DNA of 36,855 bases, taken from assembly GCA_029288835.1 (NCBI GenBank), contig JARIGN010000022.1:1-36855 (forward strand). The letters are read 5' to 3'. Position numbers and translations under genes: made by a program. The DNA comes from Candidatus Kaiserbacteria bacterium (GTDB lineage Bacteria > Patescibacteriota > Minisyncoccia > Phycocordibacterales > Phycocordibacteraceae). Positions 1-36,855 of the stretch are shown in pieces (position 1 is the first letter of the stretch; the number at the start of each line of letters is the position of its first letter). The notes below the pieces were generated by a model, which saw only the letters and a program-made list of their open reading frames with translations, had not been told where the DNA came from and did not search any database.

Positions 1-36
1 GGCGCCTTTCTGTAATTAGTCTGTTATGATGAATCT

Positions 37-486
37 ATGACTTCCTCGCTCGATGTACGTAATTTTACCCGGGCGCATCGCATCCCGGCGTTCTCCTATG
101 ACCGCATAGCAAAAACTGTTCTTCCAGACTGGGAAATTTCGCTCGTCTTTGTTGGTGAGCGCCGCGCACAAAATCTAAACCGCCAGCTCCGCAAGAAAGA
201 CTATGTGCCAAACGTTCTCTCCTATGAAACCACCGGACTAACCGGCCAAGGAGAGCGCTCCGGTGAAATCATCATCTGCCCTTCCGTAGCCCTACGCCAG
301 GCCGGCTCCTATGACCTCAGCTACCGGAATTTTGTCGCTTTTTTATTTATCCACGGTTTACTGCATTTGAAAGGACTGCGACACGGCACTACAATGGAAA
401 GACATGAACGTACCTTTCTCAAACGCTTCACCGGCGTCGACTTCAGTTATGATGATGTGTCGCCGCGAACGCGCGCACTAACCTAG
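37..486 (+). CDS. ybeY: Endoribonuclease YbeY (rRNA maturation factor)
   Basis: ORF with HGLLHLKGLRH, matching the H-x3-H-x5-H metal motif of YbeY/UPF0054; precedes ftsA. Confidence 0.88.
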   Translation: MTSSLDVRNFTRAHRIPAFSYDRIAKTVLPDWEISLVFVGERRAQNLNRQLRKKDYVPNVLSYETTGLTGQGERSGEIIICPSVALRQAGSYDLSYRNFVAFLFIHGLLHLKGLRHGTTMERHERTFLKRFTGVDFSYDDVSPRTRALT

Positions 487-488
487 CT

Positions 489-1676
489 ATGGCACAACGA
501 CGCATTGCAACCGGTATTGACCTCGGCACCCACCAGACAAAGGTGGTGGTGGTTGAAGAGGTTGTGGCAGAGGGTGGCGGCCGCGCCGTGCAGATCATCG
601 GTACCGGTCTCGCCGAAACCCAGGGCATGCGCCAAGGTTATGTGGTGGATGCTGCTGATGCAGCGATGAGCGTGCGCCTTGCAAAGTCCCAGGCAGAAAA
701 CACAACCGGCTTCCCTATCAAGCATGCTTTCCTGGCCGTGGGAGGCGTTTCGCTTGATGAAGTACGCTCGAGCGGCGAAAGCGTCATCTCACGAGCTGAC
801 CAAGAAATAACCGAGCTCGATATTGCGAACGCGCTGGCCATGGCGCGCGAAGCAGCTCGCCCGAGCTTTATTAACCGCACCGTGCTCCACGAGATTCCCC
901 TTGAGTATGTGGTGGATGGCAACAAAACTATGGGCGAGCCGATTGGCCTTAAAGGAACACGCCTCCATGTGGAGTATCTTTTTGTGACGTGCCTCACGCA
1001 GCATGCAGAAAGTTTAAATACCGTGCTCGAAGCAGCGGATGTGGAAGTGGTAGACCAGATGGCTTCCCCGCTTGCCGGCTCCTATGTGACACTTTCCAAA
1101 GACCAAAAGATGAAAGGCTGCGTGCTTGCAAATATCGGCTCTGAGACAGTCTCCATCGTGGTCTGGGATGAGGGTGTGCCGCTTTCGGTCAAAGTCTTCC
1201 CTATCGGCTCCTCACACATCACCGACGACCTCGCCCTTGGCTTTAAGATTTCCCTCGAAGACGCTGAGCGCATCAAGCTTGGGCGCCTCGGCGGTGCTAT
1301 GTATTCCCGCCGCAAAGTCGAGGACATCATTGGTGGCCGCTTTAAGATGATGTTTGAACAGGTTGATAAGCACCTCCGGGCCATTAATAAACGCGGCATG
1401 CTTCCTGCAGGTATTATCCTTTCGGGCGGCGGCTCGGGCCAAAGCCTTGTCACGGACATTGCAAAGAATAGCCTCGCGCTTCCGTCTAAAGTTGCTGACC
1501 TTAAAATTTCTCCTGAAGCAAAAGTGCGCGATGCGTCCTGGGCAGTAGCATATGGCCTTGCACTATGGGGACTCACCGGCGACACCGAAACCTCCAGCAA
1601 AAAATCTTCCTCTGATTTTTCTTTTGGCGAACTCACCGATTCTGTCCGCGGTTTTTTCAAGCAGTTCATGCCATAA
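489..1676 (+). CDS. ftsA: Cell division protein FtsA
   Basis: Actin-like ATPase start GIDLGTHQTKVVVVEE, ILSGGGSG motif, short amphipathic C-terminus (FFKQFMP); followed by ftsZ. Confidence 0.93.
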   Translation: MAQRRIATGIDLGTHQTKVVVVEEVVAEGGGRAVQIIGTGLAETQGMRQGYVVDAADAAMSVRLAKSQAENTTGFPIKHAFLAVGGVSLDEVRSSGESVISRADQEITELDIANALAMAREAARPSFINRTVLHEIPLEYVVDGNKTMGEPIGLKGTRLHVEYLFVTCLTQHAESLNTVLEAADVEVVDQMASPLAGSYVTLSKDQKMKGCVLANIGSETVSIVVWDEGVPLSVKVFPIGSSHITDDLALGFKISLEDAERIKLGRLGGAMYSRRKVEDIIGGRFKMMFEQVDKHLRAINKRGMLPAGIILSGGGSGQSLVTDIAKNSLALPSKVADLKISPEAKVRDASWAVAYGLALWGLTGDTETSSKKSSSDFSFGELTDSVRGFFKQFMP

Positions 1677-1692
1677 CGCTTCAACGCGTTAT
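1671..1692 (+). other. Hairpin CATAACGC-TTCAAC-GCGTTATG overlapping the ftsA stop codon
   Basis: Perfect 8-bp inverted repeat, no U-tract. Confidence 0.5.
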
Positions 1693-1766
1693 GCACCTAC
1701 GCTCGTTGTGAATTTTATACGCAGCGTTATATTCATATAATCCTCATAGAATGAAGGGAGGAGGAC

Positions 1767-1979
1767 GTGACGACGCCTATCGAGTATGCGGCGCAAGAAA
1801 TTCAAGGGGCGTTCAGTTGGGCAGCCGCTGCCTATGCTCATATTGTGGGCACTGACCGAGCACATTATTCCACCGCTACAGATAGCCGAGTGAAGTGGGG
1901 CGCTCTCACGCTTGCTTTTGGCTTGTTCGCCGTTTGGTGGTGTGCAAGACGCGGCACTCAAGACCGCTCAAATCACTAA
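1767..1979 (+). CDS. Small single-TM hypothetical protein (GTG start)
   Basis: Strong SD GGGAGGAGG just upstream, terminator right after the stop, hydrophobic segment WGALTLAFGLFAVWWCA. Confidence 0.65.
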   Translation: MTTPIEYAAQEIQGAFSWAAAAYAHIVGTDRAHYSTATDSRVKWGALTLAFGLFAVWWCARRGTQDRSNH

Positions 1980-2006
1980 GGCTCTGCGTGCAGAGCCTCT
2001 TTTTTT
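1980..2006 (+). terminator. Rho-independent terminator
   Basis: GGCTCTGCGTGCAGAGCC followed by TCTTTTTTT. Confidence 0.9.
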
Positions 2007-2062
2007 ATGAATAGTGGGGATTTAAATGAGCACAACGCCCCACCTTGTCAATATTTGCATAG

Positions 2063-2092
2063 TTGACAGCTGTAGTATGATACTTGTGTTAT
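2063..2092 (+). promoter_or_regulatory. Candidate ftsZ promoter (TTGACA - 18 nt - TGTTAT)
   Basis: Perfect -35 hexamer upstream of ftsZ, weaker -10. Confidence 0.4.
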
Positions 2093-2117
2093 CGGGCCCT
2101 TTAATCACAACAGCTGT

Positions 2118-3422
2118 ATGTCTAAACGCGTCACTCCAGAAATCGAAACCTTCGCCCGCATCCGTGTGGTAGGCGTCGGTGGTTCCGGAGGAAATGCCAT
2201 CAATCACATGATCAACTCCAAAGTGAAGGGAGTTGAGTTCGTGGCGGTAAATACTGATGCGCAGGACCTCCATCGTTCGCTCGCAAAGCGCAAGATCCAC
2301 ATGGGCAAGAACCTCACCCATGGGCTCGGTGCCGGCATGAACCCAGAGCTCGGCCGCCGTGCTGCTGAGGAAACTCGCCAGGAGATCCAGGAGGCACTCC
2401 AAGGCTCAGACATGGTCTTCATAACCTGCGGCATGGGTGGTGGCACCGGAACTGGTGCAGCGCCAACCGTGGCAAAGATCGCCAAGGAAATGGGTGCGCT
2501 CACTGTGGCGGTCGTGACACGTCCTTTTGCTTTTGAGGGCGCAGCCCGCAATGTAATCGCAGAAAAAGGACTTGCAGACTTGAAAAAGGAAGTAGACGCA
2601 TACCTCATCATCCCAAATGACAAGCTCCTCGCTATCGTTGAGGCCCAGACGAGCGCAAAGAACGCGTTTGCCCTTTGTGATGAAATCCTTCGCCAGGCAG
2701 TGGAAGGCGTTTCAGACATCATCACCACCCCAGGTGAAATCAACACCGACTTTAATGACGTGAAGACCATCATGGAAGGCGCAGGTCCTGCACTCATGGG
2801 TATTGGTATTGCCGAAGGCGACAACCGTGCACGCGACGCAGCAGCGCAGGCCGTCAACTCCCCGCTTCTCGACGTTTCTATCAATGGCGCAAAGGGTATT
2901 CTCTTCGTGGTTGCTGGTTCAGAAGACCTCGGCATACTCGAAGTGCAGGAAGCGGCAAAGGTTATTGGTGAGTCCGTTGATAACTCGGCAAAGGTTATCT
3001 TTGGTATTATGCGCGACGAGAAGCTTAAGAAGGGCCAGATCCGCATCATCGTGATCGCAACCGGCTTCCCTGAAGGCGCAAGCGGCGAGACAAACAGCGG
3101 CGGTATCGAGCGTTCCCTTTTCGCGATGGAGCCAAAAGAGCAGCAGGAGATTAAGCGCAGCGTTTTTGGTGACGGCCTCCTCGGCAGCCGCCGTGAAGAG
3201 ATCCTTCCTGAGCCAGTTCGTGAGAATATAAAGGAAGAAGCGGTTGACCCAACCCCTACAACGCCGGTGCAGCCTCCTTCACGCCGCACTCCTGAACCTA
3301 TTGTCACTGCCCAGCCGCAGCGTCGCATCGACAATGAGATGATTACGCCACCGAGCGTTGACGAAGACGAAGATGATACGTGGGGTGCGATTCCAAGCTT
3401 TTTGCGCAGGCATAAGAAATAG
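2118..3422 (+). CDS. ftsZ: Cell division protein FtsZ
   Basis: GGGTGTGAAP tubulin signature; C-terminal conserved peptide IPSFLRRHKK. Confidence 0.98.
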   Translation: MSKRVTPEIETFARIRVVGVGGSGGNAINHMINSKVKGVEFVAVNTDAQDLHRSLAKRKIHMGKNLTHGLGAGMNPELGRRAAEETRQEIQEALQGSDMVFITCGMGGGTGTGAAPTVAKIAKEMGALTVAVVTRPFAFEGAARNVIAEKGLADLKKEVDAYLIIPNDKLLAIVEAQTSAKNAFALCDEILRQAVEGVSDIITTPGEINTDFNDVKTIMEGAGPALMGIGIAEGDNRARDAAAQAVNSPLLDVSINGAKGILFVVAGSEDLGILEVQEAAKVIGESVDNSAKVIFGIMRDEKLKKGQIRIIVIATGFPEGASGETNSGGIERSLFAMEPKEQQEIKRSVFGDGLLGSRREEILPEPVRENIKEEAVDPTPTTPVQPPSRRTPEPIVTAQPQRRIDNEMITPPSVDEDEDDTWGAIPSFLRRHKK

Positions 3423-3425
3423 GGA

Positions 3426-3505
3426 GAAACAAAAATACCCCAAAAAGTGTGCGCTCCGGGCCGCTTGGCCGAGTCTTACACACTTTTCTGGGGTATTTTT
3501 GTTTC
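3426..3505 (+). terminator. Long hairpin (about 25-bp stem) with conserved 27-nt apical loop, copy 1
   Basis: gaaacaaaaataccccaaaaagtgtg / cacacttttctggggtatttttgtttc with one bulge; loop CGCTCCGGGCCGCTTGGCCGAGTCTTA. Confidence 0.85.
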
Positions 3506-3540
3506 TGCTATACTGCTCTTATACTCGTTATTGAAATCTC

Positions 3541-4506
3541 ATGAATCCGGAATACGACTTGATCATTATAGGCGGTGGGCCGGCAGGTGTCGCGGCAGGT
3601 GTCTATGCGGCGCGTAAGCAGCTGAAGACGCTCCTCATTGCTGAGGAGTTTGGCGGGCAGAGCACCGTCTCGGAGGGAGTGGAAAACTGGATCGGCACGA
3701 TAAAGATCCCCGGCGTAGAGCTTGGCAAGCAGCTGAAGGCCCATTTAGAGGCATACAAGGGTGAATGGGTGACCACGCTCGAGGATCGGGTCACACAGCT
3801 TACTAAAGCATCAGCAGAAGGTTCAGGCATCCTTTTTACGGTCACCACAAAAGGCGGCAAGACTGCTACCGCGAAAGCCGTGCTTATAGCCTCAGGTGCG
3901 GGTCGCCGCAAGCTCCCCGTTCCCGGTGCCGATGTGTTTGAGAACAAAGGCCTCACGTATTGTGCCTCCTGCGATGGGCCGCTCTTTGCCGGCATGGACG
4001 TGGTGGTTATCGGCGGCGGCAACGCGGGCTTTGAGAGCGCCCTCCAGCTTCTTGCCTATTGTAAGACCGTCACGCTCCTCAATCGCTCTGCAGAATTTAA
4101 GGCAGATCCTGGCACGGTCGAGCAAGTAAAGGCACACCCGAACGCCATCATCCTTACCGAAACTGAGCCTGTCGAAGTAAAAGGTAACCCCGCTACCGGT
4201 GGCAACTTCGTGGGCGGCTTAGTAATTAAGAATTCAAAAATGGGTGAGCAGCGTGAACTTCCTGTGGCGGGTATCTTTGTTGAGATCGGCGTTATTCCAA
4301 ACACTGACTTCGCAAAAGAGGTCGTCACCCTCGACGCTTTCAACCGCGTCGTGACCGATCCAAAGAACCAGCACACGAGCGTAGAAGGAATCTGGGCTGC
4401 CGGTGACTGCACCGACGAACTCTATCACCAAAACAACATTGCTGCAGGCGACGCCGTCAAGGCCCTCGAGGACATCTACCTTTGGGTAAAGAAGACAGCA
4501 GCCTAG
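3541..4506 (+). CDS. trxB: Thioredoxin reductase (FAD/NAD(P)-dependent)
   Basis: GGGPAGVAAGVYAARK, redox motif CASC, second nucleotide motif VIGGGNAGFESA, C-terminal GIWAAGDCTD. Confidence 0.93.
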   Translation: MNPEYDLIIIGGGPAGVAAGVYAARKQLKTLLIAEEFGGQSTVSEGVENWIGTIKIPGVELGKQLKAHLEAYKGEWVTTLEDRVTQLTKASAEGSGILFTVTTKGGKTATAKAVLIASGAGRRKLPVPGADVFENKGLTYCASCDGPLFAGMDVVVIGGGNAGFESALQLLAYCKTVTLLNRSAEFKADPGTVEQVKAHPNAIILTETEPVEVKGNPATGGNFVGGLVIKNSKMGEQRELPVAGIFVEIGVIPNTDFAKEVVTLDAFNRVVTDPKNQHTSVEGIWAAGDCTDELYHQNNIAAGDAVKALEDIYLWVKKTAA

Positions 4507-4588
4507 CCAGCACAAAATAGCCTTTGCCGTGTGTAAGACATGGCCAAGCGGCCCCGGAGAGCACACGGCAAAGGCTATTTTGTGCTGG
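4507..4588 (-). terminator. Long hairpin (perfect 27-bp stem) with conserved 28-nt apical loop, copy 2, inverted relative to copy 1
   Basis: ccagcacaaaatagcctttgccgtgtg / cacacggcaaaggctattttgtgctgg; minus-strand loop CTCTCCGGGGCCGCTTGGCCATGTCTTA. Confidence 0.85.
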
Positions 4589-5813
4589 GGGGAGTAACCA
4601 TGTCCCAGATCAGCGCAGCCACATTCCGCGGCTTTCCTTCATACGGCAAATGGTGATTATCAAAAAAGGGCATTGAGTTGCATTCGAGAATGCCGCACCG
4701 CTCCTGCTCCTTCCAGCTTTTTGAAATGTCTTTGATGATGAAATCAATCCCCACGATAGGCGCTTTCAGCTCGCGCGCTGCTTTTTCAAAAAGCTCAATA
4801 TTTTCTGGATGCGTTTCATCGGTGACATCCGCCGTCGTACCCCCCACGCTCCAGTTCACCTTTTGATGAAAATAGACTCGCTGCCCTTTCGGTGGAATGC
4901 TTTCGAGCGTAAGCTTTTGCCATCTCAGTTCTTCCGCTGCCTTCTCATTGAGCTGTATCTTTGAGAAATAGGGACCGCCACGCTGCGGATTCTTATTTTC
5001 CTCTTCCACGAGCTCTGTAACAGTATGCACTCCGTCCCCCACCACCGAAGGCGGGTCGCGGCGCAGTGCAGCGGCAAACTTCCCGTCCACGCACGTAGCT
5101 CTGTACACAGGGCCCACAAGCTCTTCCTCGATAACCACTTGGGGTGATACCTGTTTCCCTACGCGAAAGGCCTGCAAAAGCTCGGCTTCGTCCGCAATAT
5201 GGAGCGTGGTGTGGCGTGAGCCGGAGCCAGAGTGAGGCTTCGCAATCACGGGCGGCGTAACACGGCGATGTATTTCCAGAGCTTCTTTTTCAGTTTTTGC
5301 CGAGCCTCCCTTTGCCACTGGTAAGCCACGCCTCATAAATTCCTCCTTTAGCTTTGCCTTATTATCCATCCACCACACATGGTCATCACCAGCAGGAGGG
5401 TTTGGAATACCTTCAAAATCAATGACACGCTCGCGCTTTCTGCCTTTTGAATCAGTATAGGGAATGCGCGCATGAAATACATTGCGTGGCAGGTCAAAAA
5501 GCCGCCATTCCCACATTTCTATTCCTCGTGCATTGGCTTCCTGCCAAAGCATCTGCGCGAGGAGCTGCGTGTGCTCATCGTGTTGAGAATACTTTTTGGC
5601 AAGACCAAGTGCTACTGCCCCTCGCAAGAAATAGGGACCAATCCAGTTCTCAAACTTTTCGGCAGCTTTTGCGAGAAAAGAAGGCTTTTCTGAAGAAGTA
5701 AAGAGCGAGGCAAAAAAATCATCGATGGCGATGAGGAAATACGTAGAGCGATGATAGATGCCTTCACCACCGCATTCGACACATTCTTGGGGTTTGGGAA
5801 GCGCAAAGGCCAT
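4575..5813 (-). CDS. ATP-grasp domain protein (cyanophycin synthetase/glutathione synthetase-like ligase domain)
   Basis: PPVIAKPHSGSGSRHTTLHI, VIEEELVGPVYRATCVDGKFAAALRRDPPSVVGDGVHTVTELVEEEN, GIDFIIKDIS..GILECNSMP typical of ATP-grasp ligases. Confidence 0.8.
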   Translation of the reverse strand: MAFALPKPQECVECGGEGIYHRSTYFLIAIDDFFASLFTSSEKPSFLAKAAEKFENWIGPYFLRGAVALGLAKKYSQHDEHTQLLAQMLWQEANARGIEMWEWRLFDLPRNVFHARIPYTDSKGRKRERVIDFEGIPNPPAGDDHVWWMDNKAKLKEEFMRRGLPVAKGGSAKTEKEALEIHRRVTPPVIAKPHSGSGSRHTTLHIADEAELLQAFRVGKQVSPQVVIEEELVGPVYRATCVDGKFAAALRRDPPSVVGDGVHTVTELVEEENKNPQRGGPYFSKIQLNEKAAEELRWQKLTLESIPPKGQRVYFHQKVNWSVGGTTADVTDETHPENIELFEKAARELKAPIVGIDFIIKDISKSWKEQERCGILECNSMPFFDNHHLPYEGKPRNVAALIWDMVTPPSTK

Positions 5814-5871
5814 TGCTCTAAAGTATACCTAAAAAAGCGAGGGTGAACCAAGGGAATATATCTAAAAAGAA

Positions 5872-5889
5872 AAGCCACGGATGTGGCTT
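5872..5889 (-). terminator. Terminator AAGCCAC-ATCC-GTGGCTT then TTCTTTTT (minus strand)
   Basis: 7-bp stem with T-rich tail on minus strand after the 5888 gene. Confidence 0.75.
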
Positions 5890-6082
5890 AGAAGGTCTGC
5901 CTTTTAGGGACGACCTGATGATAGATACCCTTGTGAAAGGGGGCTGCGCGAGCGCGGGCCAGGCTTTCTGCCTCAGCCTCCTGACAGGTTAGGGTTGGAT
6001 TGGCAACCCACTCCCCCTTCCCGCCTTTTTCAAAGGGAACGAACATTTGCACACCCCAAATGGGCTCATCCTCACGGAGCAT
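5888..6082 (-). CDS. Small hypothetical protein (MLREDEPIWGVQMFVPFEKGG...)
   Basis: Downstream part of supplied ORF 5888..6223; start at 6082 overlaps the stop of the coupled ORF 6072..6236. Confidence 0.6.
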   Translation of the reverse strand: MLREDEPIWGVQMFVPFEKGGKGEWVANPTLTCQEAEAESLARARAAPFHKGIYHQVVPKRQTF

Positions 6083-6236
6083 CGTGAAGCGCCGGAAGCT
6101 TTTCCTCGCCGAATAGCCGTTTTGCTTCTTTGCGCCAGTGACTCTTCGAATACAGTATTTCGTCGACCTGAGCCTTTGCGGACTCTGGAAAGGGGCCAGC
6201 CGACTTGCGCCGTGGTGTTTCATTTCTCGTTTTCAT
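6072..6236 (-). CDS. 54-aa hypothetical protein (MKTRNETPRRKSAGPFPESAKAQVDEILYSKSHWRKEAKRLFGEEKLPALHDAP)
   Basis: Not in the supplied ORF track. Read from the minus strand with SD GGAGG upstream of ATG; TGA overlaps the next gene start (ATGCTCCGTGA). Confidence 0.6.
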   Translation of the reverse strand: MKTRNETPRRKSAGPFPESAKAQVDEILYSKSHWRKEAKRLFGEEKLPALHDAP

Positions 6237-6300
6237 ACACACCTCCATAAGACACCTTACGTATTATTATCGATGAGTCAAGAGGCCCGAGTAAAGGAAA

Positions 6301-6318
6301 AGACCGCCGTGGCGGTCT
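6301..6318 (-). terminator. Terminator hairpin AGACCGCC-AC-GGCGGTCT with T-rich tail
   Basis: Perfect 8-bp stem, minus-strand tail TTTTCCTTT. Confidence 0.75.
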
Positions 6319-6496
6319 AGGATTGAGGAAAGGGTTCGTATGTTCGTGTTGATCCAAAAAAGTTTTCAGCGATCGATTCCAGCTCGTCTCGCTCCAGCGT
6401 TTCCGCCATGCCTTGCGAGAGAAAGGTGCTCACCTCGTGCTCAGGTAGTTTTTGGTTATCGTTTGCCGGTATTTCAAGCGGTACTAGGTACGCCAT
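6317..6496 (-). CDS. Small hypothetical protein (MAYLVPLEIPANDNQKL...)
   Basis: Start trimmed from 6556 to 6496 because GGAGG lies 6 nt upstream of this ATG; terminator follows. Confidence 0.6.
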   Translation of the reverse strand: MAYLVPLEIPANDNQKLPEHEVSTFLSQGMAETLERDELESIAENFFGSTRTYEPFPQS

Positions 6497-6555
6497 GGTG
6501 ACCTCCAAGGTGAACCATAGCGCTGATTTTTGCAGAGTCAAGGAACCTATCACCA

Positions 6556-6573
6556 TGCTAGGATAGGCACATG
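6556..6573 (+). promoter_or_regulatory. Leaderless-type extended -10: TGC TAGGAT - 6 nt - ATG
   Basis: TGC 6556-6558, hexamer 6559-6564, ATG at 6571. Confidence 0.5.
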
Positions 6574-7884
6574 TCGCACGCGAGCTCGTTCACCTTTGGA
6601 GCCTACCACGTTGATACGCTCACTTCGACTCTCTCTTTTACCTATACAGTAACTCTGGCCTCAGGAAAAAAGCGCACCTATACCGACCGGCTTTTTCTCA
6701 AAAATATTCCGCCTGATGCATGGGCAAAGGTGCCTCAAGAAGTTCTAGAATCAACACTTCAAGCGCTCCTTATAATGCTCGGTATAAATTACTGGGCGGT
6801 ATACCCTTCTCGAACCCTACACATCGAAGGTTTCAGTCTCACCCGAGAACAAGCTAAATTTTGGAACACTCTGTATCTCAATGGCATGGGTGAGTATTTT
6901 TATCATATGCAAATGGATTTTCGAGGACTAATAGACTTTCCCTATAACGACTCACTCCAAGCACCTTTAGCAACTTCTTTCCCACGACCAGCGAAAGCGC
7001 TCCTGTTACATGGGGCTGGAAAAGATTCCGTGCTCTCTGCAGAAATGCTTAAGGCTTCAGGGGTTCCTTTTGATTTTTTTGCGTTCTCTCCTTCCCTGGC
7101 ACATGAACGCATTGCAGCGGTGGTTGGAGCAGATACTATCAGCGTTACGCGCGCTCGTGACTGGAGACTCACCTATCCCGCGGCACTGCATCGGGTCTCT
7201 GCCGCATACCCTTCGGTATCTACCTTTACATTTGTGGCAACACTTCTCGCAGAGCTTCTTGGCTATGACTCTATTGTATTTTCGAATGAACGAAGCGCCG
7301 ATAGTGGTAATCTCACCTTTAAGGGGCTTGAAGTAAATCACCAGTGGTGTAAATCTTCTGAAGCTGAAAAATTGATAAATGACTATATTCAGAAATTCAT
7401 CACGCCCGACATTAAAACCTACTCCCTTTTGCGAAAGTTTAGTGAGCTTGAAATCGTGCGTCAGTTTATTCAATACCCTCAGTACCTTACTATTGTTACT
7501 AGCTGCAACTGCTACTTTTGGTTCTCGCGCCTTGAACAGCGCTTCCTTCGCACCCCCTACTGGTGCAGAGAATGCCCCAAATGCGTTTTTCTTTTCGCCT
7601 GCTTTGCGGCATTTCTTCCAAAAAATACCGTAGTATCAATGTTCGGCGCTGATATGTACGCCCAGCAAAAGCATCTGCCCATGATAAAGCGTATTCTCGG
7701 CATAGAAGGATTTAAGCCCCTTGACTGCGTTGGTGAGCCTGAAGAAATGATTCTTGCTATGCACTATGCGCAGCAAAAAGGTGAATATGCGAGCGAGCCG
7801 GCTCTGCGACTTTTTGAAAAGGAATTTCCGGAAGATTATGACTTTGGTGCGCTAGAAAAGAAGGTGTTTGCGGTAACAGAGTAG
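6571..7884 (+). CDS. murL: MurL-like protein (UDP-MurNAc-L-Ala-L-Glu epimerase family)
   Basis: LLHGAGKDSVLSAEML, SIVFSNERSADSGN, GLEVNHQWCKSSEAE, YSLLRKFSELEIVRQF, WCRECPKCVFLF match the MurL family pattern as remembered. Confidence 0.7.
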   Translation: MSHASSFTFGAYHVDTLTSTLSFTYTVTLASGKKRTYTDRLFLKNIPPDAWAKVPQEVLESTLQALLIMLGINYWAVYPSRTLHIEGFSLTREQAKFWNTLYLNGMGEYFYHMQMDFRGLIDFPYNDSLQAPLATSFPRPAKALLLHGAGKDSVLSAEMLKASGVPFDFFAFSPSLAHERIAAVVGADTISVTRARDWRLTYPAALHRVSAAYPSVSTFTFVATLLAELLGYDSIVFSNERSADSGNLTFKGLEVNHQWCKSSEAEKLINDYIQKFITPDIKTYSLLRKFSELEIVRQFIQYPQYLTIVTSCNCYFWFSRLEQRFLRTPYWCRECPKCVFLFACFAAFLPKNTVVSMFGADMYAQQKHLPMIKRILGIEGFKPLDCVGEPEEMILAMHYAQQKGEYASEPALRLFEKEFPEDYDFGALEKKVFAVTE

Positions 7885-7920
7885 AATCTGTAGCGCTTCA
7901 CGTTTCGTTCCTTATTTTGC

Positions 7921-8006
7921 GGAGGAGGTGGGATTTGAACCCACGGTACAGTTACCCGTACGCCACATTTCGAGTGTGGTGCCTTCGACCACTCAGCCAC
8001 TCCTCC
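7921..8006 (-). tRNA. tRNA-Ser (CGA)
   Basis: 86-nt cloverleaf with long variable arm, anticodon loop CTCGAAA; 3' CCA not encoded. Confidence 0.95.
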
Positions 8007-8028
8007 GTTTGTGCACTATACCGCACTC

Positions 8029-8715
8029 TTAGCAGCTTGCCAGACCTTCAATCATTCCCATTATTTTATTAAATAAGGTTCTACTTGATACTCGTATACC
8101 AATTGTTCCGTATGGCAATCGATTGAAAGGGCGCTTGTTTTGACTTGCGCGGCTTACTAAATTAGTGCTCCAAAATCGCGCAACTGGTATTCCTGTAATC
8201 TCTGACCAATACTGCTTAGCAACCAGATGATCAATACTTTCGTACAAATGTAGTTCTGCAGCAAATTTTTCATCAGCTATTCCAAATATTTCTCTTAGGA
8301 AACGCATATATAATTTCACCATCTTTGGCTCAGAATTCGTAAATATCACACGATTCGACTTACCTTTTCCTCCTCTCTTTGTGCCTTCACCCCAATACAA
8401 TGCAGCGCCTACAAGCATTAATTCTCTTTCATTCATTTGACCTACATCTCGTATTCCTTCATCAAATGCCTCACTATTTTCATTTAAAATCCTTTTCTTA
8501 CGCTGAGTATTAAAATGTAATAGCCCTCTTTTGGTAGCTAATTCCATATTTTCTTTAAGGAGATTTTTGGAACGAGGAGGAAGCTCAAGATTTCTGAACC
8601 ATTCACTCAGGGTTCCTTTTGAAGCTATTCCTAATTCTCGTTGAATAAAAGAATAGCTTTTACCCTCTAGTCGAAGTGCTAAGGCTCTATTTTTAACGGA
8701 AATATCATAGCGCAT
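8029..8715 (-). CDS. HTH protein with possible LAGLIDADG-like domain
   Basis: N-terminal HTH-like (KNRALALRLEGKSYSFIQRELGIASKGTLSEWFRNL); central LVGAALYWGEGTKRGGK resembles a degenerate LAGLIDADG helix. Confidence 0.55.
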   Translation of the reverse strand: MRYDISVKNRALALRLEGKSYSFIQRELGIASKGTLSEWFRNLELPPRSKNLLKENMELATKRGLLHFNTQRKKRILNENSEAFDEGIRDVGQMNERELMLVGAALYWGEGTKRGGKGKSNRVIFTNSEPKMVKLYMRFLREIFGIADEKFAAELHLYESIDHLVAKQYWSEITGIPVARFWSTNLVSRASQNKRPFNRLPYGTIGIRVSSRTLFNKIMGMIEGLASC

Positions 8716-8727
8716 ACAATTAGTATA
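8713..8727 (-). promoter_or_regulatory. Leaderless-type promoter: TATACT - 6 nt - ATG
   Basis: TATACT at 8727-8722, ATG at 8715; TTGAAC 16 nt upstream. Confidence 0.55.
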
Positions 8728-8825
8728 CGCTTGCTAGCCAAGTGTTCAATTTTAAGGCCTTATGGTATTGTAGTGCGAAGTTCACCGGATAATAAAAAGC
8801 TTATAGTAAGCCGGTAAACAGGAAA

Positions 8826-8896
8826 GGCCTCATCGTCTAACGGTTAGGACGCCCGCCTTTCACGCAGGAAATCGGGGTTCGATTCCCCGTGAGGTC
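8826..8896 (+). tRNA. tRNA-Glu (TTC)
   Basis: Cloverleaf GGCCTCA...TGAGGTC, anticodon loop CTTTCAC; CCA not encoded (ACCG follows). Confidence 0.95.
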
Positions 8897-8903
8897 ACCG
8901 CAC

Positions 8904-8944
8904 AAAAACAAAACCGCGCAGCATGCTGCGCGGTTTTGTTTTTT
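8904..8944 (+). terminator. Strong terminator hairpin
   Basis: AAAAACAAAACCGCGCAGCATGCTGCGCGGTTTTGTTTTT. Confidence 0.9.
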
Positions 8945-8961
8945 AAGTTGGAGTAGTGAAA

Positions 8962-9249
8962 CTAGCTCGCCATTTCTTCCTCCTCGTGAGCCTCCTCAGG
9001 AGCTGTCATAGGCGCAGCGTCCTCTTCAGGAGCATCTTCAGGCTTGCTTGCCCAGTCAGCCTGGAACTTTTGGTTCCATTCGACCATCTTTGGATCATCG
9101 TGCGGCATAGCCTTGATGTCAGCGGCCATCTCAGGATGCACCTCTTCCATGTGCGCCATTCCCTTGCTCATCATTTCGTCCTGTGTGTCTGCGGTTATTG
9201 CGGTGTCACACGGTCCACCCATTTCAGCACAAGTCATTGTCTTCGACAT
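8962..9249 (-). CDS. DUF1059-like small protein with acidic tail
   Basis: MSKTMTCAEMGGPCDTAITADTQDEMMSKGMAHMEEVHPEM. Confidence 0.75.
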   Translation of the reverse strand: MSKTMTCAEMGGPCDTAITADTQDEMMSKGMAHMEEVHPEMAADIKAMPHDDPKMVEWNQKFQADWASKPEDAPEEDAAPMTAPEEAHEEEEMAS

Positions 9250-9346
9250 AGGGATCTGTTAGCTGCTATGCGTGTACTGTACCACATCTGCCAAAACTAG
9301 CTCGCGAGCCTTTTATATTATCTATAACACAGAAAAGAATACGTAT

Positions 9347-9375
9347 TTGACATACATAAGTATTATTGTTATAAA
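9347..9375 (+). promoter_or_regulatory. Sigma70-type promoter TTGACA - 17 nt - TATAAA
   Basis: Near-consensus hexamers upstream of the TPM-domain gene. Confidence 0.75.
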
Positions 9376-9420
9376 ATGGGCTGCTGTCAGGTCTTTCCAT
9401 AACACGAAAGGAATTGCGTC

Positions 9421-10758
9421 ATGTTGAAAACTTTCTTTTCGAACCTACTCGTTGCGGGTTCAATTGCTCTTTGCGCCCACGCGGAAGAGCTGCCCAAGGC
9501 AACGGGGTTTGTAAATGACTATGCCCATGTCCTGTCCCCAGGAGTCGGGGCGCAGCTGAATAGCGAACTTGCTGGCCTAAAGGACAAGACAGGTGTTGAA
9601 GTCGCCGTAGTGACGATTCCCACCCTTCACGGTGAACCAATTGCCTCTTATGCACGCAATCTCGGCAGTCAATGGGGTATTGGCTCTGAGACAAAAAATA
9701 ATGGCATTCTCTTCCTGGTCGACATACAGGAACACGAGATGCGTATCCAAACAGCGAGAGGTTCTCGCGAACAGCTCACTGATGAGGTCGCAGACGAGAT
9801 CCGTGACAAGGAAATCCTCCCTGCTTTTCGGGCGGGCAATATGCAAGAAGGCGTTATTAGTGGAACCAGAGCTATCGAGCACGTGTTTGATTCTTCAGTC
9901 AACGCAACGCCACCCAAGGACCAAACTACCTCAATACCCATAACAACTCGAGAGAGGACGTCGAATGAAGGTGCTGATGTAGAACCACAGGACTGGATGT
10001 ATTTTTGTGCAACATTAGGGTGTGTGGCGTTGATGTTTATATTGATGTGGATAATTATCTTACATATAGTCCGAGCACAGAATAGATCATACGTCCGAAA
10101 TGTAAAAACTCGTGTGCAGAATCTTCTCAATGAAGCGGCAGGACTCGTCAGAAACCCAGACACCGCAGAAGAACGCAAGACTTCTTTGGAGACGCTCCAG
10201 ACTCACTTCAGCTCCTTTCAAAATCCTTCCTCTGCACTAAAAGCGAGTTGGGAAGAAAAGGCAAATGAGCTGGATACTATTGAGATACAGGTAATGAGCC
10301 TTATCTCTCGAATCCACCAAGACATACGGCGTGCCACTCAGGAGCGAGAAAAAGCAGAGAAGGCCAAAAAAGAGGTGCCAGAGTTGCTGAAGCAGATACC
10401 TGAACTCCTACAGAAGGCTGAAGAAAAGCTTGCCCAGGGAACGCCTTCAAAGCGCGCGCAGGCTGCTCTAAGGAAAGCTCGGAAACAGTATGCCAAAGCT
10501 CAGTCAATGTACACTGGAGACACCTCGTCCCTGAACTGGATCCTTCTCTTGATCCTTCTCAATAACGCGCAAGACAATTGTGCACTGGCTGAACAACAGC
10601 ATCTACCTATTTCTGACGACCTCTCTTTCTCCAGATCAGAAAGCCCGTCAAGTCTCTCTGATTCCACCTCCCTTTCTCCGTCATTTGGCTTCGGCGATTC
10701 GGGAGGTTTCGGTGGAGGAGGTTTTGATGGTGGCGGAGGATCCACCGGAAACTGGTGA
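9421..10758 (+). CDS. TPM-domain (YgcG-like) secreted/membrane protein
   Basis: Signal peptide, TGFVNDYAHVLSPGVGAQLNSELAGLKDKTGVEVAVVTI, TM, coiled coil, GGFGGGGFDGGGGSTGNW tail. Confidence 0.85.
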   Translation: MLKTFFSNLLVAGSIALCAHAEELPKATGFVNDYAHVLSPGVGAQLNSELAGLKDKTGVEVAVVTIPTLHGEPIASYARNLGSQWGIGSETKNNGILFLVDIQEHEMRIQTARGSREQLTDEVADEIRDKEILPAFRAGNMQEGVISGTRAIEHVFDSSVNATPPKDQTTSIPITTRERTSNEGADVEPQDWMYFCATLGCVALMFILMWIIILHIVRAQNRSYVRNVKTRVQNLLNEAAGLVRNPDTAEERKTSLETLQTHFSSFQNPSSALKASWEEKANELDTIEIQVMSLISRIHQDIRRATQEREKAEKAKKEVPELLKQIPELLQKAEEKLAQGTPSKRAQAALRKARKQYAKAQSMYTGDTSSLNWILLLILLNNAQDNCALAEQQHLPISDDLSFSRSESPSSLSDSTSLSPSFGFGDSGGFGGGGFDGGGGSTGNW

Positions 10759-10771
10759 CTGTAGATATGTA

Positions 10772-10810
10772 AGCCCTCGCGCCCTTATGGTCGCGGGGGC
10801 TATTTCTTTT
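10772..10810 (+). terminator. Terminator after TPM gene
   Basis: AGCCCTCGCG-n10-CGCGGGGGCT then ATTTCTTTT. Confidence 0.8.
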
Positions 10811-10823
10811 ATAGGTAGTAAAA

Positions 10824-11474
10824 TTAATTTATAAATTTTGTATACACCACCAGGCGGTGGTCATACGACTTCACCACTTCATCCCAGGTGCCGCCGCAGG
10901 TGATGAGGGTAAGGTATTCACCCCCACTCGTGTTAAAGATGCGCTCAAGCGGAAGGTTTTGGTACTGATATGATTCGACGTCGGTGACCACAAAATGAAG
11001 GGTGGTGCTGCTTGCCGTCTCCACTTCTACGTCATCTCCTACTTTTATTTGATCTAAGTGCTTAAAGACACCTGGGAGCGAAATCGCATTATCGACGTGT
11101 CCATCCATTACCGCACTGCCCACCTGTCCTGGAACCGTGCCGTATTTATACCAGGCAACATCGGTGAAGTTGTTTGGCACGCCCAGCGCACCAGTTTTGG
11201 TGACACCCACGTACTGCACGTTTGCATTAATCGAAAGTGAAGGAATGATAAGGCGTACAGGCTGTGAAGTGTCTGATGCGGGTGGAAGTACTACTGCACC
11301 GGCTGAAGAGGAAGCGTTGCTGCTTGATGCATTGCCAAAGCCGGGCAGCGCATAGTTATCATCTTGCGGAGCAAAAAGAGCCGCATGCCAAAAGGTCACG
11401 CCGAAACCAACGAGCGCAATGATAACTACCAGCACGGCCAAGGACTTTTTTATATGAGGACTCATTTGCTTCAA
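10824..11474 (-). CDS. Sortase-family (class D/E/F-like) protein
   Basis: N-terminal TM; LIIPSLSINANVQYVGVT; AVMDGHVDN (His), YLTLITCGG (Cys), DHRLVVYTKFI (Arg). Confidence 0.88.
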   Translation of the reverse strand: MKQMSPHIKKSLAVLVVIIALVGFGVTFWHAALFAPQDDNYALPGFGNASSSNASSSAGAVVLPPASDTSQPVRLIIPSLSINANVQYVGVTKTGALGVPNNFTDVAWYKYGTVPGQVGSAVMDGHVDNAISLPGVFKHLDQIKVGDDVEVETASSTTLHFVVTDVESYQYQNLPLERIFNTSGGEYLTLITCGGTWDEVVKSYDHRLVVYTKFIN

Positions 11475-11529
11475 CTGCTTAGACTACTTTGACTGGTTCG
11501 CCGGGCTAGGATCACTATTTCAAGTATAC

Positions 11530-11565
11530 AAAGAAAACGGATGCGGATGGGCATCCGTTTTCTTT
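11530..11565 (-). terminator. Bidirectional terminator hairpin
   Basis: AAAGAAAACGGATGC-n-GCATCCGTTTTCTTT. Confidence 0.8.
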
Positions 11566-11611
11566 ATTGAAGTAGGTACTTCAGCTGCCGCCGCAGCTGC
11601 CTCCTGCACTT

Positions 11612-11926
11612 TTAGCGGACCTGCGGTGTTGCAAGGTATGCTACGCCCAGCACTGCCACGAGCGCGGTACCGACGAGCACCGCTACGTTATAAGGGGCTT
11701 CTCCGCCTGCTCCGGTGTTAGGAGTGCCTGGAGTTGTCGCCATAGTGCCGGTAGTATTGGTGGTACCTGTTGTGTTCGTGGTTCCGGTAGTTGCTCCGGT
11801 TGTTACGCCAGTGGTACCTGTTGTTCCTGTTACCGTCGTTTGTGCATGTGCTGCGCCACCCATAAGCATAAGGCCTGCCAATGCCGCTGCAGGAAGAAGT
11901 GTTGCCATAGTCTTCGATGTCTTCAT
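11612..11926 (-). CDS. Thr/Gly-rich surface protein with signal peptide and sorting-signal-like C-terminus
   Basis: Signal peptide, TTGTTGTTG low-complexity, TPNTGAGGEAPYNVAVLVGTALVAVLGVAYLATPQVR. Confidence 0.75.
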   Translation of the reverse strand: MKTSKTMATLLPAAALAGLMLMGGAAHAQTTVTGTTGTTGVTTGATTGTTNTTGTTNTTGTMATTPGTPNTGAGGEAPYNVAVLVGTALVAVLGVAYLATPQVR

Positions 11927-12035
11927 ACGTAAAATATTATCCTGATACGCTGCTAATGTGCCCTAGTATCGCTCAACCTATATGAACTGTTTGTGAATAG
12001 GTAAGAAAAGAGAGGGTGGCTCGTCTATACTGTAT

Positions 12036-12839
12036 ATGACTATGAAAAACAATATTTTTGCGCTTTCTGCGCTCGGTTTGGTGTTCGCTGTAGGGGCAAG
12101 TGCTGCGGCGCCTGCTTTTGCTCAGGTTGCCACTACCATTACTACACAAACCTCGGTAAGCCAAGCGACTTCGAGCCCGATAACCTCGAACGACCACCTT
12201 ATCCTTAATTGCTCGGTCCCTTCGGCGAATCTTTGGTTTGGAAAGTCTGATTCTGCTACTTCTCGCGACGTGTATGCCCTTCAGAATTTCCTTTTCCGTG
12301 AGGGATACCTTTCGAGCTATTCTTCACTAACAGGTCACTTCGGTCCCCTCACCCTAAGCGCTGTAAAGAAATTCCAGAAAGCACACGGGATCACTCCGAC
12401 CGGCTACATGGGTGCCCTCACCCGTGCGCAGATTGTCCACCTTTCACTTGATAACTGTAATCTTGGCGCAGGCATGGGGAATGGTAATGGCACCGGCACA
12501 ACCACCGCTACCAGCACCGCAGTCATCACCGCGCTTTCCCCTACCCAAGGAGCAGTCGGTTCAACAGTGACTATCACCGGCTCAGGCTTCACCGACTCAA
12601 ACGTCGTCCTCATGAATGGTGATGTCGCAGGCCTCAACGTGGCACCCGTGAATGGCACACTCACCTTCACCGTCCCAACCTCGATGGGCCCCTACTGCAA
12701 GATTGGCTATGCGTGCCCCATGATGGCTATCCTCGTGACAAAAGGTACCTATAACGTCACCGTGCTTAATGCAAACGGCACGAGCAATACCATTCCATTC
12801 ACCGTGACTTCTGCACCAAGTCTCATGGGACAGCAATAG
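12036..12839 (+). CDS. Secreted protein with peptidoglycan-binding-like and IPT/TIG domains
   Basis: DVYALQNFLFREGYLSSYSSLTGHFGPLTLSAVKKFQKAHGITPTGYMGALTRAQI; ITALSPTQGAVGSTVTITGSGFTDSN. Confidence 0.85.
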   Translation: MTMKNNIFALSALGLVFAVGASAAAPAFAQVATTITTQTSVSQATSSPITSNDHLILNCSVPSANLWFGKSDSATSRDVYALQNFLFREGYLSSYSSLTGHFGPLTLSAVKKFQKAHGITPTGYMGALTRAQIVHLSLDNCNLGAGMGNGNGTGTTTATSTAVITALSPTQGAVGSTVTITGSGFTDSNVVLMNGDVAGLNVAPVNGTLTFTVPTSMGPYCKIGYACPMMAILVTKGTYNVTVLNANGTSNTIPFTVTSAPSLMGQQ

Positions 12840-12841
12840 AG

Positions 12842-13810
12842 CTAATACGTTTTAAGCCAGACGCCGAGTGGGCCGATTCGCAAGAATTGGCCCATCTTCG
12901 TGCGCTTGATGGAGAACGCGAGGGCCGGTACGCCGAGCGATGCGCCAATCCTCTCAGCAAGGGTGCGCATGTATGCTCCTGAACCGCAGGTCACGCGCAA
13001 ATGCAGCATATAAAAAAGTTGCGGAGCGGCCTCGTCTTGCGAGGTGATCACAATGTTTCGCTGCTCTATGTATAGAAAAAATTCTTTCCAGCGAGCACGA
13101 ATTGCGTCCTGTCGAAAATCTTCTCCAAGCTTTTTCGATTCTTCTTCGCTTCGTGGCACCACAGCGAGCGCATCCATAATGCGTGCTTGGAGTTCTTTCA
13201 CCTCAATATTCTCAATTTCCTCACGAGCGCTGCTTCCATTCCTTTTATGCAAAGATATTTTATAGATAGTCTCAATGTGCTCAGGAACCTGAATCTCCTG
13301 CAGTTTGTTTTCAAGTGCATAGAGAAAAAGTGGCTTCCCGTTTACGGTCTTCGAAGAAAAGACCGGATACTTTCGTGAATGCGAGCCTAGCTCCTCAGAA
13401 AGTATTTTTGGAAGTTTTTGGGAAATATACCGCTTATCTATATCTTTATAAGTATATTTAGATGAATTTGAGAAAGTTTCATCTGAGACAAGGCCGAGGA
13501 GATCGCCCGTGTCTGTTTTTGCACCAAGCAGCACCGTCACCTTATATTCTTTGTCGAGCTTAGTGTAGCGGCTTTGGCGTTTGCATTCGTCACCCACCAG
13601 CACAAGGAGTTTCCCTTCTGCCATGGGGTCGAGCCTGCCTGCATAGGAGAGTGGGAGCGCTGCTGCTACTGCCTCAGAAAGCTTTCCCTCTTGAATCCAT
13701 CTTTTCTTCAGGTCCTGCAAAAGCTCGAGCGGTGTCTCGCCGCGCTTTTTCTCGAGGACAAGGTATTTCGGCAGCGAAGGCTGCTGCGCTGCATTAGCTG
13801 GTTTTCCCAT
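12842..13810 (-). CDS. truB: tRNA pseudouridine(55) synthase TruB
   Basis: LSYAGRLDPMAEGKLLVLVGDECK, KEYKVTVLLGAKTDTGDLLG, CGSGAYMRTLAERIG. Confidence 0.9.
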   Translation of the reverse strand: MGKPANAAQQPSLPKYLVLEKKRGETPLELLQDLKKRWIQEGKLSEAVAAALPLSYAGRLDPMAEGKLLVLVGDECKRQSRYTKLDKEYKVTVLLGAKTDTGDLLGLVSDETFSNSSKYTYKDIDKRYISQKLPKILSEELGSHSRKYPVFSSKTVNGKPLFLYALENKLQEIQVPEHIETIYKISLHKRNGSSAREEIENIEVKELQARIMDALAVVPRSEEESKKLGEDFRQDAIRARWKEFFLYIEQRNIVITSQDEAAPQLFYMLHLRVTCGSGAYMRTLAERIGASLGVPALAFSIKRTKMGQFLRIGPLGVWLKTY

Positions 13811-13823
13811 GGAATAGATATCT

Positions 13824-13841
13824 TGCTACTATCTTAGTATG
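13824..13841 (+). promoter_or_regulatory. Leaderless-type extended -10: TGC TACTAT - 6 nt - ATG
   Basis: TGC 13824-13826, hexamer 13827-13832, ATG 13839. Confidence 0.5.
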
Positions 13842-14489
13842 AAGCGTGCACAATTCGAAGCGTCCCTGGCGCACCTGCGAAAGACCAAGCATTTAAAGAA
13901 TATCGAGCTGAAGTCGCGGAAGCCGCCTTTCAAGCGGCCGAGCGACCCGTTTGAGTCCCTCACCCGCTCGATCATATACCAACAGCTCTCCGGCAAAGCG
14001 GCGAGCACCATCCTCGGCCGCTTGCTCCTCTGCTTCCGGGACGTCGACCCTTCCACGGGCAAATCCTTGCACCCCGACGGCCGCTACCCCACCCCCAAAG
14101 AAATGCTCAAGCTCTCAGACGCGAAGTTTCGCAAGGCCGGAGTATCCTCGCAAAAGATCTCGTATCTGCGCGACCTCGCGCGACGCTTCGAAGACGGTAC
14201 CATAGACCCAAGTAATTTTAAGAATATGACTGATGAAGAGATTCGCGAGCATCTGCTCGTGGTGAAAGGTATCGGCCGCTGGACCGCAGACATGTTCCTC
14301 ATGTTCACCTTGTATCGCCCCGATGTGCTCCCCACCGGCGACCTCGCCATTCAAAAAGGCTTCAAGAAACTTTTCAACCTAGGCTCCATGCCTGACGCAA
14401 AGAAAATGGAAAAGCTCTCCAAGGAATGGGCGCCACACCGCACCGTCGCTTGCTGGTACCTTTGGGAAATGCAGGATACGGAGACATAA
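13839..14489 (+). CDS. DNA-3-methyladenine glycosylase II-like (HhH-GPD) protein
   Basis: SIIYQQLSGKAASTILGRLL, HLLVVKGIGRWTADMFLMF, DVLPTGDLAIQKGF. Confidence 0.9.
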   Translation: MKRAQFEASLAHLRKTKHLKNIELKSRKPPFKRPSDPFESLTRSIIYQQLSGKAASTILGRLLLCFRDVDPSTGKSLHPDGRYPTPKEMLKLSDAKFRKAGVSSQKISYLRDLARRFEDGTIDPSNFKNMTDEEIREHLLVVKGIGRWTADMFLMFTLYRPDVLPTGDLAIQKGFKKLFNLGSMPDAKKMEKLSKEWAPHRTVACWYLWEMQDTET

Positions 14490-14538
14490 CGGCGCTTTTA
14501 TAAATGCCCAGATTACGGTATATTGCTAATTATTCCAT

Positions 14539-14615
14539 GCGCGGTTAGCTCAGTTGGTTAGAGCGTCCCCTTGACGTGGGGAAGGTCGGGGATTCGAATT
14601 CCTCACCGCGCACCA
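14539..14615 (+). tRNA. tRNA-Val (GAC), CCA encoded
   Basis: GCGCGGT...ACCGCGCACCA cloverleaf, anticodon loop TTGACGT. Confidence 0.95.
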
Positions 14616-14644
14616 TAGTTAGTATCGACAACACAAAATCTCAT

Positions 14645-14678
14645 CTTAATTAGTGGTATAAATATAATACTAATTAAG
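14645..14678 (+). promoter_or_regulatory. Perfect 10-bp inverted repeat CTTAATTAGT-n14-ACTAATTAAG enclosing TATAAT
   Basis: Arms 14645-14654 and 14669-14678; TATAAT 14663-14668; ATG at 14682. Confidence 0.6.
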
Positions 14679-14681
14679 AAT

Positions 14682-15332
14682 ATGAAAAAATCAGAAAAAT
14701 GGATTCTTATTCTGGTTCTCTTTTTCTTAGTTGCAGCGGGAAGCGCAGCATATTATTCTTCCCAAAAGTCGATTGCGAAAAATACTTCAGGGCATTCTAT
14801 CTCTCCTAAAGTTACTACGGATTTTTATGCAACAACGTCAATAGATGCTCTTTCGCGTGTGCAGTCGATAGTACAAGCGCATACTGCTATTCCCGTTTTA
14901 TTTCCTGCAGTAGTTCCAGAATATTTTGCAACATCAGATCTTCCTACCATATCTATGTACGCCAGCACTACCGCGTATAGCATAGGTTTGGGTAATTCAG
15001 TCTGGTGTAATGGATTTCAAGAGAATTTTACGACTTGTCTACTAACATATAGTGCGAGAAGTGGCTCAATCAATCTCTCTGCATTAGATGCGCCGTTTAT
15101 ACAGGTAGATTTAGGTGGCGGTGTAAAAGGAGCTTATGAAAGCGTTAGCGGACAAGGAGGAGACGCAGGTCCTCCTGATGAGCTCATATGGGATTACAGG
15201 AACATCGTATATCACATTACTAGTTATCCATTTGACGATACAGTTAATCGGGCCCAGGAGCAGAAGGAGGACATAGATCTCGCTAAACTGATCCTACAGA
15301 AAGCAAAAGCCCTAAAGCTAAATAAAAGCTAG
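14682..15332 (+). CDS. Hypothetical membrane-anchored protein, AT-rich
   Basis: N-terminal TM segment (WILILVLFFLVAAGSAAYY); no recognised family. Confidence 0.75.
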   Translation: MKKSEKWILILVLFFLVAAGSAAYYSSQKSIAKNTSGHSISPKVTTDFYATTSIDALSRVQSIVQAHTAIPVLFPAVVPEYFATSDLPTISMYASTTAYSIGLGNSVWCNGFQENFTTCLLTYSARSGSINLSALDAPFIQVDLGGGVKGAYESVSGQGGDAGPPDELIWDYRNIVYHITSYPFDDTVNRAQEQKEDIDLAKLILQKAKALKLNKS

Positions 15333-15349
15333 TTCTAATTGGGCTTTTG
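15306..15349 (+). terminator. Possible terminator overlapping the 3' end of the CDS
   Basis: AAAAGCCC...GGGCTTTT then TGTCTT. Confidence 0.5.
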
Positions 15350-15373
15350 TCTTAAATAGGCTATAAATAATGT

Positions 15374-16240
15374 ATGGAATCAAGTCTGCCTATAAAAGTC
15401 TTCTATCACGGCGGCTGCCCGGACGGTTTCGGAGGCGCCTTTTCTGCGTGGAAGAAGTTTAGTGACAATGCCGAGTACTTCTCTGTTTCGTATGGCAAGC
15501 CTGTGCCTGCAGACCCAACCGGTGCAGAAGTCTATTTCATTGACTGCTGCTACACGCAGGAAGTGATGGATGACATTGTCTCAAAGGCAAAAAGCGTGAC
15601 CGTGCTCGACCACCACGAAGGCACGCAGAAGATCGTCGAGAGCATGCCACAGTATGTTTTTGATAATGACCGCTCGGGTTCAACGATTGCGTGGGGATAT
15701 TTTCATCCTGACGTGCCCACGCCGCAGCTCTTAAAATACGTAGAAGACGATGACCTCTTCCGCTTTGCAGACCCGGACACTCACGCCGTCGTTTCCTATC
15801 TTTCCGTTCAGCCATTCACCTTTGAATACTGGGATGAGGTAATGCAAAAGCTCGAAGACCCTGCTACACGCGAAGAATTTATTTCAAAGATCCGCACCTT
15901 CGGCGAATATTTTGAGATGCTTGCAGAGTTTGCAACCGAGCATGTGAAGCTCGTGTCCTTTGAAGGCTATGAGGTGACTTTTGCTACCGCTCACCCTTTC
16001 AAGCCGATGAAATCACTCGTTGGAAATCTTCTTGCAAAAAAGCACCCGCCATTTGCGCTTGTCGTGACGGCGCATCCTGAAGGATACGGGGTCTCCATTC
16101 GTGGTGATGGCAGCGTTGACGTATCAGCGATCGCACGAAAGTATGGCGGCAATGGCCATCATGACTCTGCCGGCTTTGCTATTCCGGCCGGTGGCCCGAT
16201 GCCCTGGAGCTTGATTGAGGATGAAAATACTCGCGATTGA
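15374..16240 (+). CDS. DHH-family phosphoesterase
   Basis: FYHGGCPDGFGGAFSAW, VYFIDCCYT, VTVLDHHEGT, C-terminal GGNGHHDSAGFAIP. Confidence 0.85.
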   Translation: MESSLPIKVFYHGGCPDGFGGAFSAWKKFSDNAEYFSVSYGKPVPADPTGAEVYFIDCCYTQEVMDDIVSKAKSVTVLDHHEGTQKIVESMPQYVFDNDRSGSTIAWGYFHPDVPTPQLLKYVEDDDLFRFADPDTHAVVSYLSVQPFTFEYWDEVMQKLEDPATREEFISKIRTFGEYFEMLAEFATEHVKLVSFEGYEVTFATAHPFKPMKSLVGNLLAKKHPPFALVVTAHPEGYGVSIRGDGSVDVSAIARKYGGNGHHDSAGFAIPAGGPMPWSLIEDENTRD

Positions 16241-17456
16241 AACCTCGTGCGATGAGACTGCAGTAGCGATTCTTGAGGCGCAGTCTGATGAGGCATACCC
16301 TGCAGCGCACTTCACGGTCTTAAGCCAAGCACTCATATCGCAAATTGAAATTCACCGCGAGTACGGTGGCGTCTTTCCGGCCGTCGCAAAGCGTGAGCAT
16401 GCAAAAAATCTGGTGCCGCTCCTGGGCGCAGCTTTGGAAGAAGCTGAAATGCTGAAAGAAGATTTGCAAGTGGGACCCGAAGCTCTGTCAGAAGACCTAA
16501 AAGCAGAACTTAGCCGCATGCTCGAGCGCGAGCCAGACCTAGCCGAAGCCTTCCTCACCTTTCTTACTGAAACAGAGCGTCCTGCCATTGATGCAATAGC
16601 CGTGACCTATGGCCCTGGCCTGGCGCCTGCGCTTTGGGTAGGGGTTAACTTTGCGCAGGCGCTCGCCCTCGCTTGGAATATTCCGCTTGTGCCGGTGAAC
16701 CACATGGAAGGGCATTTTCTTGTGGGGCTTGCACAGGAAGTCACCGCTCCGGAGACCGAGCGACAAGTGCTTGAGCTCCCGCCCCTCGAGACCCCCATCC
16801 TTGGTCTCCTTATTTCCGGGGGCCATACCCAGCTTATGCTGATGGATCCATGGCTTTCGTACCGACTCCTCGGTGAGACCCGCGATGACGCCGTGGGTGA
16901 AGCGTTTGATAAGGTGGCGCGCATGATGGGCTTACCGTACCCAGGGGGTCCTGAAATTTCAAAGCTTGCTGCAAAGGTGCACGGTGGGGAAAAGAAATTC
17001 ACGCTTCCCCGCCCCATGCTTGATTCAGGTGATTTCAATTTTTCTTTTAGCGGCATAAAGACCGCGGTGCTGTACCTCATTCGTGCGTGGCAAAAAGAAA
17101 ATGCCGAAGAAGAGGTCTTGCTCGATTCTTTTCCAAAAGAAGCGCTCGCGCATGAGTTTGAGAATGCCGTGACCGAAGTACTCCTAGCAAAAACTGTACG
17201 CGCTTTGGAAGAGACAGAGGCTCAGACGCTCGTGCTAGGCGGCGGTGTGTCTGCAAATAAGCATATTCAAGAGTCTTTTCGAACCATGCTTACAGAGAAA
17301 TTTCCGTACGTCGATTTTTATGTTCCTCCCGCAGGTCTCACGGGCGATAACGCGGTCATGATAGGGATCGCCGGTTTTTATCGCGCTGTGCGAAAGGAAT
17401 TTGTTGAGCCAGGAACTGTTGGAGCAGACGGAAACCTCTCCCTAAGCGCCACGTGA
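16221..17456 (+). CDS. tsaD: tRNA N6-threonylcarbamoyladenosine synthase subunit TsaD
   Basis: MKILAIETSCDETAVAI, HMEGHFLVG, LISGGHTQL, LGGGVSANK; overlaps the DHH gene by 20 nt. Confidence 0.95.
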   Translation: MKILAIETSCDETAVAILEAQSDEAYPAAHFTVLSQALISQIEIHREYGGVFPAVAKREHAKNLVPLLGAALEEAEMLKEDLQVGPEALSEDLKAELSRMLEREPDLAEAFLTFLTETERPAIDAIAVTYGPGLAPALWVGVNFAQALALAWNIPLVPVNHMEGHFLVGLAQEVTAPETERQVLELPPLETPILGLLISGGHTQLMLMDPWLSYRLLGETRDDAVGEAFDKVARMMGLPYPGGPEISKLAAKVHGGEKKFTLPRPMLDSGDFNFSFSGIKTAVLYLIRAWQKENAEEEVLLDSFPKEALAHEFENAVTEVLLAKTVRALEETEAQTLVLGGGVSANKHIQESFRTMLTEKFPYVDFYVPPAGLTGDNAVMIGIAGFYRAVRKEFVEPGTVGADGNLSLSAT

Positions 17457-17483
17457 TACCTGTTTTAAAATAATTGAGGAATA

Positions 17484-17509
17484 AAAAGAAAAGCTCTTGC
17501 GAGCTTTTT
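17484..17509. terminator. Bidirectional terminator between tsaD and the convergent 17526 gene
   Basis: AAAAAGAAAAGCTCTTGCGAGCTTTTT. Confidence 0.75.
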
Positions 17510-17525
17510 AGAATTGATGAAATGC

Positions 17526-18050
17526 TTAGGTAGCTCGTCGCGGACCCGCGATGACGCGCGTCTGCTTTTCCCACGTCACTTCGCCCCGTCGCGCAGAGAA
17601 AATCTCGCGCTTGTTGTTACGGGTCCTCACGCCATGAATTCCCGCTTCGCTGAAGCAGATATTCGGGCGGTCGAGGAACAGCCCCGAATAGAGTTCACGC
17701 ATCTCATGCTCCAGCATGAGACCCAGATGGAGCACGCCGGCGAAACGGTCTGGCCCGAGATCTCTCTCGAAGAGAGAGTCATTGGCGTAGTCATTCAGGT
17801 GATAGAGGTCTACCTCAAACGGAAAAGACAGTCTGCCCCGCCGTTCGTCGAGTGAAACGCCCACATCGGGCATCACGACCACCCGCTCGTTGCGCCGCAC
17901 GAATTCGTGCAGCTTGAACCCTTTTTCGCCAGGGACAAAGACCCCCGTACGGTCATAGGTCAAAAGAGCGCTGCCCGGCGTCAGTCTGGTGACGGACTTG
18001 GGCTGCGGCATGGCGAGTATCTTGGCAGTTCCCCGCTCTGGATTTTTCAC
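17526..18050 (-). CDS. Hypothetical protein (GTG start)
   Basis: Long ORF with AAGGA SD upstream and terminator downstream; no recognised family. Confidence 0.7.
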   Translation of the reverse strand: MKNPERGTAKILAMPQPKSVTRLTPGSALLTYDRTGVFVPGEKGFKLHEFVRRNERVVVMPDVGVSLDERRGRLSFPFEVDLYHLNDYANDSLFERDLGPDRFAGVLHLGLMLEHEMRELYSGLFLDRPNICFSEAGIHGVRTRNNKREIFSARRGEVTWEKQTRVIAGPRRAT

Positions 18051-18134
18051 GTCATTCCTTTCTGTAAGGTCTGGAGGAGATTGTACTATATTTATCTATA
18101 TTGTAAATAACCTGCTGATTAATCCCTGTTTTCC

Positions 18135-18152
18135 TGCTATAGTCAATGTATG
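18135..18152 (+). promoter_or_regulatory. Leaderless-type extended -10: TGC TATAGT - 6 nt - ATG
   Basis: TGC 18135-18137, hexamer 18138-18143, ATG 18150. Confidence 0.6.
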
Positions 18153-20363
18153 AGTGCTGAGAGCGCCGACCGAAATTCCTCTGCGCGTGCCGAGGGATTA
18201 GAAAAGTTCACCAAACCATACGACCCGGTGGAGACCGAGCAGCGTATGTATGCTGGATGGCAGGAAGGCGAAGCCGGCAAGAAAAGGGGCGGCTACTTTA
18301 ACCCGGACAACCTGCCGGAAGAACTGACCGCACAAAACGGCAAGCCGTTTACCATTATCATGCCGCCGCCAAACGCAAACGGCAGCCTTCATGCCGGCCA
18401 TGCGGTATTCGTCGCTATCCAAGACCTCATCACCCGCTTCCGACGCATGCAAGGATACCGCGCGCTCTGGCTTCCCGGAGCCGACCATGCAGGCTTTGAA
18501 ACGCAGGTGGTCTATGAACGACAGCTCGAAAAGGAAGGGCGCTCACGTTTTGGTATGGACCCCGACCAGCTCCGCGATGAAATCATGGCCTTTACGCTCC
18601 ACAACAAGTCCTTCATGGAAGGACAGCTTCGCGAGCTTGGCGCGAGCTGCGACTGGAGTCGAGAGAAATTTACCCTTGATCCTGAAATCCGAAAGATTGT
18701 GTATGGCACCTTTGAGCAGCTTCACAAAGATGGCTTGCTCTATCGCGGCAAGCGCAGCATTAACTGGTGCTGGAAGCATCAGACTTCCCTTTCAGACCTC
18801 GAAACCGAAAGCACCGAGGAAAATTCTCCTTTCTATTATTTCAACTATGGTCCCTTTACTATCGGTACCGTGCGTCCCGAAACAAAGTTTGGCGACAAGT
18901 ATGTCGTGATGCATCCCGATGATAAGCGCTATGCAGAATGGAAGCATGGGGATACCTTTGAGACCGAATGGATCAATGGACCAATCACCGCGACCGTCAT
19001 TAAGGATGAAGCAGCGAATATGGAAATGGGCACGGGCGTGATGACTATCACCCCATGGCATAGCGCTATCGACTTTGATATTGCGAAACGCCATAACCTC
19101 GACATGGAACAGATCATTGGCTGGGATGGGAAGCTTCTGCCGATCGCCGGAGAGTTCGCCGGCATGCGCATCGCTGCGGCGCGCCCGCTCATTGCGAAAA
19201 AACTCGAAGAGAAAGGCCTGCTCGTAAAGACCGACACGGAATACAAGAACGCTGTGAAGCGCTGCTATAAGTGCAATACCGTCATCGAGCCGCAGATAAA
19301 AGACCAGTGGTTTGTTTCCATGAAGCCGCTTGCACAAAAAGCGATCGAGGCAATAGAGCGCGACGAGGTTGTCTTCTATCCCGAGCACTACAAGAAGATC
19401 GTGCTCCACTGGCTCACGAACATCGAAGACTGGAATATTTCCCGCCAGATCGTCTGGGGTATCCCTATACCTGCATGGTATCGTGGTGATGAAATAGCGG
19501 TGGGTGAAGAACCGCCTGCAGCAGATGATGGTAAAGGCGAATGGATCAAAGACCCGGACACGTTCGACACCTGGTTCTCTTCCGGGCAGTGGCCGTATGC
19601 GACACTCGGCTACCCTGCTGGTGAAGATTTCAAGAATTTCTACCCTACGCAGGTCATGGAAACCGCTGGTGAAATCATTTTCTTCTGGGTGGCGCGCATG
19701 ATCATGCTCGGAATCTATCGTACTGGCCAGGTTCCTTTTAAGGACGTCTACCTCCACGGGCTCGTGGTCGCAAAAGATGGCTCAAAGATGAGCAAGAGTA
19801 AAGGCAATGTCATTAGCCCAATCGAGCTCGCAGAAAAGTATGGCACCGACGCGCTTCGCATGGGCCTCATCATCGGGAACACCCCGGGCACCTCAACTGC
19901 CTTGTATGAAGACAAGATCAAGGCTTATAAGCACTTTGCAAACAAGCTCTGGAATATTGCGCGCTTTATTTTTGATAACTCACACGAGCAGCAACAGGCC
20001 GGCACTCTTCCTCCTGCACCCGAGACGGACGCCGACCGTGCCCTCTGGGACGAAATGACCGCACTTACGGCAGATGTGACAAAAGATCTGGAAGAATATC
20101 GCTTCTATATGGCGGGAGAAAAGCTCTACCAGTATGGCTGGCATCGCCTCGCGGACGAGATCATTGAAGAATCGAAAACTATTTTTGCTGCTTCTTCAAC
20201 TGACGTATCAGACCCAGCTGCATACTCTCGTCGTGCAACGCTTCGCCTACTCCTCTCCCAGCTCCTTAAAATGCTTCACCCGTTCATGCCCTTTGTCACT
20301 GAAGAAATCTGGTGTGCAATGCCCGAGCATACGGCAAAACTCATCGTTACACCTTGGCCATAG
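18150..20363 (+). CDS. valS: Valine--tRNA ligase
   Basis: PPPNANGSLHAGHA (HIGH), GADHAGFETQ, editing-domain TVRPETKFGDKYVVMHP, KMSKSKGNVISP (KMSKS). Confidence 0.93.
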   Translation: MSAESADRNSSARAEGLEKFTKPYDPVETEQRMYAGWQEGEAGKKRGGYFNPDNLPEELTAQNGKPFTIIMPPPNANGSLHAGHAVFVAIQDLITRFRRMQGYRALWLPGADHAGFETQVVYERQLEKEGRSRFGMDPDQLRDEIMAFTLHNKSFMEGQLRELGASCDWSREKFTLDPEIRKIVYGTFEQLHKDGLLYRGKRSINWCWKHQTSLSDLETESTEENSPFYYFNYGPFTIGTVRPETKFGDKYVVMHPDDKRYAEWKHGDTFETEWINGPITATVIKDEAANMEMGTGVMTITPWHSAIDFDIAKRHNLDMEQIIGWDGKLLPIAGEFAGMRIAAARPLIAKKLEEKGLLVKTDTEYKNAVKRCYKCNTVIEPQIKDQWFVSMKPLAQKAIEAIERDEVVFYPEHYKKIVLHWLTNIEDWNISRQIVWGIPIPAWYRGDEIAVGEEPPAADDGKGEWIKDPDTFDTWFSSGQWPYATLGYPAGEDFKNFYPTQVMETAGEIIFFWVARMIMLGIYRTGQVPFKDVYLHGLVVAKDGSKMSKSKGNVISPIELAEKYGTDALRMGLIIGNTPGTSTALYEDKIKAYKHFANKLWNIARFIFDNSHEQQQAGTLPPAPETDADRALWDEMTALTADVTKDLEEYRFYMAGEKLYQYGWHRLADEIIEESKTIFAASSTDVSDPAAYSRRATLRLLLSQLLKMLHPFMPFVTEEIWCAMPEHTAKLIVTPWP

Positions 20364-20386
20364 AGTATACTTAAAGGAACGCTCCT

Positions 20387-21097
20387 ATGGACGTGTCCTT
20401 TACCGCCATCCTCTATTCTGTCGCAGCAGGCATCCTTCCGCCGCTCATTTGGCTGTACCTTATGCTTCGCGAGGACAAACGCTGCCCTGAGCCGCGCGCG
20501 CTCATTTTCATTGCCTTTGTCGCAGGAATGTTTGCGGTGGTGCTCGCGGCTTTTTCCGAATACACTATTACTCCTTTTCTTCCCGACGGCTTACCAGTCA
20601 TCTTTACATGGGCAACCATAGAGGAAGTACTAAAATACGGTGTCGCAGCCCTCTTTATACTTTGGAATCGCGCCGTTGATGAGTCATTGGATCTTGTTAT
20701 CTATATGATTACTGTTGCGCTTGGTTTTGCTGCACTTGAAAATGCCTTGTTCCTGCTTACGCCATTTGGTCACGGCCAGTTTGCCGATGGACTTATGACC
20801 GATAACTTACGATTCTTTGGTTCAACATTACTTCACGTCGTGGCCTCATCAGCGATTGGTTTCGCCCTCGCGTTTTCGTACAAACAGAAGCGATGGATAC
20901 GCGCACTCTCAGCAGCAAGCGGACTTATCCTCGCCATTGCATTGCATACACTCTTTAACTTTTTTATAATTACAGAGAACGGCTCGCAGACCATTGTTGC
21001 ATTCTTTTTCGTGTGGGCTGGCGTGGTTGTGTTCTTCGCGTTATTTGAAGTCCTTAAATATTTCAGATATCGCAACCTTCCACCAAACGCGTGCTAA
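20387..21097 (+). CDS. PrsW-family intramembrane metalloprotease
   Basis: Multi-TM with ATIEEVLKYG, GFAALENALFLL, LHTLFNFF. Confidence 0.85.
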   Translation: MDVSFTAILYSVAAGILPPLIWLYLMLREDKRCPEPRALIFIAFVAGMFAVVLAAFSEYTITPFLPDGLPVIFTWATIEEVLKYGVAALFILWNRAVDESLDLVIYMITVALGFAALENALFLLTPFGHGQFADGLMTDNLRFFGSTLLHVVASSAIGFALAFSYKQKRWIRALSAASGLILAIALHTLFNFFIITENGSQTIVAFFFVWAGVVVFFALFEVLKYFRYRNLPPNAC

Positions 21098-21138
21098 GTG
21101 CATGCTAGACTGTACCAATACTTTAAATTTTATTTCCT

Positions 21139-21702
21139 ATGGCAATTAAAAAGCGTTCATTCTTCGAAAGACTTTCTGGTGGCGGTACGCCTGGTGCAGA
21201 ATACGACTCTTTTGATGACGACTTTCTTCCCCAGACTCCTGCCCGCCGTGTGATGCCTGGCCAGCCAGTGAGCCAGCCACTCCCTACGAGAAGTGCCGCT
21301 CCCATGCCACAGCCAATGCCGGTGCAGCAGCCAGCTGCTCCTGCCCACCAGCTTTTTGATGATGAACCGATGGAAGGCCAGCTTCCGGTTGACGTGTACC
21401 AGACCCCAAGCGAGATCGTTATCCGCACCTTCATCGCAGGCGTTCGTCCCGACGAAATTAATGTCTCCATTAGTCGCGATATGGTCACTATTGAGGGTAC
21501 CCGCGAAGAACACACCTCCATTGCGGAAAGCGACTATTTCCACAACGAGCTCTTTTGGGGCTCTTTTTCACGCACTATCCTCCTTCCGCAGGAAATTGAT
21601 GTCGAAAACTCCTCTGCTGGAGCTAAAGATGGTCTTCTCACCATCATCCTTCCAAAGCTCGATAAGGCGCGCCAAACCAAGCTTCGTGTGAAGACGGCGT
21701 AG
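21139..21702 (+). CDS. Hsp20/alpha-crystallin family small heat shock protein
   Basis: PVDVYQTPSEIVIRTFIAGVRPDEINVSISRDMVTIEGTREE...FHNELFWGSFSRTILLPQEIDVENSSAGAKDGLLTIILPK. Confidence 0.92.
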   Translation: MAIKKRSFFERLSGGGTPGAEYDSFDDDFLPQTPARRVMPGQPVSQPLPTRSAAPMPQPMPVQQPAAPAHQLFDDEPMEGQLPVDVYQTPSEIVIRTFIAGVRPDEINVSISRDMVTIEGTREEHTSIAESDYFHNELFWGSFSRTILLPQEIDVENSSAGAKDGLLTIILPKLDKARQTKLRVKTA

Positions 21703-21720
21703 TTTTTCAGGTTTTTAGCT

Positions 21721-22938
21721 TTAAAGTGTTTCTTCCTGAAGTGGTGGCTTAGTGTCTACTTGCTGTACGACAAACATAACCTGACCGATCACCTGCCCAG
21801 ATAGGGTTTCGATAGAGACGCGGTATTTGCCGGGTGTAAGGTTTGAAAGAGTTGAATAGCCACGATAGCCCCCATCTCTGCCACCTTGTATGGAGAAAAC
21901 AATTTCTGCACGCTGCTGCCACCGATGGATCTGCGGGTTATACCATTCCCATTTGTGGATAATTGCCGTTGAAAAAGAAGTCGGTGCAAAGACAGAACTG
22001 AACACAGAAAGTGATTCTCCAGGCGAGATATGCACCACTTGGAGCTGCTCCCATGGCGTATGCGCACGAAAATCATTGAGGAAACCGCGCCAACCAGTTT
22101 CGGCATTTACATTCATGGCCTCCTCCTGTACCACATATCCACTCGCTTGGTGAGTGACCGAATGATAGATGCCAACCTGACTTAGTGAAAGCGGCAGCGG
22201 AGGTATGGCTCCACCAAAATAGGAGGCACAGATAGCAAGCGCAATAACTAATGCTCCTGCAAGTGTTCGCCAGAAATGTTCCCGGAAGCGGTGCCACCCG
22301 GCGAGCGCAAGGCAAAGCAGGTATAGGGCATAAATACCGAGTGCCACCGCTGTGCTCTCGAGGAATGTGCTTGCGCTAATTGTATGCAGCTGCGTCGGAA
22401 GCGCATAGATAACAAAGGCATAGAGACCAAAAAAGAAGACGAGGTTTCTAAAGACCAGCTGCTCGCGGTACTTGCGGAGGAATTCATTTCCAACAAAGAG
22501 TACGATGAGTATCAGTACGAAGGGCCAGCTTGCCACCAAGGCAGCACTTTTCGTATAGAAAATAAGGCAGCCGCTTAAGGTACCGCCGACGGTGAACTGT
22601 GCAGCAAGAGAAAGCACCACGCGCAGCGAGCGTAAGAACCAGCCCTCTTCCTCCCTTCGTACAAAGAGATAATGGGCGCCGATTGAGGCAAAAAATGCCA
22701 CGACCAGATAGCTTCCATACAGATAGACCGCGGAAGTCACCGGTAGCGGCGCAACCGTAAAGAGGTCCGTTATAAAGCCAAGAATAAATATAGGCGCTGA
22801 AATATGGCGCTCGTTCTTTCGAAGCCAATTGAGCACGCGCTGTATCGTTCCAAGCACGCCTTTTGCAGGCGTTCCTTCCTGCTGGATTTCTTCCTGTTCT
22901 ATAGCGTCCAGCTTCTCTGTGCCGTCATCATTGTTCAC
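21721..22938 (-). CDS. Multi-TM protein with DUF2914-like C-terminal domain
   Basis: Several TM helices then FSTAIIHKWEWYNPQIHRWQQRAEIVFSIQGGRDGGYRGYSTLSNLTPGKYRVSIETLSGQVIGQVMFVV. Confidence 0.7.
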   Translation of the reverse strand: MNNDDGTEKLDAIEQEEIQQEGTPAKGVLGTIQRVLNWLRKNERHISAPIFILGFITDLFTVAPLPVTSAVYLYGSYLVVAFFASIGAHYLFVRREEEGWFLRSLRVVLSLAAQFTVGGTLSGCLIFYTKSAALVASWPFVLILIVLFVGNEFLRKYREQLVFRNLVFFFGLYAFVIYALPTQLHTISASTFLESTAVALGIYALYLLCLALAGWHRFREHFWRTLAGALVIALAICASYFGGAIPPLPLSLSQVGIYHSVTHQASGYVVQEEAMNVNAETGWRGFLNDFRAHTPWEQLQVVHISPGESLSVFSSVFAPTSFSTAIIHKWEWYNPQIHRWQQRAEIVFSIQGGRDGGYRGYSTLSNLTPGKYRVSIETLSGQVIGQVMFVVQQVDTKPPLQEETL

Positions 22939-22942
22939 AAGT

Positions 22943-23014
22943 GCCGAGGGCCGGGCTCGAACCGGCGACCCCTTCCTCTTCAGGGAAATGCTCTACCAAC
23001 TGAGCTACCTCGGC
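22943..23014 (-). tRNA. tRNA-Phe (GAA)
   Basis: GCCGAGG...CCTCGGC cloverleaf, anticodon loop CTGAAGA; CCA not encoded. Confidence 0.95.
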
Positions 23015-23095
23015 GAAATGAGGGTAAATGAAAGGCGCATTCTTATGCGTATTTCATTTCGCCCGAATGAGCACGAGGTATGTCTTCATACCTCG
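23013..23095. repeat. Two hairpins immediately upstream of tRNA-Phe (cluster A)
   Basis: GCGAAATGA (23013-23021)/TCATTTCGC (23054-23062) enclosing CGCAT-TCTT-ATGCG; CGAGGTATG-TCTT-CATACCTCG (23074-23095). Confidence 0.7.
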
Positions 23096-23144
23096 GCAGT
23101 CGTCCGAACTTTGGAAAGTTTAACACAGCCACCACTTTATTTCA

Positions 23145-23450
23145 CTACTTCCCCGTATGCAGGAAATTCTGGACTTCTGCTGGCGAAGGATAGCCAAAAA
23201 GACTGCCGCTGCTAGGGCTACTTACGCTTTTTAGGGCTGGAAACGCTGCTGAAATATACGGATAAAGGAGGAATGGCAGGCCAAGGACGAGTGCCCAGAT
23301 AATGACTTTGGCCGCAAAGGCAATGCGCCCTATTCGCTGCATGCGATGGAGTAATTTATTTGAGTCTTCAGAAAGCTTTAAGATTTCTGCGACTTGCTTC
23401 TGCAGTGCTTCAAATTCTTTTCGTGTAACGGGCTCTACTCCTTCGTCCAT
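23145..23450 (-). CDS. Small hypothetical membrane protein
   Basis: MDEGVEPVTRKEFEALQKQVAEILKLSEDSNKLLHRMQRIGR + TM; start at 23450 overlaps the DoxX 3' end by 16 nt. Confidence 0.6.
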   Translation of the reverse strand: MDEGVEPVTRKEFEALQKQVAEILKLSEDSNKLLHRMQRIGRIAFAAKVIIWALVLGLPFLLYPYISAAFPALKSVSSPSSGSLFGYPSPAEVQNFLHTGK

Positions 23451-23833
23451 AGGGTATGGAGTGCAAAGCGTCCCGCACCCAGGAACATGATGCCGAAGGA
23501 TACGAGACAAAGGGTAAATTCAAAGCCGAGGCCACGTGCAAAGCCAATAAGAATTGATGCCACAAGCATCTCCACCCCAAAGAGGAAGCCAAAGAGACGA
23601 GTGCCGATACCAAGAATAAGGCCGAGACCCCCAATTACTTCAAGCCATGCAATGAAATAGGCGACCCATACCGGGAAGCCAAAGTGCAAGAACATGAGGA
23701 TGGTCATAGGAAGTGACTCTACCTTTGCAAGACCATGGGTAAAGAAGATAAGACCAGCGGCAAGGCGGACGAGGAGGAGGCCGGTTGAGGGATGCTGAGT
23801 ATATTGAGACGCTTGAGTAATGAAATTTTTCAT
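23435..23833 (-). CDS. DoxX family membrane protein
   Basis: GLLLVRLAAGLIFFTHGLAKV...FPVWVAYFIAWLEVIGGLGLILGIGTRLFGFLFGVEML. Confidence 0.9.
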   Translation of the reverse strand: MKNFITQASQYTQHPSTGLLLVRLAAGLIFFTHGLAKVESLPMTILMFLHFGFPVWVAYFIAWLEVIGGLGLILGIGTRLFGFLFGVEMLVASILIGFARGLGFEFTLCLVSFGIMFLGAGRFALHTLWTKE

Positions 23834-23894
23834 GCCAAAACGGTTATTTTTATACTAGAAGTATAGCACAGCGGTATGGTGCCAATTTAGAATC

Positions 23895-24060
23895 GCTCCT
23901 TACAGGAGCAGTACACCTTGCGAATGATTTCTTCGCATAAGAATGCTCGAATTCATGCTCGCAAGGTCTTCGATTCCTACGAAATGACATGGGATGTCAT
24001 TTCGTCGCCCCGCGCTTGCTTGAGGGCACCGTTTTTCACGGTGTTCAAAACGGTGCCCTC
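23895..24060. repeat. Four consecutive hairpins downstream of tRNA-Arg (cluster B)
   Basis: 23895-23909 (6 bp), 23915-23967 (9-bp outer arms), 23979-24005 (12 bp, loop GGG), 24022-24060 (14 bp, overlaps tRNA 3' end). Confidence 0.75.
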
Positions 24061-24125
24061 ACCAGGAATCGAACCTAGATCGTCTCGTTAGGAGTGAGAT
24101 GCTCTATCCATTGAGCTATGAGGGC
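24055..24125 (-). tRNA. tRNA-Arg (CCT)
   Basis: GCCCTCA...TGAGGGC cloverleaf, anticodon loop CTCCTAA; A-C mismatch at the base of the anticodon loop; CCA not encoded (ACCG). Confidence 0.93.
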
Positions 24126-24219
24126 TTTGGTCAGCGTACCAAAAATCCCGAGATAACGCATCCCGGATTTTTGAATTAGATCGGCAGCAAAGTTGTGCCG
24201 AAGTACAAGCGCTTATGGC

Positions 24220-24465
24220 TTATGCCGCAACACCCAACGCCTCTGAAAGCTTCTCTTTGTCAAAGCCCACGATCACTTCGTCATCAATGGTTATAACAGG
24301 CACCGCGAGGCCGCCGCTCTTCTGCATCATTTCGTTACGCTTGTCCATATCAGCAGCGACGTTGAACTCTCGGTAGGTAACGCCATTCTCCTTAAAGAAA
24401 TCCTTAGCGAGTCCACAGAAGTGGCAGGTTGGGGTGCTATAGATAACTACATTTTTCTCTTCCAT
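24220..24465 (-). CDS. Glutaredoxin-like protein
   Basis: VVIYSTPTCHFCGLAKDFFKENGV...GGLAVPVITIDDEVIVGFDKEKL (CxxC, cis-Pro). Confidence 0.92.
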   Translation of the reverse strand: MEEKNVVIYSTPTCHFCGLAKDFFKENGVTYREFNVAADMDKRNEMMQKSGGLAVPVITIDDEVIVGFDKEKLSEALGVAA

Positions 24466-24605
24466 ATGCTTGTTTGCTTTATGTATAATCGATACTCATC
24501 GGTATCCAACTCATACATTTAGTATACCATTTTGGAAAATTCTGAGGGCAAGTGGAAAACTATTAGTTTTGATTAAACTCTTCCGTCTACCAAAATCTCT
24601 TCCAC

Positions 24606-24977
24606 CTACCAAAACTTCGCCCAGCCAAACCACTTCTGCCAGAATGAAGGCGGGGTCGTAGTCGCAGGATTTTTCGGCGGCACCACGATGATCTCCCCTT
24701 CTCCCGGCTTTGCCACACCAAACGTGCTTCGCACCGATTCTTCCTCACCTCGTTCAGTGCCTAGCTCATTTATGCTTGCTTCAAGCGTTTTTTCCCTACT
24801 TTGAATGCTTGAAAGCTGCTCCTGGGCGCCATACGCAGACCGGCGCGCCCTTTCCTCTTTCTTTAAAATACTAAGATTTAAGATAATGAGCCACAGAAGA
24901 AGAATCGAAAGAAATCCCAAAACGATATACTCTTTGGTGGTAAGGGGACGGGATTTCTTGCGCGCTTTCGGGGCCAT
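24606..24977 (-). CDS. Septum formation initiator (FtsB/DivIC)-like protein
   Basis: Short N-terminal region, one TM, coiled coil; start trimmed to MAPKARKK. Confidence 0.65.
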   Translation of the reverse strand: MAPKARKKSRPLTTKEYIVLGFLSILLLWLIILNLSILKKEERARRSAYGAQEQLSSIQSREKTLEASINELGTERGEEESVRSTFGVAKPGEGEIIVVPPKNPATTTPPSFWQKWFGWAKFW

Positions 24978-24992
24978 ACTTTTAGTATAGCA
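24975..24992 (-). promoter_or_regulatory. Leaderless-type extended -10: TGC TATACT - 6 nt - ATG
   Basis: plus-strand cat 24975-24977, agtata 24984-24989, gca 24990-24992. Confidence 0.6.
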
Positions 24993-25031
24993 AGGCGCGA
25001 GCATCACTTTGTGCCTTGGCAGTTTCCCGTG

Positions 25032-26894
25032 TTAGCGCTCGCTCTCCTGGACCATCTTCATAAAGACGTCTTCAGGAATATCCACTTTTGCATGCGCAGC
25101 GCGGCGCTTCTTGCCTTTCTTTTGCTTTTCCAAAAGTTTCATTTTTCGGGTGATATCACCGCCATAGAGATAACCGGTCACGTCCTTGCGAAGTGCACTC
25201 AGCGTTTTGGAAGAAATGATGCGGCCAAGCGCCTGCGCCTGGATCTTAGTGACGAAAAGCTGCCGTGGCAGAATGCCGGCGAGCTTTTCAACCATGCGCT
25301 CCCCTTCCTGTTCAACACGCCTGCGGCTAATCACGCGCGAAAAGGCAGGCACGAGCTCCTCTGCCACGAGCACGTCGAGACGTACCACGTCCGCAGGACG
25401 CTCATCGAGGAATTCGTATGAAAGTGAGGCATAGCCAGAGGAAACATTTTTCACGCGGTCAAAAAAGCCACGCATGAGCTCCCGAAGCGGCATTTCAGAA
25501 ACAAGCTCAATGCGACCGTCGAGGTATGCTTCGGTCTCGAGGACATTTGCTTCGTGGTCATGTAAGAGCTGCATTAGGCCAGAAAGTGAATCAGGGGGCG
25601 TAATAAGCGTGACCTTCACCCACGGCTCTTCGATAGAAAGAATGTCGCCGTATTCAGGAAAACGTGAAGGGGTGTATATAGTTTCGCGCTTATTATTTTT
25701 AGTCGTGACTATGTACGCGATGGTCGGAATCGTGACGATGAGCGAAAGGTTGAATTCGCGGCGCAAGCGCTCAGTGACTATTTCAAGATGTAGCATGCCC
25801 AAAAAGCCGCAGCGGAAGCCGCGACCGAGCACTCCGGAGGATTCCTCTTCGAAAGAGAGCGAGGAGTCGGTGAGGCGTAGGCGTTCGAGGGCCTGGCGCA
25901 GGTCGGCGAGGTCGTCCTGGCTTTCTGGGTATACGGAAGTCCATACCACCGGACGGGGCCGTGCAAAGCCTTCCAGGGCCGGTAAAATGCCGTTCTGGGC
26001 GCCGATCGTGTCCCCCACGGCTACGACGCCCGCCTCCTTAATACCGGTCACAATATAGCCAATTTCACCTGCCGAAAGCTTTTCGGCCGGTGTTTCGTCA
26101 GGCGCAAAAATCCCTACCTCGAGCGCGACAAAGCGCTTATCAGTCGCCGCAAACCGGAGCGAATCACCCTTTTTCACCTCCCCATCAAACACGCGGGCAT
26201 AGACTGCCACGCCGCGATGCGTCGAATAGGAGAAGTCGAAGATAAGCGCACGCGGCTCGTTGCCTGGCTGTGTGCCCGTAGATGCTCGAGCGGGTGAGCC
26301 AGGAACTTCCGCAATACTGGCACGCGGCGCTGGCACGCGCTCGATGATCGCTTCGAGTAAGTCTCCCACGCCGGCGCCGCTCCTTCCGGACACCGCGAGC
26401 ACGCTCGAAGCCTCAACACCCAAAAGCTCCGCTACTTCAAGCGAGACTTCCTCCACGCGCGCATACGGTGAGTCTATCTTTGATACCGCAGGAATAATGG
26501 TGCAGCCGGCTGCCTTTGCCATGCCGAGTACGCTTAGGGTCTGAGCCTGGACGCCTTGCGTAGAATCAACCAAAAGAATGACGCCCTCAACCGCAGAAAG
26601 AGCGCGCGATACTTCATAGGCAAAGTCTATGTGTCCCGGCGTGTCGATGAGGTTCAAGATATAGGTCTCTGCCGCCGCGCCCTCTTTTGCAGGCCGCTGA
26701 TAGGTCATCCTCGCCGGCTGCATTTTGATGGTGATACCACGCTCGCGCTCCAAATCCATGCGGTCGAGGACCTGGTCACGCATATGTCGAGCCTCAATAG
26801 TATGGGTAATCTCAAGCATTCTATCAGCGAGCGTAGATTTCCCATGGTCCACGTGAGCAATTATAGAAAAGTTTCTAATGTTTTTTGGATTCAT
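25032..26894 (-). CDS. lepA: Elongation factor 4 (LepA)
   Basis: MNPKNIRNFSIIAHVDHGKSTLADRMLE, RERGITIKMQ, DTPGHIDFAYEVSRAL; LepA-specific C-terminal region. Confidence 0.96.
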   Translation of the reverse strand: MNPKNIRNFSIIAHVDHGKSTLADRMLEITHTIEARHMRDQVLDRMDLERERGITIKMQPARMTYQRPAKEGAAAETYILNLIDTPGHIDFAYEVSRALSAVEGVILLVDSTQGVQAQTLSVLGMAKAAGCTIIPAVSKIDSPYARVEEVSLEVAELLGVEASSVLAVSGRSGAGVGDLLEAIIERVPAPRASIAEVPGSPARASTGTQPGNEPRALIFDFSYSTHRGVAVYARVFDGEVKKGDSLRFAATDKRFVALEVGIFAPDETPAEKLSAGEIGYIVTGIKEAGVVAVGDTIGAQNGILPALEGFARPRPVVWTSVYPESQDDLADLRQALERLRLTDSSLSFEEESSGVLGRGFRCGFLGMLHLEIVTERLRREFNLSLIVTIPTIAYIVTTKNNKRETIYTPSRFPEYGDILSIEEPWVKVTLITPPDSLSGLMQLLHDHEANVLETEAYLDGRIELVSEMPLRELMRGFFDRVKNVSSGYASLSYEFLDERPADVVRLDVLVAEELVPAFSRVISRRRVEQEGERMVEKLAGILPRQLFVTKIQAQALGRIISSKTLSALRKDVTGYLYGGDITRKMKLLEKQKKGKKRRAAHAKVDIPEDVFMKMVQESER

Positions 26895-26901
26895 AGGGGT
26901 T

Positions 26902-27450
26902 CTACGTAGCTTGCGCAAATTCACTCTGTTCACGCTCAAAATTTTCTATATTAAAGACATAAAAACATATATTAATAATATCTCTACCCGTATCTACCGT
27001 TTCTATTCCTATACGGTCGAATAAAAGTGGTGGAAAATCCTTGTGATCAGAAGTAACGAGAATAAGACTTTTATAGTATTTTTTCATCTGAGCGGCAAGC
27101 ATACAGTCGATGGCGGGTGCATGTAAGTTTTTAAGCCGCTTAGAGTAGATATTCGCAATAGTTGCTGCTGTTCCCACCGTTTCTTGCAGTATAGGAAATT
27201 GGGGGCGATCGATGTCAGATTCGGGAAGCGAAAACAATATCATGAGAAAATTCTTTAAGGTTTCTATTTCAGAAGGAGATGCCGCACCACGTATATATTC
27301 AAAACGAACGAGCTCATCGAGGATAGGAATTGCTTCAACGTCTTCAAATTCTTTACGCACACCCTCAAGTTCTTTGGGGTGCTCCATATAGTTTATGACC
27401 ACGTTCGTGTCAAGCAGGAGATGTTTTCTGCGCAGCAATTCGTAGTTCAT
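26902..27450 (-). CDS. PIN-domain protein (VapC-like toxin candidate)
   Basis: HLLLDTNVVINYME, ELVRFEYIRGA, APAIDCMLAAQM, LILVTSDHKDFPPL; start MNYELLRRK. Confidence 0.8.
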   Translation of the reverse strand: MNYELLRRKHLLLDTNVVINYMEHPKELEGVRKEFEDVEAIPILDELVRFEYIRGAASPSEIETLKNFLMILFSLPESDIDRPQFPILQETVGTAATIANIYSKRLKNLHAPAIDCMLAAQMKKYYKSLILVTSDHKDFPPLLFDRIGIETVDTGRDIINICFYVFNIENFEREQSEFAQAT

Positions 27451-27598
27451 TGAGTTCTTGTTCAGCCTTTCGCTGTTGTATCTGATCCCAAACCTTCTTA
27501 GCAGCATGGGCGGCCTTCAAGAGCTCTTTAGTTTTAGAGTTTTTTGAACTGAGTTCCCTTTCTTGGTGGTTTGCGTGCTTAGTTCCTTTTTCACTCAT
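27410..27598 (-). CDS. Small charged protein, putative antitoxin overlapping the PIN gene
   Basis: 62-aa ORF with helical/charged composition, 41-nt overlap with PIN CDS. Confidence 0.6.
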   Translation of the reverse strand: MSEKGTKHANHQERELSSKNSKTKELLKAAHAAKKVWDQIQQRKAEQELNELRIAAQKTSPA

Positions 27599-27610
27599 GC
27601 CCTAAGTATA
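27596..27610 (-). promoter_or_regulatory. Leaderless-type promoter TATACT - 6 nt - ATG
   Basis: plus-strand cat 27596-27598, agtata 27605-27610. Confidence 0.5.
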
Positions 27611-27625
27611 CACCGAGGGGTGTTA

Positions 27626-29305
27626 TTAGGAAGTCGCCTCGCTCGCAGTCGTGTCAAATGCGGGGAGCTCCTTCGCTGAATGGAGCTTCGTGAACGCCTC
27701 GTAGAAATCTTTGATTTCCTGGTTCCCGAGAAGCCAAAGCACAAGGCCCGAAACCGCAACGCCGACTATTCCTGCTATACCACCCTGTATAAATACCGTT
27801 ATGAGACCGGTAAGGGGCGCGATATTGCCCATGAGCGTAAGGGCAATGTAGGCAGCGGCACCTCCAAGAATGGAAGCACCAAAACCCTCAAAGAGCGGCC
27901 GAGAGAGACCGCGCGCAACACCTGGCGCAACCGTGCGCAATGTAGCAAGCGCCACCATACCCATAACCAGCTGCCCCACGGTAGCGCCTATTGCAACAAA
28001 AAGCACCCCCGTGCCCGGCACATCAGATACACGGAAAAGCGACTCAACAAAGTAGCGAAAGACGGGGTGCTGATGTGCAAGCGCGAGTGTACCAAGTGCA
28101 ACCGCTACCGAAACACCAGCGTCGCCGAGCTGCACGAGGAGCGGATTCCAGGAACGGTTTGCGGCATAGAAAGCACGGGAGGCGATTAGAATAATGCCTT
28201 GCGACAAAAGACCAAGCATAAGTAGCGCAAGGACTGCCGCCGTGATACGCGTGTCGTCCCAGTTGAAGGCACCAGAGCCAAGGATGACGCGCACGATATG
28301 CGCACGCAGCACGAGGGTGAGCACGGTGATGATAGCCGACCAAAACATCACATGGCGCATTGCAGCGGTCACCGTTGATTTATATTCGTCGAAACGTTTC
28401 TTGCTGATGTGCTCCGCCATCACGGGAAAGGCCGCAGTGGCATAGGAAGCTGCGACGAGGTTATAGGGAACCGATTGCAGATTATTCGCAAGCGTAAACA
28501 TGGAGATGCTTCCGGTACCGATGCGGCTCGCGATGGAGATAAGTGCAAGGGTCGTGGCGGAGCTCATGCCAAGCGCCATAGAGCGCGGCACCGAATGCTT
28601 TACCACTTCCCACATTGCTTTGGGCGAAGGAATGGTGAGTCGCGGGAAAAGCTCTGCCCGAGAGACGACGCCAATGTGTATAGACACATGCGCTAAAGCA
28701 CCAAGCACCACGCCAATACCTATGCCAGGAAGGCCGAGCATTGGGTAGAGAAACACCGTTCCTATAATGATGCCAATGTTGTATAGCACGGGCGACAGCG
28801 CAAAGAGCATAAAGCGGCGCTGAATTTGTGTGACACTCGTAAGAATGCCGGACAAGCCAAGCAAAATAGGCTGAATGAGCAGGATTCTTTCAAGCAGAAC
28901 AAAGTTCGCGGCATTCACCGAGTGCCTGAAGGTCGGATAAATGATAAAGAGCAGCTGCGGCGCAAAGATCGCAAGTATCGCACAGATGATTCCTCCACCA
29001 ATCAAAAGAAAAGATGTTGTCTGCGAGAGAAGTTCACGCGCTTCCTCTTTCTCAAGGCTGGCAATTTTCGGGATAAGCACATAGGCAGAGACGAGCGACG
29101 CTACGAGGGCGAAAATAACATTGGGAATGTTAAACGCCGCATAGTACATGTCGAGGATCTCCCCTGCCCCGAACGCATGCGCGAAGGTGTGGTCTCGAAC
29201 GAGTGCGAGCACTTGAGAAAGCAGTGTCAATAAAGCAAGCAAGTACGCGGCCTGATGCAGGCCGCGTACTGGTGCTGTGAGCTTGCTGAATATCTCGCGA
29301 ACCAT
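27626..29305 (-). CDS. murJ: Lipid II flippase MurJ (MviN)
   Basis: LSQVLALVRDHTFAHAFGAGEILDMYYAAFNIPN, multi-TM MVF fold pattern. Confidence 0.92.
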   Translation of the reverse strand: MVREIFSKLTAPVRGLHQAAYLLALLTLLSQVLALVRDHTFAHAFGAGEILDMYYAAFNIPNVIFALVASLVSAYVLIPKIASLEKEEARELLSQTTSFLLIGGGIICAILAIFAPQLLFIIYPTFRHSVNAANFVLLERILLIQPILLGLSGILTSVTQIQRRFMLFALSPVLYNIGIIIGTVFLYPMLGLPGIGIGVVLGALAHVSIHIGVVSRAELFPRLTIPSPKAMWEVVKHSVPRSMALGMSSATTLALISIASRIGTGSISMFTLANNLQSVPYNLVAASYATAAFPVMAEHISKKRFDEYKSTVTAAMRHVMFWSAIITVLTLVLRAHIVRVILGSGAFNWDDTRITAAVLALLMLGLLSQGIILIASRAFYAANRSWNPLLVQLGDAGVSVAVALGTLALAHQHPVFRYFVESLFRVSDVPGTGVLFVAIGATVGQLVMGMVALATLRTVAPGVARGLSRPLFEGFGASILGGAAAYIALTLMGNIAPLTGLITVFIQGGIAGIVGVAVSGLVLWLLGNQEIKDFYEAFTKLHSAKELPAFDTTASEATS

Positions 29306-29338
29306 CCCTCTATCTTACCAGCTCACTAAGGATATTCA

Positions 29339-31801
29339 CTAATGCGCTGGTGCTGCCTGCGTCGCTGAAGCGGGCACTACTTTGTTATTAGTAGTAGCTG
29401 CTGTAGTAGCTCCTGGCTGCGGGACTCCGATAGCGCCGGCCTGTGAGGCTGGGAATGGGTTCTTGTTCGCCTTAAGTGCTGCTATGTCAGCGGCAACTGC
29501 GGTTGCATTCGCTGAAGAGAGACCTGCCACTGCCTGAAGCTGGGTGAGTGCTTGAGGGAACTGGTTCTGCTGGGCATAGAGGACACCGAGGAAGAAGTGA
29601 GCGTTTGCATACTGCGGATTAAGCTGCACTGCCTGGGAAAGTGCCTGGATTGCACCTGCAGGGTCACCGTTTGCCGAACGAAGAAGACCAACCTGGAAGA
29701 GTACCGTAGGGTCATTTGGTGCAAAGTAGAGGGCTGCCTCTGCTGCCTGAAGGGCATCCTTTGCCTTTCCTTCCTGAACCTGAAGCTGAGAGAGTAGGAA
29801 GATTGCCTGCGTGTAATCTGGCTTCAAGGAGATTGCCTGGTCGAGGTCAGTCTCTGCCGCAGCGCTATTTCCCTGCTGGATCTCAAGCTGTGCAAGGGTG
29901 TATTCAAGCGTTGGATCAGTTGGGCTAAGGGCAATAGCGTGAGTGTACGCATCCTTTGCATTTTGGTACGCGCCATCAATCTTAAGAGGTACGACGGTCT
30001 CATACACGGAACCAAGGACTGCCCAGTTCTGGTAGTTGCCCGGACCAAGCTTGGTTGCGTTCTGCGCAGCCTGGATGCTCTGCGTGAGTGCTGCCTGGAA
30101 CTGCTGCTGTGCCTGGGTAGGGGTAAGCGAGCTGTCTCCTGCAATGTGGTTCATGTGTGCAACACCGATGAGTGCCTGAAGCTGGTAGGCCTGGTCGGTT
30201 GGCGCAAGAAGAATTGACTGGGCAATAGCAGTATCTGCTCCTGACAAATTGCCATTCGAGAGCGCGACGGAAGCCTTGTCGAAGTCATTTTCTGCAATGT
30301 AGCGATTAATGACCACATATGCGCTGCCTACCGAGCCCAAGAGCAGAAGGGTCAACACGAAGACAATCATGAAACCAATCTTTGGATTCTTTGCGAACAG
30401 GATGCCCCATTCCTGGCGCGTACCTGCGTAGCGGAGCGAAGAAATAAAGAGACCTGCAAAGAGGAAGCCTATCATGAGCACCACCGGACCAGGCACCGCG
30501 AAGATACCTATAACGAACACATAGAGGGCGCTCACGAAGCTTGCAATAGAGACATAGCGCACGAACGGATCTGTTGGTGTTCTGAAGAGAAGTGCGCGAA
30601 GACCGAGATAGATGAAGAATCCGAGGAAGACAAGCCATGCGAGCGCGCCGAGAAGACCTTCCGTTACGAATGAGGTTGGGATATAGCCAATGCCGCTCGA
30701 GAAGTTAAGGTTCCAGAATGGTGTCGTGTTAAGGCTGCGGTCACGGAAGCGAAGCCACTGCTGCCCGAAGGTGTTTGGACCAGAACCGAAGATTGGCGAT
30801 GAAGAGTAGGTGTGGCTACCAATAGCGAAGGTTGACTGCCATGATGGTCGCACGTCGAGGACGTTTGTATGGAGGTCAGTAGTGAGCTGGGTTCCAAGCT
30901 TTGCGCCACCGATAATAAAGAAGAGCGAAACCACGAGGATAATAAGAGGAGTTGCAATAGCCTGGATATCACCACTAGCCGTTTCTTCTGGAGCATCTAC
31001 TGCTTCAATAGTGGAGACCCCTTCGAGATCTGCTTCGTCAACGGCGACACGGCGGCGAAGGATAGCTTCGATGAAAAGACCGAGGGAGCTAAGGCCTACG
31101 AGCGTCCAGACTACCGGAGAGTTCACGAGGGCGAGCAAACAGAGACCAATAACAATACCTACCCACATCACGGTTTTCTTCCATCCGGTAATGGTAAGGA
31201 AGCGAAGTGCAAGGAGTGCGAGTATAACGCCCAAGCCCACCACCATACCAAGATCAACGAAAGAACCAACGAGGTTTGAAGTCGCAGAAACCTTGCTTGG
31301 CATCACTTGTCCAAGGAACACGAAGATGACTTGAGCGACAAGAATGAGTGCCATGCCAAGAGAGGCAACACTCAAGAAGATGCGGTATTGCTGGACGCGG
31401 CGGAAGAGGAGCGCAACGATCGTTGCCGACCCGGCAAGCAGGAGCATGAAGCCGAGTGTATCTGTCTCAAACTGCGTACCGAAGAATGCCGAGCTTATGT
31501 TTGTTCCCGAGAACAGCATTGAGAGCGCATAGGCAAGCGGCAAAAGCCACAGCATGCCAACGAGCATCATTGGCGGCACAATAATATTTCCACGAGTAAG
31601 GCGAGCGAGAATGTAGCTAGCGAGGGCGATGAGGCCACCGATAGCAAGGATGGTTACCTTAGTGTTAAGAAACGGAATAGTGGTCGAAGGGATGAGAACA
31701 ACGGCAGCAAGGACTGCAGCTATCGTCACCGCCCAGGTTGCGAGTAAATCAAACGAAAGACGCGATTGCGCTCGAGGCGCCATACTTATATTTTTATCCA
31801 T
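29339..31801 (-). CDS. O-antigen ligase-like multi-TM protein with C-terminal TPR repeats
   Basis: Many TM helices, GSHTYSSSPIFGSGPNTFGQQW loop, then TPR units (AIALSPTDPTLEYTLAQLEIQQGNSAAAETDLDQAI...). Confidence 0.8.
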   Translation of the reverse strand: MDKNISMAPRAQSRLSFDLLATWAVTIAAVLAAVVLIPSTTIPFLNTKVTILAIGGLIALASYILARLTRGNIIVPPMMLVGMLWLLPLAYALSMLFSGTNISSAFFGTQFETDTLGFMLLLAGSATIVALLFRRVQQYRIFLSVASLGMALILVAQVIFVFLGQVMPSKVSATSNLVGSFVDLGMVVGLGVILALLALRFLTITGWKKTVMWVGIVIGLCLLALVNSPVVWTLVGLSSLGLFIEAILRRRVAVDEADLEGVSTIEAVDAPEETASGDIQAIATPLIILVVSLFFIIGGAKLGTQLTTDLHTNVLDVRPSWQSTFAIGSHTYSSSPIFGSGPNTFGQQWLRFRDRSLNTTPFWNLNFSSGIGYIPTSFVTEGLLGALAWLVFLGFFIYLGLRALLFRTPTDPFVRYVSIASFVSALYVFVIGIFAVPGPVVLMIGFLFAGLFISSLRYAGTRQEWGILFAKNPKIGFMIVFVLTLLLLGSVGSAYVVINRYIAENDFDKASVALSNGNLSGADTAIAQSILLAPTDQAYQLQALIGVAHMNHIAGDSSLTPTQAQQQFQAALTQSIQAAQNATKLGPGNYQNWAVLGSVYETVVPLKIDGAYQNAKDAYTHAIALSPTDPTLEYTLAQLEIQQGNSAAAETDLDQAISLKPDYTQAIFLLSQLQVQEGKAKDALQAAEAALYFAPNDPTVLFQVGLLRSANGDPAGAIQALSQAVQLNPQYANAHFFLGVLYAQQNQFPQALTQLQAVAGLSSANATAVAADIAALKANKNPFPASQAGAIGVPQPGATTAATTNNKVVPASATQAAPAH

Positions 31802-31926
31802 GAAATAAATGCTCCTTAGTAATGTACAAAGTATACCGTGTCCATGGATGGGTTATAGAGGAAAAGTCCACAGATAAGGGGATAAACTTACCAAATGCTG
31901 ATGAATATAAAAAGAAACTATAAAGG

Positions 31927-31956
31927 AAAAAGCCTGGCTGAAGAGCCAGGCTTTTT
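31927..31956 (-). terminator. Terminator downstream of rnpB
   Basis: AAAAAGCCTGGCT-CTTC-AGCCAGGCTTTTT (minus strand). Confidence 0.85.
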
Positions 31957-31967
31957 CACGTGTTGGT

Positions 31968-32404
31968 GACCAGTTCGATAAGCCGAATTCTGTGTCTTGA
32001 TTTTTGCTCTGCAAAAATCAAGACGATGACCATTTATCTGGGACGTTCGTTACCGAACGCCTCGAGCGGCACTTCGCCATAAGAGTAATTAAAATTTGCA
32101 TCTCAATTACTCTTTAGCGACACGGCCTTGCACCGGGGTAAGGATTTAGCCGTTTCACCTCCTGGGTCACCCCAGGAACTCATCTCGCAAAGCAAGCCGA
32201 AACTTGCTTCACGAGATGCCTGTTGCTTTCGCGTCAGGCGTCTCTGCTCGCACCTCGCGCCTCACGGCGGACGGGCGTTACCCGCTACCCTCCTGCACCA
32301 CGTTTTGAAGCCGAAACTTTACATACGGGTGCCGGTGTTCGGACTTTCCTCCCCTGCTGTCGCGAATTTCTCCGCTCCAACAAGAGCGATCATCTGAACT
32401 GGTC
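31968..32404 (-). ncRNA. rnpB: RNase P RNA (bacterial type A-like)
   Basis: Minus strand: GACCAGTTC...GGGGAGGAAAGTCCGAACACC...GGGTAGCGGGTAACGCCCG...GGTGAAACGGCTAAATCC...CGGTGCAA...ACAGAATTCGGCTTATCGAACTGGTC (P1 closes). Confidence 0.95.
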
Positions 32405-32411
32405 GATATTT

Positions 32412-32420
32412 ATTATACCA
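32412..32420 (-). promoter_or_regulatory. Extended -10 promoter of rnpB (TGGTATAAT)
   Basis: Perfect TATAAT with TGn just upstream of the mature 5' end. Confidence 0.7.
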
Positions 32421-32426
32421 CAGCTC

Positions 32427-34847
32427 CTAGATTTCGCACGCACCTGACACACAGGCGAGCTCCTTCTTTAGGTCCGTCTCGTCAGCGCGCTCATAGGCAT
32501 AGAGTTTTCCGTAGTCGATGTGCTGGAAGCGCTTTGCCATTTCTTCGTACTGCTCCTTTGAAATTTCCTCATACGGCGCAAGCTGGTACACATGGTTTGA
32601 GCGAGGAAGGAAAGAAAGGCCTCCGACAATATCCCAGTGCTCGTACACCCAGTTTGCTACCTGAATCCATTCGTCTTCACCGACAGAGATGGTTACCGAA
32701 GGGTTGTGCTCCGTAAAGTGCTCCTTCACGAGCTTCCAGTGCTCAAGCTGGTCGAGCGCGGAAAGGTCGTCCTTGCTGATTGCACCGTCAGGAGACTTGA
32801 CCGGGAACTCAAGCACATAGGTAGAAGCGTTCTCTTCCGTCTGCCCCACTTCAGGATGATACGGTACGCCCTGGTCGCGAAGCATCTTGAAGAGCGAGTC
32901 GGTTGCGCTGATGCGGATGCGGCGGATGTAGTATGGCGCGTGGCGGGCATGCATACCGGAAGCAACGCCGAGGGTTTGGGAAACAGTACCTGATGGCTTC
33001 ACGCAGGTGATAGCGGTAGACTCATTGATACCAAACTTTGCTGCATATTTCTTATTTGTCTTGATTGTTTCCTTACGCATTGCCTCAAGAGTGTCTGCAT
33101 CGCGCACAGCGGTTGAGTCCCACTGGCCGGTAATAGACACACCAAGGAGACGCTCTGCACGACAATTCTCTGTCCATTCCTTTGAGAGATAGCCAAGGTT
33201 CGTGAGGGTCGACTGGTAGGTTCCCAGAATAGTTGCGAGACGTGCCTTTCTAACGAGTGATTCCTTTGTGTCATACGAGCGCGCAACGACTTCGCTCAAG
33301 TTACAGAACTGCTTTGACTTAAGGATGATCTCGCCGCACGGATTAGTTCCTGCAGGACCCACGACGCGGTCATTCTTTACGTAGCCAGTCTCCTTCCAGA
33401 AATCAATACGGCGCGATGGAAGCTGCTTCATAAGGCCGCCACGGTTAAAGATGCCGCGCTCCCCAGCCTTGCTCTTTATAAGCGCAATCCATTCTTCCAT
33501 AAATTCTTCATTGGAAGGCTTTTCGTTGTAGACCGCAGAGTTGTTTGCAAGTGCGCGGTGCGGATCAGTCATCCAGAACTGGCCTTTCTTTGCGTCACGA
33601 ACCTGCTCGTCATCAAGGTCAGAAAGCGAGATCATCGCGCTGCGGCGTACACCACCGGCTACGACACAGTCACCGATCTTGCAGATGATGTCATGCGCAT
33701 CAATGTTTCGAAGACGGCGACCCTGGCGAGAGAGAATTGTCTCACGCGCGAAGGCAAGAAGGTTGCGGAGCGGCTCAGGACCTGATGCCTTGCCACCCAT
33801 CGTCTGAAGGCGTGAGCCGGCTGGACGAATCTGCGAGAAGTCGAAGTCTACATCCTTGCCGTCATACCAGGCCTTAAGGCCGAGCGTAAGTGCGTCACAC
33901 CATCCTTCCTTAGAGTCAGGAACGACATAGGTAGGAAGTTTTTCTTTGGTCTGGTACGCAATCTGTGGAAGCGCCTGAATGTTTGCACTTTCAACTGAGT
34001 ATCCGACGCCCGTACCACACATAGAGATGTACATGATCTCTGCGAAGTCTTCGATCTTTGACGGTGCAATATAGGAACAGTTGTATGCGGTCACGTTTGA
34101 ACGGCGCGCAGCATCACCAGCAAACTGCATGAGGCGCATAGACGGCATCACTTCCTGCTTAAGAATCGCCTCGCGCACTTCTGCATATTCTTTTTCTGAA
34201 AGTTTGTTGCCAAGGTTCTCGCGCATGAAGGTCATGTAGCGATCAACCGTCTCTACCCATGTCTCACGACGGCCCTGCTCGGGTATCCATCGCGCATAGG
34301 AGCGTAGGTAGACGAATTCACCGAGTGAGTTTCCATTGAAATACTTCTTACTTTCCTCAGCGAGCTGGCGCACTTCCGCTGGAATCTCAATCTGTTCCTG
34401 GCGCAGCTGGTTTCGCTTATCACGATAGAGAATGTATGACTTTGCCGTTTCAATGTAGTCATTGAGCATCAAATGCTTTTCCACGGCATCCTGGATTCCT
34501 TCCACGGTTGGAAGAAAATTCTTGTACTTTTTTGCAAAGCGCGCGAGCTCCCCTGCTACCTGGTGCGCCACAAAGGTCGCATCGGTCTCATCTCCCTCAC
34601 CGGAAGCAAGCATGGACTTATGGACTGCCGCCACAATCTTCTCAAAAGAGAATGGGGCGATTCTTCCATCTCGTTTCTGAATCTGGGCGATCACATCGCG
34701 ATAGCGCTTCGTTTCCTTACTTTCAATTTTCTTTTCAGCTGCAGCGACTACGACTTTCTTTTCAGTCTTTTCAATCGTTGCTGAGTTTCCTGTTTTCTTG
34801 TGTGATGCCTTTGATTTTGAAACAGATGTTTTTGAGGAAGTGGCCAT
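32427..34847 (-). CDS. Adenosylcobalamin-dependent (class II) ribonucleoside-triphosphate reductase with N-terminal ATP-cone
   Basis: ATP-cone RDGRIAPFSFEKIVAAVHKSM; MRLMQFAGDAARRSNVTAYNCSYI, SMCGTGVGYSVE, GTNPCGEIILKSKQFCNLSE, KPSGTVSQTLGVASGMHARHAPYY; C-terminal CVSGACEI. Confidence 0.9.
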   Translation of the reverse strand: MATSSKTSVSKSKASHKKTGNSATIEKTEKKVVVAAAEKKIESKETKRYRDVIAQIQKRDGRIAPFSFEKIVAAVHKSMLASGEGDETDATFVAHQVAGELARFAKKYKNFLPTVEGIQDAVEKHLMLNDYIETAKSYILYRDKRNQLRQEQIEIPAEVRQLAEESKKYFNGNSLGEFVYLRSYARWIPEQGRRETWVETVDRYMTFMRENLGNKLSEKEYAEVREAILKQEVMPSMRLMQFAGDAARRSNVTAYNCSYIAPSKIEDFAEIMYISMCGTGVGYSVESANIQALPQIAYQTKEKLPTYVVPDSKEGWCDALTLGLKAWYDGKDVDFDFSQIRPAGSRLQTMGGKASGPEPLRNLLAFARETILSRQGRRLRNIDAHDIICKIGDCVVAGGVRRSAMISLSDLDDEQVRDAKKGQFWMTDPHRALANNSAVYNEKPSNEEFMEEWIALIKSKAGERGIFNRGGLMKQLPSRRIDFWKETGYVKNDRVVGPAGTNPCGEIILKSKQFCNLSEVVARSYDTKESLVRKARLATILGTYQSTLTNLGYLSKEWTENCRAERLLGVSITGQWDSTAVRDADTLEAMRKETIKTNKKYAAKFGINESTAITCVKPSGTVSQTLGVASGMHARHAPYYIRRIRISATDSLFKMLRDQGVPYHPEVGQTEENASTYVLEFPVKSPDGAISKDDLSALDQLEHWKLVKEHFTEHNPSVTISVGEDEWIQVANWVYEHWDIVGGLSFLPRSNHVYQLAPYEEISKEQYEEMAKRFQHIDYGKLYAYERADETDLKKELACVSGACEI

Positions 34848-35004
34848 ACTAAATACCGGTGAATTTGTAATAGGCGCCAAAGAGCAGATGGAGTCGGGAT
34901 TGGCGTCTAGCCATTTTAGCGCGGATAGGATGAAGCGCTAATGTGGACAAGATTCATCGCAAAACTTATTTCCTGAAACGCAAGAGCGTCGCCAATAGCG
35001 AATA

Positions 35005-35601
35005 CTACGAGACCGGGAGTGTGAGCACGGTGCCCACGTGCCACCCTTCTTCCTGCGCGAAGCCAGCGCGTGTCTCAAGGACATAGCGAATGGGTATCGG
35101 CGGATAAAGGACACCCGGATAGGTGCTAGGAAGTACATCACTATTGATAGCCGCAATGCTGCCTGAACTCGTTACCCACACCATATCAAGCGGCACGAGC
35201 ATATCCTTCATCCAGAAGCCATAGGTACCATCTTTAGGAAAATCAAAAAGCATCGCGTAGTTATTCGGGACCGATGAACGGCCGCTAAGGCCCTGTTCCT
35301 GGGCAGCAGGAGTTGTTACTACTTCATAGGTAATGCCGTTCACTACCTTTATATACCTACCAGGTGTTGAAACCTGCCTTTTTTCTGAAGTAGATCCTAC
35401 TTCGGTAGACGTGGAAGAAGCTTCAGACGAGGTAGCACTACTAATTACCGCCAGGTCTTGTGAGGGAGTATTTGTCGCTGTAGTCGAAACTGCGGGTACA
35501 TTTCTTAAGGACATGCCTTGCGGGTAATAAAGGACACCTAAAAGACATGCACCTGCGACTAAAAGACATAGGGTAGCAGCGATAGTACGTTTCTTTCTCA
35601 T
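35005..35601 (-). CDS. DUF192 family secreted protein
   Basis: TPAAQEQGLSGRSSVPNNYAMLFDFPKDGTYGFWMKDMLVPLDMVWV; N-terminal TM. Confidence 0.9.
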   Translation of the reverse strand: MRKKRTIAATLCLLVAGACLLGVLYYPQGMSLRNVPAVSTTATNTPSQDLAVISSATSSEASSTSTEVGSTSEKRQVSTPGRYIKVVNGITYEVVTTPAAQEQGLSGRSSVPNNYAMLFDFPKDGTYGFWMKDMLVPLDMVWVTSSGSIAAINSDVLPSTYPGVLYPPIPIRYVLETRAGFAQEEGWHVGTVLTLPVS

Positions 35602-35634
35602 AAGTCGACAAAATAAGAGAAGGTCAGGAAAGCG

Positions 35635-36786
35635 TTAAAAGGTGGCGGTCTGGGGCGTACCAAGACCGGTCACATAATCATAATGGGCTCGCGCGGTGCA
35701 GTAGAAGCCGCAAGAGCCATTCACACCAGTAAGGATATCACGGAAGAAACTTGTCGTGTTAGGGGTCGCCTTATCTTTGTAGAAGGCCACGTCTGACGCG
35801 CCCTGGCCCAGGGCTGCAATGGCAGCCCACTGCGGTGCTCCTGCTGAGGTTCCGCCCGCGGTTCTCCACACGCCGTTATGGATAATGGGAAAACCGGACT
35901 TCGGGTCGGCGTCATAGGAAACGTCGGGTATTGCGCGCATACCTTTTGCTTTGGGAATAGTGTAACTTGCCTGAAAGGGTGGTTCTTTCTCATAGGCACT
36001 TACGCCGCCACCGCTTCCCTGCCAAGCTGTTTCCTTTATGAGCATTCCTGTTGGGGTGAGCTGAAGTGAAGTACCGCCAACGGCAATAACCTTAGGTGAA
36101 GAAGCGGGCCAAGATGCTCCCGCACCATTATCTCCCGATGAAGCAAAGAACGGTGCACCTGAAGCGCTAACAAAATGGCTATCGAGGCTTGTTTCTTCGG
36201 GAAATTCTGCACCTCCCCAGCTCATGGAAATCGCGGAAGTACCCTTTTGGGCGGCAGCATAGTCAAGCGCGGCGAGAAGATTAGCGCCGCTTGCGGTTTT
36301 TGCCTCAACCAGAAGAATTTTTGCAGACGGTGCAATCGCATGCGCCCATTCCACATCAAGCGCCGTCTCAAGATCCCAGCCGCTATTATCTGACCCCTTC
36401 GCACTCATGAGGTGCTGCGTGAAGCAGCCATTTTGTTTAGTACATGCCGGGAGGGCAAACGCTGCATCAAAATCCGCGAGGTCTTGAGCAATAGCCTTGT
36501 CGTTATATGCGCCGACGATGACTATCGTGCCCTTGCCACCAGCCTCAGGAAGGTTATAAATCTTTTTTATCTCGCTCGGTGTCATACCGGCGGGTTTTTT
36601 GCCCGTGGTTGCATATATGTGGAGCGGCGTGGTGGCGCTGAAATTTGAGAAATGATAGGCAGCTTGGGTGTGCGCTGCAATGAAAAGCCCAAATATGAAT
36701 AATGCGGTGCTAATAACAAGCATGGGTGCGATCCACTGAATGAGCAGTCTCGCGATTTGTTGGTCGTTCATCTCCTCACTATGCAA
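35635..36786 (-). CDS. S53 (sedolisin)-like serine peptidase, membrane-anchored or secreted
   Basis: E-x3-D in WDLETALDVEWAHAIAP, oxyanion Asp in ASSGDNGAG, Ser in AGGTSAGAPQWAA; start may be 36771. Confidence 0.82.
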   Translation of the reverse strand: MHSEEMNDQQIARLLIQWIAPMLVISTALFIFGLFIAAHTQAAYHFSNFSATTPLHIYATTGKKPAGMTPSEIKKIYNLPEAGGKGTIVIVGAYNDKAIAQDLADFDAAFALPACTKQNGCFTQHLMSAKGSDNSGWDLETALDVEWAHAIAPSAKILLVEAKTASGANLLAALDYAAAQKGTSAISMSWGGAEFPEETSLDSHFVSASGAPFFASSGDNGAGASWPASSPKVIAVGGTSLQLTPTGMLIKETAWQGSGGGVSAYEKEPPFQASYTIPKAKGMRAIPDVSYDADPKSGFPIIHNGVWRTAGGTSAGAPQWAAIAALGQGASDVAFYKDKATPNTTSFFRDILTGVNGSCGFYCTARAHYDYVTGLGTPQTATF

Positions 36787-36855
36787 AAGCAGTGATCAAG
36801 ATTTGCTCAGGAAGTCCTAAAGTTTTGCTGAGTTTTTGACTTCTAAAAGAAAAGT

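Follow-up and report, generated by a model that had tools for sequence, protein, structure and literature searches.

Two long hairpins flank a trxB-like gene in a genome of Candidatus Kaiserbacteria, with unrelated outer stems and nearly identical tips. What kind of element keeps its tip while its stem changes, and is the pair peculiar to this locus? The window, meaning the whole stretch of DNA analysed (36,855 nt), is contig 13 of the host genome G000 (802 kb, 37 contigs). Its relevant features are as follows; covariance-model E-values are rough (shortened calibration), with the best scores far above the threshold.

2118..3422, plus strand: ftsZ, the 5' neighbour of hairpin 1 (Pfam Tubulin, 1.7e-49; FtsZ_C, 4.4e-29)
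3427..3451, plus strand: 5' arm of hairpin 1, AAACAAAAATACCCCAAAAAGTGTG, starting 4 nt past the ftsZ stop codon
3452..3478, plus strand: tip of hairpin 1, core strand CGCTCCGGGCCGCTTGGCCGAGTCTTA, complement TAAGACTCGGCCAAGCGGCCCGGAGCG (covariance-model match, E=1.8e-19)
3479..3505, plus strand: 3' arm of hairpin 1
3541..4506, plus strand: trxB-like NAD(P)/FAD oxidoreductase gene, between both hairpins (Pfam Pyr_redox_2, 1.3e-40)
4507..4533, minus strand: arm of hairpin 2 adjoining the end of trxB, whose stop codon finishes at 4506
4534..4561, minus strand: tip of hairpin 2, core on the minus strand, CTCTCCGGGGCCGCTTGGCCATGTCTTA (covariance-model match, E=1.4e-12)
4562..4588, minus strand: opposite arm of hairpin 2, containing the ATP-grasp stop codon (4575)
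4575..5813, minus strand: ATP-grasp-like gene, ending within hairpin 2 (weak Pfam match, ATP-grasp_3, 7.3e-6)

The hairpins flanking trxB

A preliminary description of this DNA had reported two hairpins with unrelated stems and near-identical tips, and both are present as described. Their tips are 92% identical over 26 nt, in inverted orientation, and both strands of both hairpins fold far more stably than shuffled sequences (z about -9). The stem of hairpin 2 is a perfect 27 bp (arms 4507-4533/4562-4588); that of hairpin 1 consists of a 22-nt arm pair with 95% complementarity plus GTGTG/CACAC, and its tip holds a mini-stem, GGCC-GCTT-GGCC, enclosed by an internal loop. Hairpin 2 sits between the convergent trxB and ATP-grasp genes, and one of its arms encodes the final codons of the latter.

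No Rfam family matched the hairpins at the gathering score. The sub-threshold matches were to microRNA precursors only and are generic to any long hairpin, and this identity was discarded. The idea that trxB is cargo between two inverted ends was also dropped, as relatives without hairpin 2 keep this gene and its neighbours in synteny. When the 5' arm of hairpin 1 was compared by BLAST with the 802-kb genome, it matched nothing but its own opposite arm. Within the window alone the chance expectation for the tip pattern is 0.37, and two tips there could almost be chance.

A tip family on covarying stems

Across the whole genome the pattern GGCCGCTTGGCCNNGTCTTA has 11 matches, compared with 0 for the reversed control, which excludes chance. 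One of the 11 (L009), within coding sequence, seems to be a chance match, and a variant copy at C20:78840 was added by a covariance model built on a 30-copy alignment. The tip repeat is thus a family, not a local oddity. With the same model, 52 of 93 same-genus genomes proved to carry the element, no copy being detected in the other 41; in a sample of 380 genomes from the whole phylum, 6 had it. Over all genomes scanned, copy numbers run from none to 36 or more.

Among the matches listed in a scan of GTDB contigs, the exact tip occurs at least in Parcubacteria/Kaiserbacteria, Adlerbacteria, Nomurabacteria and Peregrinibacteria, in many Saccharibacteria and in several Bifidobacterium species; among these, long stems lie under all but a few of the exact tips shown, and the genomes reached in this way hold 2 to 36 copies each. 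In Bifidobacterium, which belongs to another phylum, the element was found in 51 of 112 genomes, one of which (G211) holds 52 near-identical copies. The G211 copies (loci L419-L437) have conserved stems, lie in many cases close to contig ends, and are embedded in repeats that reach several hundred bp, an amplification specific to this lineage. Searches of plasmids and E. coli gave no convincing match, and the full tip had none in viral contigs, where a first, loose pattern matched only an unrelated phage coding gene. The two stem arms were likewise without a match in viral contigs, which counts against the idea that they are spacers or guides, and that candidate was rejected. We found no paper describing these tips in the open-access literature, an absence that proves little.

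The tip is near-invariant over 27-28 nt, whereas the arms differ between copies yet remain Watson-Crick complements. One base of the tip loop differs among relatives (GCTT, GCTA or GCTC), and in L021 and L026 a mini-stem change is compensated (GGCC/GGCC to GGGC/GCCC). Kaiserbacteria stems have a median length of 27 bp, with arms that are A-rich and then T-rich, like those of a bidirectional terminator. Stems of different copies within one Kaiserbacteria genome are unrelated, and copy-rich genomes contain stem subfamilies in which the inner part is common and the outer part divergent. Whole-hairpin copying alone cannot explain this stem diversity, because same-genome Kaiserbacteria copies share no stem. 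An origin of the stems elsewhere in the host genome was rejected as well, since the G000 arms have no match beyond chance in the rest of the 802 kb. Outside the stem, Kaiserbacteria copies share no common motif (the best upstream 7-mer occurs in 5 of 66 copies). Bifidobacterium stems have a fixed length, a shared consensus and arms that are not U-tract-like, and a partial foot, GGTGACCG, unlike the GTAG/CGTC tag of REP sequences, is present in 7 of 38 copies.

Pairing is nonetheless maintained on these unrelated stems. In the 30-copy alignment 88.5% of cells are paired, and the covariation is 0.66, compared with 0.148 when shuffled and at most 0.20 when slid. Among 36 Bifidobacterium copies, pairing drops from 0.97 to 0.19 between positions 28 and 30, marking a sharp stem end at 28-29 bp; double changes (344, against about 6 single-sided ones) occur at 29 of 30 stem pairs, with a covariation of 0.757 against 0.173 when shuffled. 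The preliminary description had proposed a recurring structured module, and this has held up: further copies exist in the genome and in its relatives, their tip is conserved, and the stems beneath it change and covary.

Wobble intermediates are nearly absent, and the arms covary almost purely as Watson-Crick pairs. A selected RNA helix that evolves stepwise normally passes through many G.U pairs, and template switching at palindromes is a known mutational mechanism. The near-absence of wobble intermediates therefore argues for a concerted change of the arms at the DNA level rather than selection on an mRNA fold. On the simplest reading of the alignments, whatever changes in one arm would be passed on to its partner, through template switching or during mobilisation, and stem covariation alone would not prove an RNA function.

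Placement in genes and empty sites

About one third of the copies lie within long open frames, in both orientations and in differing frames, as called by an ORF-length heuristic rather than curated annotation. Their hosts include the valyl-, isoleucyl-, cysteinyl- and arginyl-tRNA synthetases (the last with two copies in one gene), PrmC, TGT, QueA, MiaA, GatB, RarA, MurB, L4, UvrC and FtsJ. The reading frame is kept in ValRS, PrmC, ArgRS, IleRS, CysRS, TGT, RarA, L4, UvrC, GatB and others. Among the hosts of in-frame copies, genes for translation and tRNA modification seem to predominate, by simple count.

Most copies in G000, on the other hand, begin within about 12 nt of a stop codon, and intergenic copies are found at gene 3' ends (43+34) more often than at 5' ends (18+15). 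The tip had been proposed to follow the sense strand of the gene ending there. At hairpin 2 this rule is weaker than proposed, since the hairpin lies between convergent genes and is antisense to trxB, which ends at its arm, and the rule is not general either: between tandem genes the tip orientation is 38 vs 39. The apparent sense-strand bias was rejected as an artefact of the avoidance of gene 5' ends, as it is gone in tandem contexts.

These data bear on the possibility that the hairpins are protein-bound intrinsic terminators or 3'-end stabilisers, in which the tip would bind a putative RNA-binding factor on the mRNA and the stem need only pair. The position of most G000 copies next to stop codons, the A-rich then T-rich arms of Kaiserbacteria and the presence of two conserved-loop terminator families (E and F, below) in the same genome would all be expected of such a device. 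In-frame copies in essential genes in both orientations, the random orientation between genes, the lack of a U-tract in Bifidobacterium arms and the scarcity of wobble intermediates, which points to arm change at the DNA level, speak against it, and we consider it unlikely. Like intrinsic (Rho-independent) terminators, the element is a hairpin that contains GC, and in G000 its A/T-rich arms directly follow stop codons; unlike them, it has a conserved 27-nt tip, very long stems, insertions within genes and a random tip orientation. The 3'-end placement itself holds for most G000 copies and fails for about one third of all copies. Given the in-gene and randomly oriented copies, termination is unlikely as a defining function, and the data support neither a dedicated terminator nor a sense-strand module for 3' ends. 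Incidental terminator activity in G000, where the arms are A/T-tracted and adjoin stop codons, is plausible from the sequence. Of the readings offered at the outset, a palindromic repeat inserted into or seeding terminators comes close to what the data favour, with the qualification that the terminator role is perhaps only incidental.

Relatives lacking a copy show what occupies the site otherwise. At the junction of trxB and the ATP-grasp gene, the relative G034 has about 10 nt in place of hairpin 2. At prmC, RarA and other loci the empty relative is without both arms and the tip, and valS genes with a copy exceed those without one by about 10 codons. The flanks in these comparisons, the best of their kind, are 75-89% identical, because of which exact junctions and target-site duplications are unreadable. 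No insertion was seen between near-identical genomes, which weighs against a mobile element. In relatives, the same positions in prmC and valS can be taken by other palindromes, and both the prmC linker and the valS loop resemble hot spots that attract hairpins of unrelated kinds. A further kind, a large branched in-frame insertion, is present at the same prmC linker in L202.

One pair of Saccharibacteria sites differs in that an outer native hairpin is common to the occupied and the empty site (L310 vs L326), which suggests an insertion into the loop of an existing hairpin. If this were the rule, the ~27-nt tip alone would move between hairpins, landing in the loops of pre-existing terminators or palindromes, and the stems would be those of the targets. 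The unrelated, terminator-like stems within one Kaiserbacteria genome would then be explained, as would the random tip orientation (expected for insertion into a palindrome) and the other palindromes at the prmC and valS sites. Most empty sites that can be aligned, however, have neither arm, and the sharp, fixed length and shared consensus of the Bifidobacterium stems indicate that there the stem belongs to the element. Movement of the tip by itself is accordingly a rather improbable account of the family.

Between valS orthologues the tip is 93% identical, compared with 71-76% in the flanks, a conservation that could also mean an in-situ function. Together with the occurrence of coding and non-coding copies in both orientations, it could point to a chromosomal landmark, the tip being a putative site for a nucleoid, replication, repair or uptake protein and selected in each genome. 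Such a role fits poorly with the 41 genus genomes in which no copy was detected, with a copy number that varies so widely, and with nearly all of the phylum being without the element; we regard it as very improbable.

Strand asymmetry, proposed mobility and related hairpins

The explanation we favour, with reasonable but far from full confidence, is that the hairpins are small non-autonomous mobile palindromes (about 80-110 bp) that are recognised by their tip on one folded strand and whose arms change in concert. A putative trans-acting factor would recognise the folded tip on one strand, most likely 5'-TAAGAC-YTGGCC-NAGC-GGCC-YGGAGCG-3', and would move or copy the element, probably as a folded single strand. 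The arms would have no required sequence, their concerted change arising from one arm templating the other, during mobilisation or via ordinary template switching at palindromes. Copies would persist where they are harmless, right after stop codons (perhaps as incidental terminators) and in protein surface loops.

The choice of strand comes from residual mismatches in the stems. On the core strand of intergenic copies, A.C mismatches outnumber G.T (101 vs 36; 53 vs 12 copies, p=3e-7), and Y.Y mismatches are far above R.R. The asymmetry is seen in tandem-sense, tandem-antisense, convergent and divergent contexts, tandem-sense alone being not significant, and does not follow the transcribed strand, a further point against a terminator acting on mRNA. 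The same trend is present in 35 independent Kaiserbacteria copies (13 vs 3, and 17 vs 3) and in Bifidobacterium (A.C 27 vs G.T 6). Read on the complement strand, these mismatches become G.T/U and G.A, which are tolerated kinds. The complement strand folds better in 40 of 43 copies with RNA parameters and in 31 of 43 with DNA parameters, and the sequence of its tip would allow tandem G.A pairs (AAGA facing GGAG). From the tolerated mismatches, the better folding and the tandem G.A pairs we infer that 5'-TAAGACYTGGCCNAGCGGCCYGGAGCG-3' is probably the favoured, recognised fold. The asymmetry would fit strand-specific recognition of folded single-stranded DNA; a mismatch-repair bias on the core strand could leave a similar one.

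Several known systems resemble the element in part. Rickettsia palindromic elements (RPE) form sequence families of 105-146 bp within Rickettsia (PMC2229807). Like these and the in-gene palindromes of Wolbachia, the hairpins are long stem-loops of about 100 bp, intergenic and in-frame, in a reduced genome, and the RPE-like feature of in-frame copies in conserved protein genes beside intergenic ones is present. Unlike RPEs, which we compared by description, only the tip is conserved, the arms differ and covary, and the tip spans two phyla. REP sequences are mobilised by TnpA-REP/RAYT, with stems of 6-13 bp and a foot tag, GTAG/CGTC (PMC8266576, PMC3733652). They too are small dispersed palindromes, mostly near gene 3' ends and with one-sided mismatches, and they are bound strand-specifically as folded single strands, to which the mismatch asymmetry seen here would correspond. 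The stems described here are longer, at about 20-35 bp, and conservation lies in the tip; the Patescibacteria copies show no foot tag, and G000 has no Y1 transposase match. Coding palindromes of nematomorph mitochondria are also long, perfect inverted repeats in protein-coding genes; those reach 284 bp and are mitochondrial, and their published abstract mentions no conserved tip (PMC6649704). On balance the tip-A element described here would fit among the small palindromic mobile elements of the RPE/REP kind.

The mobilising enzyme was sought through PF01797 (Y1_Tnp/RAYT). G000, with its 11 tip matches, has 0 PF01797 matches, and no mobilising enzyme was found in it; nor was the IS200/IS605 layout, with a TnpA gene between hairpin ends, seen there. 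Matches occur in 53 of the 93 genus genomes and show a weak statistical link to the element (Fisher p=0.2; Spearman 0.29, p=0.004). A Y1/RAYT transposase was therefore rejected as the obligatory mobiliser, being absent from G000 and weakly associated across the genus. One copy in G069 lies 160 bp from an IS200-like gene, which looks incidental. Many genus genomes encode several RAYT-like proteins of ~220-250 aa, as many as 9 in one genome, that match Y1_Tnp weakly and are possible candidate mobilisers for some hairpin families.

Other hairpins with conserved tips were observed alongside. Family B is a short palindrome, GTCGGGACGT-NNN-ACGTCCCGAC, in 9 of 93 genus genomes and up to 7 per genome; its close variants (GTTGGACGT..) lie in frame at positions in prmC and valS where other genomes have the tip-A element (prmC in L177, L179, L180 and L187; valS in L217). 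Family C has a conserved tip, CTGGCCGACCGAAGGGAGGAGAYCCGAGG, on different long stems (8 of 93 genus genomes; prmC in L198 and L204). Family E, in G000, has the loop GAGCCCATTCAAG, closed by GC pairs, at the end of four terminator-like stems whose sequences differ (L492:2018-2092, L494:5460-5530, L512:5269-5341 and L486:7007-7061), three of the four right after a stop codon; no copy turned up in loci of other genomes totalling about 2 Mb. Family F has the loop CTAAGTGCTYTY on two different A/T-tracted stems in G000 (L502:12127-12192 and L506:10717-10776). A 24-bp hairpin in G000 (L514:4537-4598) with the DnaA-box-like loop TGTTATCCACATAG possibly lies near the replication origin.

Tip families A to F may behave alike in Patescibacteria, with family A reaching Bifidobacterium, as an undescribed class of self-templating mobile hairpin. 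At each move the tip would fold back and prime the copying of one arm into the other, and tip and stem length would be inherited while the stem sequence would not. We put this forward tentatively, as a conjecture that is more likely wrong than right.

Dispersed bacterial palindromes are often dismissed as terminators or REP relics. A tip common to two phyla, on stems that change in pairs, provides a clean way to test how such palindromes make copies of themselves. It is also a warning that strong stem covariation can stem from arm-to-arm templating at the DNA level, without a functional RNA. Bifidobacterium is culturable, which makes both the mobility and the recognising protein testable. For the Patescibacteria, the finding means that streamlined genomes take up and tolerate in-frame peptide insertions in the most conserved proteins of translation.
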